DNA of 52,288 nucleotides from a virus. The notes below the pieces were generated by a model. That model was not told where the DNA came from. It did not search any database and saw nothing but the letters and a program-made list of their open reading frames with translations. Below, piece after piece: positions 1 through 52,288 of the stretch; positions within the stretch are counted from its first letter, which is position 1; each line of letters opens with the position of its first letter. The position numbers were made by a program, and so were the translations under genes. The DNA is taken from positions 1-52,288 of the IMG/VR virus record IMGVR_UViG_3300017917_003067. The stretch is one strand, 5' to 3'.

Positions 1-1
1 A

Positions 2-937
2 ATTAATGTAGATAATAACGCTATTATTGCTAACTTAAACATGGCTTCTAATCTGGCAGGAGGAGCAGCCGCTCTTGCTATAGATGACAAATATGTTTAT
101 GCTGTACAAAGAACTGGTAGCGTAACCAACAATCAAGTAGCTGTTGTTAATTCTTCTTTCCTGGTTGAAAGATATATTAACGGGCTCAATTCTGGTAATA
201 CTTCATACGGTAACAGATATACTATGATATTCTCTCCTGATTATGCTGATAACAAACTAGTCATGCTTGGAAGCCACGCATCGGGTGTTGGCACTAACAT
301 GAACAGACAGTTTATTGTTTCTGGTGCCAATGGAGCAGTTCTTGCTAATAATTTTTTAGAATATACCGTAGGGTTTACAAGCGTTAATGGCAACTTACCT
401 TTCTCTGCAAGTTTTTATTATGATACGAACTACATTTTTGTAAAATACAATCCTGGTAACAACTACATATTTACAACAACATCGTCAGGCGTTGGCATTC
501 AAGCTGTAATGTACACCAGTAACTTGCAAGTTATTACGGCTAACACACTAGGGACGTCTTCACAAGGGGTTTGGGAAGCCAGTGATAGTTACGGGGGATA
601 TTATGGGTTTGCACCATTTAAAAATAGAGAAGCAATGCCCTTCAAAGGCTATAGACTAAGTAACGGACATAGAGGGTATTCATATCCAACTGCCGAATCT
701 TTTTTTACTACCAACTACGATCATGCCGGAGAAACAACCATCAACGTTGGAATTTCTGCTAGCAACACTTTTTCAAATAATCTTCCTTTTGCCAATGGAG
801 GATGTTGCTTTACCGACGGTGTCTGGTATTATAGATTTAACAATAACTTAGTTAGAAATGCTAGCAAAGTTTACGGGCAGTATAGAGATAAAAATAATCT
901 CGGCTTTAAGACTCCTTCTATTCTTATTTCTTCTTAA
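2..937 (+). CDS. Tail fibre / structural protein, 5' truncated by the window edge
   Basis: The reading frame is open from the first complete codon of the window to a TAA at 935-937, so this is the C-terminal 311 residues of a longer gene. The methionine at 41 has no convincing ribosome binding site and is probably internal. The protein is rich in Asn, Ser, Thr, Gly and aromatic residues, has no membrane segment and no cysteine-rich core, and looks like a beta-structured virion surface protein. It lies 3 bases before a LamG-domain protein and within a run of adhesin-like genes, which supports a tail-fibre or baseplate-fibre role. I do not recognise a specific family. Function is inferred from composition and context. 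Confidence 0.6.
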   Translation: MNVDNNAIIANLNMASNLAGGAAALAIDDKYVYAVQRTGSVTNNQVAVVNSSFLVERYINGLNSGNTSYGNRYTMIFSPDYADNKLVMLGSHASGVGTNMNRQFIVSGANGAVLANNFLEYTVGFTSVNGNLPFSASFYYDTNYIFVKYNPGNNYIFTTTSSGVGIQAVMYTSNLQVITANTLGTSSQGVWEASDSYGGYYGFAPFKNREAMPFKGYRLSNGHRGYSYPTAESFFTTNYDHAGETTINVGISASNTFSNNLPFANGGCCFTDGVWYYRFNNNLVRNASKVYGQYRDKNNLGFKTPSILISS

Positions 938-940
938 TTC

Positions 941-2110
941 ATGGATCTATCTAATAGCCATTCCAACGGGTTTTACGCGGCTTATTTTAATTCGGCCCAG
1001 GCTGGAAGTAATAACAGTATTTACTTTAACGCCCAGGCTGGATTTAATTTCGGTACCGGGCAGTTTACTATTGAGTTCTGGATGCAGCCTGGTGCGAACA
1101 ATGCCGGTTTAATTACTGACGCATCGGTAGGAATGGCTTTAATTGATTTTAGACCTACAAGTACTAACGGAGTTTATCCTCACTTATATCTTTCGGCTAC
1201 CGGAAACCCAGCAAATACAAGACTGTTTTATTATGTCAGCTCGGCAGTGGTCATGACATCTGCTTCTACATTTAAGCCAAATTTATGGTATCATATTGCC
1301 GTAAGCAGAGACTCTGTTGGTAATACAAGAATGTTTGTTAACGGCAATACAGAAAACTCTGCTGCTCAAGCCGCAGTTAATTACATAGTAGGTGCTGCAA
1401 GACCAATTATAGGAGCAAGTGGCTTCACCCCGGTTACAATCCCATACAACGGGTTTTTTTCTAACCTTAGAATAATTAAAGGTGCAGCAGCTTATACCGG
1501 CAACTTTACCCCCTCTACATCTCCACTAACATCAAACTCATCAGTATCTCTTCTTACATTTCAAGATTCCTCCTACGTTGATAGAAGTTCTTCAAACTTA
1601 GCTATAAACGCCACGACTGGAAGAATTCTTTACGTCGAGTCTGACATTTTCTCTAACACCATGACATTTGGAAGTCCAAAAACAATTGGACAAGCTGCTG
1701 GGAAAACAACAACTAATAATTCAGTTTCTTTTGGACAGAACTTAGATTCTGTTGCAATAACTTCTTTCTTTAACTTAAATACTAACACACAGATTTTTGA
1801 TGTAGAATTGCCTCTAAATGATGCCATCTCGACAACTGCACAAAAAAGCACATCTAATAATCTTTCCCTTTACGTACAAGATACAAACTATTTAAAAATT
1901 ACTTCTTTCTTTAGTTTCAATACCAACACGCAATTTTTTGATGTAGAGTTTCCACCAGAGCAGAGCTATAAGGTAATTCCTTCAATAGGAAATAATGTTA
2001 TAAAGTTTATAAACGATTCAGAAATAGAAATAGTTACTTTCGGACAGACGCAGACTGGCACTGGTGGAGGTACAATTTTAACTCCTGGATTAATTCAATA
2101 CTGGACATAA
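941..2110 (+). CDS. LamG/concanavalin-like lectin domain tail-fibre protein
   Basis: A protein of 389 residues. Roughly residues 25-205 match a laminin-G-like (LamG, concanavalin A-like) jelly-roll: QFTIEFWMQP, then ALIDFRP, WYHIAVSRD and RMFVNGN are the usual strand signatures. Such domains bind glycans, so the likely role is receptor recognition at the fibre tip. The C-terminal third carries two copies of a 19-residue repeat (see repeat entries) and ends in a Gly/Thr-rich tail. The start ATG lies 3 bases after the previous stop, and the next gene starts 1 base after this one, as in a co-transcribed fibre operon. The domain call is by eye from motif order; the receptor is unknown. Confidence 0.72.
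   Translation: MDLSNSHSNGFYAAYFNSAQAGSNNSIYFNAQAGFNFGTGQFTIEFWMQPGANNAGLITDASVGMALIDFRPTSTNGVYPHLYLSATGNPANTRLFYYVSSAVVMTSASTFKPNLWYHIAVSRDSVGNTRMFVNGNTENSAAQAAVNYIVGAARPIIGASGFTPVTIPYNGFFSNLRIIKGAAAYTGNFTPSTSPLTSNSSVSLLTFQDSSYVDRSSSNLAINATTGRILYVESDIFSNTMTFGSPKTIGQAAGKTTTNNSVSFGQNLDSVAITSFFNLNTNTQIFDVELPLNDAISTTAQKSTSNNLSLYVQDTNYLKITSFFSFNTNTQFFDVEFPPEQSYKVIPSIGNNVIKFINDSEIEIVTFGQTQTGTGGGTILTPGLIQYWT
1757..1813 (+). repeat. Fibre protein internal repeat, copy 1
   Basis: A 57-base unit encoding a 19-residue segment that begins ITSFF and contains NTNTQ and FDVE. It recurs at 1898-1954 with silent and conservative changes. It is probably a short tandem structural unit in the stalk of the LamG protein. 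Confidence 0.75.
1898..1954 (+). repeat. Fibre protein internal repeat, copy 2
   Basis: Second copy of the 57-base unit. It keeps ITSFF, NTNTQ and FDVE and differs in a few hydrophobic positions. The protein similarity is higher than the DNA similarity, so the duplication is old and retained in frame. Confidence 0.75.
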
Positions 2111-2111
2111 A

Positions 2112-2516
2112 ATGACAATTTCTCTTTCTAGCCTAAACACAGGATTTTACGCCGGTAACACCGGACCTCAAGGCACCAAAGGTGACAAAGGAGAGTTTGT
2201 TGCTCTATCGGTTAATCAGCAAACCGACACAACTTATTCTTTAGTTTCTTCTGACGCCTTCAAGGTCGTGACGTTTGCTAACACATCTGCCGTGACAGTT
2301 ACTGTTCCTACTAACGACTCTCAGCCGTTTGCAAATGGCACCACAATTCATTTCGTACAAACAGGAGCTGGCCAGGTAACCTTTACAAACACAGGCTCTT
2401 CAAGCGTACTATTAAACGCAACACCGGGGTTAAAATTTAGAGCACAATACAGCTCAGCTTCCTTAATTAATCTCGGTACAAATAATTGGGTCTTGGTTGG
2501 AGATCTATCTGCATGA
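2112..2516 (+). CDS. Small collagen-like fibre protein
   Basis: A protein of 134 residues. Residues about 14-28 contain a short collagen-type Gly-X-Y run (GNTGPQGTKGDKGE), followed by a beta-rich segment with many Thr, Val and Ser residues. Phage fibres often carry such short collagen-like linkers before a trimeric head domain. The ATG follows the LamG gene stop by one base. Its TGA overlaps the ATG of the next gene, so translation is probably coupled. Likely a fibre or fibre-associated adhesin segment; the exact position in the virion cannot be told. Confidence 0.6.
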   Translation: MTISLSSLNTGFYAGNTGPQGTKGDKGEFVALSVNQQTDTTYSLVSSDAFKVVTFANTSAVTVTVPTNDSQPFANGTTIHFVQTGAGQVTFTNTGSSSVLLNATPGLKFRAQYSSASLINLGTNNWVLVGDLSA

Positions 2517-3508
2517 TTATAACAGGAATTGTAGCGTCTGGTATTAATACGATTGAAACTGTTACCCTTACAATAAGCCCGGCTGTTAATGGGCTAACTA
2601 CCTGGACTTTTCCAACAGATGGGGATTTAATATTATATGATTCACCTTTTGAATGGACTCTAACTCCTAACCAAACGTTTAATAGAACTGTTAAAATGTG
2701 GGGAGGAGGCGGCTCTCCTTATAGTGGAACGGGGGGAAATCCCAACCGAGGGTTTTCCGGTGGTGGAGGCGCTGCAACTGCAAATGTTACTTTTGAGGCT
2801 GGAGTTGCATACAAAATGAGATCCCCTAACCTAAGCTATAGAACTCCCTCGTCATTTACTACCTCATCAAGTAACTGGGCCAATGCTATATCGGGGTGCT
2901 GGGGTGCAGGTAACGCTGGTTCAATGATTAACAGAACGCCCTCCGCTAATTCATCAGGAGGAACCGGTGGAGGATATGCTGGAATTTTTAGGGTGTCAGT
3001 TAGTCAAGTTAATGCTATTTTAATGGCTGGTGGCGGAGGAGGAGGCGGTGCGCTAGGGACTTTCAATACCGACTATACTGGAAGAGGTGGCCATGGAGGA
3101 GGAACGGTCGGCGGCGCTGGAGATAGTGCTGCCTCTGCACTGGGCGCTAATAATGGAGGCCAAGGAGGTACCCAATCGGCAGGAGCTGGTGCACTTCAAG
3201 GGGGGCACGGGCACGTAGGAACAACCAGTTACGGTACCGGGGGCGGAGGTGGCGGGGGATATTGGGGTGGATATGCTGGAGGAGGCTCGTCAAGCGGTGG
3301 AGGATCAGGAGGAGGCGGAGGTTCTGGTTTTTTTTCCTCTAATACTTCTAGGGTGCAAAACGCTATACTCTATTCCGGCGGAAGCGCTTATCCAGGTAAT
3401 GATAGCGATCCCGATCGTATTGCAGTTTCTAATTCTATTGGATGGGGTGCCTCTCTTACCACCTATAGTAGCAGAGGAATGGGATTAATTATAATTAAAG
3501 CCACGTAA
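2513..3508 (+). CDS. Glycine-rich adhesin-like tail protein
   Basis: A protein of 331 residues. I chose ATG 2513 because it overlaps the previous stop (ATGA); an in-frame start at 2486 would add nine residues inside the upstream gene. After a short beta-rich N-terminus the protein is dominated by glycine: many GGGG and GGGS blocks between about residues 70 and 280, with alternating Gly, Ser, Ala and Asn. This is typical of phage glycine-rich tip domains, for example polyglycine-sandwich adhesins such as T2-type gp38, although I see no specific homology to gp38. It ends the fibre module just before the late promoter of gene 13. A receptor-binding tip role is an inference. Confidence 0.6.
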   Translation: MIITGIVASGINTIETVTLTISPAVNGLTTWTFPTDGDLILYDSPFEWTLTPNQTFNRTVKMWGGGGSPYSGTGGNPNRGFSGGGGAATANVTFEAGVAYKMRSPNLSYRTPSSFTTSSSNWANAISGCWGAGNAGSMINRTPSANSSGGTGGGYAGIFRVSVSQVNAILMAGGGGGGGALGTFNTDYTGRGGHGGGTVGGAGDSAASALGANNGGQGGTQSAGAGALQGGHGHVGTTSYGTGGGGGGGYWGGYAGGGSSSGGGSGGGGGSGFFSSNTSRVQNAILYSGGSAYPGNDSDPDRIAVSNSIGWGASLTTYSSRGMGLIIIKAT

Positions 3509-3517
3509 AACTAATAC

Positions 3518-3525
3518 TATAAATA
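3518..3525 (+). promoter_or_regulatory. T4-type late promoter upstream of gene 13
   Basis: An exact TATAAATA box, the late-promoter -10 element used by the T4 gp55 sigma factor, 18 bases before the gp13 ATG. There is no -35 element, as expected for this class. It would start the neck-terminase operon. Confidence 0.7.
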
Positions 3526-3543
3526 CTCTATAAAGGAGTTATT

Positions 3544-4287
3544 ATGGCCGTTCCAACCTCAAGAACAGAATTTAAAGAATATTGTCTTAGATCCCTAGGC
3601 AAACCTGTCATTGAAATTAATGTAGACGATGATCAGGTAGAAGACCGCATTGATCAAGCTTTAAAATATTACTGGGATTATCATTTTGATGGTTCAGAAA
3701 AAATTTATTATAAACATCAAATTTCAGATTCTGATAAAGCTAACAAATATATTACTTTGCCAGACAATATTATTGGTGCGGTAAGAATCTTTTCAATCGG
3801 AGACCCGGCTGTAAGCGGCGGTGATCTCTTTAACATTCGTTATCAAATTGCGCTTAACGATCTGTACACTCTCACTTCTGTCTCTATGGTACCTTATTTT
3901 ATGGTCATGGAGCACCTCGCGCTCATTACAGAACTTCTTGTAGGCCAGCAACCAATCAGGTATAACAGACATCGAAACAGACTTCATGTTGATATGGACT
4001 GGGAAAAAGTTGATACAGGCAATTACTTGCTAGTAGAAGCATATGAGATTGTTAATCCTGATACGTTCTCTGATGTATGGGGAGATAGATGGCTTTCAAA
4101 CTACGCCACTGCCCTTATTAAAAAGCAATGGGGTAACAATATGAAAAAATTTGGTAATATGCAGCTTCCTGGCGGTATAATTTTTAACGGTCAGCAAATT
4201 TACGAAGAAGCTGATGCTGATATCAAAGAAATGGAAAGAGATATGGTAGTTAATCTCTCGCTTCCAGCCATGGATATGATAGGGTAA
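3544..4287 (+). CDS. 13: Neck protein gp13
   Basis: A protein of 247 residues similar throughout to the gp13 neck protein of T4-like phages: an N-terminal segment with LGKPVIEINVDDDQVEDRI, then an aromatic YYWDYHFDG motif. In T4, gp13 and gp14 seal the portal after DNA packaging and form the platform to which the tail docks. A good ribosome binding site (AAAGGAG) precedes the ATG and a late promoter lies just upstream. Gene 14 starts immediately after the stop, as in T4. Family assignment is by recognised sequence and gene order. Confidence 0.9.
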   Translation: MAVPTSRTEFKEYCLRSLGKPVIEINVDDDQVEDRIDQALKYYWDYHFDGSEKIYYKHQISDSDKANKYITLPDNIIGAVRIFSIGDPAVSGGDLFNIRYQIALNDLYTLTSVSMVPYFMVMEHLALITELLVGQQPIRYNRHRNRLHVDMDWEKVDTGNYLLVEAYEIVNPDTFSDVWGDRWLSNYATALIKKQWGNNMKKFGNMQLPGGIIFNGQQIYEEADADIKEMERDMVVNLSLPAMDMIG

Positions 4288-5016
4288 ATGGCAACTAACT
4301 TCTATTTTAATAATTTTCAAGGTTCTCAAGAGCAGCTTTTAATTGAGAACCTTATTATTGAATCCATAAAAATTTATGGAATGGATATGCTTTACCTCCC
4401 TAGAACAAGAATGGCTTTTGATGATATCTATGGGGAAGATCCTCTATCTGAATTCAATGATCAGTACGGTATTGAGATGTATATTAAAAATGTAGATGGC
4501 TTTGGAGGGGACGGCGAGTTCCTTTCCAAATTTAATATTGAAATTCGTGACAGAGTTACATTTACTGTAGCACGCCGGGCTTGGAACGATGAGGTAGGCG
4601 CATCTCACCTTTTAGACAGACCGCGTGAAGGGGACTTAATTTATTTTCCTCTTAACAAAAAAATATTTGAAATAAAGTTCGTCGAACACGAAGCTATTTT
4701 TTATCAATTAGGAGCGTTGCAGACCTATGATCTAGTTTGCGAACTCTTTACATACAGCAACGAAAGATTCAATACCGGTGTTGAAGATATTGATACGATG
4801 TATGAGCAGTACTCAACCAGTACCACTCCTAAAGGCATTCTTACCAATGATCTCATGCCCTACTATCTTACTGACGAAAGCGGATTTAAATTAGTTCTAG
4901 AAACGTATGATTTAGATAATGTAGATAGAGGCGCTGAAAATGACGAAATACAAGCCGAGACGCTAGACTTTGTGGATTTTACTGAAATTGACCCATTCAG
5001 TGAAGGTAAGTTCTAA
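4288..5016 (+). CDS. 14: Neck protein gp14
   Basis: A protein of 242 residues beginning with the FNNFQGSQEQ.L.E.LI.ES motif typical of gp14 of marine T4-like phages. It follows gp13 with no gap, and its TAA shares its last base with the start of gene 15. In T4, gp14 assembles with gp13 on the portal-proximal neck after packaging. The acidic C-terminus is soluble with no membrane segment. The assignment rests on sequence recognition plus the conserved 13-14-15 order. Confidence 0.9.
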   Translation: MATNFYFNNFQGSQEQLLIENLIIESIKIYGMDMLYLPRTRMAFDDIYGEDPLSEFNDQYGIEMYIKNVDGFGGDGEFLSKFNIEIRDRVTFTVARRAWNDEVGASHLLDRPREGDLIYFPLNKKIFEIKFVEHEAIFYQLGALQTYDLVCELFTYSNERFNTGVEDIDTMYEQYSTSTTPKGILTNDLMPYYLTDESGFKLVLETYDLDNVDRGAENDEIQAETLDFVDFTEIDPFSEGKF

Positions 5017-5846
5017 TGTTTGCTCAAACATTCTATCATAAAACACTGAGAAAAAACGTTATTCTCTTCGGTACCCTGTTCAACAGCATATACATTAACA
5101 GAGTGAACGATAGCGGTGTGACCATTGATACGATGAAGGTACCCATTAGCTATGGACCTAAAGAAAAGACACTTGCTCGTATTAATCAAGACCCAGACTT
5201 GAACAAACCATTTCAAACCGTCCTGCCTAGAATGGCGTTTGAAATGACCGGAATGACTTATGATAATCAGAGAAAGCTTCCGACCATTGCTAAACATGAA
5301 AAGAAGGAAGTAACTGTAGCTGGACAAAAAGATACACTGAAATACTTGTATAACCCTGTTCCATACAATATAAATTTTTCTCTTTATATCATGGTTAGAA
5401 ACGCTGAAGATGGAACACGAATAGTAGAACAGATTCTTCCTTATTTTGCCCCTGAATGGACTGCCACTGTAAGATTAATTGATGATATGGATATCTCTAT
5501 GGATATTCCTACCATTATTAACAACGTAAGCATTACTGACACTTACGAGGGAAGCGTACAAGATTCGAGAATGATAATTTGGACACTTAACTTTACAATG
5601 AAAACATATTTGTATGGTCCAGTCAAGCGACAGTCAGTAATTAAAATTGCTAATGTTAATTTCTTCGATGCAACTACCGGCTTTGATGCTGATTTAAATT
5701 CTATAGTCAACCTAAATACTAAACCAGGAATGCTGGCAAACGGAATGCCAACTACCAATGCTACAGCATCCGTTACTCCATACGAAATAGATCCTGAAGA
5801 TAACTTTGATTACATTATAACTAAAACTGACCTGTATGAACGATAA
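5016..5846 (+). CDS. 15: Tail sheath stabilizer gp15
   Basis: A protein of 276 residues matching gp15 of T4-like phages: N-terminal FAQTFYHKTLRKNVILFGTL and a central YGPKEKTLARI segment. In T4 it forms the hexameric tail terminator ring on the last sheath and tube discs and connects to gp13/gp14. Its first base is the last base of the gp14 stop, and it overlaps gene 16 by 11 bases. That coupling fits a single neck-terminase transcript. Confidence 0.9.
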   Translation: MFAQTFYHKTLRKNVILFGTLFNSIYINRVNDSGVTIDTMKVPISYGPKEKTLARINQDPDLNKPFQTVLPRMAFEMTGMTYDNQRKLPTIAKHEKKEVTVAGQKDTLKYLYNPVPYNINFSLYIMVRNAEDGTRIVEQILPYFAPEWTATVRLIDDMDISMDIPTIINNVSITDTYEGSVQDSRMIIWTLNFTMKTYLYGPVKRQSVIKIANVNFFDATTGFDADLNSIVNLNTKPGMLANGMPTTNATASVTPYEIDPEDNFDYIITKTDLYER

Positions 5847-6231
5847 AATTGCTACTGCTTTAGACGTAGTACCATTGGAAAATAATTTTAATCACCAAGG
5901 CAGCCCTATTAGAGTAGAAAACTCGGATACGGTTAGTACTGATTACGAGTACGCGCGCGGTAATATTATTAATATTATAGAAAAAGGAAATGAAGCTTTA
6001 GATGGAATGCTTGAAGTAGCGCAAATGTCCCAGCACCCCAGAAGCTTTGAGGTGGTAGCTGAATTGATAAAAACCATGGCTGAAACAAACAAAGATCTGC
6101 TGGAACTTTCTAAGCGTAAAAAAGATCTAGAACAAGACACAGCTTCCAATAATAAAACTATTAATAATAATTTGTTTGTTGGATCCACAGCCGAATTGCA
6201 AAAGCTGTTAAAACAACAAAATGAAGAGTGA
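5836..6231 (+). CDS. 16: Small terminase subunit gp16
   Basis: A protein of 131 residues in the position of gene 16, between gp15 and the large terminase, overlapping both. Its central part is a strongly helical, charged coiled coil (about residues 50-100), followed by a polar Asn-rich stretch, as in small terminases of this group. The small subunit recognises DNA and regulates the gp17 ATPase and nuclease at the start of packaging. Sequence similarity in this family is weak, so the call leans on size, coiled-coil character and order. Confidence 0.82.
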   Translation: MNDKIATALDVVPLENNFNHQGSPIRVENSDTVSTDYEYARGNIINIIEKGNEALDGMLEVAQMSQHPRSFEVVAELIKTMAETNKDLLELSKRKKDLEQDTASNNKTINNNLFVGSTAELQKLLKQQNEE

Positions 6232-7855
6232 TTATTACCACGGCAATAGGAATCTTAAAAGAAGTTACATAACTCATGAGTGGACAGCCCACCAGATACA
6301 AGAGTTTGTAAAATGTGCTCGAGACCCCGAGTACTTTATTGAGAATTATGTAAAAATTGTTCATGTTGACAAGGGCGTAATTCCTTTTGTTCCTTACGAT
6401 TTCCAGCGCGACATTATAAGGCTGTCTTTTGCCGAGAGATTTGTAATTTGTAAGATGCCCCGCCAGGTTGGAAAAACTACTGTTGTAGTAGGAATAATCT
6501 TACATCACGCACTATTCAACGAAAATTATTCTATTGCTCTTCTCGCCCACAAAGAAGAGCAGGCGATAGAAATTTTATCTAGAATTCAACTTGCATATGA
6601 AAATCTTCCTTCTTGGATGCAGCAAGGGGTGGTAGAGTGGTCAAAAACCTCTGTTGAGTTAGAAAATGGTTCAAAAATAAAAGCTTCTTCGACTGCTTCA
6701 GCTTCCATTCGAGGTACTTCTCAGAACTTAGTGTATCTCGATGAGTTTGCGTTTGTACCTAACAATATTCAAGAGTCTTTCTTTTCATCCGTTTACCCTA
6801 CAATTTCCTCTGGTACCACAACTAAAGTTATTATTACATCTACACCAAACGGACTGAATCTTTTCTATAAATTATGGGCTGATAGTGAAAATGGTAGAAA
6901 CTCATATAAGCGCATAGACGTTCATTGGAGCCAGGTACCAGGGCGAGATGAAAAATGGAAAGAAGAGACCATCCGCAATACTTCTGAAGAGCAGTTCAGA
7001 CAGGAGTATGAATGTGAATTTCTAGGGTCGTCATCTACTTTAATTAGTGGACCTAAACTTAAGAGATTAGTATATCAGGACCCCGTTAAGTCAGACGAAC
7101 ACCTTAAAATTCACGCCGAGCCCGACCCATCTAGAGTTTACACAATGGTGGTTGACACTGCGAGAGGTAAAGAGGGGGACTATTCAGCATTTAAAATTTT
7201 TGATAATACCGAGTTTCCTTACCGTGATGTTGCATCGTATCGCAACAAAGAAATAGACCCGGTAGTCTACCCATCAGTGATTTATAGATTAGCTAAAGAA
7301 TATAATAATTGTTTTGTACTAGTAGAAACTAACGATATCGGACAACAAGTAGCAGATATACTCATGCATGATTTTGAATACGATAATATGATGTTTACTA
7401 CAAATAGAAATTTTGAAGGTGTGAGGCTTTCAGGCGGGCATAGCGGTGTATCGCACGCTGGAGTAAGAACAACTAAATCAGTAAAGAAAGTAGGATGTAG
7501 TAATTTTAAATCCCTTGTTGAAAACGACAAATTAATTATAAACGATTTTGATACGATACAAGAAATGTATCGATTCATACATAAGAACAACTCATATGAG
7601 GCTGAGGAAGGAAACGATGACTTAGTTATGTGTTGTGTGCTTTTTTCCTGGCTTACCGATCAACTCTATTTCAAGGAATTGACTGATTTAAGTTTCAGAA
7701 AAAGACTTCAAGAAGAAAATGAGTTAAGAATTGAAGCTGAGCTCCTACCTTTCGGTTTCATGGATGATAAAAATCAAAAAATTGAACCAGCGATGGAAGT
7801 TGAAGAGGTAACTTTAGATGAAAACATGTCGTTTAACAGGTGGATGTCTACGTAA
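6221..7855 (+). CDS. 17: Large terminase subunit gp17 (packaging ATPase/nuclease)
   Basis: A protein of 544 residues. The N-terminal ATPase has a Walker A MPRQVGKTT at about residues 79-87, a Walker B LVYLDEFAF and a coupling segment ITSTPNG. The C-terminal RNase H-like nuclease has acidic residues in VVDTARG..GD, VLVETND and GNDDLVM. It powers DNA packaging through the portal and cuts the concatemer. The start ATG overlaps the end of gene 16 by 11 bases, and the length is close to the usual family size. All key residues appear intact. Confidence 0.96.
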   Translation: MKSDYYHGNRNLKRSYITHEWTAHQIQEFVKCARDPEYFIENYVKIVHVDKGVIPFVPYDFQRDIIRLSFAERFVICKMPRQVGKTTVVVGIILHHALFNENYSIALLAHKEEQAIEILSRIQLAYENLPSWMQQGVVEWSKTSVELENGSKIKASSTASASIRGTSQNLVYLDEFAFVPNNIQESFFSSVYPTISSGTTTKVIITSTPNGLNLFYKLWADSENGRNSYKRIDVHWSQVPGRDEKWKEETIRNTSEEQFRQEYECEFLGSSSTLISGPKLKRLVYQDPVKSDEHLKIHAEPDPSRVYTMVVDTARGKEGDYSAFKIFDNTEFPYRDVASYRNKEIDPVVYPSVIYRLAKEYNNCFVLVETNDIGQQVADILMHDFEYDNMMFTTNRNFEGVRLSGGHSGVSHAGVRTTKSVKKVGCSNFKSLVENDKLIINDFDTIQEMYRFIHKNNSYEAEEGNDDLVMCCVLFSWLTDQLYFKELTDLSFRKRLQEENELRIEAELLPFGFMDDKNQKIEPAMEVEEVTLDENMSFNRWMST

Positions 7856-7865
7856 ATCCTGAAAT

Positions 7866-7873
7866 TATAAATA
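7866..7873 (+). promoter_or_regulatory. T4-type late promoter upstream of gene 18
   Basis: An exact TATAAATA box in the 60-base gap between genes 17 and 18, followed by a purine-rich ribosome binding site (AAGGGAGAG) before the gp18 ATG. It would give extra late expression of the abundant sheath protein. Confidence 0.72.
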
Positions 7874-7915
7874 TAGAGACAAGTATTTTGTACATAATTT
7901 TTAAGGGAGAGTGAC

Positions 7916-10039
7916 ATGCCATTTCAAGTTAGTCCAGGCGTAAACGTATCTGAAATTGACCTGACTACGGTAGTTCCAGCTGTCTCCACCACAGAAGGTG
8001 CGCTAGCTGGTATTTTCCGTTGGGGTCCAGTCAATACAAGAGTGTTAGTAGATTCAGAATCTACTCTTGTTTCCAGATTCGGCAAACCTACCAATCTAAA
8101 CGCAGAGACATTTTTCACTGCAGCAAATTTCCTGTCTTATGGAAATAAGCTTTATACAGTAAGAACTGCTAATACTACAGATCCTACCGGAGCAGCAGGC
8201 GTTCTGACCGCCTACGCAAACGTTGGAGCAGTTACGACAAACACAAATCTTATCGTTAAGAATGACGCCGATATCGACAATCAATTGGTTATCGACAATC
8301 TAGCTGCAGAAACTAACGTAAGATACGTTGCAAGATATCCAGGCGCTCTGGGTAACTCGCTGAAAATTTCGGTTTGTGACACATCTGAAGCATATTTTGC
8401 TAACATCCAGCTCACAAACGCTGATGCAAATCTCAGCTCAAACGGTCAAATCACAAATATTAGCGCAACATCAGGAGCTAATCAGTTCTCAATTACTATT
8501 GGACAAAGCGGTACTGGTGTAATTGGTGAAGCAGTTGATCGCCTTACAGCCGTTAAAGCAAAACTTTCTGTTGGTGACCTAATCGAATTAGGAAATTCTA
8601 CTATTGGTACACAGCTAGTTAAAGTGTCCGCCATTGGTAACGTTACCAATACTTCAACAGTTGCTACTCTGCTAGTAAATACAGAGTCAAAGTACACCCT
8701 TCTCAACTTCAGCGGTTCTGGCTCTTCAAACGTAAGCGCAACCGCCGCTGGATATCTGAAGAGATATTGGGAATACGCAAACGCAGTTGATCGCGCACCA
8801 GGACCATCAGAGTATCAAGCCAATTACGGCGGTACAGCAGGAGCAATCGATGAAGTTCACGTTGTTATTGCTGATGAGAACGGTCAATTTACAGGGGTAC
8901 CAGGGACAATTCTTGAAGTTTACGAAGGATTGTCGAGAGCTACAGATGCAAAATCTGCTGATGGAGCTTCAATCTATATTAAAGATGTTATTAATGCACA
9001 GTCGCGCTATGTATACTATAACACAAATAGAATTGCTGGATACACCAACACTGCAATTAACATTACAAACACTCTGTCTAACACCGCACCAATGACAATG
9101 TCGTTCACAGGTGGTTCGGATGGAGCATCGGAGTCTACTTCTACATTTAATATTGTAGCAGCCGGATACGATATGTTTAAGTCAGCCGAAGATGTTGATA
9201 TTTCCTTAATTCTTCAAGGCAAGGCCATCGGTACAAACGATGGAGCTCAGATCGGATCCTACATTATTAATAACATTGTAGAGTCGAGAAAAGATTGCGT
9301 AGCATTCCTTTCGCCAAGCAGAGCATCGGTTGTTGCTAAATCTGATGGATCAGAAGTAGATAATACAATTACCTTCAGAAACAACCTTCCAAGTACTTCT
9401 TACGCCGTGCTTGACTCTGGTTACAAGTATCAGTACGACAAGTACAATGATGTTTACAGATATGTTCCTTTAAACGGCGACGTTGCCGGCCTGTGTGTAA
9501 GAACCGATGATACAAGAGATCCATGGTTCTCTCCAGCAGGGTTTAACAGAGGAAATATTAAGAACGTTGTCAAGCTTGCTTACAATCCTAACAGAGCACA
9601 AAGAGATCAACTCTATAAAAACGGAATTAACCCAGTTGTTACATTCCCCGGAGAAGGAACTGTTCTGTTTGGTGATAAGACTCTTCTGTCCAAGCCAAGC
9701 GCATTCGACAGAATTAACGTTCGCAGACTATTCAACATCCTTGAGAAAGCAATTTCTACTGCAGCCAAGTTCACACTGTTCGAGTTTAACGATGAGTTTA
9801 CTCGCTCACAGTTTAAGAACCTAGTAGAGCCTTTCCTTCGTGATGTGCAAGGTCGTCGCGGTATCTACGACTTCAAAGTAGTGTGTGATGAAACTAACAA
9901 CACAACAGAAGTTATTGATAGAAATGAGTTTGTTGGAGATATTTACATCAAACCAGCTAAGTCAATTAACTATATCCAGCTGAATTTTGTGGCCGTTAGA
10001 TCAGGTGTTGAGTTCTCAGAAATAGTCGGACAGGCTTAA
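7916..10039 (+). CDS. 18: Tail sheath protein gp18
   Basis: A protein of 707 residues. The N-terminus QVSPGVNVSEIDLT is the typical phage sheath opening strand, and the conserved C-terminal domain includes ISTAAKFTLFEFND, then F.RDVQGRRGIYDFKVVCD and IYIKPAKSINYIQLNFV. It forms the contractile outer sheath. The middle of the protein is variable and Thr/Ser/Asn-rich, as expected of surface-exposed insertions. It has its own late promoter, and gene 19 follows in the same direction. Confidence 0.96.
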   Translation: MPFQVSPGVNVSEIDLTTVVPAVSTTEGALAGIFRWGPVNTRVLVDSESTLVSRFGKPTNLNAETFFTAANFLSYGNKLYTVRTANTTDPTGAAGVLTAYANVGAVTTNTNLIVKNDADIDNQLVIDNLAAETNVRYVARYPGALGNSLKISVCDTSEAYFANIQLTNADANLSSNGQITNISATSGANQFSITIGQSGTGVIGEAVDRLTAVKAKLSVGDLIELGNSTIGTQLVKVSAIGNVTNTSTVATLLVNTESKYTLLNFSGSGSSNVSATAAGYLKRYWEYANAVDRAPGPSEYQANYGGTAGAIDEVHVVIADENGQFTGVPGTILEVYEGLSRATDAKSADGASIYIKDVINAQSRYVYYNTNRIAGYTNTAINITNTLSNTAPMTMSFTGGSDGASESTSTFNIVAAGYDMFKSAEDVDISLILQGKAIGTNDGAQIGSYIINNIVESRKDCVAFLSPSRASVVAKSDGSEVDNTITFRNNLPSTSYAVLDSGYKYQYDKYNDVYRYVPLNGDVAGLCVRTDDTRDPWFSPAGFNRGNIKNVVKLAYNPNRAQRDQLYKNGINPVVTFPGEGTVLFGDKTLLSKPSAFDRINVRRLFNILEKAISTAAKFTLFEFNDEFTRSQFKNLVEPFLRDVQGRRGIYDFKVVCDETNNTTEVIDRNEFVGDIYIKPAKSINYIQLNFVAVRSGVEFSEIVGQA

Positions 10040-10045
10040 TAAATA
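10038..10045 (+). promoter_or_regulatory. Probable late promoter (7 of 8 match) upstream of gene 19
   Basis: AATAAATA overlaps the gp18 stop and lies 22 bases before the gp19 ATG. It differs from the TATAAATA late box at the first position only. The position, just ahead of a highly expressed tube gene, makes it plausible. Confidence 0.45.
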
Positions 10046-10067
10046 AAAGAGACAAGGAGAACTAAAC

Positions 10068-10619
10068 ATGGCATTTAATGTAAATGAAATTAGAAGTCAG
10101 CTAACATTTGGAGGCGCACGCAACTCCCTGTTCCAGGTTCAGTTTAACAACCCTGGTAACAGCGTGGGTGACATTAAAGTACCTTTCATGGTACGTGCGT
10201 CCCAAATTCCTGCTTCTACATTAGGAACTATTCAGGTTCCTTACTACGGTAGAAAAATTAAGTTAGCAGGAGACAGAGTGTTTGCAGACTGGACAGTAAC
10301 TGTTATTAACGATGAAGACTTTCTGATTCGTAACGCAATGGAAGAGTGGTCAAATAAGATTCAGACCCATAGAACAAATTTACGTTCTTTTGGAGCTGCC
10401 TCCCCTCTGCTCTACAAAGCTAACGCACAAGTTACACAGTTTTCAAAAACAGGCATTCCTATCAGAACATACACATTTGATGGAATTTACCCTGCTGAAA
10501 TATCTCCAATTGATGTAGATTGGAATGCAACTGATACAATTCAGGAGTTTACGGTTACATTTGCATACGATTGGTGGGAAGTTACTGGAGGTATTACCGG
10601 CAACGGTGGCGGTGCTTAA
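10068..10619 (+). CDS. 19: Tail tube protein gp19
   Basis: A protein of 183 residues in the tube position after the sheath, with a gp19-type N-terminus (RNSLFQVQFNNPG), FMVRASQIPASTLG and a C-terminal EFTVTFAYDWWE. It polymerises into the hexameric-ring inner tube through which DNA passes. A good AAGGAG site precedes the ATG, and an inverted repeat follows the stop. A second protein of similar fold lies at 16278-16805. Confidence 0.93.
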   Translation: MAFNVNEIRSQLTFGGARNSLFQVQFNNPGNSVGDIKVPFMVRASQIPASTLGTIQVPYYGRKIKLAGDRVFADWTVTVINDEDFLIRNAMEEWSNKIQTHRTNLRSFGAASPLLYKANAQVTQFSKTGIPIRTYTFDGIYPAEISPIDVDWNATDTIQEFTVTFAYDWWEVTGGITGNGGGA

Positions 10620-10626
10620 TTATTAA

Positions 10627-10652
10627 GAGCGGGCTAGTCCCGCTCCTTATTT
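10627..10652 (+). terminator. Hairpin after gene 19, possible weak terminator
   Basis: GAGCGGG at 10627-10633 pairs with CCCGCTC at 10639-10645 around a 5-base loop. The following bases are T-rich but not a clean T run, so it may only partly terminate and set the lower level of portal expression relative to tube, or protect the upstream mRNA. Confidence 0.55.
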
Positions 10653-10661
10653 GAGGATATT

Positions 10662-12239
10662 ATGGCAGAACTTTTCGGCTTTGAAATACGCCGCAAGCCA
10701 GCTGAAGAACAACAGCTACAACAAAGAGAAAAATCTTTTGCTCCCGAGTCTAACGACGACGGAGCTGTTGTTGTTGCTGCAGGTGGAGCTTACGGAACTT
10801 ATGTAGATATGGAAGGTTCGGCTAAAAATGAAGCCGAGCTGGTAAACAAATATCGTTCAATGGCCCAGCAGCCAGAAGTAGATAAAGCAATTGACGACAT
10901 TGTTAATGAAGCTATTGTCATTGAACCTAACAATGACATTGTCAAAATTAATCTCGATCGCCTTCAACAGCCCGATAGAATCAAAAAACTTATTGTTCAA
11001 GAGTTTAACTCAGTATTAAAACTTTTAAATTTTAACAATCAAGCATACGATCTTTTTAGAAGATGGTATGTTGATGGTAGAATGTACTACCATATTATCA
11101 TAGACGAGATGGATGTAAGAGCAGGTATCAAAGAGTTAAGATACATTGATCCTCGCAAAATAAGAAAAGTAAGAGAACTAAAAAGAAAAAAAGATCAAGC
11201 TACTCAAGCTACCCTGGTCAACACATCCCGTGAGTACTACATTTACAATGATAAAGGATTAAATGTTCAAATTCCTAACGCCGTTAACACTCAATACACT
11301 TACGGCACTTCTGGGATAAAAATTGCTAAGGATAGTATCCTTCATGTAACATCAGGTATTATGGATGTTAACAACACATTAGTTCTTTCTTACCTCCATA
11401 AAGCAATCAAGCCTCTCAATCAGTTAAGAACTCTAGAAGACGCTACTATTATTTACAAGGTGTCCAGAGCACCTGAAAGAAGAATTTTCTACATTGACGT
11501 AGGCAATCTTCCTAAAATGAAAGCCGAGCAATATCTTAAAGATATGATGACTCGTCACAAAAATAAATTAGTTTACGATCAGTCTACTGGAGAGATTAGA
11601 GACGATCGTAAATTTATGACCATGCTTGAAGATTATTGGCTGCCAAGAAGAGAAGGTAATAGAGGAACCGAAATATCAACTCTTCCACCAGGACAACTCT
11701 CTGGTGAAATGAACGAGGTTGAATACTTTAAAAAGTCACTTTATGAATCTCTTGGTGTCCCAGTTTCAAGAATGAGTGCCGAAACCGCTTTTAATATGGG
11801 AAGATCAACAGAAATATCTCGTGATGAGGTTAAGTTTGCTAAATTAATTACGCGTTTAAGAAATAAATTTTCAGCTTTGTTTCTTAAAGCCTTAGAAAAA
11901 CAGCTCATTCTAAAAGGTATCATTACAAAGGATGACTGGAAAGATTTTAATCAAGAAATAGTATTTGATTACACTATTGATAATTTCTTCTCAGAATTAA
12001 AAGAAATAGAAATTGTTAGAGAAAGAATGAACGTTCTAAAAGACGTTGATTTGTTTGCTGGAAAATATTACTCACATGAGTGGATTAGAAAAAATATTTT
12101 AAGGCAAACAGAAGAAGAAATAGAACAACTGGATCAAGAAATTGAAGATGAAGGTGAGATTGAACAATATCGAAGACCAGTGGATGGAGAGCAGCAGGAG
12201 TTACCACCGGAAGAGCTTCCCCCACAAGGCCAACAATAA
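10662..12239 (+). CDS. 20: Portal protein gp20
   Basis: A protein of 525 residues matching T4-like gp20: YRSMAQQPEVDKAIDDIVNE, RRWYVDGRMYYH, LRYIDPRKIRK, the PLNQLRTLEDA segment, RAPERRIFYIDVGNLPK and YWLPRREG..GTEI.TLPGGQ-like motif (here LPPGQ). It forms the dodecameric portal through which DNA is packaged and on which the prohead nucleates. The C-terminus is Gln/Pro/Glu-rich and likely flexible. A short hairpin separates it from gene 19. Confidence 0.96.
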   Translation: MAELFGFEIRRKPAEEQQLQQREKSFAPESNDDGAVVVAAGGAYGTYVDMEGSAKNEAELVNKYRSMAQQPEVDKAIDDIVNEAIVIEPNNDIVKINLDRLQQPDRIKKLIVQEFNSVLKLLNFNNQAYDLFRRWYVDGRMYYHIIIDEMDVRAGIKELRYIDPRKIRKVRELKRKKDQATQATLVNTSREYYIYNDKGLNVQIPNAVNTQYTYGTSGIKIAKDSILHVTSGIMDVNNTLVLSYLHKAIKPLNQLRTLEDATIIYKVSRAPERRIFYIDVGNLPKMKAEQYLKDMMTRHKNKLVYDQSTGEIRDDRKFMTMLEDYWLPRREGNRGTEISTLPPGQLSGEMNEVEYFKKSLYESLGVPVSRMSAETAFNMGRSTEISRDEVKFAKLITRLRNKFSALFLKALEKQLILKGIITKDDWKDFNQEIVFDYTIDNFFSELKEIEIVRERMNVLKDVDLFAGKYYSHEWIRKNILRQTEEEIEQLDQEIEDEGEIEQYRRPVDGEQQELPPEELPPQGQQ

Positions 12240-12245
12240 TAAATA
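12238..12245 (+). promoter_or_regulatory. Probable late promoter (7 of 8 match) upstream of prohead core genes
   Basis: AATAAATA overlaps the gp20 stop, 21 bases before the ATG at 12267, which itself has an AGGAG site. One mismatch to the late box (first base). The position is similar to the variant box before gene 19. Confidence 0.42.
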
Positions 12246-12266
12246 TGTAATACAATAGGAGAAACC

Positions 12267-12512
12267 ATGTCCGAAGCAACATTTGATGTACAAGATTTAA
12301 TTTCTGCTGCTATACAAAAGCAGCCAGCAAACTTTAAAGATGCTTTTAATAGCGTTATTGCAGATAAAGTCTATAGCGCTATTGAAAGCAGAAAGCTTGA
12401 GCTTTCTAAAAACGTAGTCAATCAACAACCAGCTTCTGAAGAGCCCGCAAATGAAACTTCAGTAGAGGCTGAGACAGGGGAACAGAATGGCGAAGACGCT
12501 CAAACAAATTAA
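12267..12512 (+). CDS. 67: Prohead core protein gp67-like
   Basis: A protein of 81 residues in the T4 gene 67 position (between 20 and 21), nearly the same length as T4 gp67 (80 residues). It contains FKDAFNSVIADKVYSAIES in the middle and ends in a highly acidic Glu/Ala tail, typical of internal core proteins that are cleaved by the gp21 protease during head maturation. It overlaps the next gene by 26 bases. Sequence similarity is short, so the assignment depends heavily on order and composition. Confidence 0.7.
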   Translation: MSEATFDVQDLISAAIQKQPANFKDAFNSVIADKVYSAIESRKLELSKNVVNQQPASEEPANETSVEAETGEQNGEDAQTN

Positions 12513-12852
12513 AGAAGTTTATCGCCCCAAATCCGGCGATGAGCAAAAATTCATCGACAAGCATATTGTGGCTAAAACAGAAGATGCAAATGGTAATGGC
12601 GATGAGGTCTTCACTGGCGCCAAAATTAAAAAAATAGACCGCAAGAAAGAAAATCACGGCTACGACGTAGGTGAGGATGAAAAGGTCTATGAAGAGGTTG
12701 AAGAGGATATTACTTCAGTTCTCCTTGAAATGTACGCCGAGTGCGATGACGAAGAAAGAGCAGAGCTGGTAAGGATCGTTGAAGAAGGTAAACTAGAAGA
12801 GTTTCTAGTTGAGCTAGAAGAAGAGCTGCAAAAGGAAATAGAAAATGGCTGA
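12487..12852 (+). CDS. Putative prohead core protein (gp68 position)
   Basis: A protein of 121 residues, strongly charged: a basic, lysine-rich N-terminal half and a glutamate-rich C-terminal half (long runs of E, D and V). It sits where T4 gene 68 lies, between the gp67-like gene and the protease. An AGGGG site 6 bases before the ATG supports this start. An internal scaffold or core role is inferred from position and charge; I do not see clear homology to T4 gp68. Confidence 0.55.
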   Translation: MAKTLKQIKEVYRPKSGDEQKFIDKHIVAKTEDANGNGDEVFTGAKIKKIDRKKENHGYDVGEDEKVYEEVEEDITSVLLEMYAECDDEERAELVRIVEEGKLEEFLVELEEELQKEIENG

Positions 12853-13123
12853 CATTAAGCTTAAAGGTTCTGAACTATCTGTTAATACCACCCCTAATAC
12901 TATTTCTACTGCTTCTTTAGTTAGAATGATCAACACCGACACAGGTGCAAGATTTCTAATCACTCAAAGAGACTCAGGAAATAACGTCCTAGGTACAATC
13001 ACTTTAAATACCGCTGGCGCCGGAGGAGATGAGATTTTTATTATTAAAGATCCTTCCGACACTTTAGAATCCAATACAGCTACAGCTAATAAAGTGCTGG
13101 CCGTATCGGTAGGATACTTTTAA
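12845..13123 (+). CDS. Small beta-rich protein of unknown function in the capsid operon
   Basis: A protein of 92 residues with many Thr, Asn and Ser residues and alternating hydrophobic residues (for example GNNVLGTITLNTAG and EIFIIKDPSD), suggesting a small beta barrel. It has no counterpart in T4 at this position, but it lies inside the capsid assembly operon, overlapping the gene before it by 8 bases and followed 9 bases later by the protease gene. A head decoration or minor virion protein is possible. I do not recognise the family. Confidence 0.55.
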   Translation: MADIKLKGSELSVNTTPNTISTASLVRMINTDTGARFLITQRDSGNNVLGTITLNTAGAGGDEIFIIKDPSDTLESNTATANKVLAVSVGYF

Positions 13124-13132
13124 GGAATAAAG

Positions 13133-13792
13133 ATGAAACTTTTTACCGAATTAGTTGAAGAGGTAACCGTCCTAGTAGAGCAGAAAGAATCTGGAAAAAA
13201 AGATTATTATATCGAAGGCATCTTTATGCAGTCGAATAAGAAAAATAGAAACGGACGAGTTTATCCAAAAGAGGTAATGGCAAAAGAAGTTTCTCGTTAC
13301 AACAAAGAACTAGTTGAACAAAACAGAGCATTTGGAGAACTCGGCCATCCTTCCGGCCCTCAAATTAACCTGGAAAGAGTTTCTCACCTTACAAAAGAGC
13401 TGAGAATGGAAGGTGACGATGTTTACGGGAAAGCAAAAATTCTTGACACTCCTTATGGCAATATTGTAAAGAATTTGCTAGACGAAAAAGCAAAAATTGG
13501 TGTTTCGTCTAGAGGTATGGGTTCTTTGAAAATGAATAAGGAAGGTGTTAACGAAGTACAGGATGACTTCTACCTCTCTACTGCTGCAGATATCGTTGCT
13601 GATCCTTCAGCCCCTGATGCGTTTGTTAGAGGAATAATGGAAGGGGTAGAATGGGTGTGGGATAACGGTGTCATTAAACCACAAAAAATTGAAGAAATGA
13701 AACAAGAGGTTCAAAAAGCTCCTAGAAGAAACCTTGAGGAAGTGAAAATAAAGGTTTTTGAAAGCTTTATGTCCCATCTATCGAGAAAATAG
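13133..13792 (+). CDS. 21: Prohead maturation protease gp21
   Basis: A protein of 219 residues of the T4 gp21 (herpes-protease-like fold, serine) family. Residues around FGELGHPSGPQINLERVSH carry the catalytic histidine region and IGVSSRGMGSL the serine region, followed by DIVADPSAPDAFV. It cleaves scaffold, core and capsid proteins inside the prohead at small-hydrophobic-X-Glu sites. AAGGAATAAAG precedes the ATG. Its late-promoter-driven neighbours gp22 and gp23 are its main substrates. Confidence 0.93.
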   Translation: MKLFTELVEEVTVLVEQKESGKKDYYIEGIFMQSNKKNRNGRVYPKEVMAKEVSRYNKELVEQNRAFGELGHPSGPQINLERVSHLTKELRMEGDDVYGKAKILDTPYGNIVKNLLDEKAKIGVSSRGMGSLKMNKEGVNEVQDDFYLSTAADIVADPSAPDAFVRGIMEGVEWVWDNGVIKPQKIEEMKQEVQKAPRRNLEEVKIKVFESFMSHLSRK

Positions 13793-13795
13793 AAA

Positions 13796-13803
13796 TATAA
13801 ATA
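13796..13803 (+). promoter_or_regulatory. T4-type late promoter upstream of gene 22
   Basis: An exact TATAAATA box directly after the gp21 stop, 30 bases before the gp22 ATG with its AAGGAG site. It would raise scaffold expression above that of the protease. Confidence 0.72.
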
Positions 13804-13833
13804 ATTAGACAAGTTATTCAAGGAGTTTTAAAA

Positions 13834-14802
13834 ATGCTGAAAAACGAACAAGACTTACAAGAGAAAGTTGTTACAGGTGGAGGCCAGACCGGTACATCTC
13901 AAGCCGCTGAGCCAACCGGCGTAAGAGCTACTCTACCCAATTCTAAAACCCAAGGTGACGCAATGCAAAAAATTGAAGACCCAAGCAACACAGGCGTTGA
14001 AGAGGCTAGCTCGGAGAACAACACCAAAGCAACAGGTGATAACTCCGCTAAAAACAAAGCATCGGTTTCTATGAAAGAAGACATTGATGCAATGTTTGCA
14101 GGAGAGGAAATCTCCGAAGACTTCAGACTCAAGGCCACTACAATTTTCGAAGCAGCTGTTGCCGCTAAAGTTTCTGAGACACAAAAGCAACTAGAAGAGC
14201 AGTATGAGCAGAAGCTAGCAACAGAAATGACCAGCTTCATGGAAGAAGTAGATGCTCGTATTGAAGAGTATATGGACTATGTTGTTCAAGAGTGGATGAC
14301 TGAAAACGAAGTTGCAATCGATAATTCTCTTCGCCTGGAAATTGCAGAAGAGTTTATCGACGGTCTGAAAACCCTCTTTGCAGAAAAATACATCGACATT
14401 CCAGAAGACAAAATGGATGTCCTCGGTGAGCTCGCCGGTAAAGTTGAAGAGCTAGAAACAAAGCTTAACGAAGCTGTTGAAAATAACATCCAAATGAAAA
14501 AGGTAGTTGACGAGTACGCAAAAGAAGCTATCTTTGCTGAAGTATCTGAAGGTCTTGCTGAAACACAGGTAGAGAAGTTCGCTGCTCTGGCCGAAGGCGT
14601 AGATTATACAGATGAGCAGTCTTACAAGCGTAAATTAGAAATCGTTAAAGAGAACTATTTCGCTAATAAGAAAGTTGGTGCTGATTTAGTTGAGCAAGAA
14701 ATTGCCTCAGCAGAAGAGCCAGCCGAAAGCACAACACCAAAGATCACTGATCCTGTTGTTGCAAGATACATGGATGCAATTGCACGCACCGTTAAGAAAT
14801 AA
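13834..14802 (+). CDS. 22: Prohead scaffold core protein gp22
   Basis: A protein of 322 residues, almost wholly helical and highly acidic, with Glu/Lys/Ala-rich coiled coil from about residue 100 onward, and MKEDIDAMFAGEEISEDFR, a typical gp22 segment with cleavage-like sites. It is the major scaffold of the prohead, degraded by gp21 before packaging. It lies directly before the major capsid gene as in T4, with its own late promoter. The N-terminal 80 residues are low in complexity and probably disordered. Confidence 0.9.
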   Translation: MLKNEQDLQEKVVTGGGQTGTSQAAEPTGVRATLPNSKTQGDAMQKIEDPSNTGVEEASSENNTKATGDNSAKNKASVSMKEDIDAMFAGEEISEDFRLKATTIFEAAVAAKVSETQKQLEEQYEQKLATEMTSFMEEVDARIEEYMDYVVQEWMTENEVAIDNSLRLEIAEEFIDGLKTLFAEKYIDIPEDKMDVLGELAGKVEELETKLNEAVENNIQMKKVVDEYAKEAIFAEVSEGLAETQVEKFAALAEGVDYTDEQSYKRKLEIVKENYFANKKVGADLVEQEIASAEEPAESTTPKITDPVVARYMDAIARTVKK

Positions 14803-14806
14803 TTTT

Positions 14807-14814
14807 TATAAATA
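14807..14814 (+). promoter_or_regulatory. T4-type late promoter upstream of gene 23
   Basis: An exact TATAAATA box just after the gp22 stop, 39 bases before the major capsid ATG, which has a GGGAG ribosome binding site. It should be one of the strongest late promoters of the phage. Confidence 0.75.
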
Positions 14815-14853
14815 ATAAAAGCCCAATATTTAATAACCAAGGGAGACTCACAA

Positions 14854-16188
14854 ATGTACTTAAATGAAGAAATTCAAAAAAAATGGGGCCCAGTTCTTGA
14901 GCATCCTGATCTAGCTAAGATTACGGATCCTCATAAGCGCATGGTCACCGCTACAGTATTGGAGAATACTGAGCGTGCTCTGCGCGAGGCCTCTGGTATC
15001 GCTTCCGGCAGCCAGCGTCTGTTTGAAGCAAACCAGCCAGTTAACGCAATGCAAGGTTCTTCTTCTACCGCTGCTGACGGCGCTGTCGACATTTTCGACC
15101 CAGTGCTGATCTCGCTGGTACGTCGCGCAATGCCAAATCTGATTGCTTATGACCTGCTTGGCGTTCAGCCAATGACTGGTCCTACAGGCCTGATTTTTGC
15201 AATGCGTGCTCGCTACGCAAATCAAGCTGGTACAGAGACATTCTACAACGAAGTTAACACAGGAATCTCTGCTGTTCAGTCCGGTGCTAACACACTGGGT
15301 AATCAGCACAAAGGTACAGTTCCTTCCAATGGTTGGGACAACACATACAACTTTGCTGCTGGTATGACCACAACAAAGGCTGAGTACCTCGGCTCCAACT
15401 CTTCTCTGGTGTTCCCAGAAATGGCCTTCTCGATCGAGAAAGTGTCCGTTACAGCTAAGTCCCGTGCTCTGAAAGCTGAGTACACAATGGAACTGGCACA
15501 AGACCTGAAAGCAGTTCATGGTCTGGACGCCGAGCAAGAGCTCTCGAACATTCTGTCGTCGGAAATCCTCGCTGAAATCAACCGCGAAGTTATCCGTACA
15601 CTGAACATCATCGCCAAGCAGGGTTGCGCAACTGACACAACAGCTGCTGGTATTTTTGACCTGGATACAGACTCCAACGGCCGTTGGTCGGTTGAGAAGT
15701 TCAAGGGTCTGATGTTCCAACTCGAGCGTGAAGCTAATCAGATTGCAAAAGAAACTCGTAGAGGTAAAGGTAACATCGTTCTTTGCTCGTCGGACGTTGC
15801 GTCTGCCCTGCAAATGGCCGGTGTTCTGGACTATGCTCCAGCCCTGAACTCTAACAACCTCCAGATCGACGACACAGGTGCTACATTCGCAGGTGTTCTG
15901 AATGGCCGTCTCCGTGTTTACATCGATCCATACACCACAGGCAACTATGTAACAATCGGCTACAAGGGTTCGTCCGCATTTGACGCCGGTTTCTTCTATT
16001 GCCCATATGTTCCTCTCCAGATGGTTCGTGCTGTCGATCAAGACACATTCCAGCCAAAAATTGGTTTCAAAACCCGTTATGGAATGGTTGCTAACCCATT
16101 TGCAGAAGGTGACACAGCTGGTGCAGGTCGTATTCTCCAGGACTCCAACGTCTACTATCGTAGATTCCTGGTTAACAACCTGATGTAA
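14854..16188 (+). CDS. 23: Major capsid protein gp23
   Basis: A protein of 444 residues of the T4 gp23 HK97-fold family. Recognisable parts are SLVRRAMPNLIAYDLLGVQPMTGPTGLIFAM, GMTTTKAEYLG, KAEYTMELAQDLKAVHGLDAE, NREVI, and near the C-terminus FDAGFFYCPYVPL and RYGMVANPFA. The N-terminal about 60 residues are probably removed by gp21. Codon use differs from most of the window, with more CTG, GTT and CGT codons and higher GC, which fits very high expression. A strong terminator follows. Confidence 0.97.
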   Translation: MYLNEEIQKKWGPVLEHPDLAKITDPHKRMVTATVLENTERALREASGIASGSQRLFEANQPVNAMQGSSSTAADGAVDIFDPVLISLVRRAMPNLIAYDLLGVQPMTGPTGLIFAMRARYANQAGTETFYNEVNTGISAVQSGANTLGNQHKGTVPSNGWDNTYNFAAGMTTTKAEYLGSNSSLVFPEMAFSIEKVSVTAKSRALKAEYTMELAQDLKAVHGLDAEQELSNILSSEILAEINREVIRTLNIIAKQGCATDTTAAGIFDLDTDSNGRWSVEKFKGLMFQLEREANQIAKETRRGKGNIVLCSSDVASALQMAGVLDYAPALNSNNLQIDDTGATFAGVLNGRLRVYIDPYTTGNYVTIGYKGSSAFDAGFFYCPYVPLQMVRAVDQDTFQPKIGFKTRYGMVANPFAEGDTAGAGRILQDSNVYYRRFLVNNLM

Positions 16189-16230
16189 GATTGCGTAAAT
16201 AATAATAAAATAATAATAAACGCAAACCTG

Positions 16231-16261
16231 AAGCCCCTGGAGAAATCTAGGGGCTTTTTTT
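16231..16261 (+). terminator. Strong intrinsic terminator after the major capsid gene
   Basis: AAGCCCCT at 16231-16238 and AGGGGCTT at 16249-16256 form an 8-bp stem with a 10-base loop, followed by a run of T to 16261. This is a classic rho-independent terminator that closes the capsid operon. Confidence 0.9.
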
Positions 16262-16277
16262 ATGGATAAATATTGAC

Positions 16278-16805
16278 ATGGCTACTAATACTATTCCTGC
16301 TAATAAAAATTTTCTTTCTCCTTTAGGGTTTAAGTTTGATATTAAGAAGACCCCAGGAGTAAATTACTTTGTTCAATCAGTAAACATTCCAAGCATTACG
16401 CTAGGTGAGACTTCTGTTCCTACTCCTTTTGTAAGATTACCTTTCGCTGGCGATCATATTCAATACGGGGCACTAGTAGTTCAATTTAGAGTAGATGAAG
16501 AGATGCGAAATTATAGAGAAATCTATACATGGTTAAAGGAGACAGGGTTTCCTAACAGCTTTAACGAATACAAATCTATTGATCAAAAAGAACAAAATAA
16601 AATGTCAGGAGAAGGAATTTATTCTGACGCAACTCTTTTAATTCTTAACAGTGCAAGAAATCCTATCGTTGAGGTTGTGTTTCGTAAATTATATCCTGTT
16701 ACTTTAACCGACCTGCAGTTTGACACCCGTAACGTAGACGTAGATTACATCGATACTACATGCTCATTTAACTTTCAGACATTTGATATCAACTGGTTAG
16801 TATAG
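16278..16805 (+). CDS. Tail tube/terminator-like structural protein (gp3/gp19-like)
   Basis: A protein of 175 residues with the tail-tube type layout: an N-terminal SPLGFKFDIKKTPGVNYFVQ strand pair, VNIPSITLGE, a loop with PFAGDHIQYG, and a C-terminal CSFNFQTFDINW strand. In related marine T4-like phages the gene at this position (between 23 and uvsY) is usually named gp3, the tail terminator that caps the tube, but the fold also resembles gp19. I cannot separate the two from sequence alone. The gene follows the gp23 terminator with almost no leader, so its promoter is unclear. Confidence 0.68.
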   Translation: MATNTIPANKNFLSPLGFKFDIKKTPGVNYFVQSVNIPSITLGETSVPTPFVRLPFAGDHIQYGALVVQFRVDEEMRNYREIYTWLKETGFPNSFNEYKSIDQKEQNKMSGEGIYSDATLLILNSARNPIVEVVFRKLYPVTLTDLQFDTRNVDVDYIDTTCSFNFQTFDINWLV

Positions 16806-16811
16806 TATAAT
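16783..16811 (+). promoter_or_regulatory. Sigma70-like promoter upstream of uvsY
   Basis: TTGATA at 16783-16788 and TATAAT at 16806-16811 with a 17-base spacer. The -10 is perfect and the -35 has five of six matches. It overlaps the end of the upstream gene and lies 26 bases before the uvsY ATG, so the recombination and sigma genes can be expressed before late transcription. Confidence 0.7.
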
Positions 16812-16837
16812 ATTAGTATTACTTTATGTGAGGCTGT

Positions 16838-17272
16838 ATGAAACTGGAAGAAATACAAAGCATGTGGCAGAGTGATAGCGATATCGACCGCAGTGAGTTA
16901 GGTGAAGCTAGTCTACGAATTCCTCGACTTCATTCCAAATACTTTAACATCTTTTCTGAAGAGAGACTCACTCTTCGTAAGTTTGAATCCGCATATAAAA
17001 AACTCTACAAAACAAAATTTGAGTACTATAACGGTACTATGAGTGAAGAGGAATTAAAACAGAATGGATACGAGCCCTTTCAATTAAGAGTGCTCAAATC
17101 AGATATTGGCATTTACATGCAAGCGGATGAAGACCTTAATCAACTCGAATTACGAATAGAAATGCAGAAAGAGAAGGTAGAATTTTTAGAGTCTATCATT
17201 AAAAATCTTCCCGCAAGAGGTTATCAAATTAATGCTGCTATTTCTTGGGAGAAGTTTAAGGTTGGTGCATGA
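16838..17272 (+). CDS. uvsY: Recombination mediator UvsY
   Basis: A protein of 144 residues similar to UvsY of T4-like phages: MKLEEIQSMWQSDSDID, YFNIFSEERLTLRK and a C-terminal helical segment ending in AISWEKFK. UvsY loads the UvsX recombinase onto gp32-covered single-stranded DNA. A GTGAGG site precedes the ATG. It overlaps the uvsW start by 4 bases (ATGA), an arrangement common in this phage. UvsX itself is at 43487-44563. Confidence 0.93.
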   Translation: MKLEEIQSMWQSDSDIDRSELGEASLRIPRLHSKYFNIFSEERLTLRKFESAYKKLYKTKFEYYNGTMSEEELKQNGYEPFQLRVLKSDIGIYMQADEDLNQLELRIEMQKEKVEFLESIIKNLPARGYQINAAISWEKFKVGA

Positions 17273-18759
17273 TAATATTTGAAAAGGTCAACGACGTTTA
17301 CAATAAAGTTTATTGTGAGCCAGCTATTGCTCAAGAACTAGCTGACCGTTTCACATTTGATGTACCGGGGGCAAGATTTTCACCACAGTTCAGAAATAGA
17401 GTGTGGGATGGAAAGATTAGACTCTTCTCTACCGCCACCCGCCTGATGTATAGAGGACTAATAGATCAGGCGCTAGAGTTTGCAAAAGAAAGAAATTACG
17501 ATGTAAGTTTTGAAGACTCTAAAAACTTCTGCGATGATCCCTGGTCACTTAAAGAGTCTGAAGAGTTTGTATCAAAATTAAAAACATTAACTCTTACCCC
17601 TAAAGACTACCAGCTAAACGCTTTTACGTTTGCTGTCAGGAAAAAAAGAGCACTGTTAGTATCGCCAACAGCATCAGGTAAGTCTTTAATCATCTACTTA
17701 CTCTGCCGGTACGTAAAGGTCAGTACGGATGATGATAGAAAAATACTTATAGTAGTACCTACCACCTCGCTAGTACATCAAATGAGCTCTGATTTTGAAT
17801 CGTATGGGCTTAAAGAAGGTATGGTGCATAAAATATTTTCCGGACAGGAAAAAATAACTGATTCACCAATAGTTATTACAACATGGCAGTCTATCTACCA
17901 GCTTCCTAAAAAATGGTTTGAGCAATTTAATTGTGTGGTAGGAGACGAAGCACATCTATTCAAAGCTAAAAGTCTAACCTCTATCATGACCAAACTTATT
18001 AATTGTCCGTATAAGTTTGGTCTAACTGGTACACTAGATGGTTCTCAGACTAATAAATTAGTGCTAGAAGGCTTGTTCGGTCCTGTTATGAAAGTAGTAA
18101 CAACAGCTGAATTAATAGAAAATAAAGACGTTTCAGACCTTAAAATTAACGCTATTGTTCTCAATTATGACGAAGAAACAAGAAAGTTAATGAAAGGAGC
18201 AGATTATCAAGATGAAGCGTCGTTTCTTGCTAAAAACGTAGAGAGAAACCAGTTTATTCGTAATCTCTCCTTATCTCTCAAGGGAAATACACTCATACTC
18301 TTCAAGACTATAGAACAGGGAGAAGCATTGTTTTCCGATATTAAAAACAATTGCAAACACGATAAAGTATTCTATGTTGATGGTTTGGTCAAAGGGGAGG
18401 AAAGGGAAGATATCAGGCATGCAGTAGAAGATGAAAAAACTGCTATAATCGTAGCTTCATACGGCACTTTTAGCACAGGCATAAATATTAAAAACCTTCA
18501 CAATATTATTTTTGCAAGCCCCTCAAAATCAAGAATTCGAACTCTACAGTCAATAGGGCGAGGGTTAAGAAAAGGTGAATTTAAGACCTTCGCTACACTA
18601 TACGACTTAGCAGATGATTTAAGTTGGAAGTCGAAAAAGAACTACACACTTCTTCATTTTGCCGAAAGAATGAATTACTACAATGAAGAAAAGTTTAAGT
18701 ACAAAATATACACCATCAACATAGGTAAACATATTGATATCAGTAATCAAATTAATTGA
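17269..18759 (+). CDS. uvsW: UvsW DNA/RNA helicase
   Basis: A superfamily 2 helicase of 496 residues. Visible motifs: LLVSPTASGKS (Walker A), VVPTTSLVHQM, VVGDEAHLF (DExH), FGLTGTLDGS (motif III), and near the C-terminus VASYGTFSTGINIKNLHN and QSIGRGLRKG (motifs V-VI). UvsW unwinds branched DNA and R-loops, shutting off origin-dependent replication late in infection. Start ATG overlaps uvsY stop. Full length and intact motifs. Confidence 0.95.
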   Translation: MIIFEKVNDVYNKVYCEPAIAQELADRFTFDVPGARFSPQFRNRVWDGKIRLFSTATRLMYRGLIDQALEFAKERNYDVSFEDSKNFCDDPWSLKESEEFVSKLKTLTLTPKDYQLNAFTFAVRKKRALLVSPTASGKSLIIYLLCRYVKVSTDDDRKILIVVPTTSLVHQMSSDFESYGLKEGMVHKIFSGQEKITDSPIVITTWQSIYQLPKKWFEQFNCVVGDEAHLFKAKSLTSIMTKLINCPYKFGLTGTLDGSQTNKLVLEGLFGPVMKVVTTAELIENKDVSDLKINAIVLNYDEETRKLMKGADYQDEASFLAKNVERNQFIRNLSLSLKGNTLILFKTIEQGEALFSDIKNNCKHDKVFYVDGLVKGEEREDIRHAVEDEKTAIIVASYGTFSTGINIKNLHNIIFASPSKSRIRTLQSIGRGLRKGEFKTFATLYDLADDLSWKSKKNYTLLHFAERMNYYNEEKFKYKIYTINIGKHIDISNQIN

Positions 18760-19129
18760 CGGGACTGAGCTCTTAGGAGAGGTTATTGATGATAATAAAG
18801 ATTCTTTGATGGTTAAAGAGCCTCTTAAAATTATCCTCAGTTACTTACGACCCGGTGGGTACCCTGTCATTACAATGCATAGATATACCTTTTTTGCAAA
18901 AGAAGAGTTAGTATCGTTTAAAAAGCAGCATATTATCTCTTACGGACCAGTAAAGCAGCCAGTTGATGTTTACTACACCAACTCACTAAAAAATCAAAAG
19001 GAGTACGTTGACAAGGCGTTTGACTCTACCCTTGCCAGTGTTACTTCTGAAATGATGGATGAAGCACACAGCGATGACCGGCTCTATAAAATGATGTTCG
19101 AGCAAGGTGTGTCATCTAGTAAACATTAA
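18734..19129 (+). CDS. Sm-like conserved hypothetical protein
   Basis: A protein of 131 residues starting with TTG at 18734, the only reasonable start, 26 bases inside the end of uvsW. The N-terminal about 60 residues (VIKLIDGTELLGEVIDDN, then VKEPLKI and a Tyr/Phe-rich strand) have the small beta-barrel pattern of Sm/LSm proteins, which often bind RNA. The C-terminal half is helical and polar. It sits between uvsW and the late sigma factor gene, a conserved place in related marine phages. RNA binding is a suggestion only. Confidence 0.55.
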   Translation: MISVIKLIDGTELLGEVIDDNKDSLMVKEPLKIILSYLRPGGYPVITMHRYTFFAKEELVSFKKQHIISYGPVKQPVDVYYTNSLKNQKEYVDKAFDSTLASVTSEMMDEAHSDDRLYKMMFEQGVSSSKH

Positions 19130-19132
19130 AAG

Positions 19133-19161
19133 TTGAAGTAAATTATTAACATGGTTATAAT
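19133..19161 (+). promoter_or_regulatory. Sigma70-like promoter upstream of gene 55
   Basis: TTGAAG at 19133-19138 and TATAAT at 19156-19161 with a 17-base spacer, in the 40-base gap before gp55. The perfect -10 and spacing make a host-RNA-polymerase promoter likely, as expected for the gene that makes the late sigma factor. Confidence 0.65.
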
Positions 19162-19169
19162 GAAGCGTT

Positions 19170-19739
19170 ATGAATGACTCAAACCACTACGTTGACAATA
19201 AAAAGCTGTTAGAAGAGATTACAGTTTACCGCAACAAGGTACAAGAGGCTAAAAAGTCAAGCACTAACAAGCCACCTATACCTGAGTATATTGGTAAATG
19301 TATGCTTATGATTGCTAACAGACTTTCTATGAAGCCCAACTTCATAAACTATTCCTACCGTGAGGAAATGATTTCTGACGGCATTGAGAATTGTATCAGC
19401 TACATTGATAACTTTGATCCAGCTAAATCAAATAACCCATTCGCATACTTCACACAAATAATTTATTTTGCGTTTCTTCGTCGCATACAGAAAGAAAAAA
19501 AGCAGCTCTATATCAAACACAAGACCATGGAAAACTCTCTCATAATGAATACATTAGTTGAGCAGGGTGAGATGGATGATCAAGACTTTGTGCCCTCGTA
19601 TATGGATACAGACAACGATAGCATAAGTGAATTTATTAGAGCGTTTGAGGAAACATTAGATAAAAAGAAAATTAAACGCAAACGCGGGCTTGAGAATTTT
19701 ATGGAAGATGATACTAATGAAGATTTGCATACTGGGTGA
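19170..19739 (+). CDS. 55: Late transcription sigma factor gp55
   Basis: A protein of 189 residues of the T4 gp55 family: YIGKCMLMIANRLSMKPNF, then the sigma region 2-like YREEMISDGIENCISYIDNFDP and PFAYFTQIIYFAFLRRIQKEKKQ. It binds host core RNA polymerase and recognises the TATAAATA boxes seen at several places in this window; gp45 is the sliding-clamp activator in T4. The 3' end overlaps gene 47 by 23 bases. Confidence 0.93.
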   Translation: MNDSNHYVDNKKLLEEITVYRNKVQEAKKSSTNKPPIPEYIGKCMLMIANRLSMKPNFINYSYREEMISDGIENCISYIDNFDPAKSNNPFAYFTQIIYFAFLRRIQKEKKQLYIKHKTMENSLIMNTLVEQGEMDDQDFVPSYMDTDNDSISEFIRAFEETLDKKKIKRKRGLENFMEDDTNEDLHTG

Positions 19740-20775
19740 CACTCATTTCGGTGCTAGAGGTGACAATGCGGTTTTCCACAGACACTTCGAAAGATTTTAT
19801 AAAGATGTATTCTTTCCCTATCTTGCTGAAAACAATATAGAAAATATTATTCAGTTAGGTGATGTATTTGACCGTCGCAAGTTTATAAATTTCCAATCAC
19901 TTCAATATTGCAGAGAATACTTCTTCTGGGAAGCAAACTGCGCTTACAAGACTCGAGTACTTGTAGGTAATCACGACACTTACTATAAAAATACCAACGC
20001 TGTTAACTCTTTAGATTTACTTCTAAACGAGTACTCTAACATTGAACAAGTACACAAGCCAACTGAGATTGATTTTGACGGCACAACTATTCTCTTAGTG
20101 CCCTGGATATGTCCAGAAAATCAAACGGAAGTATTCCATGCACTGGAAAACACTAAAGCTCAAATTGTTATGGGGCATTTTGAAATTCAAGGCTTTGAAA
20201 TGCACAGAGGTGCGTTGAACGAAGAAGGTCTTGATAGAAATGTATTCAGTAAATTTGACTTAGTACTTTCCGGTCATTTTCATCACAAGTCAACAAAAGG
20301 TAATATTACGTACGTAGGTACCCCGTACGAAATGACCTGGTCAGATTTTGACGATCAAAAAGGTTTTCATATCTTAGATACAGAAACGCGTGAGTTGGAG
20401 TTTATTCCAAACCCCTTTATAATGTTTAAGAAAATATGGTACGATGACCTCAATAAGAGCATTACTGACGTTATAGTAGATGATTTTGATCAATATAAAA
20501 ACTCTATAGTTAAAGTAATTATCAAGAACAAAACAAACACTCACTGGTTTGAAATGTTCATTGAGAAATTAGAGCGAGCTGGGGTAGTAGATATGCAAGT
20601 AGTAGAAGATCATCTTAATCTTAATTTAGAAGATGATTCAGATATCGTTAACGAGGCAGAAGATACTCTTACCATCTTAAACAAGTATGTGGATCAATTA
20701 CAACTAGATGTTGACAAACCTAAGTTGGATACTTTATTAAGAAGTCTATACAATCAAGCACTAACTGTTGAATAA
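19717..20775 (+). CDS. 47: Recombination nuclease subunit gp47 (SbcD/Mre11-like)
   Basis: A calcineurin-like phosphoesterase of 352 residues. Metal-binding motifs in order: GDTHFGARGDN, QLGDVFDRRK, VGNHDTYY, MGHFEIQG and SGHFHHKS. I chose ATG 19717, where the conserved MKICILGDTHFG begins; an upstream TTG at 19690 would add nine non-conserved residues. With gp46 it makes the Mre11/Rad50-type complex that resects DNA ends for recombination-dependent replication. It overlaps gene 55, so expression is linked to it. Confidence 0.95.
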   Translation: MKICILGDTHFGARGDNAVFHRHFERFYKDVFFPYLAENNIENIIQLGDVFDRRKFINFQSLQYCREYFFWEANCAYKTRVLVGNHDTYYKNTNAVNSLDLLLNEYSNIEQVHKPTEIDFDGTTILLVPWICPENQTEVFHALENTKAQIVMGHFEIQGFEMHRGALNEEGLDRNVFSKFDLVLSGHFHHKSTKGNITYVGTPYEMTWSDFDDQKGFHILDTETRELEFIPNPFIMFKKIWYDDLNKSITDVIVDDFDQYKNSIVKVIIKNKTNTHWFEMFIEKLERAGVVDMQVVEDHLNLNLEDDSDIVNEAEDTLTILNKYVDQLQLDVDKPKLDTLLRSLYNQALTVE

Positions 20776-20777
20776 TT

Positions 20778-21263
20778 ATGAATATTTTTTTTCTTAGTAA
20801 TGAGCCAGGTGAATGTGCTCGTCAGCACTGTGATAAACATGTGGTAAAGATGATACTTGAGACAGCTCAACTATTATCCAATGCCCATCACATGCTTGAC
20901 GGTGATCAGGTCATTAAACCTATTTACAAATTGACACATAAAAATCACCCATCTGCCGTCTGGGTACGCTCTAGTTATGATCACTACAAGTGGTTATGGT
21001 TGTTGTTAGGTGAGCTGTGCAAAGAATATACCCACCGGTATGGTAAAATTCATAAAGTACAGCGTGATGGGCTTATAGATATTCTTAAGGAACCTCCTAA
21101 TAATATTCCTCGTAGTAGCTGGCTATCGGAGCCTCCCCCAGCGATGCCAGACGAATATAAAGTTACTGATGTGGTACAATCTTATAGAAATTATTACAAG
21201 GGTGCTAAGGCATCGTTTGCTCGCTGGACTAACCGGCCAACCCCTCAATGGTTTAATGGATGA
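20778..21263 (+). CDS. Conserved phage protein of unknown function between genes 47 and 46
   Basis: A protein of 161 residues with CDKHVVKMILETAQLLSNAHH near the N-terminus and a C-terminal YRNYYKGAKASFARWTNR. I recognise the opening (an N-terminal hydrophobic strand, then a Cys-x-x-His-x-Asp-Lys-His helix) from many phage genomes, but no function is established to my knowledge. The conserved His, Cys and Asp residues could bind metal. It is embedded between the two subunits of the recombination nuclease, with a 4-base overlap into gene 46, which hints at a DNA repair or replication role. Confidence 0.6.
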   Translation: MNIFFLSNEPGECARQHCDKHVVKMILETAQLLSNAHHMLDGDQVIKPIYKLTHKNHPSAVWVRSSYDHYKWLWLLLGELCKEYTHRYGKIHKVQRDGLIDILKEPPNNIPRSSWLSEPPPAMPDEYKVTDVVQSYRNYYKGAKASFARWTNRPTPQWFNG

Positions 21264-22975
21264 TATATTTTCGTAATATTAAGTGGCAAAACTTTTTATC
21301 AACCGGTAACGCATTCACACAAATAGATTTTACTCGTAACCGCTCTACTTTGATTGTAGGGGAAAATGGGTCGGGTAAATCTACTATTTTGGATGCATTG
21401 TCGTTTGCGCTGTATGGCAAACCCTTCCGTAAGATTAATAAACCTCAATTGGTTAACTCTATTAATCAGAAAGGGCTTGAAGTAGTTTTAGAATTTTCGA
21501 TAGGAAGCAAGCAGTATAAGGTCAGGAGAGGAATCAAGCCAAACATTTTTGAAATTTATCAGAACGGCGTGCTTATTAATCAAGACGCCGAATCAAAAGA
21601 ATATCAAGAAATGTTTGAGAAAAATATTTTAAAATTAAATCATAAGTCGTTTAGTCAAATTGTTATCTTAGGGAGCGCCTCGTTTGTGCCGTTCATGCAA
21701 CTCACAGCACAAAATAGGAGAGAAATTATTGAAGATCTACTAGACATTCAAATCTTCTCTACAATGAATACTCTTCTTAAGGATAGAATAACAGAGAATA
21801 AAAATAAAATAGCTGATGTTGATTATAACATTAAACTTGCAGGCGAAAAGATTGAAATGTTAAAACGTCACATCAGCGTACTAAAAACAAACAATGAAGA
21901 GTTAATTAGACAAAAGCAAACAAAAATCTCAGAGTACGATTTAGAGATTGAGAGAGTAACAGCAGAGATTTCAGCTTTTACGAAAGAACAAAAAGCTCTC
22001 AATGATTCTATTTCAGACCAGAGTAAGGTGCAGGGAAAAATCAGAACACTTGAGACTCTTTCCACTCAACTTGATTCTAAGATTAACAAACTCGAAAAGG
22101 AAGTAGAGTTCTTTACTGACCATAACGACTGCCCTACCTGCCGACAGGGCATTGAGCATGAACATAAGGAAGAGATTATTAAGAGGGATAATTCCCAGAT
22201 TGACGAAGTCCGTAAAGGGAAGGCCAAACTCACAGAAGAGTATAATAGTCTTAATGCTCGATTAGTTGAAATTACTCAGACACTACAAAAGATAACCGAC
22301 GTTGCTACTCAAATCTCAAATGCCAATGTTCAAATAACTACATGGAATAAATTTATTTCTGGATTGAAAGAAGAGATTCAAGCACTTGAGAAAGACACGT
22401 CAAGCAGTGAAGACAATTCTGAAGAGTTAAATCAATTAAAAGCAGCGCTGAGAGAGTTGCTGCAGCAACGTGAGGATCATATAAAGGACAAACAAGTACT
22501 AGATATTGCTGCTGTACTGTTGAAAGATACTGGCATAAAGACTAAAATTATTAAACAGTATGTTCCTATTATGAATAAGTTAATAAACAAGTATCTTGCT
22601 TCAATGGACTTTTTTGTCAATTTTGAATTGAATGAAAGTTTTGAAGAAGTAATTAAATCGAGGTATAGAGATGAATTTAGTTATGAGAGTTTTTCGGAAG
22701 GTGAAAAAATGCGCATTGACTTGGCATTACTTTTTACTTGGAGAGCAATTGCTAAACTACGTAACTCTGCCAGTACTAATCTACTCATTATGGATGAAGT
22801 ATTTGATAGCTCATTGGATAACTCTGGCACAGACGAGTTTCTTAAAATACTTCAATCTCTTACTTCTGACACTAACACCTTTATCATAAGCCATAAAGGA
22901 GATCAGTTGTTTGATAAGTTTGAGCATGTATTAAGATTTGAAAAGCATAAAAATTTCTCAAGGATGGTAGCATGA
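21260..22975 (+). CDS. 46: Recombination nuclease subunit gp46 (SbcC/Rad50-like)
   Basis: A protein of 571 residues of the SMC/Rad50 type. Walker A GENGSGKST at residues 34-42, long coiled coils, a zinc-hook CPTC at about residues 291-294, signature FSEGEKMRIDLAL and Walker B LLIMDEVFDSSLD near the C-terminus, then the H-loop FIISHK. Partner of gp47 at 19717. Short coiled coils give the small size typical of phage Rad50 homologues. It overlaps both its neighbours by 4 bases. Confidence 0.96.
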   Translation: MIYFRNIKWQNFLSTGNAFTQIDFTRNRSTLIVGENGSGKSTILDALSFALYGKPFRKINKPQLVNSINQKGLEVVLEFSIGSKQYKVRRGIKPNIFEIYQNGVLINQDAESKEYQEMFEKNILKLNHKSFSQIVILGSASFVPFMQLTAQNRREIIEDLLDIQIFSTMNTLLKDRITENKNKIADVDYNIKLAGEKIEMLKRHISVLKTNNEELIRQKQTKISEYDLEIERVTAEISAFTKEQKALNDSISDQSKVQGKIRTLETLSTQLDSKINKLEKEVEFFTDHNDCPTCRQGIEHEHKEEIIKRDNSQIDEVRKGKAKLTEEYNSLNARLVEITQTLQKITDVATQISNANVQITTWNKFISGLKEEIQALEKDTSSSEDNSEELNQLKAALRELLQQREDHIKDKQVLDIAAVLLKDTGIKTKIIKQYVPIMNKLINKYLASMDFFVNFELNESFEEVIKSRYRDEFSYESFSEGEKMRIDLALLFTWRAIAKLRNSASTNLLIMDEVFDSSLDNSGTDEFLKILQSLTSDTNTFIISHKGDQLFDKFEHVLRFEKHKNFSRMVA

Positions 22976-23490
22976 TTTTAGACTTAGTAAAAGAAGACGA
23001 CCCTATTTTGTATGAGGAAGTTAAGCGCTTTGACTTTTCCAATCCTCCGATTAACCCAGGTGAACTGGTGAACAACCTCATTGAAACAATGGTTCATTAT
23101 AAAGGTCTAGGACTGTCAGCAAATCAATGTGGTCTTCCTTATCGGTGCTTTGTTCTCTTTTCACAAGAACCTTTTGGTGTATTTAATCCAACGCTAGTAG
23201 AACGAACCTCAGAACAAATCTTACTAGATGAAGGGTGCCTGTCTTTTAAAAATTTGTTTGTAAAAATAAAACGCCCTAAATCCATCAAAGTACGTTATCA
23301 AAAGTATACAGGGGAGTTCGTAACTGAAACGTATACAGGTATGACAGCTAGAGCATTCATGCACGAACTGGATCATTTAAATGGCGTAGATTATACTAAG
23401 AGAGCAAACATTATCCATCTTGAACGCGCAATGCGCCAAAGAAAAAATATTTCACGGCAAATAAAAAGGCAAGAAAGTTTAGCTATATAA
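22972..23490 (+). CDS. def: Peptide deformylase
   Basis: A protein of 172 residues with the three deformylase motifs: GLGLSANQCG (motif I), EGCLSF (motif II, with the metal-binding Cys) and HELDHLNG (motif III, HExxH). It removes the formyl group from N-formyl-methionine of new proteins. Phage-borne deformylases are known in marine T4-like phages, where they are thought to speed maturation of host or phage proteins. It overlaps gene 46 by 4 bases and precedes the deazaguanine genes. All catalytic residues are present. Confidence 0.93.
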   Translation: MILDLVKEDDPILYEEVKRFDFSNPPINPGELVNNLIETMVHYKGLGLSANQCGLPYRCFVLFSQEPFGVFNPTLVERTSEQILLDEGCLSFKNLFVKIKRPKSIKVRYQKYTGEFVTETYTGMTARAFMHELDHLNGVDYTKRANIIHLERAMRQRKNISRQIKRQESLAI

Positions 23491-23524
23491 TTGGTCGTGC
23501 CCTTCCACGTAAACTAGGAGTGAT

Positions 23525-24373
23525 ATGTCTAAGTTAAAAGTATCAGAGCTGTTTTATAGTATTCAAGGTGAAGGACGCTATATGGGTGTACCTTCAGTCT
23601 TTCTAAGAACTTACGGCTGTAATTTCACCTGTTCAGGTTTTGGAATGCCCAGGGGGGAGTTAAGTGAAGAACGCCTTAAAGTCAATCCTGAAAATTATTC
23701 GAAGTATGACCAGCTTCCCCTTGTTCATACTGGGTGTGATAGTTACGCTTCCTGGGATCCTCGCTTTAAGCATCTTAGTCCTGTTATTGAGTGTTCCCAA
23801 TTGGCTAAGGACATTGTTAACCTCCTACCACAGAAGAAATGGCAAGACGAGCACCTAGTTATTACCGGTGGTGAACCTCTATTAGGTTGGCAACGCTCCT
23901 ACCCAGATCTCCTTGAACAAGAATGCATGATCGGTCTGGAAGAAATCACATTTGAAACAAACGGCACTCAACAGTTAACAGAAAACTTTGCTGACTACTT
24001 GTTTCAAGAGTTTACCCGCCACGGCCGCGGTTACGATAAACTAACATTCTCAGTATCCCCTAAACTTTCTATCTCTGGAGAAAAAAGAGAAGATGCTATT
24101 TGTCCGGAAGTAATCGCTCAATATAGTTCGATTGGGTATACCTATGTTAAGTTTGTAGTAGCAACTGAACAAGACGTTGAGGAAGCCAGACAGGCTGTAA
24201 ATGATTATCGCGCTGCAGGGTTTAACGGTCCAGTATACATTATGCCATGTGGAGGGACCGAGCAACTTTATTACCTTAACAATAGACAGGTAGCAGAGCT
24301 TGCGATGAAGATGGGCTGGCGCTATTCTGATCGCTTACAAATTCCCTTATTTAAAAATGCCTGGGGTACATGA
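23525..24373 (+). CDS. queE: QueE-like 7-carboxy-7-deazaguanine synthase (radical SAM) with displaced cluster cysteine
   Basis: A protein of 282 residues. The N-terminus FYSIQGEGRYMGVPSVFLR and the ITGGEPLL motif are those of QueE, which converts 6-carboxytetrahydropterin to 7-carboxy-7-deazaguanine. The usual CxxxCxxC cluster motif is altered: Cys32 and Cys36 are followed by Gly-Phe rather than a third Cys, and about 34 residues later GCDSYASWD supplies Cys71 in the context normally found at the third cysteine. This reads as an insertion within the cluster loop (CX3CX34C). It lies with queD, folE, queC and queF in the same block. A ribosome site TAGGAG precedes the ATG. Confidence 0.88.
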   Translation: MSKLKVSELFYSIQGEGRYMGVPSVFLRTYGCNFTCSGFGMPRGELSEERLKVNPENYSKYDQLPLVHTGCDSYASWDPRFKHLSPVIECSQLAKDIVNLLPQKKWQDEHLVITGGEPLLGWQRSYPDLLEQECMIGLEEITFETNGTQQLTENFADYLFQEFTRHGRGYDKLTFSVSPKLSISGEKREDAICPEVIAQYSSIGYTYVKFVVATEQDVEEARQAVNDYRAAGFNGPVYIMPCGGTEQLYYLNNRQVAELAMKMGWRYSDRLQIPLFKNAWGT

Positions 24374-24816
24374 TGAAAAAGTTGGATTATAATTACGACA
24401 ACTACATGGACGATCTATCTTCCATAGTTTATGCTATTGAAAAAGCAAACATTTATTATGATGTAGTAGCAGGAGTAGTAAGAGGTGGGCTAGTACCCGC
24501 AGTACAACTATCACACATACTGGATTCTAACTTTGTTGCACTGAATTGGTCTAGTAATGTTTCTAGAGTAAGAGATAAACAAAATCCTATTATAAAAGCC
24601 GCTATCGAAAGAAATCAAAAAATATTGATAGTAGATGATATCTGCGATACAGGAGTATCTCTCGATGATATTACCAAAGCATATCAAGGGGTACATACTG
24701 CTACTTTAGTGTACAACAATATTAACGCCAGAGGATTTACTCCTACCTACTATGGGTGGGAAATTAATAGAAACGAGACCCCTGAGTGGTTAGATTTTTG
24801 GTGGGAGAAAAAATGA
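24370..24816 (+). CDS. Phosphoribosyltransferase-like protein
   Basis: A protein of 148 residues of the type I phosphoribosyltransferase fold. The PRPP-binding loop is ILIVDDICDTGVSL, and the first loop AGVVRGGLVPAVQLSH is the usual pyrophosphate-binding region. The closest classes are xanthine/guanine or hypoxanthine phosphoribosyltransferases, but substrate cannot be told. It lies between queE and queD and overlaps both by a few bases (ATGATGA at the start, ATGA at the end), so it may salvage purine bases released when deazaguanine replaces guanine in DNA. That link is an inference. Confidence 0.75.
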   Translation: MMKKLDYNYDNYMDDLSSIVYAIEKANIYYDVVAGVVRGGLVPAVQLSHILDSNFVALNWSSNVSRVRDKQNPIIKAAIERNQKILIVDDICDTGVSLDDITKAYQGVHTATLVYNNINARGFTPTYYGWEINRNETPEWLDFWWEKK

Positions 24817-25322
24817 GTTTACAGCCCGTAATATACAAGTACGTTTCAACTAAAGAATATGTAGATGCATTTCCGGTAGCTTATCGTCAATGGAGAGCTG
24901 ACTCACATTGTAATTTAATTCACGGCTATGCTTTCTCGATGAAGTTTTGGTTTGGCAGCAATGATTTAGATTTTCGTAACTGGGTAGCCGATTACGGAGG
25001 ATTTAAAGAACTAAAAGAAATACTACAACATCAATTTGATCATACATTGTTAGTGGCACAGGACGATCCTGAGATTGAAATGTTTCATGAATTAGAAAGA
25101 AAAAAGCTTGCCAAGTTAACTATTCTGCCAAGGTTGGGTTGTGAGGGTTTAGCTGATATGCTTTACAGGTATGTCAACGGTGTGTATATTCCTGATTACT
25201 GGGGCCCGGGAGAGGCAAATCGACTCTGGTGCTTTAGAGTAGAAGTAAGAGAAACACAAGCTAATATGGCTTTTAGAGAAGGCCACAGAGAATGGAAAGA
25301 AAATTTATTTGAAGGACTGTAA
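24813..25322 (+). CDS. queD: QueD-like 6-carboxytetrahydropterin synthase homologue with altered metal site
   Basis: A protein of 169 residues of the PTPS/QueD fold. I chose ATG 24813, overlapping the upstream stop; the longer frame from 24786 begins inside the upstream gene. QueD makes 6-carboxytetrahydropterin from the FolE product. The catalytic cysteine context SHCNLIHG, the DH pair (Asp76-His77) and a conserved Glu in LGCEGLADM are present. However, the zinc triad of standard QueD (His in FxAAH, and both His of HGH) reads here as Tyr24, His37 and Tyr39. Similar HGY forms occur, as I recall, in marine T4-like phages. The role is assigned from fold and neighbours. Confidence 0.8.
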   Translation: MSLQPVIYKYVSTKEYVDAFPVAYRQWRADSHCNLIHGYAFSMKFWFGSNDLDFRNWVADYGGFKELKEILQHQFDHTLLVAQDDPEIEMFHELERKKLAKLTILPRLGCEGLADMLYRYVNGVYIPDYWGPGEANRLWCFRVEVRETQANMAFREGHREWKENLFEGL

Positions 25323-25324
25323 TT

Positions 25325-25516
25325 ATGATGACCAAGCGTGAATTACAAGATTTCATTATGCATTTAGAAGATATCCATCGAGCAGTTGACAAGCAAATAG
25401 AAGTACACTATAGACAGTACGATGATGATATGCATGTAAAAATGCTAAAGAAGAAAAAATTAGATCTTAAAGATCAAATTGAGCACTACACAAAGAAACT
25501 TGAGGATTTTAAATAA
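25325..25516 (+). CDS. Small helical protein, DUF465/YdcH-like
   Basis: A protein of 63 residues, one long helical hairpin with many charged residues. The pattern LEDIHRAVDKQI, then LKKKKLDLKDQIEHY, matches the small DUF465 (YdcH) family, whose members are short alpha-hairpin proteins of unknown function. It is placed between queD and folE and shares its last base with the folE start. A role in the pathway is not evident; it may simply ride along. Confidence 0.55.
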   Translation: MMTKRELQDFIMHLEDIHRAVDKQIEVHYRQYDDDMHVKMLKKKKLDLKDQIEHYTKKLEDFK

Positions 25517-26208
25517 TGGAAAAAAATCTATCGCAGACAATTAGAGAGAGAATGAAACGCGAAGGTAAGCGTTTCTGGGCTGGAGATAATATCAGTGATT
25601 ATCTTCACGAAAGTGATAAAGAACACTTAATTAACGAGGCAACAGAAGCTTTTGAGCAGGTACTAGATACTTTACTCATTGATCGTGAAACAGATCCCAA
25701 CTCAAAGGGTACTGCCAAGCGTCTGGCAAAAATGTACTATAATGAAATTATGGCCGGACGATACGACCCTGCACCTGATTCTACCGCGTTTCCTAATGAC
25801 AGTGAAGACAGATACTCGGGTATGCTTGTGGTACGGTCAGAGCTTAAATCTCTTTGTTCACACCATCATCAACCTGTGAGAGGTGTAGCGTATATCGGTA
25901 TCATCCCTGGAAGTAAAGTAATTGGGCTTTCCAAGTACACACGCATTGCTCAGTGGCACGCTCGAAGGGGTACACTTCAAGAAGAACTTTGCAATCAAAT
26001 TGCAAAATCAATTATGCAAGCAACAGAATCACCAGACGTTGCTGTTTATATTGCCGCCAAGCACGGATGTTGTGAAAATAGAGGTATTATGGCTCAGTCA
26101 TCGCTTACGCAGACTACCGTACTACACGGACAATTCCATGACGCGTCAGTAAAGAAAGAGTTTTTTGATAACATAGCACTACAGCAGACGTATGGAGAGA
26201 AGCTTTAA
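25516..26208 (+). CDS. folE: GTP cyclohydrolase I (FolE)
   Basis: A protein of 230 residues. Zinc ligands are visible in LCSHHHQP (Cys114, His117) and in HGCCENRG, and SKVIGLSKYTRIAQWHARR and SSLTQTTVLHGQF are the usual family motifs. It opens the ring of GTP to give 7,8-dihydroneopterin triphosphate, the first intermediate of both folate and 7-deazaguanine synthesis. Its place beside queD and queE indicates the deazaguanine role. Active-site residues look intact. A new promoter starts the next gene group 40 bases downstream. Confidence 0.93.
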   Translation: MEKNLSQTIRERMKREGKRFWAGDNISDYLHESDKEHLINEATEAFEQVLDTLLIDRETDPNSKGTAKRLAKMYYNEIMAGRYDPAPDSTAFPNDSEDRYSGMLVVRSELKSLCSHHHQPVRGVAYIGIIPGSKVIGLSKYTRIAQWHARRGTLQEELCNQIAKSIMQATESPDVAVYIAAKHGCCENRGIMAQSSLTQTTVLHGQFHDASVKKEFFDNIALQQTYGEKL

Positions 26209-26228
26209 TACCGGAGCAGAGTGTAGGG

Positions 26229-26257
26229 TTGTATTAATTTCCGAGTTATACTATAAT
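26229..26257 (+). promoter_or_regulatory. Sigma70-like promoter inside the deazaguanine block
   Basis: A perfect TATAAT at 26252-26257 preceded by TTGTAT at 26229-26234 with a 17-base spacer. The -35 is weak (three of six). It lies in the gap after folE, 25 bases before the ATG at 26283, and would drive dpdA, dpdN, queF and queC. Confidence 0.55.
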
Positions 26258-26282
26258 TAATATGTTAACTAAGGAGACCGTA

Positions 26283-26549
26283 ATGCAACTCAGCACTCAA
26301 TCTAACTCTCGTAACCGCGTCAAGGAAGATGGTATTGGTAGTGAAACAATGACACAATTGTTCGCTTTATTTCCGATAGCATCAGTTGAAATGTTTAGAG
26401 AGCAGTGCATTAGTATTATTGAGCAGTCAAGCGGTAAAGATGCTACAAAGCTTCGTTTCAAAGACGAACTTAACCGCACTCAGAGTAAAACAGTTATGAT
26501 GCAAAAAGTAACTAATTACTTTTTAGCAGGTGAGGGTAAGGGGGTTTGA
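26283..26549 (+). CDS. Small conserved hypothetical protein
   Basis: A protein of 88 residues. ATG 26283 is preferred over 26262 because an AAGGAG site lies 6 bases before it and inside the longer form. The sequence is helical and polar, with SRNRVKEDGIGSETMTQLFALFP near the start and MMQKVTNYFLAGEGKG at the end. I recognise the pattern from marine T4-like phage genomes only as a hypothetical protein. It is the first gene behind the promoter at 26229. Confidence 0.6.
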   Translation: MQLSTQSNSRNRVKEDGIGSETMTQLFALFPIASVEMFREQCISIIEQSSGKDATKLRFKDELNRTQSKTVMMQKVTNYFLAGEGKGV

Positions 26550-26839
26550 TGAATGAAGGTGTCATTGGTGGAATCTTTGAGTGGATTAAAGACGACTTTA
26601 AATCGAATAGGTTACGCTTTGCTATTGAGGTCCTGGCCTGGGCTATTAGTATTGGCTGCAGCATCACTATGGCTCTTACTGTACCCAATCCTCCTTTACT
26701 CGCTCTCTATCCTATTTGGATTACCGGCTGTGCATTATATGCATGGGCATCTTGGACGCGAAGATCTTTTGGACTTTTAGCAAATTACTTGTTACTTACC
26801 ACAATTGATACAATTGGATTATTAAGGATGGTGTTATGA
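26549..26839 (+). CDS. Small membrane protein
   Basis: A protein of 96 residues. Start ATG 26549 overlaps the previous stop (TGATGA); an upstream TTG start is less likely. After an N-terminal amphipathic segment (EGVIGGIFEWIKDDFKSNRL) there are two to three hydrophobic helices, including LAWAISIGCSITMAL and PLLALYPIWITGCALYAWA. The gene overlaps its downstream neighbour by 4 bases. Function is unknown; the two-to-three helix layout would fit a small inner-membrane or holin-like protein, but it is not in the lysis region. Confidence 0.65.
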   Translation: MNEGVIGGIFEWIKDDFKSNRLRFAIEVLAWAISIGCSITMALTVPNPPLLALYPIWITGCALYAWASWTRRSFGLLANYLLLTTIDTIGLLRMVL

Positions 26840-27222
26840 GTATAGGTAAGATGTACTTTGCTAGGTTTACTGATAAGAAGACCAAGGAGGTCTTCTATAA
26901 GTTTGGGCATACTGGTTCTTGGGATGCATTAGATCGCTTTAAGCACTCACCTGAACAGTACAGTAAGTGGGAAATTAAAATTATGAAAACTGTCGCCGGG
27001 CCTATAGAAGAGATGAAAGGTGTGGAAGAAGCGTTCAAGGCTTTTTATCCTAAAAATTTCTGGCTTGAGGAAAAAATAAGCGGTGTAACAGAAATTGTAA
27101 AACTAGAACAACCCCAGGTTAATGAAATTATTACACGGATGGAATTTCTAGGTACAAAATATTATCAAAAACGAGAGCGTGACCGAGTACACGCCCAACA
27201 GGAGTATAATCTTAATGGTTAA
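26836..27222 (+). CDS. Hypothetical protein, GIY-YIG/T5orf172-like fold possible
   Basis: A protein of 128 residues. The start MYFARFTDKKT..VFYKFGHTG..DALDRF resembles the Tyr-...-Lys-(I/F)-Gly-x-Thr arrangement of the T5orf172/MUG113 branch of the GIY-YIG nuclease superfamily. A clear catalytic Glu further on cannot be placed with certainty. It overlaps the previous gene by 4 bases and dpdA by 8, so it belongs to the same transcript. If it is a nuclease, it could act in DNA processing; the call is tentative. Confidence 0.45.
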   Translation: MSIGKMYFARFTDKKTKEVFYKFGHTGSWDALDRFKHSPEQYSKWEIKIMKTVAGPIEEMKGVEEAFKAFYPKNFWLEEKISGVTEIVKLEQPQVNEIITRMEFLGTKYYQKRERDRVHAQQEYNLNG

Positions 27223-28003
27223 AATTGCACATGAAGCACCTCTTTCTATTTTCAATCACGTACAGGAAGTAACGGATTACGATTATGCTTTAGTGCATTT
27301 ATTTGAAGAGAGTGAAGAGTATTGGAATAAGTTTAAACGAGCAAAAGAAAAGGGTCGAGAGATCATTCTGGATAATTCTATCTTCGAACTCGGAGAGGCA
27401 TTTAATTCTGACAAGTATAGAGGTTGGATTGAAAAATTAATGCCTGATTATTACATTATTCCAGATGTTCTTGAAGATGCAGAAGCAACTGTAGCTCGCC
27501 TTATTAACTGGGAGCCAGTCGCCGGTTGTAAAACTATCGGAGTAGTTCAAGGTAAAAGTTTAGAAGATATTATCTGGTGTTACGAAGAAGTAGAGCCTCG
27601 AGTGGATAAAGTAGCTTTCTCATTTGACTATTCCTTTTTTGTGGATGAATATATTAATGGAAAACTCCCGACAGTGTATCATCATTACATGTACGGACGG
27701 GACGCACTTCTGCACCATTTACTCCATTCCGGGATTATCAACACACAGAAACCTCATCACCTCCTCGGATGTGGCCTACCTCAAGAATTTTCCTCATACC
27801 GTGATTTTACCTGGCTCGATTCTATCGATACTTCAAACCCGGTCGTTGCGGGCTTGAAGGGAATGAGGTATAGAGGGGAGGACGGTTTAGAAGATAAGCC
27901 CTCTCAAAAATTATTCACTATGATCAATCAAGAGGTGGATGATGGAACTTTGGAAAAGATCCTTTACAACATCGAGTGCTTCCGAGCTATCTGTAATGGA
28001 TGA
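27215..28003 (+). CDS. dpdA: DpdA-like DNA guanine transglycosylase (tRNA-guanine transglycosylase family)
   Basis: A protein of 262 residues. ATG 27215 has an AGGAG site and begins the conserved MVKIAHEAPLSIFN. The motifs REIILDNSIFELG, YYIIPDVLED, TIGVVQGKSLED, VAFSFDYS and HHLLGCGLPQEF follow the barrel order of the tRNA-guanine transglycosylase family, in the short form known from phages (DpdA), which lacks the tRNA-binding extension. These enzymes swap a guanine in DNA for a 7-deazaguanine base. Conserved Asp residues in LDNS and IPD are candidates for catalysis. It sits among folE, queD, queE, queF and queC, which strongly supports DNA modification. Confidence 0.86.
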   Translation: MVKIAHEAPLSIFNHVQEVTDYDYALVHLFEESEEYWNKFKRAKEKGREIILDNSIFELGEAFNSDKYRGWIEKLMPDYYIIPDVLEDAEATVARLINWEPVAGCKTIGVVQGKSLEDIIWCYEEVEPRVDKVAFSFDYSFFVDEYINGKLPTVYHHYMYGRDALLHHLLHSGIINTQKPHHLLGCGLPQEFSSYRDFTWLDSIDTSNPVVAGLKGMRYRGEDGLEDKPSQKLFTMINQEVDDGTLEKILYNIECFRAICNG

Positions 28004-28559
28004 ACTCCCTATGAGAAGGGGCTGGATAGCTATGTTCAGCCAATCAGGCTCCGAGCTTGTTGGAATTTGTGAGCGGTTAGGGTTCCAGCCTACTGTTGTG
28101 TTTACTAATAACCTAAACGAACTAACCTATCATCCAGGTACAAGCAATTTTAATATCGTGAAGTGGAAACACGATATTATTATGGATTTTTTACGAGAAG
28201 AGTATAGTAGTAAAAAATGGTTAATTACTCTTCACGGGTACTTAAGAATTCTACCGGCCGACATCTGTGAAAAGTTTGAAGTATATAACGGACATCCAGG
28301 AGACATTAGAACTTATCCCGTACTAAAAGGAAAAGACCCTCAAAAGAAAGCTCTTGAATTAAAACTTCCTTCCACAGGGACTGTAATACATCGCGTTACA
28401 CCCGAAGTAGATGAGGGAGAAATTATGAGACTTCATTCCTGCTTGATAGAAGAGAATGAAACATTAGATAGTTTAATTGGCAAATTAAAAGAAAGGTCTA
28501 TAGAATTATGGGTAGACTTTTTAAAGACGAGGCTATTATTGAATGAGAATTGGAATTAG
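27996..28559 (+). CDS. dpdN: Formyltransferase, DpdN-like (probable dPreQ1 formyltransferase)
   Basis: A protein of 187 residues with the glycinamide-ribonucleotide/Met-tRNA formyltransferase fold. The catalytic triad is visible: Asn98 and His100 in VYNGHPGD and Asp139 in PEVDEGEIM, with STGTVIHRV between them as in PurN-type enzymes. It overlaps dpdA by 8 bases, so it is very likely part of the DNA modification. In published phage work a formyltransferase (DpdN) is assigned to formylation of the preQ1 base in DNA. QueF, which makes preQ1, is encoded two genes downstream. Start could also be ATG 28011. A PurN-type metabolic role is less likely here. Confidence 0.78.
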   Translation: MDELPMRRGWIAMFSQSGSELVGICERLGFQPTVVFTNNLNELTYHPGTSNFNIVKWKHDIIMDFLREEYSSKKWLITLHGYLRILPADICEKFEVYNGHPGDIRTYPVLKGKDPQKKALELKLPSTGTVIHRVTPEVDEGEIMRLHSCLIEENETLDSLIGKLKERSIELWVDFLKTRLLLNENWN

Positions 28560-29103
28560 TGGAGCACAATCGGTAGGTAAAACTACTTTACTTAACGCGT
28601 TAAGATCAGAACCTGTTTTTAAGGAATATGCTATCTGTGACGAAGTTACTCGTAGAGTAAAAAGCTATGGCTTGTTAATTAATGAGCACGGCAACGATAT
28701 TACTCAAAGATTAATAATGCAAGAGCATATAGTTAATCTGTACATGCATGACAATATGATTACAGATAGAACTTCTTTGGATGGTTTAGTTTATTCAAAG
28801 TATCTGAGACAAAAAGATAAAATTAGTCAAGAAACTTTAGATTACGCATATAGAATTTTTGAAAAGACCATACGCCAGTATGATCTTTTATTTTATATTG
28901 TGCCGGAGTTTGATATAGAAGACGACGGAACAAGAAGTACAGATATAAAGTTTAGAGATGATATAGTACAAACGTTCAACGATGTTATGAGTGTACATAG
29001 CATAGACTTTTTATTTGTGACAGGTTCGGTAAGACAACGCACTCAATTTATTCTTGACATCTATAATACAGAATTAGAACATAGGAAAAAACATAATGAA
29101 TAA
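28543..29103 (+). CDS. P-loop nucleotide kinase, NadR/AAA_28-like
   Basis: A protein of 186 residues. Walker A GISGAQSVGKTTLL at the N-terminus, an MITDRTSLDGLVYS segment of the kinase type, and the C-terminal helices of the AAA_28/NadR-like family. Such proteins phosphorylate nucleosides, nucleotides or nicotinamide riboside. It overlaps the formyltransferase by 17 bases and queF by 8. It might act on a nucleotide of the modification or on pool balance; the substrate cannot be told. Confidence 0.75.
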   Translation: MRIGISGAQSVGKTTLLNALRSEPVFKEYAICDEVTRRVKSYGLLINEHGNDITQRLIMQEHIVNLYMHDNMITDRTSLDGLVYSKYLRQKDKISQETLDYAYRIFEKTIRQYDLLFYIVPEFDIEDDGTRSTDIKFRDDIVQTFNDVMSVHSIDFLFVTGSVRQRTQFILDIYNTELEHRKKHNE

Positions 29104-30025
29104 TCAAGAAGAACTTAATCGATTAGTATCAGTTCACCTAGGTAAGGCTGGAGATGGTACAGTAGTAAAGCCATACGTAACACCTGATGAGGTTGATCCT
29201 TCACTGTTAGTAGCTGTGCCTAGACAACTTAATCGTACAGCTTATGGATTAGATGACAGGCGCTTACCGTTTGCAGGGAGAGATAGTTGGAACTCGTACG
29301 AATTTTCTACCCTACTTAAAAACGGCTTTCCTATTTCAGGATGGTTAAAATTTGTATATGATTGTCACTCACCGAACATTGTTGAGTCTAAATCAGTCAA
29401 GCTCTATCTTAATTCTTTTAATATGGCCCGTCTAATTGATACACAAGACGAGATTTATAAGATTGAAAGAATGATCGAAGAGGACTTACAAAAAGCAACC
29501 GGAGATAGGACACCGGTAAAAGCTTGTTTGTTTATTAATCCGGGTGATACAGTTAAACCATTCGCCGGCGATTTTATTTCATTAGAGTTTTATTGTGATG
29601 TAGAAAATATGTCATTTGATCGTTACAATGAATCGGCTGACATCTTAGAAGTAATTCCAACAAAAGAACAATATGCAATAAAGTGGCGTTCTCATTCACT
29701 TCGTTCAAACTGCCGTGTTACTAATCAGCCTGATTGGGGTGATGTCTATATTCATATGAAAGGTAAGAAAGGAGTTACAGCTGAATCTTTACTCCGTTAT
29801 ATTATCTCTATGAGAAAAGAGAATCACTTTCACGAAGAAATTTGCGAGTGTATTTACAAACGTCTCTGGGATTTACTTGAACCAGAAGAGCTATTAGTGG
29901 GATGTTTATATACTCGAAGAGGAGGAATTGATATTAACCCAGTACGTGCTTCTTCTAACAGCCTACTCTATGATCATTCTATTATTAACGCAGCAGTACC
30001 TTCTACAAAGACCCCAAGACAATGA
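29096..30025 (+). CDS. queF: QueF, NADPH-dependent 7-cyano-7-deazaguanine (preQ0) reductase
   Basis: A protein of 309 residues, the long bimodular (E. coli-type) QueF, slightly longer than the 282-residue E. coli enzyme. ESKSVKLYLNSFN (Glu97) binds substrate, Cys206 and Asp213 in SNCRVTNQPDW are the nucleophile and acid, and HFHEE (about residues 244-248) completes the site. It reduces the nitrile of preQ0 to the aminomethyl group of preQ1. Its presence implies that the phage does not stop at preQ0. Overlaps of 8 and 4 bases link it to its neighbours. Confidence 0.93.
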   Translation: MNNQEELNRLVSVHLGKAGDGTVVKPYVTPDEVDPSLLVAVPRQLNRTAYGLDDRRLPFAGRDSWNSYEFSTLLKNGFPISGWLKFVYDCHSPNIVESKSVKLYLNSFNMARLIDTQDEIYKIERMIEEDLQKATGDRTPVKACLFINPGDTVKPFAGDFISLEFYCDVENMSFDRYNESADILEVIPTKEQYAIKWRSHSLRSNCRVTNQPDWGDVYIHMKGKKGVTAESLLRYIISMRKENHFHEEICECIYKRLWDLLEPEELLVGCLYTRRGGIDINPVRASSNSLLYDHSIINAAVPSTKTPRQ

Positions 30026-30279
30026 AATCACCTGACAATAATGTAAATCAAATTTGTGAGGAGTTTGTAGAACGCTCCCTCCACGGGTTTAAAAAGTATA
30101 ATACCACAACAGAAAGAACTGATCTTGATATGGACCAGTGGCTACAGCATCTTAAAGAAGAACTTATGGATGCAGTAGTTTATTTACATCGAGTTCAGCA
30201 GGAACGAGTAGTAAAAAAAGAAAATGATATTAATCTACAAATGAGTATATTTGATGATGAACCTAGACAAGGCTGTTAG
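30022..30279 (+). CDS. MazG-like / dATP-dGTP diphosphohydrolase-like small protein
   Basis: A protein of 85 residues. KYNTTTERTDLDMDQWLQHLKEELMDAVVYLHR carries an EExxD motif on a helix and resembles all-alpha nucleotide pyrophosphohydrolases of the MazG type and the N-terminal part of phage dATP/dGTP diphosphohydrolases. Such an enzyme could hydrolyse dGTP or other nucleotides and shift the pool. It lies between queF and queC with overlaps of 4 and 26 bases. The short length means only one helical half is present. The call is by pattern only. Confidence 0.55.
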   Translation: MKSPDNNVNQICEEFVERSLHGFKKYNTTTERTDLDMDQWLQHLKEELMDAVVYLHRVQQERVVKKENDINLQMSIFDDEPRQGC

Positions 30280-31030
30280 CAGTTTACCCAACATAGAATA
30301 CAATCAAAACGTTGTGTCTGTGCTGTCCGGTGGGTTAGATAGCACGATAATGACTTATATACTAAAGGCAAAGTACGGCATCCGTCCTAACGAGATGTAT
30401 TCTAGGGTTATTGCTCTTTCATTTGATTATGGTCAAAAACAAAAGCGAGAGTTAGAGTTAGCTAAAAAGACTTGTGACTATCTTTGCATTCAGCATCACG
30501 TACTAGACCTAGCTATTCTTGGTGAGATTGCTAAACCAATATCTGCTAACATTTCAGGTTCTGATGTAAACATGCCAACTATTAAAGAGGTGTTGGGTGA
30601 TCCGCAGCCTAAAACTTATGTACCGTTTCGCAATATGATTCTAAACGCGCTTGCATTCTCATTTGCAGAATCACACAATGCGCCTTATGTATTTACAGGC
30701 TTACAAGTACACGACGAATATGGTTATTGGGATACTACACAAAAGTTTGTCGATAGTATGAATGCAGTCGCCGAGCAAAATAGAACTCATAAAGTCAAAC
30801 TGCTTGCTCCTTTCAGTCACCTGTCGAAGTATGAAGAATTAGAAATTGCAAAGGAGATTGGAAATGTTAAACTCGATTTTACTCTTACTTGCTATAATCC
30901 TGATTCTGCAGGCAGAAGTTGCGGTAAGTGCCCTTCTTGCAGTGAGCGTATTGCTAACTTTAGTAAAGCTAAACTGAAGGACCCTGTACCCTACTCAGTT
31001 GACATTCCTTGGGACAAATTAATAAAATGA
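30254..31030 (+). CDS. queC: QueC, 7-cyano-7-deazaguanine synthase
   Basis: A protein of 258 residues. The PP-loop VLSGGLDST at the N-terminus binds ATP, and the C-terminal CGKCPSC together with the earlier CYNP cysteine makes the zinc site. It converts 7-carboxy-7-deazaguanine to preQ0 with ATP and ammonia, via an amide intermediate. ATG 30254 or 30257 is preferred; a TTG at 30251 would add only one residue. It overlaps the gene upstream by 26 bases and the next by 4. Confidence 0.93.
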   Translation: MMNLDKAVSSLPNIEYNQNVVSVLSGGLDSTIMTYILKAKYGIRPNEMYSRVIALSFDYGQKQKRELELAKKTCDYLCIQHHVLDLAILGEIAKPISANISGSDVNMPTIKEVLGDPQPKTYVPFRNMILNALAFSFAESHNAPYVFTGLQVHDEYGYWDTTQKFVDSMNAVAEQNRTHKVKLLAPFSHLSKYEELEIAKEIGNVKLDFTLTCYNPDSAGRSCGKCPSCSERIANFSKAKLKDPVPYSVDIPWDKLIK

Positions 31031-31548
31031 TAAAAACTGTTTACTTAGATATGGACGGCGTTATCGCTGATTTTGACAAATTATACTCTAGCACGTACGG
31101 GTGTTTTTGTAGAGAAGATCCTAATAAAGACAATTGGTTTGACTTTGTAAATAAAAAAGGCTTTGTAAACATTCCTCTGATGGTAGACGCTCTTTTATTA
31201 CTTCAGGGTCTAGCTAACATGGATGTTGACATCGAAATACTATCTTGCATTTCTAACAAATCCAACGCCAATCAAGTAAGGCTTCAGAAAATAGAATGGC
31301 TGTACAATAAAGGCTTTGGTTCTCTCCCCTACAATTTCACTGCCACAAAGTCTGAAAAATCTGACTACGCAACAGAAGAAACATTATTAATAGATGATTC
31401 GGTAGCTTGTGTTAATCCTTTTAGGGAAGCAGGTGGGTATGCTATCTTGCACAAAAATGCAAGAAACACTATAATTGAGATTGATTGTATGATTAAAAAA
31501 GGATTGGTATGTGCGCTATCATCGGATCAAAAAGAATTGATACATTAA
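31027..31548 (+). CDS. HAD-family 5'(3')-deoxyribonucleotidase-like protein
   Basis: A protein of 173 residues. YLDMDGVIADF at residues 6-16 is the HAD nucleophile motif (Asp8, Asp10), and TLLIDDSVACVNPFREAGG is the C-terminal acid motif. The layout matches the NT5C-type 5'-nucleotidases found in several phages. It would dephosphorylate nucleoside monophosphates. ATG 31027 overlaps the queC stop. It overlaps the glutamine amidotransferase gene by 40 bases, a large coupling overlap. Confidence 0.75.
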   Translation: MIKTVYLDMDGVIADFDKLYSSTYGCFCREDPNKDNWFDFVNKKGFVNIPLMVDALLLLQGLANMDVDIEILSCISNKSNANQVRLQKIEWLYNKGFGSLPYNFTATKSEKSDYATEETLLIDDSVACVNPFREAGGYAILHKNARNTIIEIDCMIKKGLVCALSSDQKELIH

Positions 31549-32156
31549 AAAAATTAGTTGAATTAAATTCGTATCGAGGTTCTCATTCTTACTCATTCTC
31601 ACTTTATAACATCACCACCGGCATCCTTACGGTAGAAGTAAAGAAGTTAGGAACAATCGATCTATCCCGACATACCATACCTCCTAACAATTACGGAATT
31701 GTGCACGTACAAGCTCCCACCACAGAGGTAAGAACAGAGCAAGCAGTTCACCCTGCAATTATAAAAGATAAATTTGAAACATGGCCTTTGAAAGCATTAT
31801 GGCACAATGGTATTATAAAAGCTGAGGTCGTCAAGGAAAACGCAGCTAAGTATAATACATCGTGGGATACAATGCAGATACTAGAAAGTATTCGTACGAG
31901 TTTTGATAACTTGAATGAGTTTGACGGTACGTTTAGCTGTTTATATTATGATAGGGATGACCTTTCACTGAATATTTTTCGTAATGAAATTTCGCCAATG
32001 TTCATCGATAATGAATTGAATTTGTCATCAACTAAATTTGAGGGAAGTAGGGAAACTGCTCCTAATACGGTCATGAAAATGGACTTCTCAAGAAATTCTC
32101 TTTCCGTAAAAGCTAAATTTGATACTGTTGAAAATCCTTATTATTTTGGAGAATGA
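31509..32156 (+). CDS. Stand-alone class II glutamine amidotransferase domain
   Basis: A protein of 215 residues beginning Met-Cys-Ala-Ile-Ile-Gly, so Cys2 is a ready N-terminal nucleophile once Met is removed. Other family features follow in order: Arg23-Gly24 in NSYRGSHS, a GIVHVQAPT strand, WHNG (oxyanion Asn-Gly), FDGTFSCLYYD, IFRNEISPMFI and LSSTKFEG. This is the glutaminase half only; no synthase domain is attached. In some phages such a domain is fused to QueC and linked to amidated deazaguanine. Here queC is two genes upstream, so it may supply ammonia to QueC. Partner and product are inferred. Confidence 0.78.
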   Translation: MCAIIGSKRIDTLKKLVELNSYRGSHSYSFSLYNITTGILTVEVKKLGTIDLSRHTIPPNNYGIVHVQAPTTEVRTEQAVHPAIIKDKFETWPLKALWHNGIIKAEVVKENAAKYNTSWDTMQILESIRTSFDNLNEFDGTFSCLYYDRDDLSLNIFRNEISPMFIDNELNLSSTKFEGSRETAPNTVMKMDFSRNSLSVKAKFDTVENPYYFGE

Positions 32157-32651
32157 ATGAAGCATATACTCGGCCCTGATTCTAAAAGCACCCTTACCAA
32201 CGTACAAAAAGGCGATAGTCAACCTAATGCTGTTGATTTGAGACTCGGTAAGGTATTTAAAATTTTATCTAATGCATTTGAGGTTACAAATGAAACTAAG
32301 ACCCATAGAGGAACTGAAGAGCTATTACCTGACAGCGAGGGATTCTATTACCTGGAGCCTGGTCACTACGAGGTTGTCATGGAAAACATCATCAACGTCG
32401 GTGAAGGTGAAGCTGGTTGGGTTATTACTCGTAGTACTCTTAATAGGAACGGCTGCTTTATTACTTCAGGTCTTTACGACTCTGGCTATCATGGTGTTAT
32501 GGCAGGCGTTATGCATGTTACGGTGGGTCCAGCGAAAATTAAGAAAGGTACTCGCATTGGACAGTATTTGAGCTTTAACGCCGAAGCGCTTACAATGTAT
32601 GATGGTTCGTATGGTATTGGCAAAGATCACGATAAAAAATATGGAGTGTAA
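32157..32651 (+). CDS. dUTPase/dCTP deaminase superfamily protein
   Basis: A protein of 164 residues. RSTLNRNGCF, then GLYDSGYHG and IKKGTRIGQYL are the shared motifs of the dUTPase/dCTP deaminase fold. The GLYDSGYHG motif is close to dUTPase motif III, with the catalytic Asp. The Glu expected for dCTP deaminase in the next strand is not obvious, so I favour dUTPase-type chemistry although such genes are often named dcd. It prevents uracil in phage DNA and supplies dUMP for dTMP. It starts immediately after the preceding stop. Confidence 0.8.
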   Translation: MKHILGPDSKSTLTNVQKGDSQPNAVDLRLGKVFKILSNAFEVTNETKTHRGTEELLPDSEGFYYLEPGHYEVVMENIINVGEGEAGWVITRSTLNRNGCFITSGLYDSGYHGVMAGVMHVTVGPAKIKKGTRIGQYLSFNAEALTMYDGSYGIGKDHDKKYGV

Positions 32652-32653
32652 TA

Positions 32654-33520
32654 ATGAAATTAGAAATTAAAATTGAAGACTTACAAAAGAAAAAACTGTT
32701 CGTAGCAACTCCTATGTACGGTGGGCAGTGCGCGGGCATGTACACCAGATCTATTGCTGATCTTTCGGCATTTTGTTCTCGTTATCAAATTCCAATGCAG
32801 CTTTATTATCTGTTTAACGAGTCGTTAATTACTCGAGCCCGTAACTACTGCGTTGATGAGTTTATGCGTTCAGATGCTACTCATCTAATGTTCATTGATT
32901 CTGATATTGGTTTTAATCCTCAGGATGTAATTGCAATGTTAGCTTTGATGACAGATGAGAGCCCATATGATGTTATGGGTGGACCTTATCCTAAGAAATG
33001 TATTTCTTGGGAAAAAATTAAAGCAGCGGTTGATAAAGGCTTTGCTGATGAAGACCCTAACAAGTTAGAAAACTACGTGGGCGATTATGTGTTTAACCCC
33101 AAGCATAATACTACTCAGATTCCCTTGGGAGAGCCTGTTGAAGTGTTAGAGATTGGTACTGGGTTCTTTATGGCACGTAGAAAAACGTTTGATGAGTATG
33201 CAAAAGCATACCCTGAACTGTCATATAAACCTGATCACGTACGCACAGAGCATTTCGATGGCTCTAGAGAAATTATGGCTTACTTTGACTGTATTATTGA
33301 CCCTGTCTCTAAACGCTATCTGTCAGAAGATTATAACTTCTGCTACCACGCAGCTAAAGCAGGAATGAAGGTATGGTTCTGTCCTTGGATGAAGTTACAG
33401 CACGTAGGTAGTTACGTGTTTGGAGGAAGCTTAATTGATCTAGCACAGATTGGAGCTTCTGCAACCGCTGATGTAGCCGCATTAAAGAAGGAAAAGAAGT
33501 TACAAGTTAAGAAGGTTTAA
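32654..33520 (+). CDS. GT-A type glycosyltransferase
   Basis: A protein of 288 residues with a GT-A (family 2-like) fold: KLFVATPMYGG opens the nucleotide-binding domain, MFIDSDIGF is the DxD metal motif, EIGTGFFMARR a conserved acceptor-side loop, and YLSEDYNFCYHA holds the catalytic Glu-Asp pair. Acceptor and donor cannot be told from sequence. It is the last gene of the accessory block and directly precedes gp45. It may glycosylate DNA, a virion protein or host surface; there is no direct evidence for any of these. Confidence 0.75.
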   Translation: MKLEIKIEDLQKKKLFVATPMYGGQCAGMYTRSIADLSAFCSRYQIPMQLYYLFNESLITRARNYCVDEFMRSDATHLMFIDSDIGFNPQDVIAMLALMTDESPYDVMGGPYPKKCISWEKIKAAVDKGFADEDPNKLENYVGDYVFNPKHNTTQIPLGEPVEVLEIGTGFFMARRKTFDEYAKAYPELSYKPDHVRTEHFDGSREIMAYFDCIIDPVSKRYLSEDYNFCYHAAKAGMKVWFCPWMKLQHVGSYVFGGSLIDLAQIGASATADVAALKKEKKLQVKKV

Positions 33521-33536
33521 TTGAGAGGTTTATATT

Positions 33537-34190
33537 ATGCAATTTGAAAATAGAACGTTGAATATATTGAAGAACTTTTCTACTATTAATCCCTCCATTG
33601 TATTCAAGGAGGGTAATAGTCTTTCTACAATGTCACCTGTACAAACGGTTATAGCTAAAGCAACCATTGCTGAGAGCATACCAAAGCAGTTTGCAATTGC
33701 CGAGCTCAGTAAATTTTTAAGTGTACTATCTTTATTTGAAACTCCTACGCTAGATGTCAAGGACAATCACTTAGAGATTAAAAAAGACGACCAGCAAGTA
33801 AACTACACTTTTGGTGAAGAATCACTGATCGTTTATCCACAGAAAGAGCTTAAACTTCCTTCGTTTGATGTTGAGTTTGACTTGCCCGAGTCTACGCTGA
33901 GCAGCTTACTCAAAGCAATGGCAGTACTAAAGTATAGCGAGGTCGCAATTTCTGGTAACGATGGAAACATCTACCTTGAAACGGTAAACACTAAAAATCC
34001 AAGCAGTGATACTTTTAAAGTAAAAGTAGGTACTACAGACTCTAAATTTAAAGTAATAATCAAAGAAAATAATCTTAAGCTTATTAATGACAGCTATAAG
34101 GTAAAAATTTCTAAGAAGGGTCTAGCTGAACTACAGGGCAAATATGTTACTTACTGGATCGCTACAGAAGCAACTTCAACCTTTGAGTAG
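33537..34190 (+). CDS. 45: Sliding clamp gp45
   Basis: A protein of 217 residues similar to gp45 clamps of T4-like phages: LNILKNFSTINPSIVFKEG, MSPVQTVIAKATI and FGEESLIVYP. The trimeric clamp tethers the gp43 polymerase and, in T4, activates late transcription with gp55. A GAGAGG ribosome site is present. Its 3' end overlaps the methyltransferase frame by 47 bases. The clamp loader genes 44 and 62 follow downstream. Confidence 0.93.
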   Translation: MQFENRTLNILKNFSTINPSIVFKEGNSLSTMSPVQTVIAKATIAESIPKQFAIAELSKFLSVLSLFETPTLDVKDNHLEIKKDDQQVNYTFGEESLIVYPQKELKLPSFDVEFDLPESTLSSLLKAMAVLKYSEVAISGNDGNIYLETVNTKNPSSDTFKVKVGTTDSKFKVIIKENNLKLINDSYKVKISKKGLAELQGKYVTYWIATEATSTFE

Positions 34191-34752
34191 TCTTACCTGG
34201 GATATCGAAGTTGGAGCATGTGATTTCGATAATATTAATCCCAATCCAGAACATCAAACTCTTTTTGTAGAGCCTGTTCCTTATTATGCTCAAAAACTTA
34301 GAAATAGGTTTAGCGATTATGGAAATGTCGAAATTGAGCAATGCGCTGCTTCCAATACTATCGGAAAGACATCAATTAAGTTTGTAGGGCCTGAACTAGT
34401 AAAAGAAGAATGGGTGAGAGGAATTAGTCACTTAACTAATAATTCTAGCAACTTAATTGATAGAAATTTAAATTTAGGATACGACTTAGGGCCTACTATT
34501 ACTGAAGAAGTACCAACTGCTACTATCGATTCAATTATTAGTAAGTACAATATTAATAAAATTGGAATTTTTAAATTAGACGTCGAAGGACACGAATTAA
34601 AAGTATTAGAAGGATTCAGCTGGAGTGTATTACCAGAAATAGTTAAAATAGAACATAAGTTTATAGACCTTAGACTTTTACTAGACATTTTAAAATCTAA
34701 GGGATATGATTGTTGGTATGATAGTGAAGATGTATTTGGATATTTGACATGA
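34144..34752 (+). CDS. FkbM-like SAM-dependent methyltransferase
   Basis: A protein of 202 residues from ATG 34144, or about 189 from a TTG at 34183; either start lies within the end of gp45 and neither has a clear ribosome site. The motifs DIEVGACDFDN (SAM loop), LFVEPVPYYAQKLR, and VPTATIDSIISKY with IFKLDVEGHELKVLEG near the C-terminus are characteristic of FkbM-type methyltransferases, usually acting on sugars or small O-linked groups. It interrupts the usual 45-44 order. Possible links to the glycosyltransferase upstream are inferred. Confidence 0.72.
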   Translation: MLLTGSLQKQLQPLSSLTWDIEVGACDFDNINPNPEHQTLFVEPVPYYAQKLRNRFSDYGNVEIEQCAASNTIGKTSIKFVGPELVKEEWVRGISHLTNNSSNLIDRNLNLGYDLGPTITEEVPTATIDSIISKYNINKIGIFKLDVEGHELKVLEGFSWSVLPEIVKIEHKFIDLRLLLDILKSKGYDCWYDSEDVFGYLT

Positions 34753-34759
34753 GGACATT

Positions 34760-35698
34760 ATGCGTGACGACTTTCTCTGGGTGGAAAAATACCGCCCACG
34801 AACCATCAACGAGGTTATTCTTCCAGAAGAACTAAAGAAGACCTTTCAAACGTTTGTAGATCAGGAAAACATCCCTAACCTTCTGCTTACCGGTAGGGCG
34901 GGAATGGGTAAGACTACTATAGCAAGAGCTATGGTTGAACAGCTAGGCTGCAACTATATGATCATCAACGGCTCTTTGTATGGAAATATTGATACTTTAA
35001 GAACTGAAATAGTAGCATTTGCTTCATCTATCTCTCTCACTGGAGGTAGAAAATACGTTATTCTAGACGAAGCTGACTACCTTAACCCCAATTCAACTCA
35101 ACCCGCTCTTAGAAACTTCATGGAGGAGTACTCTAAGAATTGCGGATTTATTTTAACCTGTAACTATAAAAATAGAATTATTCCCGAACTACATTCTAGA
35201 TGCAGTGTAGTAGAATTTAGAATTCCTCAGCAAGACAAGCCCGAGCTTGCAGCTACGTTTTATAAACGAGTAGTTGATATTCTAAAGAAAGAAGGAGTTG
35301 ATGCCGATGGGAAGGCAGTGGCGGAAGTAGTTAAAAAATATTTTCCGGACTTTAGAAGAGTACTCAATGAATTACAGCGTTATAGCGCAGCTGGAAAAAT
35401 TGACACCGGCATACTGTCTAGTTTTCAAGATGAGAAGTTAAAAGAATTGACTGATATGCTTAAAGAGAAGAACTTTACTGGCATAAGAAAATGGGCGGGA
35501 GAGAACCTTGACATTGATAGTACTGTTTTCTTTAGACGGCTGTACGACGCTGCATCAGGATTTTTAAAGCCATCCTCCATACCACAGCTAGTTTTGATTA
35601 TCGCCGATTATCAGTACAAAGCAGCATTTGTAGCAGATCAGGAAGTTAATATTGTCGCATGTCTCACTGAATTGATGGTGGAATGTGAGTTTAAATGA
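34760..35698 (+). CDS. 44: Clamp loader large subunit gp44
   Basis: An AAA+ protein of 312 residues. WVEKYRPRTINEVILP is the clamp-loader N-terminal motif, GRAGMGKTT at residues 45-53 is Walker A, VILDEADYL is Walker B and the sensor region HSRCSVVEFR carries the SRC motif. Four copies with one gp62 load the gp45 clamp on DNA. A GAGGAC site precedes the ATG. It overlaps the next gene by 4 bases. Confidence 0.95.
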   Translation: MRDDFLWVEKYRPRTINEVILPEELKKTFQTFVDQENIPNLLLTGRAGMGKTTIARAMVEQLGCNYMIINGSLYGNIDTLRTEIVAFASSISLTGGRKYVILDEADYLNPNSTQPALRNFMEEYSKNCGFILTCNYKNRIIPELHSRCSVVEFRIPQQDKPELAATFYKRVVDILKKEGVDADGKAVAEVVKKYFPDFRRVLNELQRYSAAGKIDTGILSSFQDEKLKELTDMLKEKNFTGIRKWAGENLDIDSTVFFRRLYDAASGFLKPSSIPQLVLIIADYQYKAAFVADQEVNIVACLTELMVECEFK

Positions 35699-36927
35699 AA
35701 GATTTTTTAGATTTTTTAACCCAAATCGAAGATGAGGCCTCATCTTTAACTAGAGTACTGAGGAGAAAAAGGAAGAGAAATACAATTAAACGAAAAAAGG
35801 GGGTTAGAAAACAACGATGGGGCATGTCAACTAATATTGTGTACGACCCTTCTGATGATAGAAAATATTTTGATGGAGCAAACAAAAAACAAATGAGTAC
35901 TATAGATGAAAGCGCGTCTTTAATAGAGGGGCGAGATGAATTCTTTCTCGCAGGAACATCTCTAAACGACCATTACATTTCTAAACTACTAGATTTCAGA
36001 ACTAATTTTCTTTGTGAAAGCACATATCAAAAAGAAGAAAATTTTGTGGTGTCAGAAAAAGATTGGGTTGTTTTTGTTCGATTGTTTAGCGATGAGTGGA
36101 CTGTTGTTGAGTTTGGCTCATTGGCAGGAATTATTATTAAAAAGAGCGGTGAGGGGTTTATTGATTACACGATTAGTCACACATCAGTAACAGTTAAAAT
36201 TTACGGTACAAAAGATTTTATCGACCGTGAATACAAAGCTATGGCAGACAAGTTTGTTACAGCTTCTTGTCATGTAGAATGGGTTTATGGAAATGATGGA
36301 AGTTCTGTAACCATTCCTTTAACAGGAGAAAAACTTCCTATCACAGAAATGTATCCTTTTCTAGGCAATGAAACTATTTCAGAGTATTACGATAGATTTC
36401 TAGAATCCTCTGCTTCTATTTTACTCCTCATCGGGCCCCCAGGGACTGGTAAAACTACATTTATAAGAGGGCTACTATTTCATTCGCAGAAGAATGCTAT
36501 GGTAACGTATGATGAGAAAATTTTAGATAAAGATTACATCTTTGCCCGGTTTATTGAAGATGATGCGGGCGTAATGGTAATTGAAGATGCAGATAATTTT
36601 CTTAAATCAAGAAAAGATGGTAATCATATGATGCATCGCTTTCTTAACGTTGGAGACGGGTTAATTACAATGAAGGGAAAGAAACTAATTTTTTCTACCA
36701 ACCTTCCTTCTATTAAGGACATCGACCCTGCTCTTACTCGCCCGGGCAGATGTTTTGATATTCTTAATTTTGATAACTACACAGAAGAACAAGCACAGAA
36801 ACTTGCTAATAAGTTAGATGTTAAATTTACAAAGGATAAAGAGAAGACTTCATACTCTCTTGCTGAAATATTTTATCAACAGAGAAACACGTACAAGCCC
36901 AAAGAAAGTAGAATAGGCTTTCTATGA
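35695..36927 (+). CDS. AAA+ ATPase of unknown function between clamp loader genes
   Basis: A protein of 410 residues. The first 45 residues are very basic (RRKRKRN..KRKKGVRKQR). The middle is mixed, and a C-terminal AAA+ domain holds Walker A GPPGTGKTT (about residue 245-253), Walker B VMVIEDAD, and sensor/arginine-finger region STNLP..DIDPALTRPGRCFD. The layout resembles the BCS1/ClpX-like group of AAA proteins in related phages, where it is annotated as hypothetical. Position between gp44 and gp62 suggests replication or DNA association. Overlaps 4 bases on both sides. Confidence 0.72.
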   Translation: MKDFLDFLTQIEDEASSLTRVLRRKRKRNTIKRKKGVRKQRWGMSTNIVYDPSDDRKYFDGANKKQMSTIDESASLIEGRDEFFLAGTSLNDHYISKLLDFRTNFLCESTYQKEENFVVSEKDWVVFVRLFSDEWTVVEFGSLAGIIIKKSGEGFIDYTISHTSVTVKIYGTKDFIDREYKAMADKFVTASCHVEWVYGNDGSSVTIPLTGEKLPITEMYPFLGNETISEYYDRFLESSASILLLIGPPGTGKTTFIRGLLFHSQKNAMVTYDEKILDKDYIFARFIEDDAGVMVIEDADNFLKSRKDGNHMMHRFLNVGDGLITMKGKKLIFSTNLPSIKDIDPALTRPGRCFDILNFDNYTEEQAQKLANKLDVKFTKDKEKTSYSLAEIFYQQRNTYKPKESRIGFL

Positions 36928-37304
36928 ATCCGTTTGATTATATAAATGCCATTAATGCTGGTAGGGATATTATGAAAGATCCCGATAATCCCAAGCTCAT
37001 GGAGGACGGCTATAGTTCTTGGTACTCTAATAAGACTTTTTCTTATTTTAAAGATACTATTCTCTATGCAAATGAGATGAATCTCAATGCGACTTTGGAT
37101 AATAAGATGCAATTTTACTATATGCTAAATAGTATCAGGCCCGCCAAGCGATTTGCAAAATGGGTGAAAAAGCAGGATAGTAATGATCTAGATGTAGTAA
37201 AAGAGTATTATGGTTATAGCAATGAAAAGGCCGCGCAAGCTCTAGACATTCTTTCCGTAGATCAAATCCATACTATAAAATTAAAATTACAAAAAGGTGG
37301 ATAA
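36924..37304 (+). CDS. 62: Clamp loader small subunit gp62
   Basis: A protein of 126 residues with the gp62 pattern MNPFDYINAINAGRDIM, an FSYFKDTILYANEMN segment and FYYMLNSIRPAKRFAKW. It completes the gp44/gp62 clamp loader. It is shorter than T4 gp62 (187 residues) but typical for marine members. It overlaps the AAA+ gene by 4 bases and shares its last base with the start of regA, the T4 order 62-regA. Confidence 0.9.
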   Translation: MNPFDYINAINAGRDIMKDPDNPKLMEDGYSSWYSNKTFSYFKDTILYANEMNLNATLDNKMQFYYMLNSIRPAKRFAKWVKKQDSNDLDVVKEYYGYSNEKAAQALDILSVDQIHTIKLKLQKGG

Positions 37305-37699
37305 TGAGTATTTTAGATTCACTGGTAGAAGTCAAGCTAGTCAGTGAGGATGACTTCTTAAAGATTAGAGAAACGCTAACCAGAATTGGTGTAGCGTCGA
37401 GAAAAGATAGAAAATTATATCAATCATGCCATATCCTTCATAAGCAAGGACGGTATTATATCGTACATTTTAAAGAGCTTTTTATGTTAGATGGAAAACC
37501 ATCTAATTTTTCTGACGAAGATAAGGGTAGGAGAAACACGATCGCTAACCTGGTTGCCGAGTGGGGCCTGGTGCAGTTGATTGATCCTTCAAAGACAAGA
37601 GAGCCAGTAGCACTTTTATCCCAAATAAAAGTTCTCCCATACAAAGAAAAAGATGACTGGGAGCTGGTCTCAAAATACAACATTGGTCGTAAAAAATAG
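37304..37699 (+). CDS. regA: RegA translational repressor
   Basis: A protein of 131 residues similar to RegA: LVEVKLVSEDDFLKIRETLTRIG, KLYQSCHILHKQGRYYIVHFKELF, then RNTIANLVAEWGLV. In T4, RegA binds AU-rich start regions of early mRNAs (including 45, 44 and regA) and blocks translation. It ends the replication operon; a late promoter lies shortly downstream. Its presence fits the tightly overlapped early genes of this window. Confidence 0.94.
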   Translation: MSILDSLVEVKLVSEDDFLKIRETLTRIGVASRKDRKLYQSCHILHKQGRYYIVHFKELFMLDGKPSNFSDEDKGRRNTIANLVAEWGLVQLIDPSKTREPVALLSQIKVLPYKEKDDWELVSKYNIGRKK

Positions 37700-37722
37700 T
37701 TGATTTTTACCCCGAAAGGGAT

Positions 37723-37730
37723 TATAAATA
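37723..37730 (+). promoter_or_regulatory. T4-type late promoter upstream of the 37789 gene and hsp20
   Basis: An exact TATAAATA box 24 bases after the regA stop. It would drive the small protein at 37789, hsp20 and the following short genes late in infection. Confidence 0.72.
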
Positions 37731-37732
37731 AT

Positions 37733-37760
37733 ATACCGATGCCAATAGGGTCGGTATTTT
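37733..37760 (+). terminator. Hairpin directly behind the late promoter (terminator or leader structure)
   Basis: ATACCGA at 37733-37739 pairs with TCGGTAT at 37751-37757, with an 11-base loop and TTT after. It can terminate transcripts arriving from regA. It also begins only three bases after the late -10 box, so part of it would lie at the 5' end of the late transcript. Confidence 0.55.
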
Positions 37761-37788
37761 ATAACTCGCTTAATTAAAAGGAGAACAT

Positions 37789-38025
37789 ATGAACACATAT
37801 CTCAACACGGCTATTGATTCCGTTCAATACGCAAAAACACAATTCCTTAACACCTTTGTAAAAGAAGAAATGCTTCGCGCACCTCTTCAGCAGTTTGTTA
37901 ATGCTCAGGCTCAGTTTGCTCGTCAGTCTGTTTCAGCCGCAGAAGAAATGATCGATGTTGCTTCTAAATTTGATTTTTTCGGTGCATTCGAGAAAGCTCT
38001 GAAGCCCTACAAAGCCACTGCTTAA
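37789..38025 (+). CDS. Small helical protein of unknown function under a late promoter
   Basis: A protein of 78 residues, fully helical, with Gln/Ala/Phe-rich repeats (FVNAQAQFARQSVSAAEEMIDV) that recall phasins. The match is weak and may reflect composition only. An AAGGAG site precedes the ATG, and it is the first gene behind the late promoter at 37723. It is 10 bases upstream of hsp20, so it may be a virion-associated or chaperone-related protein; function unknown. Confidence 0.6.
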   Translation: MNTYLNTAIDSVQYAKTQFLNTFVKEEMLRAPLQQFVNAQAQFARQSVSAAEEMIDVASKFDFFGAFEKALKPYKATA

Positions 38026-38035
38026 GGAGAAAAAT

Positions 38036-38512
38036 ATGAATACTACAGTACCCTTTTTTAAAGATTTCGAGCGTAATTTTATTGGTTTTGATCGTCTTTG
38101 GAACGAGCTAGCCACTTTACAAAATAACGTTACTAAATCTATTCCTAATTGGCCTCCATACAACATTAAAAAAGTTGACGAGGGAAAGTACACAATAGAA
38201 ATGGCTGTTGCAGGATTTAGTAAAGCCGATATAGACATTGATTTGTCTGGGGATACTCTAAAGATCTCCGGTGCTTCACATTCCGATGATAGCGACTATG
38301 TGTACAAGGGAATTGCGGAGAGATCGTTTTCTCGTTCGTTTAAACTAGCTGATTCTGTAGAAGTGAAAAACGCTTCTTTAGTCAATGGAATGCTCAAGGT
38401 AACTCTTGAAAATATGGCTAAAATGATTCCTGCTAAGAAAATTGACATCGTTGATGAATCAGCCGCAAAAGTTAGCCAGAAACAGTTGCTAACAGAAGCG
38501 TCTGAAAAATGA
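38036..38512 (+). CDS. hsp20: Small heat-shock protein Hsp20
   Basis: A protein of 158 residues with an alpha-crystallin domain at about residues 45-140: YTIEMAVAGFSKADIDIDLSGDTLKISG and FSRSFKLADSVEV..ASLVNGMLKVTL. The IPAKKIDI tail is the C-terminal anchoring motif region. It is an ATP-independent holdase common in marine T4-like phages, possibly aiding virion protein folding. An AAGGAG site and overlap with the next short gene (ATGA) indicate an operon. Confidence 0.94.
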   Translation: MNTTVPFFKDFERNFIGFDRLWNELATLQNNVTKSIPNWPPYNIKKVDEGKYTIEMAVAGFSKADIDIDLSGDTLKISGASHSDDSDYVYKGIAERSFSRSFKLADSVEVKNASLVNGMLKVTLENMAKMIPAKKIDIVDESAAKVSQKQLLTEASEK

Positions 38513-38664
38513 ACTTCTTCGGAAAAATTCTTGACAAATTAGTTGATATTACCGAGCAGTATAATCGTTACAAAGCTGCAGCCATGCTCCATCCCTACGT
38601 AAAAAGCAGGAAAGAGCTGGAAGAGATTTTAAACGATCTGTACGGTAATAAACCTGCTAGTTAA
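38509..38664 (+). CDS. Short protein of 51 residues after hsp20
   Basis: ATG 38509 overlaps the hsp20 TGA (ATGA) and the frame runs 51 residues to TAA 38662-38664, directly followed by a terminator. The peptide starts MNFFGKILDKLVDITEQYN and is helical with alternating charge. The overlap with hsp20 and its place inside the operon before the terminator suggest that it is translated. I do not recognise a family. Confidence 0.55.
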   Translation: MNFFGKILDKLVDITEQYNRYKAAAMLHPYVKSRKELEEILNDLYGNKPAS

Positions 38665-38667
38665 CAT

Positions 38668-38689
38668 AGGCCCTTCGGGGCCTTTGTTT
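38668..38689 (+). terminator. Intrinsic terminator with TTCG loop
   Basis: AGGCCC at 38668-38673 and GGGCCT at 38678-38683 form a stem around the very stable TTCG tetraloop, followed by a T-rich stretch (TTGTTTC). It ends the hsp20 transcript. Confidence 0.85.
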
Positions 38690-38717
38690 CCTATATACTC
38701 AACAAAAGGAGGGTAAC

Positions 38718-38915
38718 ATGGAAATTCTAATTATTATTGCGATAGCTGTGGCAGGAGCCGCTTTCTACGTCTACAAGAAAAATAAAACTTTCGATCTTAA
38801 TAATGACGGTAAGGTTGATCAGGCAGATGTTAAAGTTGCAGTAGAGGAAGTAAAAACTGCAGCCAAAAAGACCGTTCGCAAAGCTAAAGTAGTAAAAGCA
38901 CCTAAAGCAAAATAA
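38718..38915 (+). CDS. Small membrane-anchored protein with EF-hand-like loop
   Basis: A protein of 65 residues. An N-terminal hydrophobic helix (EILIIIAIAVAGAAFYVY) is followed by DLNNDGKVDQADV, a calcium-binding DxNxDG loop of the EF-hand or dockerin type, and a lysine/alanine-rich basic tail. A strong AAAGGAGGG site precedes the ATG. A single loop with a membrane anchor could respond to calcium at the inner face of the membrane. Function unknown; another small protein with a DxNxDG loop is at 49975-50244. Confidence 0.65.
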   Translation: MEILIIIAIAVAGAAFYVYKKNKTFDLNNDGKVDQADVKVAVEEVKTAAKKTVRKAKVVKAPKAK

Positions 38916-38924
38916 GGAGCAACA

Positions 38925-39389
38925 ATGCAGCTTACTGAAAATTTCTCCCTGGCTGAAATGGTCAAGAGTGAGACAGCGCTTAGAAATGGTTTAGATAATA
39001 CTCCAGGAGACGCAGAGATTGAAAATCTTAGACTCCTTTGCGAAAATATTCTCCAGCCTCTTAGAAACGCTTACGGTAGAGGTATCAAAGTTAACTCAGG
39101 GTTTAGACACCCTAACGTTAACGCTGCTGTCGGGGGGTCGAGAACATCAGACCATTGCAGGGGTCAAGCTGCGGATATTGAAATCCCGGGCATTGCAAAT
39201 TATGACCTCGCCAAGTATATTTCTGAAAACTTCTGGTATACTCAAGTTATTCTAGAATTTTATACTCCCGGTGTTCCTGACTCGGGATGGGTTCATGTTT
39301 CTTATAACCCATCTGATCTTAAGTGTCAGACACTGACTGCTATGAGAGAGAACGGTAAGGTAGTTTATAAATCTGGATTGATTGCCTGA
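38925..39389 (+). CDS. Peptidase M15-like endolysin
   Basis: A protein of 154 residues of the M15A (DD-carboxypeptidase or L-alanyl-D-glutamate peptidase) type. The motifs SGFRHPNVNAAVGG, SDHCRGQAADI (zinc His and Asp) and WVHVSY (second zinc His) are intact. It would cut cell-wall peptides at lysis. It lies 9 bases behind the small membrane protein, with an AAGGAG site. The lack of a signal peptide means it needs a holin. Confidence 0.88.
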   Translation: MQLTENFSLAEMVKSETALRNGLDNTPGDAEIENLRLLCENILQPLRNAYGRGIKVNSGFRHPNVNAAVGGSRTSDHCRGQAADIEIPGIANYDLAKYISENFWYTQVILEFYTPGVPDSGWVHVSYNPSDLKCQTLTAMRENGKVVYKSGLIA

Positions 39390-39402
39390 TTTAAAATATA
39401 AT
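39374..39402 (+). promoter_or_regulatory. Sigma70-like promoter upstream of DNA polymerase gene
   Basis: A perfect TATAAT at 39397-39402, with TGGATT at 39374-39379 in the -35 position (17-base spacer, three of six matches). It lies just before the hairpin in the gp43 leader. The -35 overlaps the end of the endolysin gene. Confidence 0.5.
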
Positions 39403-39406
39403 TGAT

Positions 39407-39434
39407 GTACTCGTGTAGGAAAGCCTCGGAGTAC
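39407..39434 (+). promoter_or_regulatory. Hairpin in the gp43 mRNA leader
   Basis: GTACTC at 39407-39412 pairs with GAGTAC at 39429-39434, with an inner AGG/CCT stem and an AAAG loop. It lies about 14 bases before the gp43 ATG. In T4 the polymerase represses its own translation by binding a hairpin at this place, so this may be an analogous operator. Confidence 0.5.
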
Positions 39435-39447
39435 GATAAGGATAGTT

Positions 39448-41991
39448 ATGAATTTTTATACAAACGTACATCAGTACAGAAGCGATATTCTATTAAGAGG
39501 GTTTGAGAACGGAGAAAAAATTCAACGTTCAATCCCTCTCTCACCATACATCTTCACAAACGATAAAACCTCAATAGAAGAATACAAATCTATTGATGGT
39601 AAGACTGTTTATAAAAAAGAATTTGAGAACGTTTACGAAGCTAGAGAGTACATCAAGCAATTTAGGGATGTGTCTGGCAAGTTGATGTATGGTAATACAA
39701 ACTTTCTCTACAACTTTATCGATGATCACTACCCTGGTGAAATAGATTACGACCCCGCCCTCATCTCCGTAGTCACAATTGATATTGAGATAGAAGCTAC
39801 GGGAGGGTTTCCTGATATTACTAAAGCCGATAGACCTCTTACATCTCTTACTGTACGAAAAAACGGAAAGAGTGTAGTGTTGGCTATGAAGGACTATACA
39901 CCGGAAAAGGAATCAGTTACATTTATAAAGTGTAAGGATGAAGCTGATCTACTGAGCAAGTTCCTCACAATATGGAGATCAAAGCAGTACCTCCCAGATA
40001 TTGTAACGGGGTGGAACGTAGAGGGCTTTGATATGCCGTATATGATTAATAGAATTAGTCGTATACTGGGACCTGAGTCGGCTAAAAAATTATCACCTTG
40101 GGGTCTGTTGGACGAACGAGAGGTAGAGATCGCAGGAAGACAAATTATCATTCCGGTTATTGTAGGCATTACCATTCTAGACTATCTCCAACTGTACAGA
40201 AAATTCTCTTTTACGATGCGAGAGAGTTACAAGCTGGACTTTATTTGTGACTTAGAGCTGGGAGAGAAAAAGTTAGATTATGAGCAGTTAGGTTATGAAA
40301 ATCTTACCGACTTCTATAATAACGATTTTCAAAATTATGTAAATTACAATATTCGAGACGTTGAGCTGGTGGACATGCTTGATGATAAGTTAAAGTTTAT
40401 CGAGCAGGTATTCGCTATTGCATATGATGCAAAAGTAAACTATCTTGACACATTTACATCTGTACGGATGTGGGACATTATTATTACAAATTATCTGAAG
40501 CAGAAAAATATTGTAGTACCGATGTTTGATCCATCCAAGCGCCAAAAAGATAATCCTATCGTAGGCGCTTATGTAAAGGATCCACAAATTGGTATGCATG
40601 AATGGGTATGCTCATTTGACTTAAACAGTCTGTACCCCCACCTAATCATGCAGTATAATATTTCACCAGAGACGTATAAAGGAATGTTCTCCTCTCTTGC
40701 TACAAGTGACGGGGTAGATAAAATTCTTAATGGAGCTTTGAATGACTTTGGTATTCGAAACGAAATAGAGTCTTCAAACTATACAGTTGCTGCCTCTGGT
40801 TGTTACTACGATAAAGATCGACAAGGATTTCTTTCTGAATTAATGCAGAAGATGTATGATGATCGAGTCAAGTATAAAAATCAGATGATTGAAGCGAAGA
40901 AAAAGTTTGAAAAGGAAAAGACATATGAGCTAGAAAAAGAAATTGCAAGATTTCACAACATGCAACTAGCTAAAAAGATTCAACTTAACTCCGCTTACGG
41001 TGCTTTAGCAAACAAGTTCTTTAGATGGTATGATATTAGGTTTGCTGAGTCTATCACCAAGTCTGGCCAGCTTTCAATTAGATGGGCCGAGAACAAGATG
41101 AATGAATTTCTCAACAAACAACTTGGCACAACGAACGTTGATTATGTTATAGCTGTCGATACCGATTCAATGTATTTAAATTTAAGTGGGGTCGTAGACA
41201 AGTACATTGACAAAGACAAATCTATAGATGAAAAAGTTAACATACTTAACAAATATTGCAACGATGTTATTGAAAAGCAGCTTAACAAGTACTATGATGA
41301 GCTTGCAGTATATGTAAATGCTTACGCCCAGAAGATGAAGATGAAGCGTGAGGCGATTGCTAATAAAGGTATTTTTATTGCAAAAAAGCGATACATCTTG
41401 AATGTATATGATAACGAGGGCGTTCGTTATTCAGAACCAAAGCTGAAGATGATGGGTGTGGAAGCGGTTAGAAGCTCAACCCCTCAGTCAGTAAGAAATA
41501 GTATTACAAAAGCTTTCAATATTATTATGACCAAGTCTGAAGACGAAATGATTGATTATATTGCCGAAGAGAGGGAGAAGTTTTCCAAGCTTCCGTTTGA
41601 AGATGTATCGTTTCCTAGAGGCTGTAAGGACTTAGAAAAGTGGTCTGATAATAGTAAAAATACAATTAAGGTGTTCAAGCTAGGAACACCTATTCACGTG
41701 AAAGGTGCATTGCTGTATAACAATCACTTAAAAAAGAAAGGCCTAGATAATAAATATGATTTAATCTATTCGGGAGAAAAGATAAAATTCTGCTATCTTA
41801 AAACTCCTAATTATCTCGGCGAGCACGTTATTTCTACCCCGGGCAAGCTGCCCAAAGAACTGAATCTGGATTCACTTATCGATTACGATAAGCAGTTTGA
41901 AAAAGCATTCCTTGAACCTCTTTCATCTATTTTAGATACTATTGGATGGAAGACCGAAAGACATAGTACATTAGAAGGATTTTTCGGATGA
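39448..41991 (+). CDS. 43: Family B DNA polymerase gp43
   Basis: A protein of 847 residues. The exonuclease domain has TIDIEIEATGG (Exo I) and GWNVEGFDMPY (Exo II). The polymerase domain has FDLNSLYPHLIMQYNI (motif A), KIQLNSAYGALANKF (motif B) and VDTDSMYL (motif C, catalytic Asp pair). It replicates the phage genome with gp45, gp44/62, gp41 and gp32. It overlaps the next gene by 4 bases. Length is close to other T4-like marine polymerases. Confidence 0.97.
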   Translation: MNFYTNVHQYRSDILLRGFENGEKIQRSIPLSPYIFTNDKTSIEEYKSIDGKTVYKKEFENVYEAREYIKQFRDVSGKLMYGNTNFLYNFIDDHYPGEIDYDPALISVVTIDIEIEATGGFPDITKADRPLTSLTVRKNGKSVVLAMKDYTPEKESVTFIKCKDEADLLSKFLTIWRSKQYLPDIVTGWNVEGFDMPYMINRISRILGPESAKKLSPWGLLDEREVEIAGRQIIIPVIVGITILDYLQLYRKFSFTMRESYKLDFICDLELGEKKLDYEQLGYENLTDFYNNDFQNYVNYNIRDVELVDMLDDKLKFIEQVFAIAYDAKVNYLDTFTSVRMWDIIITNYLKQKNIVVPMFDPSKRQKDNPIVGAYVKDPQIGMHEWVCSFDLNSLYPHLIMQYNISPETYKGMFSSLATSDGVDKILNGALNDFGIRNEIESSNYTVAASGCYYDKDRQGFLSELMQKMYDDRVKYKNQMIEAKKKFEKEKTYELEKEIARFHNMQLAKKIQLNSAYGALANKFFRWYDIRFAESITKSGQLSIRWAENKMNEFLNKQLGTTNVDYVIAVDTDSMYLNLSGVVDKYIDKDKSIDEKVNILNKYCNDVIEKQLNKYYDELAVYVNAYAQKMKMKREAIANKGIFIAKKRYILNVYDNEGVRYSEPKLKMMGVEAVRSSTPQSVRNSITKAFNIIMTKSEDEMIDYIAEEREKFSKLPFEDVSFPRGCKDLEKWSDNSKNTIKVFKLGTPIHVKGALLYNNHLKKKGLDNKYDLIYSGEKIKFCYLKTPNYLGEHVISTPGKLPKELNLDSLIDYDKQFEKAFLEPLSSILDTIGWKTERHSTLEGFFG

Positions 41992-42293
41992 CAAAGAAAC
42001 TTATTGATGACATGTTTGACATGGATTCAAACGATTTTGGGTTCTCTGCAGTTAGTGAAGATGAGCTTAAAGCAATGGAGCGACAGCTCCAGCAAGAAGT
42101 TACTTCCAAAGATCAAGCGTTAGCAGAAATTGAAGAGACATACAAAGGTAAACTTGAGCAACTTTATAAAATGGTCATGCCTCTCCTTGTTAATCTTGCC
42201 AAAGATGACTCAAAAGAATATATTTACTGGCCAAACAGAACTCAAAAAATGAATGAGTTTATTACCAAGGTTAAAAAAATAGTTAACTCTTAA
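41988..42293 (+). CDS. Conserved small protein after the polymerase gene
   Basis: A protein of 101 residues. An acidic N-terminus is followed by a coiled-coil segment with many Glu, Gln and Lys residues (about residues 25-60), then a basic C-terminal part with YWPNRTQKM. I recognise it from the same place, directly after gene 43, in marine T4-like phages but know no function. The ATG overlaps the gp43 stop, so translation is coupled to the polymerase. Confidence 0.65.
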   Translation: MTKKLIDDMFDMDSNDFGFSAVSEDELKAMERQLQQEVTSKDQALAEIEETYKGKLEQLYKMVMPLLVNLAKDDSKEYIYWPNRTQKMNEFITKVKKIVNS

Positions 42294-42294
42294 A

Positions 42295-43314
42295 ATGCTA
42301 TCTAAAATAAACATTAATCACGTAGCTTTATTTACTGCACTTCTTCTATCAGCTGTTGCAGAGTATTACTCTATTATTGGCCTCACTACTATTTTTGCTT
42401 CTGCGTTTTGGCCAATTGTAATTCTAGGTGCGTCTTTAGGATTGGCTAAGGTTGTTTCAGTATCTTGGTTGTATAGAAATTGGTATATCGTAAATAAGAC
42501 AATTAAGTACTATCTTGTGTCTGCTGTTGTAGTGTTAATGTTTATTACGTCTATGGGTACGTTTGGCTACTTGTCTAAAGCTCATTTAGATCAAGCGGTT
42601 CCTACCGGGGACGCGCTTAGTAAAGTCAACATTGTAGAAGAAAAAATAAAAATACAGAAAGATAATATCGATGCTGCCCGTAAAGCTATCAAACAAATGG
42701 ATGAGCAAGTTGATCAGCTTCTTTCGAGAACCTCGGAGGGGCAAGGAGCTGAAAGAGCAGTTCAAGTTCGACGAACACAAGCTAAAGAACGTGAAAAACT
42801 CTTACTTGATATTGCAAATGCACAAAAAGAAATCACAAAACTTAACGAAGAAAAAGCCCCTTTAGCATCCGAACTTAGAAAAATCACAGCTGAAGTTGGC
42901 CCTATTAAATATATCGCCGAGCTTATTTACGGGGAGGCTGATGACTCCGTAATCGATAAAGCAGTAAGATGGGTTATTATATTAATAGTAGCAGTATTTG
43001 ATCCTCTAGCTATAGCACTCTTAATAGCAGCTAATAGTCAACTTAAGGGAGGAACGTTTGCTGATAAAATAATAAAAGAAATTCGAACAGAAATAAAAAA
43101 AGAAGAAGATAAAGAAAGTATTGTTCCTAAGTGGTTGAAACGTACCCACAAGTTGAATGAAAAACGTAAAGCAGGTAAAATAGAGATTGACAAGAAAAAA
43201 ATTAAAGTAATGCCAGAGGATGACCTTCCAGTTGATTCAGTAAGTATCGCTAGAAAACAAAAGGAAGCGGCTGGAATAGTTAAACCTAAATCTATCGATA
43301 GAGGGGAATACTAA
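42295..43314 (+). CDS. Large membrane protein with coiled coil
   Basis: A protein of 339 residues. Three hydrophobic helices lie in the first 100 residues, a long coiled coil at about residues 105-205, another membrane helix near residue 225 (WVIILIVAVFDPLAIALLI), and a basic C-terminal tail. The layout, with a helix-rich loop between membrane parts, suggests a membrane-bound structural or signalling role. It is known from related marine phages only as hypothetical. It lies between polymerase and recombinase genes. Confidence 0.7.
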   Translation: MLSKININHVALFTALLLSAVAEYYSIIGLTTIFASAFWPIVILGASLGLAKVVSVSWLYRNWYIVNKTIKYYLVSAVVVLMFITSMGTFGYLSKAHLDQAVPTGDALSKVNIVEEKIKIQKDNIDAARKAIKQMDEQVDQLLSRTSEGQGAERAVQVRRTQAKEREKLLLDIANAQKEITKLNEEKAPLASELRKITAEVGPIKYIAELIYGEADDSVIDKAVRWVIILIVAVFDPLAIALLIAANSQLKGGTFADKIIKEIRTEIKKEEDKESIVPKWLKRTHKLNEKRKAGKIEIDKKKIKVMPEDDLPVDSVSIARKQKEAAGIVKPKSIDRGEY

Positions 43315-43490
43315 TGAGTGATTTCGAAGTTAATCCGGTAGGTTATGCAGAGGAAATAAGACTATCTCGTAACCTTATGAACAACATAATGGACTATCAA
43401 AATTTCGAGCATTTGCATCCCTCTGTGCTTGAATGCGTAAGAAGACTTAGAAAATTTTATGAAGAACAAATTGAGAAAGGTATTGCATGA
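43314..43490 (+). CDS. Short protein of 58 residues before uvsX
   Basis: ATG 43314 shares a base with the stop of the membrane protein gene (TAATG), and the frame runs to TGA 43488-43490, which overlaps the uvsX ATG. The peptide is helical and begins MSDFEVNPVGYAEEIRLS. The tight fit between two genes, overlapping both, argues that it is real. Family unknown. Confidence 0.65.
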   Translation: MSDFEVNPVGYAEEIRLSRNLMNNIMDYQNFEHLHPSVLECVRRLRKFYEEQIEKGIA

Positions 43491-44563
43491 GCGATTTTTT
43501 TCGTAACCTGGTTGAGGAAATAAAAGATGAGGATACTTCTATTGCCGCTGACGGCGCTGGCAGTGCTGAGTTTGGGAGCTTTATTGATACTGGCAGCTAC
43601 ATTCTCAACGCTGCTCTCTCTGGTAGCCTCTATGGCGGCGTACCTGATAATAAAATTACTGGTTTTGCAGGAGAGTCCGCTACTGGTAAGACTTACTTCG
43701 TTCTTGGGATCATCCGATCTTTCCTCGAAAAACACCCATCAGGTGGAATCGTCTATTATGACACCGAAGCAGCCGTCACCAAAGGAATGATGGAAGAGCG
43801 TGGCATTGATACATCAAGAGTAATTATTGCCGAACCAGACACTATTCAGAAATTTAAGACCCATGCGCTTAAAATGTTAGATGCGTATGATAAACAACCA
43901 AAGGATAAACGACCCCCTATGATGTTTGTCCTAGATAGTTTAGGTCTCTTGTCTACTACTAAAGAGATGGAAGATAGTTTAGAAGGCAAGGACACTAGAG
44001 ATATGACCAAGGCACAGGTCATTAAAGCAACGTTTAGAGTACTTACACTTAAGCTTGCTAAGGTTAACGTGCCCATGTTAGTAACTAATCACGTTTATGA
44101 TTTAGTTGGTTCTTATATTCCTATGAAAGAGTTAGGGGGAGGTACAGGTCTTAAATATGCTGCCAGTTCTATTGCAATGTTATCAAAAAAGAAAGAAAAA
44201 GACGCGTCCGGAGCAATTATCGGAAATGTCATTAAGGTACAAATGTACAAGTCTAGACTTTCGAAAGAGCACTCAAAAATCGAAGTGTTACTTACTTACG
44301 ACAAAGGTCTCGACCGATACTACGGCCTCCTAGACTTAGCCGAACGACATAACGTCTTTAAAAAATCATCTACTCGTTACGAACTTCCGTCTGGTACTAA
44401 AGTATTTGGGAAGGAAATTATTAACAACCCTGAAAAGTACTTCACTGATGAAGTTATGGCTAAGTTGGAAGAGTGTGCCAAGCTTGAGTTCAGTTACGGA
44501 TCACCAGGAATTCCTGATAATGACTGTATTACAGAGGCAGTCAACGCTGACGAATTGGAGTAG
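43487..44563 (+). CDS. uvsX: UvsX recombinase (RecA-like)
   Basis: A protein of 358 residues. Walker A GESATGKT at residues 62-69, the VYYDTEAAVTKGM segment and Walker B FVLDSLGLL, then MLVTNHVY and KELGGGTGLKYAA. It forms filaments on single-stranded DNA and drives strand exchange with UvsY as mediator. It overlaps the preceding short gene by 4 bases. Length is close to other marine members (T4 UvsX has 391 residues). Confidence 0.95.
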   Translation: MSDFFRNLVEEIKDEDTSIAADGAGSAEFGSFIDTGSYILNAALSGSLYGGVPDNKITGFAGESATGKTYFVLGIIRSFLEKHPSGGIVYYDTEAAVTKGMMEERGIDTSRVIIAEPDTIQKFKTHALKMLDAYDKQPKDKRPPMMFVLDSLGLLSTTKEMEDSLEGKDTRDMTKAQVIKATFRVLTLKLAKVNVPMLVTNHVYDLVGSYIPMKELGGGTGLKYAASSIAMLSKKKEKDASGAIIGNVIKVQMYKSRLSKEHSKIEVLLTYDKGLDRYYGLLDLAERHNVFKKSSTRYELPSGTKVFGKEIINNPEKYFTDEVMAKLEECAKLEFSYGSPGIPDNDCITEAVNADELE

Positions 44564-44592
44564 TTTTAATTTTGATGAATCGTTATTATAAT
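44564..44592 (+). promoter_or_regulatory. Possible sigma70-like promoter after uvsX
   Basis: A perfect TATAAT at 44587-44592 in the gap behind uvsX. The bases at the -35 position (TTTTAA at 44564-44569) match poorly, so this may rely on an activator or be weak. It would drive the small genes leading to gp41. Confidence 0.4.
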
Positions 44593-44618
44593 GATATATT
44601 AGTCACTCTGAGGATATT

Positions 44619-44909
44619 ATGCTAGTACTTGTCGAAACAATCTCTCAATTTCGTATACGTTACCTTGTTGAAACACACGATGAACATCCAGAGCATGCTT
44701 TAGATAGTGTGGCTATAGGAATGTTTGAAGACAAAGAAATCAAAGAATTTTCTCAACATCATTTAGGTGAGGTCGTAATTAATCATCGTTCTGTTACAGA
44801 AGAAGAAGCGCTTGAATTGTATCGAAAAGATAATAGTTATTTAAGCAAGTGGGATGATAATAAAATTAAAGACATATCATTCAATCTGGCAGGAGATGCA
44901 AGTGAGTGA
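44619..44909 (+). CDS. Conserved small hypothetical protein
   Basis: A protein of 96 residues with ETISQFRIRYLVETHDEHPEHALDSV, an IKEFSQHHLGEVV segment and a C-terminal helix. It is familiar from marine T4-like phages in this place but has no known function to me. A GAGGATATT leader precedes the ATG. It overlaps the next gene by a few bases and is probably co-transcribed with gp41. Confidence 0.6.
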   Translation: MLVLVETISQFRIRYLVETHDEHPEHALDSVAIGMFEDKEIKEFSQHHLGEVVINHRSVTEEEALELYRKDNSYLSKWDDNKIKDISFNLAGDASE

Positions 44910-45228
44910 AGTTATCGCCCTTATTGTAGGTTGTCTTGTAGGAGCTGCCTTTTATCGAGGCTGGCTAATTTATCAGCGCATGAAGAGAATGAAAACGCTT
45001 GCTATGTTAGCACAAGATGTCATTGATGAAATTAAATCAAAAATAATCGATGCAAGTGTAGAAGTTCACGACGGTATATTTTTCTTATACAACAAGGATA
45101 CAAAAGAATTCTTACTTCAGGGTAAGGACTATGAAGAGATTGTATCACTTATTAAGACAAAATTTCCTGGCAAACATTTTAACGTGACGGAGAAAGACCT
45201 TGACATCATCAAAGGTATATCAGGCTAA
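44902..45228 (+). CDS. Small membrane protein, probable GTG start
   Basis: A protein of 108 residues. I prefer GTG 44902 over ATG 44896, because AGGAG at 44891-44895 lies 6 bases from the GTG but directly abuts the ATG. An N-terminal hydrophobic helix (VIALIVGCLVGAAF) is followed by a soluble domain with mixed strands and helices. It overlaps the gene before it by 8 bases and the one after by 29. Family unknown. Confidence 0.6.
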   Translation: MSEVIALIVGCLVGAAFYRGWLIYQRMKRMKTLAMLAQDVIDEIKSKIIDASVEVHDGIFFLYNKDTKEFLLQGKDYEEIVSLIKTKFPGKHFNVTEKDLDIIKGISG

Positions 45229-45415
45229 AGTTACAGAGGACCCACAAACTAAAGAATTCATTTTGAACTTTGATGAAAAAATGATAGAAGAAATTGACTG
45301 GAGAGAGGGAGATAATCTACAATTCTCAACAGAAGATGAAGGAGTAATCATAACAAATACATCTTGGTTAAAAAGAAACAAAAAGAAACCTGGTTCTATG
45401 AAAGGTAAAAATTGA
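45200..45415 (+). CDS. Small AbrB-like hypothetical protein with TTG start
   Basis: A protein of 71 residues. No ATG lies near the start of the frame; TTG 45200 with a GGAG site 7 bases upstream is the most likely start. FILNFDEKMIEEIDWREGDNLQFSTED..VIITN has the strand-turn-Gly-Asp pattern of AbrB/SpoVT swapped-hairpin DNA-binding proteins, followed by a basic tail. It could be a regulator of the helicase operon; this is a guess from pattern. It overlaps gp41 by 4 bases. Confidence 0.5.
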   Translation: MTSSKVYQAKVTEDPQTKEFILNFDEKMIEEIDWREGDNLQFSTEDEGVIITNTSWLKRNKKKPGSMKGKN

Positions 45416-46800
45416 TTGAAAATACAATACTGAGCAACCTTGTCTACAACGAAGAGTATCTAAGAAAAACCCTACCGTTCCTTAAAGCGGAATATTTCAC
45501 CGACAGAATTCATAAAAGCGTCTTCAACTTAATTGAAGCGTATTCAAAAGAGTACAATAAACAACCAACCACAGCTGCGTTAATTATCGATGCCGATAAG
45601 TTAGAAAAGGTATCAGATGATGAAGTAAAGAAGATAAAAAAGTATCTTGAGGATTTACAGGACGAGGCTTGTGATATTGACTGGCTAGTTGACAATACAG
45701 AAAAACATTGTCAAGATAAAGCAATTCAAAATGCTATCATGGAGTCAATTCACATACTCGATGATCGCTCGGGGAAGTATACCAAAGAAGCTATTCCTCA
45801 ATTACTATCAGACGCGCTTGCGGTATCGTTTGATACTTCTGTTGGTCATGACTTCTTAGGCGACTTTTTAGATCGATACAATGCCTATCACAGAAAAGAG
45901 AAGAGGGTTGAGTTTGATTTAGAGTATTTTAATAAGATTACTAAAGGTGGTTTGCCAAGTAAGACGCTAAACGTAGCACTTGCCGGAACTGGTGTAGGCA
46001 AGTCACTTTTTATGTGTCACTGTGCAGCAACAAATCTGATTCAAGGAAGAAACGTTCTTTACATTACCCTTGAAATGTCTGAAGAGAAGATTGCCGAGCG
46101 TATCGACGCCAATCTCTTGAATGAGACAATCGATAATCTATCAATGCTTACAGAAGATGCGTATAAAAAGAAAGTAACCCGTCTACTGGAAAAGACTAAA
46201 GGTAAGTTTATTATTAAAGAGTATCCTACCGCTTCAGCAGGCTCTGGACACTTCAGACATCTACTTAACGAACTAAAGATAAAAAAGAACTTTGTACCGG
46301 ACATCATCTACATCGATTACTTGAATATCTGTATTTCATCTAGACTTAAGTTTGGAAGTAATGTTAATTCTTATTCTTACATCAAGGCAATTGCTGAGGA
46401 GTTAAGAGGGTTGGCCGTCGAGTTTGACGTTCCTATCGTTACAGCCACTCAGACAACGCGCTCTGGCTACACTAATAGTGATCTCGGTCTCGAAGATACC
46501 TCCGAATCGTTTGGACTTCCAGCGACCGCTGATCTGATGTTCGCTCTCATTTCCACAGATGAACTCCAGGATCTTAATCAATATCTTGTGAAACAACTGA
46601 AGAATAGGTATAGTGACCCGTCATTTCACAGGAAGTTTGTCATCGGTGTAGATAAACCTAAGATGCGCCTGTATAATGTAGAACAGACTGCTCAGAATGA
46701 CGTCTCTAATGATAAACCAGTATTTGACAGTTCTCAGGCTGGGGAAAGAATAAATACTGAGAGACGGATAGAGAAGAGTGTTTTCGAGGAATTTAAGTGA
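45412..46800 (+). CDS. 41: Replicative DNA helicase gp41 (DnaB-like), TTG start
   Basis: A protein of 462 residues. The frame begins with TTG 45412 (MIENTILSNLVYNEEYLRKTLPFLKAEYF), matching the N-terminus of T4 gp41, so a non-ATG start is needed. Walker A AGTGVGKS, Walker B IIYIDYLNI and TATQTTRSG are present. It is the 5'-3' hexameric helicase and partner of the gp61 primase. It overlaps both neighbours, ending in GTGA with the next short gene. Confidence 0.95.
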   Translation: MIENTILSNLVYNEEYLRKTLPFLKAEYFTDRIHKSVFNLIEAYSKEYNKQPTTAALIIDADKLEKVSDDEVKKIKKYLEDLQDEACDIDWLVDNTEKHCQDKAIQNAIMESIHILDDRSGKYTKEAIPQLLSDALAVSFDTSVGHDFLGDFLDRYNAYHRKEKRVEFDLEYFNKITKGGLPSKTLNVALAGTGVGKSLFMCHCAATNLIQGRNVLYITLEMSEEKIAERIDANLLNETIDNLSMLTEDAYKKKVTRLLEKTKGKFIIKEYPTASAGSGHFRHLLNELKIKKNFVPDIIYIDYLNICISSRLKFGSNVNSYSYIKAIAEELRGLAVEFDVPIVTATQTTRSGYTNSDLGLEDTSESFGLPATADLMFALISTDELQDLNQYLVKQLKNRYSDPSFHRKFVIGVDKPKMRLYNVEQTAQNDVSNDKPVFDSSQAGERINTERRIEKSVFEEFK

Positions 46801-46940
46801 TTTCTAGGTATTTACTGCTATTACCAATATTCTTATTAGCGTTAGTAATAACACATGCACTACACCTACTTTCTGCCTTATTCCACGGGCCTTACGATCT
46901 CTGGGAAGGGATCAAAAAAGCGTATGAGGAAAAAGGGTGA
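46797..46940 (+). CDS. Short membrane protein of 47 residues, GTG start
   Basis: GTG 46797 overlaps the gp41 stop (GTGA), and the frame runs 47 residues to TGA 46938-46940. A strongly hydrophobic helix (YLLLLPIFLLALVITHALHLL) is followed by a short soluble tail. The exact overlap with gp41 and the clear membrane helix support a real gene. It overlaps the metallopeptidase gene. No family recognised. Confidence 0.55.
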   Translation: MISRYLLLLPIFLLALVITHALHLLSALFHGPYDLWEGIKKAYEEKG

Positions 46941-47442
46941 ATTAGTCTTTACAAAGACCTTTAATTATCGTTACACCGTTGGAGATCTGATGGATGTAAC
47001 AATTACAGGTCATCGCTCTAACAAGCTCAAATCTGAGCTTGCAACTGCTGCTGAGTACTACGCCTCACTTCTTCTACCTAGAAGAATCTGCAAAAATATA
47101 TCCCTTAACATCAGATTGATGCCCAAGCTGGCAAACGATGCAATGGGATATTGTTGTTACATTGACAAAGATGGGCCTTATAAAGAATTTGAAATTGAGC
47201 TTTATAAGAAGATGTCAAAAGAGGAATTGTTAAAGTACCTTGCCCATGAAATAGTACACATGAAGCAATTTGCAATAGGTGAGCTTAACGATGGGTTCAT
47301 CTCTAGACGAAAAGCTAGATGGCAATCAACCCACATAGATGAAAACAAAGTAGATTACTGGGATCAACCTTGGGAGATAGAAGCGTACGGGAGAGAGATT
47401 GGCCTGTATGCTCGTTATGTCGAAACATTCGGAAGCGAATAA
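46924..47442 (+). CDS. Putative zinc metallopeptidase
   Basis: A protein of 172 residues from ATG 46924; the frame is open from ATG 46855, but the earlier part overlaps the short membrane gene. YLAHEIVHMKQFA has an HExxH zinc motif, and WEIEAYGRE about 60 residues later offers a Glu as third ligand. It is a soluble, gluzincin-type pattern. Substrate unknown; a protease or a wall-related role is possible. It overlaps the next gene by one base. Confidence 0.62.
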   Translation: MRKKGELVFTKTFNYRYTVGDLMDVTITGHRSNKLKSELATAAEYYASLLLPRRICKNISLNIRLMPKLANDAMGYCCYIDKDGPYKEFEIELYKKMSKEELLKYLAHEIVHMKQFAIGELNDGFISRRKARWQSTHIDENKVDYWDQPWEIEAYGREIGLYARYVETFGSE

Positions 47443-47702
47443 TGCACGAGGACTTCAACGAGTTTTATCGTTCCCTTAAAACTTTTACTTCAAAACAGTA
47501 TCCTGGTTTAGAAATCTTATCAGTAGACCCAATCAAAATAGACAATTGGGTAATCAAAGCCTCTTCCTCAACACTAGATTCAATTTTTGTAGTAATGGTT
47601 AACATTGAGACCGGAGATACAAAGACTGGATTTTTTAGTTCCGAAATAGATGCCAACTTGTTCATCACTCGCTGGCTTCAATCAGACATAGACGCCTTAT
47701 AA
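47442..47702 (+). CDS. Small hypothetical protein
   Basis: A protein of 86 residues from ATG 47442, whose first base is the last base of the preceding stop. MHEDFNEFYRSLKTFTSKQYP opens a compact alpha/beta protein with DSIFVVMVNIETGDTKTGFF strands. No family recognised. Its stop overlaps a late promoter, so it probably ends the helicase operon. Confidence 0.6.
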   Translation: MHEDFNEFYRSLKTFTSKQYPGLEILSVDPIKIDNWVIKASSSTLDSIFVVMVNIETGDTKTGFFSSEIDANLFITRWLQSDIDAL

Positions 47703-47705
47703 ATA
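47698..47705 (+). promoter_or_regulatory. T4-type late promoter upstream of the secreted late genes
   Basis: An exact TATAAATA box that overlaps the stop of the upstream gene, 37 bases before the ATG at 47743 with its AAGGAA site. It would drive the right-end cassette late in infection. Confidence 0.72.
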
Positions 47706-47742
47706 AGAAGTAGTTGTATTAACAAGAAAAGGAAAAAAAGAA

Positions 47743-48336
47743 ATGTACAAAAAGCTAGCAAGTGTGCTGCTTTTTGCTATGTTTTCATCACAGACGGTTG
47801 CACAAACAACAGTCGTAACTGACTCGACATCTAAAAGCACATCCGAAACAACTGTAAACTCACCACCGCCTACTGCCGTAGCTCCATCTATCACAACCAT
47901 TAACAATGATGTGTGCGCGGTAGCAGCTTCTGGTGCTGTACAAACTCAAATTCTAGGCATCTCAATGGGTGGAACCATGAGAGATATGAATTGTGAGAGA
48001 ATCAAATTAGCTAAGAACTTATATGACATGGGCATGAAAGTAGCTGCTGTTGCTACTCTATGTCAAGACGAAAGAATCTTTACAGCAATGTTAGCAGCAG
48101 GCACTCCTTGCCCGGTAGAAGGTAAGATAGGAGTAGACGCAAGAGAAGAATGGGATAAGAGAGGAGTAACACAAAAAGCAGACAAGTCTGCTGTTGGACA
48201 TTATGGAGTAATTCCTCCTAAAGAAGTCCCTAAGAAGGAAGAGCCTAAAAAAGAAGAAGTAAAGAAGAATGAATTTTTATGTGAGACTTATACAGGAGGT
48301 GATCCAGTAGTAAAAGAAAGACTAGGGTGTAAATGA
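47743..48336 (+). CDS. Secreted protein with signal peptide, late
   Basis: A protein of 197 residues. MYKKLASVLLFAMFSSQTVAQ is a typical Sec signal peptide with cleavage after VAQ or VA. The mature part has a Thr/Ser-rich stretch, four or more cysteines (VCAVAA, MNCERIKLA, LCQDERIF, TPCPVEGKIG) suited to disulfides, and a Pro/Lys/Glu-rich linker ending in a Cys-rich tail. I recognise the GAVQTQILGISMGGTMRDMNCE core from marine T4-like phages as a conserved protein of unknown function. Export and a late promoter suggest a role at lysis or in the envelope. Confidence 0.7.
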   Translation: MYKKLASVLLFAMFSSQTVAQTTVVTDSTSKSTSETTVNSPPPTAVAPSITTINNDVCAVAASGAVQTQILGISMGGTMRDMNCERIKLAKNLYDMGMKVAAVATLCQDERIFTAMLAAGTPCPVEGKIGVDAREEWDKRGVTQKADKSAVGHYGVIPPKEVPKKEEPKKEEVKKNEFLCETYTGGDPVVKERLGCK

Positions 48337-49991
48337 AAAAGCTTTTTCTGATCTCTTTGCTACTGAGTAACGTGGCGTGGGGTCAAATTGTAGGCACTCA
48401 ACCATCTCCTACCGCTACCTATACACAATCCCAGGAGTTATTAAACCCAACTGTTAACTCCTGGGTTGGTACTGTAGCAGGACAAAATGGAGGCTTTTCT
48501 GGAGGAAACACTCCTGCATTTAATGCGGGTACCAATACAATCATTTTTGGATACATAACCGCTTCCGCTACTCAGACTATCGCTATTAATCAAGCTTTAG
48601 CTGCAGCAGGCACGGGATTAAAAATAGGAGGGTACTCTTACGCTTGGTCAATTGAAAACGATCCTTTAAGTGGGCAGTATGGAACATTAATGGGAACGGT
48701 TTCGTTAAAGGACTCAGCAGGTTCTACTCTTCAATCTTACAACTACAATTACAATACTTACACTACAGGGTTTGAAAATAAATCTGGAACACAATGGTTC
48801 CCACAAGATTATTCTCTATCAACGGTGTCAGATTTAGTGGTATCTTTTTCAGGTAAAGACGCAAGATTTTGGGCCGGGTATTATGGCCCTAGAGTTAGAA
48901 GCCCGTCAATAAAGTTAGAATATACTGTTGATCTTTGTGCTTCTAATCCATTATCTGACCCTTCATGTCCAGGGTATCAAGCTGCGTACACTACACAGCA
49001 ATGTTCAATAAATCCTTTGTTTGATCCTTCATGCCCAGGTTATCAAACTGCACAATGTAGTATTAACCCTTTATTCAGTCCAGCATGTCCAGGGTATCAA
49101 GCAGCGTATACAACTCAACAGTGTAGTATTAATCCGCTTTATGATAAGTCTTGTTCTGGCTATCAATCTGCGTATTTAAATCAGCAGTGCTCGTTAAACC
49201 CACTCTATGATTCTTCTTGCCCAGGTTACGCTGCTGCTAGTTTGTCTCAGCAATGTCAAGCAGATGGATTAAGCAGCACTCAATGTCCTAATTATGCAGA
49301 AGAATATGCTAAGAAAAATATTTTAGGAATTAGTACCTCTTCTTCTACCACCACTACTTCTTCATCTACATCTTCTCCAAATACAGTTTCTAAAACAGAA
49401 GCATCAACGACTGTTTCTTCAGATGGAAAAGTAGAAACAAAAGTATCTAAGACGGGAGACAGCGCTGTAGATTCAGTTATTGAATCAAAAACTACTTCTG
49501 CCTCCCCTAGCGACACAACTGCATCAGTCAAGTTAACGCCTTCAACCGGAGGTCAAAATGTTGTTACTCAAACGAACACTCAAACGCAACCAGCAAAAAC
49601 AGAAACTAAAACCACAACATCAAACAACAATCAACAAGCAACAGGAACACTTAGAGCAGAAAGAAGTGAATCAAAATCTAGTTCTAATGAAGGTAAATCT
49701 AATTCCGAAATAAAGCAGGCTGCACAAGAAAAGGCAAGAGAAGAAATAAAGAAAGCAGAGAGAGCTACAACATTTGAAACGCAGGTAGCAGTGCAAGTAA
49801 ATGTTATAAGCTCAATGAATTTTGTTCCCGGGTTCTCTGCTTATGCTCAATCTAACATTCCAGATATATTAGATAGACAGCTTAAGAAACAGTATGGGAA
49901 AGATGTAATAGATAATAGACAAGCTGGAAGAAGACTTTTTGGTGCATCAGATGCAAGACATCAGGAGATGGTAGATGGACAATACAAATGA
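48333..49991 (+). CDS. Secreted protein with cysteine-rich tandem repeats
   Basis: A protein of 552 residues. An N-terminal signal peptide (KKLFLISLLLSNVAWG) precedes a beta-rich domain of about 185 residues. Then come about six tandem units of CS-x-NPL-x4-CPGY type (see repeat entry), a Ser/Thr-rich low-complexity stretch and a C-terminal helical part with many charged residues. Paired cysteines suggest disulfide-bonded modules outside the cytoplasm. Similar repeat proteins occur in marine T4-like phages; function is unknown. It overlaps the gene before it by 4 bases and the next by 17. Confidence 0.7.
   Translation: MKKLFLISLLLSNVAWGQIVGTQPSPTATYTQSQELLNPTVNSWVGTVAGQNGGFSGGNTPAFNAGTNTIIFGYITASATQTIAINQALAAAGTGLKIGGYSYAWSIENDPLSGQYGTLMGTVSLKDSAGSTLQSYNYNYNTYTTGFENKSGTQWFPQDYSLSTVSDLVVSFSGKDARFWAGYYGPRVRSPSIKLEYTVDLCASNPLSDPSCPGYQAAYTTQQCSINPLFDPSCPGYQTAQCSINPLFSPACPGYQAAYTTQQCSINPLYDKSCSGYQSAYLNQQCSLNPLYDSSCPGYAAASLSQQCQADGLSSTQCPNYAEEYAKKNILGISTSSSTTTTSSSTSSPNTVSKTEASTTVSSDGKVETKVSKTGDSAVDSVIESKTTSASPSDTTASVKLTPSTGGQNVVTQTNTQTQPAKTETKTTTSNNNQQATGTLRAERSESKSSSNEGKSNSEIKQAAQEKAREEIKKAERATTFETQVAVQVNVISSMNFVPGFSAYAQSNIPDILDRQLKKQYGKDVIDNRQAGRRLFGASDARHQEMVDGQYK
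48936..49311 (+). repeat. Tandem CS-x-NPL-x4-CPGY repeats in the secreted protein
   Basis: About six units, each with Cys-(Ser/Ala)-x-Asn-Pro-Leu, a short variable part, then Ser/Ala-Cys-(Pro/Ser)-Gly-Tyr and a Gln/Ala/Tyr-rich linker. The third unit lacks most of the linker, and the last is divergent. Two cysteines per unit suggest one disulfide each. Confidence 0.85.
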
Positions 49992-50244
49992 TGAAGTAGA
50001 TATTAATAAGGACGGGAAAGTTTCTTCTAAAGAAGAAGCTGCTTATGAACGTAAAGCTGTTAACAGAAGAAGAATGGCATGGGTATCACTCATCGCTATG
50101 ATAGTATCAGCTTTGGCTCTAATGTTTTTCGTTCCCGAGTCAAGGCTGGAAAAAATTAAAGATATGCTAGACCTGTACTGGATAGCATTAGGTGGGGTTG
50201 TAGGAACTTATGTTGGTATATCAACTTGGATGACAAAGAGATGA
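49975..50244 (+). CDS. Small membrane protein with EF-hand-like loop
   Basis: A protein of 89 residues. DINKDGKVSSKEE near the N-terminus is a DxNxDG calcium loop, followed by two hydrophobic helices (WVSLIAMIVSALALMFF and YWIALGGVVGTYVGIS) with a basic end. The size and two helices would suit a holin-type protein, but calcium loops are unusual there. It overlaps the genes on both sides by a few bases. Function inferred only as membrane-associated. Confidence 0.6.
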   Translation: MDNTNDEVDINKDGKVSSKEEAAYERKAVNRRRMAWVSLIAMIVSALALMFFVPESRLEKIKDMLDLYWIALGGVVGTYVGISTWMTKR

Positions 50245-50456
50245 CCGGTCAGAGCATTTTGTTTGAAGCTTTCATGGTTTTTTATTTACTAGAAATTCTT
50301 GTTTTAGCATTTATAGCTTTCAACATCATTAGAGAAAGTAAAATGGAAGTAGTAGAGGTGTCCGGGGATAGTAATAACAAATCCAAAGGTCCTTCTCCTT
50401 CTGATATTATTAAAATGAGAGCTATTGCTAAAGAGATGGAAAGACAAAACAAATAG
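50241..50456 (+). CDS. Small single-pass membrane protein
   Basis: A protein of 71 residues from ATG 50241, which overlaps the previous stop (ATGA); ATG 50226 would add five residues. An N-terminal hydrophobic helix (AFMVFYLLEILVLAFIAF) is followed by a polar, Ser/Asn/Lys-rich region and a charged helix. No family recognised. It belongs to the run of small membrane genes here. Confidence 0.55.
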   Translation: MTGQSILFEAFMVFYLLEILVLAFIAFNIIRESKMEVVEVSGDSNNKSKGPSPSDIIKMRAIAKEMERQNK

Positions 50457-50464
50457 GTATAATC

Positions 50465-50704
50465 ATGCATATTAAACAAGCAGTTCAAATATTAACAGAA
50501 GGAAATCACAGGCTAGCCTGGCGCACTGACCGGGCGCTAGATTTACTCAGTCAGTGGCGCAGTGCTGCTATAGATGATCAAGAATTTCAGCAAGGAATAT
50601 CTTCCCTCTGTGAGCTGGATCCTCAAGATCTATCATCAGATGAAGCAGTACATCTTGATTTGTTTAATAAAACAATGTACGCCATAGCCAATCAAGACAA
50701 ATAA
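50465..50704 (+). CDS. Small soluble hypothetical protein
   Basis: A protein of 79 residues, mostly helical, rich in Asp, Leu and Gln, with no membrane segment or signal. It starts 9 bases after the previous stop and lies between two membrane protein genes. No family recognised. It may be a partner of the neighbouring membrane proteins. Confidence 0.5.
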   Translation: MHIKQAVQILTEGNHRLAWRTDRALDLLSQWRSAAIDDQEFQQGISSLCELDPQDLSSDEAVHLDLFNKTMYAIANQDK

Positions 50705-50719
50705 CAAAGGAGCAGTAAG

Positions 50720-51199
50720 ATGTCAGAAGAAATTAAAAGCGTTGATAAGAAGATTGACGCAGCAGAAGCAGCAGTAAAAAAATACGCAAGTAAAGACACA
50801 GTTATTAGTATCGGGGGCTATGAGTTTACTCCTGCCAAACTAATGGTAGCATTCACAATTATATCTTCCGTGCTTGGTGGGTTGTATGGAGCATTTGAAG
50901 TATACAAATCATACCAGGACATGCAGAAAAAGATAGCCAGCTACGTTGCCCCTGACCTATCTGAGTTTGATAAGAGATTGGCTGTTATTGAAGAAAATTC
51001 TGCTAAAACTACCGATTATACTCGTGATATTAAAAACGATATGAAGACCGATATTCGTAGATTAGAAAAGGTAGTAGAACAGGTTGAGCGTGATAGTAAA
51101 CAGCTTTCTAGAGAGGTAGATAATGACATTCGTGCGCTTAGAAAAGAGATAGATAATAAGATTCAGAAAGCAATGGATAATCCATTATCTGGTAAGTAA
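50720..51199 (+). CDS. Membrane protein with long coiled coil
   Basis: A protein of 159 residues. Helical N-terminus, a hydrophobic helix at about residues 40-60 (LMVAFTIISSVLGGLYGAF), then a long coiled coil with many charged residues to the C-terminus (KRLAVIEENSAKTTDYTR onward). An AAGGAGC site precedes the ATG. The layout is spanin- or scaffold-like but not a recognised family. It is known from related marine phages as hypothetical. Confidence 0.65.
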   Translation: MSEEIKSVDKKIDAAEAAVKKYASKDTVISIGGYEFTPAKLMVAFTIISSVLGGLYGAFEVYKSYQDMQKKIASYVAPDLSEFDKRLAVIEENSAKTTDYTRDIKNDMKTDIRRLEKVVEQVERDSKQLSREVDNDIRALRKEIDNKIQKAMDNPLSGK

Positions 51200-51218
51200 T
51201 CACACAAAGAGGTGAAGA

Positions 51219-51497
51219 GTGAACGATAGAAGACTGTTTAAGTGGCTTGCACTATTAATATTTGTTCCGTTGTTGCTTGCTATTTTTGGAGGAGATCGAT
51301 TTAGATACTCCTGCCAGGATCCAGCTAACTGGGACAAAGCAGAATGTCAAAAACCTCTTTGTGATGTAACCAGAACGTGCCCTGAGCACATCTTCAAGGG
51401 AGGGAGAGATCCTAGATTAGGACCTCCTGATGAAAAAGCATTACCTACTCCATCTATGACTTCACAATTACCTAAAACGGGGGCAGCATGCAAATGA
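51219..51497 (+). CDS. Small cysteine-containing membrane protein, GTG start
   Basis: A protein of 92 residues starting with GTG 51219, supported by AGAGGTGA just upstream. An N-terminal hydrophobic helix (WLALLIFVPLLLAIFGG) precedes a polar part with CQDPANWDKAECQKPLCDVTR and several further Cys residues, probably disulfide-linked outside the cytoplasm. It could be an anchored periplasmic protein. No family recognised. Overlaps the next gene by about 10 bases. Confidence 0.6.
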   Translation: MNDRRLFKWLALLIFVPLLLAIFGGDRFRYSCQDPANWDKAECQKPLCDVTRTCPEHIFKGGRDPRLGPPDEKALPTPSMTSQLPKTGAACK

Positions 51498-52030
51498 ACT
51501 ATAAATTTTTTAAAGAGAAAGAAGGAGAGGATCCTTTTATTTACACCGAAGACCAGCTCATGGCTCGTCTTCGATTCTTTATTGGAATCTGTCTAGCGCT
51601 TACTTTAACAGGTATTGTGTTTGTAGTGCTGTATTCTATTATATTTGTAACGCAGCCTCTTAATGCTATCTCCCCTATCGATCAGAAGTTCTTTGAACTC
51701 ATTATTCCTATTGCAACATTCCTAACTGGTACTCTATCCGGTATCATGCTGGCTGGTAAAGATGACAAAGAAGCAAAGATGAAGGCGATAGAAGCAGCTA
51801 CTAGACCCTCTTCTCCGTCTCCATCTAGCCCGTCCCCTCTTGGAAGACCTTCTCCATCATTAGGATCTTCAAGCCCAATGCCATCATTTGGTGCTCCAGC
51901 CCCATCCTTTGGAGCTCCTGCTGCTCCTGGTCCTAGAGGGCCTTTGCCACCTCCTCCAGGTGCATCTTTTTCAGAGCCCCCTCCTCCTGTTGGATTAGGA
52001 CGTCCTCCTCGCCCAGATAGCGATGATTGA
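51488..52030 (+). CDS. Two-helix membrane protein with proline-rich tail
   Basis: A protein of 180 residues. Two hydrophobic helices (FFIGICLALTLTGIVFVVLY and IIPIATFLTGTLSGIML) lie in the first 90 residues, and a proline/serine/glycine-rich, probably disordered tail fills the rest, with repeated SP, GAP and PPP motifs. An in-frame ATG at 51494 is an alternative start. Such a membrane anchor with a flexible tail could be part of the lysis system. Function unknown. Confidence 0.6.
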   Translation: MQMNYKFFKEKEGEDPFIYTEDQLMARLRFFIGICLALTLTGIVFVVLYSIIFVTQPLNAISPIDQKFFELIIPIATFLTGTLSGIMLAGKDDKEAKMKAIEAATRPSSPSPSSPSPLGRPSPSLGSSSPMPSFGAPAPSFGAPAAPGPRGPLPPPPGASFSEPPPPVGLGRPPRPDSDD

Positions 52031-52139
52031 GCTCTGGTTTGACTACTGGGTGAATATGTGGCTTTATGCCATGTATTCCCCTTATAAAGCCATGGGAGAG
52101 GCAGCAAAACCACAGAGCTCTGTGGATTCTCAGCAGTAA
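52023..52139 (+). CDS. Short protein of 38 residues, possible
   Basis: ATG 52023 overlaps the stop of the proline-rich gene, and the frame runs 38 residues to TAA 52137-52139. The first half is aromatic (Trp, Tyr, Phe, Met), as in a membrane-associated peptide. No convincing ribosome site, so only moderate support. Confidence 0.4.
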   Translation: MIELWFDYWVNMWLYAMYSPYKAMGEAAKPQSSVDSQQ

Positions 52140-52206
52140 ATACCAAGCATTTTAGTCAGGTACTTCTAACTCATTGATTTTATTGATGTTTTTTCCAGGG
52201 AGAAAG

Positions 52207-52235
52207 TTGAGATAATTCCCCAGGGAATACATAAT
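52207..52235 (+). promoter_or_regulatory. Strong sigma70-like promoter at the right end
   Basis: TTGAGA at 52207-52212 and CATAAT at 52230-52235 with a 17-base spacer, five of six matches in each box. It precedes the partial gene at 52263 and marks the start of a new transcription unit. The spacer contains an inverted repeat (next entry). Confidence 0.68.
52215..52228 (+). promoter_or_regulatory. Inverted repeat inside the promoter spacer, operator-like
   Basis: ATTCCC at 52215-52220 and GGGAAT at 52223-52228 are perfect arms separated by two bases. It lies wholly between the -35 and -10 boxes, the usual place of a repressor operator. A dimeric repressor binding here would block the promoter; the regulator is unknown. 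Confidence 0.45.
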
Positions 52236-52262
52236 GAATGTATGATGAATAAGGAGATATCA

Positions 52263-52288
52263 ATGACGAAGATTGAATTGATCAACGG
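52263..52288 (+). CDS. Start of a gene cut by the window end
   Basis: ATG 52263 follows an AAGGAG site at 52251-52256 and a strong promoter. Eight codons (MTKIELIN) are visible before the window ends. The product cannot be identified. Confidence 0.6.

What the first reader, a model, noticed from the sequence alone, without database searches (positions are those of the whole stretch)
27996..28559. Formyltransferase fused by overlap to dpdA: predicted formylated preQ1 in DNA
The gene overlaps dpdA by 8 bases and has the Asn-His-Asp triad of 10-formyl-THF formyltransferases. With QueF present, the amine of preQ1 is a ready acceptor. The predicted base is 7-(formylamino)methyl-7-deazaguanine, which has been reported from few phages.
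Basis: partly seen in the sequence, partly recalled or inferred. Interest (0 to 1): 0.82.

Follow-up and report, generated by a model that had tools for sequence, protein, structure and literature searches.

The report
Phage enzyme predicted to formylate DNA
This virus of bacteria carries a complete gene set for swapping guanines in its DNA for a modified base, and the flagged gene most likely puts a small formyl cap on that base; the chemistry was already predicted for a few phages, but here it turns out to be very common, and in four related viruses a different capping enzyme sits in the same slot.

Summary
ORF 27996-28559 (187 aa) overlaps dpdA by 8 nt and keeps the Asn98/His100/Asp139 formyltransferase triad. 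It is not PurN. It forms its own 100/100-supported clade with 24 relatives; residues invariant in PurN (Gly9, Asn13, Glu173) are replaced; it scores 37 bits against a 150-bit PurN cut-off. The window holds folE, queD, queE, queC, queF and a dpdA with a TGT fold.

Comparative evidence supports the predicted role. In 107 dereplicated DpdA loci from IMG/VR, the next recognised gene is this formyltransferase in 85. All 85 triad-intact copies lie with queF. The only locus with the gene but no queF has a decayed triad. Formylation of the QueF product (preQ1, free or in DNA) is therefore the best explanation: a DpdN-type enzyme giving 7-(formylamino)methyl-7-deazaguanine. I could not read the DpdN paper, so membership by sequence is untested, and no chemistry is shown.

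Beyond the finding: four related phage contigs carry a GNAT acetyltransferase instead, in exactly the same slot. This predicts an N-acetylated preQ1 DNA base that I know of no report of. The DpdA groups with that of Campylobacter phages whose guanine is fully replaced, so replacement here may be extensive.

The parts
27996..28559 (+). Formyltransferase (DpdN-like), 187 aa; triad N98/H100/D139; family motifs FSQ[ST]GSE, [YF]NGHPG, LKGKDPQ
   Evidence: AF2 model pLDDT 91.2, top PDB folds are GAR transformylases, TM 0.77, ~21% identity
27215..28003 (+). dpdA: guanine transglycosylase of the subfamily that includes immuto gp65 and Campylobacter phage CP220 gp056
   Evidence: no Pfam/NCBIfam hit, but AF2 model pLDDT 94.4 matches tRNA-guanine transglycosylases as all top PDB hits; 56% to immuto DpdA, 36-37% to the CP220 group
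28543..29103 (+). P-loop kinase-like protein (AAA_28; annotated 'thymidylate kinase' in relatives), role unknown, follows the formyltransferase in the cassette
   Evidence: PF13521 61.9 bits; next to dpdA also in CP220; present in 95 of 107 dereplicated loci
29096..30025 (+). queF: preQ0 nitrile reductase, makes preQ1 (the amine acceptor)
   Evidence: PF14819/PF14489; TIGR03138 237.6 bits, below its 293.45 cut-off; Cys, E[SC]KS and FHE motifs in 109 of 112 relatives
30251..31030 (+). queC: preQ0 synthase
   Evidence: PF06508 176.3 bits; TIGR00364 166.9 bits over a 150.3 cut-off
23525..24373 (+). queE: 7-carboxy-7-deazaguanine synthase (radical SAM)
   Evidence: phrog_2076 186.3 bits; QueE models hit below cut-off
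24786..25322 (+). queD: 6-carboxytetrahydropterin synthase
   Evidence: PF01242 47.4 bits; phrog_2389
25516..26208 (+). folE: GTP cyclohydrolase I
   Evidence: PF01227 136.9 bits
24370..24816 (+). phosphoribosyltransferase-like protein, in the same cluster in many relatives; role unknown
   Evidence: PF00156 45.9 bits; found in 39 of 86 formyltransferase-bearing loci
31509..32156 (+). stand-alone class-II glutamine amidotransferase-like protein near queC (possible ammonia donor for QueC; inference)
   Evidence: PF13522 18.1 bits, below cut-off; Cys2 in the sequence; 67 similar ORFs in related loci

Best explanation
The gene encodes a DpdN-type 10-formyl-tetrahydrofolate-dependent formyltransferase that caps the primary amine of preQ1. 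FolE, QueD, QueE and QueC make preQ0, QueF reduces it to preQ1, and DpdA exchanges guanine in DNA for the 7-deazaguanine base. The formyltransferase transfers a formyl group to the aminomethyl nitrogen, giving 7-(formylamino)methyl-7-deazaguanine in phage DNA. Shown here: presence and order of the genes, intact triad, separation from PurN/Fmt/PurU, and dependence of the formyltransferase on queF across loci. Inferred: the acceptor, that capping follows insertion (DNA level, which I put at about 60:40 over free base), the host as source of formyl-THF, and extensive guanine replacement (the DpdA groups with that of Campylobacter phages whose G is fully replaced).
For: Triad kept: 22/22 aligned, 103/103 full-length copies other than L306. 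Own clade 100/100, stem 2.94. PurN-invariant residues lost: G9 to Q, N13 to E, E173 to S/A, in 22/22. Fold is GART-like. In 107 dereplicated DpdA loci the next recognised gene is the formyltransferase in 85; order DpdA-FT-kinase-QueF in 73. Triad-intact formyltransferase loci with QueF: 85/85, against 17/22 without an intact one, Fisher p = 2.5e-4, not corrected for relatedness. The one exception, L306, has no queF in its 72-kb record, and its protein has lost N98 and D139 and the KGKDPQ loop. Four relatives replace it in the same slot with another acyltransferase family, GNAT. Almost absent from bacteria: 3 hits in 84,980 genomes, at least one of them a phage-like contig. Same order in immuto phages.
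Against: No chemistry. Some FT-minus phages of the same DpdA subfamily keep QueF, so the formyltransferase is an optional step. The Microcoleus copy L041 (motif NLHPG) has no dpdA within 8 kb, so relatives may have other acceptors. The canonical SLLP motif, reported to help bind the folate in primary-metabolism formyltransferases (PMC4786211), is replaced by G[DL]I, so the donor is assumed. QueF scores below NCBI's equivalog cut-off, and Hutinet et al. 2019 (PMC6884629) note that QueF and QueF-L are hard to tell apart by sequence.
Confidence: 0.83

Rival explanations
1. Same enzyme, but acting on free preQ1 before DpdA inserts the already formylated base (a sub-variant of the best explanation, so its confidence overlaps with it).
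For: GART-fold formyltransferases mostly act on small molecules (established knowledge). The invariant Glu20 replaces PurN Asn13 and could read the guanine edge of a free base (inference).
Against: DpdA proteins of FT-plus and FT-minus phages intermingle in the tree, so this DpdA subfamily seems able to work without a formylated substrate. Capping after insertion needs no change in DpdA specificity.
Confidence: 0.33
2. It is an auxiliary phage PurN that boosts host purine synthesis (GAR to FGAR), placed near dpdA by chance.
For: Best sequence and fold matches are PurN, relatives are annotated as PurN, and the cyanophage P-SSM7 carries a PurN-like gene that groups with PurN in the tree.
Against: 37 bits against a PurN cut-off of 150; separate clade; PurN-invariant residues lost; fixed position next to dpdA in 85 of 107 loci; decays where queF is missing.
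Confidence: 0.04
3. It formylates something else made by the same cassette, such as a nucleotide handled by the P-loop kinase, or a protein or tRNA amine.
For: The kinase is next door in 75 of 86 formyltransferase loci, and a peptide deformylase lies at 22972-23490.
Against: 11 formyltransferase loci lack the kinase while keeping queF; the deformylase was detected in only 21 of 86 loci; there is no tRNA-binding C-terminal domain (187 aa).
Confidence: 0.06
4. QueF here is a QueF-like amidinotransferase and the DNA carries archaeosine rather than preQ1; the formyltransferase then acts on a different group.
For: QueF/QueF-L ambiguity in phages (PMC6884629); a glutamine-amidotransferase-like protein lies near queC.
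Against: Phages Dp-1 and HVTV-1, whose proteins were first predicted to be QueF-L, carried dPreQ1 (PMC6884629). The amidotransferase-like protein is separate from QueC and could simply feed it ammonia.
Confidence: 0.05

Closest known systems
DpdN, predicted dPreQ1 formyltransferase (Cui et al. 2023, NAR 51:9214; text not held, recalled from memory)
   Same: A formyltransferase in a phage 7-deazaguanine DNA-modification cluster with DpdA and QueF; same predicted product (fdPreQ1).
   Different: I could not obtain the reference DpdN sequence or the name of the phage in which fdPreQ1 was measured, so sequence membership is untested.
Flavobacterium phage vB_FspM_immuto gp67 (annotated PurN)
   Same: 45.8% identity over 92% of the protein; same gene order dpdA - FT - kinase - queF; same formyltransferase clade.
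   Different: In immuto a small ORF lies between dpdA and the formyltransferase, and no queC was listed in the stretch shown.
PurN (GAR transformylase)
   Same: Fold (TM 0.77), triad, and the Gly11/Ser12 loop positions.
   Different: G9, N13, M89 and E173 replaced; SLLP replaced by G[DL]I; own LKGKDPQ loop; separate clade.
Campylobacter phage CP220 dADG system
   Same: DpdA of the same subfamily (36-37% identity) directly followed by the same kinase.
   Different: No QueF, no formyltransferase; base reported as dADG with 100% replacement of dG (PMC8306585).
DpdM (dPreQ1 methyltransferase; recalled from memory)
   Same: Tailors the same amine.
   Different: Methyl instead of formyl; unrelated fold by its abstract (memory).

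Membership tests
DpdN (phage dPreQ1 formyltransferase) | Formyl_trans_N domain with Asn-His-Asp triad | tested here: met
   PF00551 38.3 bits, cut-off 26.1; N98/H100/D139
DpdN (phage dPreQ1 formyltransferase) | Encoded with DpdA and a preQ1 pathway including QueF | tested here: met
DpdN (phage dPreQ1 formyltransferase) | Sequence homology to the published reference DpdN | not testable with these tools
   paper not held; immuto gp67, the only close isolate relative, is 46% identical and may be the reference, but that is memory and inference
DpdN (phage dPreQ1 formyltransferase) | fdPreQ1 in the phage DNA | not testable with these tools
   needs LC-MS/MS
PurN | NCBIfam PurN equivalog score | tested here: not met
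   37.2 bits, cut-off 150.1
PurN | Residues invariant in PurN (G9, N13, E173; the substrate-binding role of N13 and E173 is my own knowledge) | tested here: not met
   replaced in 22/22 relatives; invariant in 16/16 PurN
PurN | Placement in the PurN clade | tested here: not met
   separate side of a 100/100 branch
Fmt (methionyl-tRNA formyltransferase) | Equivalog score and tRNA-binding C-terminal domain | tested here: not met
   24.9 bits, cut-off 201.5; 187 aa only
DpdA, subfamily with CP220 (probably the published DpdA3; subfamily name from memory) | TGT fold with two conserved aspartates and homology to the CP220 protein | tested here: met
   fold match to TGT; D53 and D205 invariant; CP220 protein 320 bits, immuto 414 bits with the family profile (both are in the profile's seed). 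Whether it is DpdA3 as published was not testable.

The most novel reading that the evidence does not exclude
The gene between dpdA and the kinase-queF pair is an exchangeable slot for N-acylating enzymes. Most phages fill it with the formyltransferase. Four contigs (L275/L313, L314, L249/L315, L321) fill it with a GNAT acetyltransferase, predicting 7-(acetylamino)methyl-7-deazaguanine in DNA, a base not among the eight derivatives I know from the literature. Others leave it empty. Together with the CP220-type DpdA, this predicts phage genomes whose guanines are largely replaced by N-acylated preQ1.
Probability: 0.45. Interest if true: 0.75.

Novelty: new member of a known kind. Interest (0 to 1): 0.52.

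Why it matters
If right, formylated preQ1 is a common DNA base of environmental phages (at least 559 candidate IMG/VR stretches, limit reached) rather than a curiosity of a few isolates, and a hidden reason why such DNA may resist restriction enzymes or copy poorly in sequencing preparations. The decay of the formyltransferase in the one phage without queF, and the GNAT replacement in the same slot, give the assignment an evolutionary test and point to an untested DNA base, N-acetyl-preQ1. The isolated immuto phages make the formyl prediction directly testable.

Tried and rejected
PurN, Fmt and PurU identity were rejected by tree, residues and curated cut-offs. A link to the window's peptide deformylase was rejected because it was detected in only 21 of 86 formyltransferase loci. 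I tried to read the DpdN paper and the Campylobacter dADG paper; neither is held, and paper searches for DpdN or fdPreQ1 found nothing useful. A profile of DpdA found no solved relative by sequence, so I used fold comparison. I checked whether other 7-deazaguanine phages (Cellulophaga phi19:2, phiSM; Sinorhizobium Phosso; CP220) carry a formyltransferase; none does. A guessed accession gave phi38:1, which is unrelated. The BFVD fold search gave only giant-virus formyltransferases as credible matches.

Full report
What was checked. The window is a 52,288-base IMG/VR virus record from a T4-like myovirus by its terminase, sheath, portal, capsid and DNA polymerase. The reported ORF is real: ATG 27996 to stop 28559, 187 aa, overlapping dpdA (stop ending at 28003) by 8 nt. 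The relative in L004 (89% identical) starts at the same residue without a second Met, which supports the start. The conserved dpdA start is ATG 27215. The two genes overlap; they are not fused. Such overlap is typical: 61 of 78 dereplicated loci.

What the protein is. Pfam gives Formyl_trans_N at 38.3 bits. An AlphaFold2 model built on 26 relatives has pLDDT 91.2, and its best PDB matches are GAR transformylases at TM 0.77 and about 21% identity. In a tree with PurN, PurU, Fmt and other formyltransferases, the 25 window-type proteins fall on one side of a 100/100 branch of length 2.94. His108 and Asp144 are the catalytic residues given in PMC3261824, and the triad is listed in PMC4786211. Positions invariant in 16 of 16 PurN are replaced in 22 of 22: Gly9 by Gln, Asn13 by Glu, Glu173 by Ser or Ala. 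That N13 and E173 contact GAR is my own knowledge. The SLLP motif is replaced by G[DL]I, and a family-specific LKGKDPQ loop appears. NCBIfam's PurN model gives 37 bits against a cut-off of 150.

The pathway around it. folE, queD, queE, queC and queF are all present. The DpdA candidate matches no Pfam or NCBIfam model, but its model (pLDDT 94.4) matches tRNA-guanine transglycosylases as all top PDB hits. Its nearest named relatives are immuto phage DpdA (56%) and the Campylobacter CP220 group (36-37%). PMC8306585 states that in CP220 and CPt10 100% of dG is replaced by dADG. From memory, the published DpdA3 subfamily allows complete replacement; if this DpdA belongs there, extensive replacement is expected here too. 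That is inference.

Comparative test of function. Of 134 dereplicated DpdA loci, 107 have at least 3 kb downstream. The next recognised gene is the formyltransferase in 85, and the order DpdA-FT-kinase-QueF occurs in 73. Of the 86 loci with a formyltransferase, 85 have QueF. The exception, L306, has no QueF anywhere in its 72-kb record. Its formyltransferase has lost N98 (now Ser), D139 and the KGKDPQ region. All 103 other full-length copies keep Asn-His-Asp. Counting intact formyltransferases, QueF is present in 85 of 85, against 17 of 22 loci without an intact one (Fisher p = 2.5e-4). The p-value ignores relatedness, and the loci were gathered by DpdA or formyltransferase similarity, so it overstates independence; the L306 decay is the more telling single case. 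The dependence on QueF is what one expects if the acceptor is the amine that QueF makes.

The slot. In four contigs (L275/L313, L314, L249/L315, L321) the position between dpdA and the kinase holds a GNAT protein (PF00583, 28.5 and 22.9 bits, cut-off 20.7, in the two scanned). No formyltransferase was found elsewhere in those records, though records may be fragments. The next-nearest DpdA relatives (56-57% to L275) mostly carry the formyltransferase in the same slot (L326, L327, L328, L330; L329 ends too soon to tell), while L325 has none. A swap of one acyltransferase family for another on the same predicted amine supports the reading and predicts N-acetyl-preQ1 DNA. No relative of the GNAT protein was found in the isolate phage collection. 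GNAT proteins acylate many amines, so this prediction is weaker than the formyl one.

Distribution. Among 50,697 phage records only the immuto phages carry a close relative; P-SSM7 carries a PurN-like protein on the other side of the tree. A profile scan of 84,980 bacterial and archaeal genomes found three loci: L040 has the whole phage operon and is phage-like, L042 has DpdA alongside, and L041 (Microcoleus) has no dpdA within 8 kb.

Level of action. DpdA proteins from FT-plus and FT-minus phages intermingle in the tree, so no DpdA change seems needed when the formyltransferase comes or goes. I read this as slightly favouring capping after insertion into DNA, without excluding the free base.

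Known or new. The chemistry and the name DpdN are published (Cui et al. 2023, cited in PMC13329287), but that text was not held, so my account of its content is memory. This is a new member of a known kind with strong comparative support. The GNAT variant would be a new variant.

Noticed in passing
L275:8801-9346, L249:8798-9349, L314:6001-6540, L321:617-1159: GNAT acetyltransferase in exactly the formyltransferase slot (dpdA - GNAT - kinase - queF) in four phage contigs; predicts N-acetyl-preQ1 DNA.
   Followed up: yes
L306:8767-9327: Decayed formyltransferase (triad lost, loop deleted) in the only FT-bearing phage locus without queF.
   Followed up: yes
window 28543-29103: P-loop kinase-like protein next to this DpdA subfamily, also in CP220 and in phages without QueF or formyltransferase; may be needed for this kind of DpdA system. 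Function unknown.
   Followed up: partly
window 31509-32156: Stand-alone class-II glutamine amidotransferase-like protein near queC, conserved in many formyltransferase-bearing loci (67 ORFs); looks like a split version of Gat-QueC or an ammonia donor.
   Followed up: partly
window 22972-23490: Peptide deformylase upstream of queE, found upstream of queE in several relatives too; ordinary phage gene or something more is open.
   Followed up: no
L041:7995-8537: Formyltransferase relative on a Microcoleus MAG scaffold beside radical SAM, kinase, DegT-type and phosphoribosyltransferase genes, with no dpdA within 8 kb; may have another acceptor.
   Followed up: partly
L292:7989-10102: Distant DpdA phage with queD, queE, folE and queC but no kinase, queF or formyltransferase, and an unknown 168-aa ORF (8811-9317) after dpdA: another possible tailoring gene.
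   Followed up: no
window 34144-34752: FkbM-type methyltransferase between the sliding clamp and clamp-loader genes; unusual spot for such a gene.
   Followed up: no
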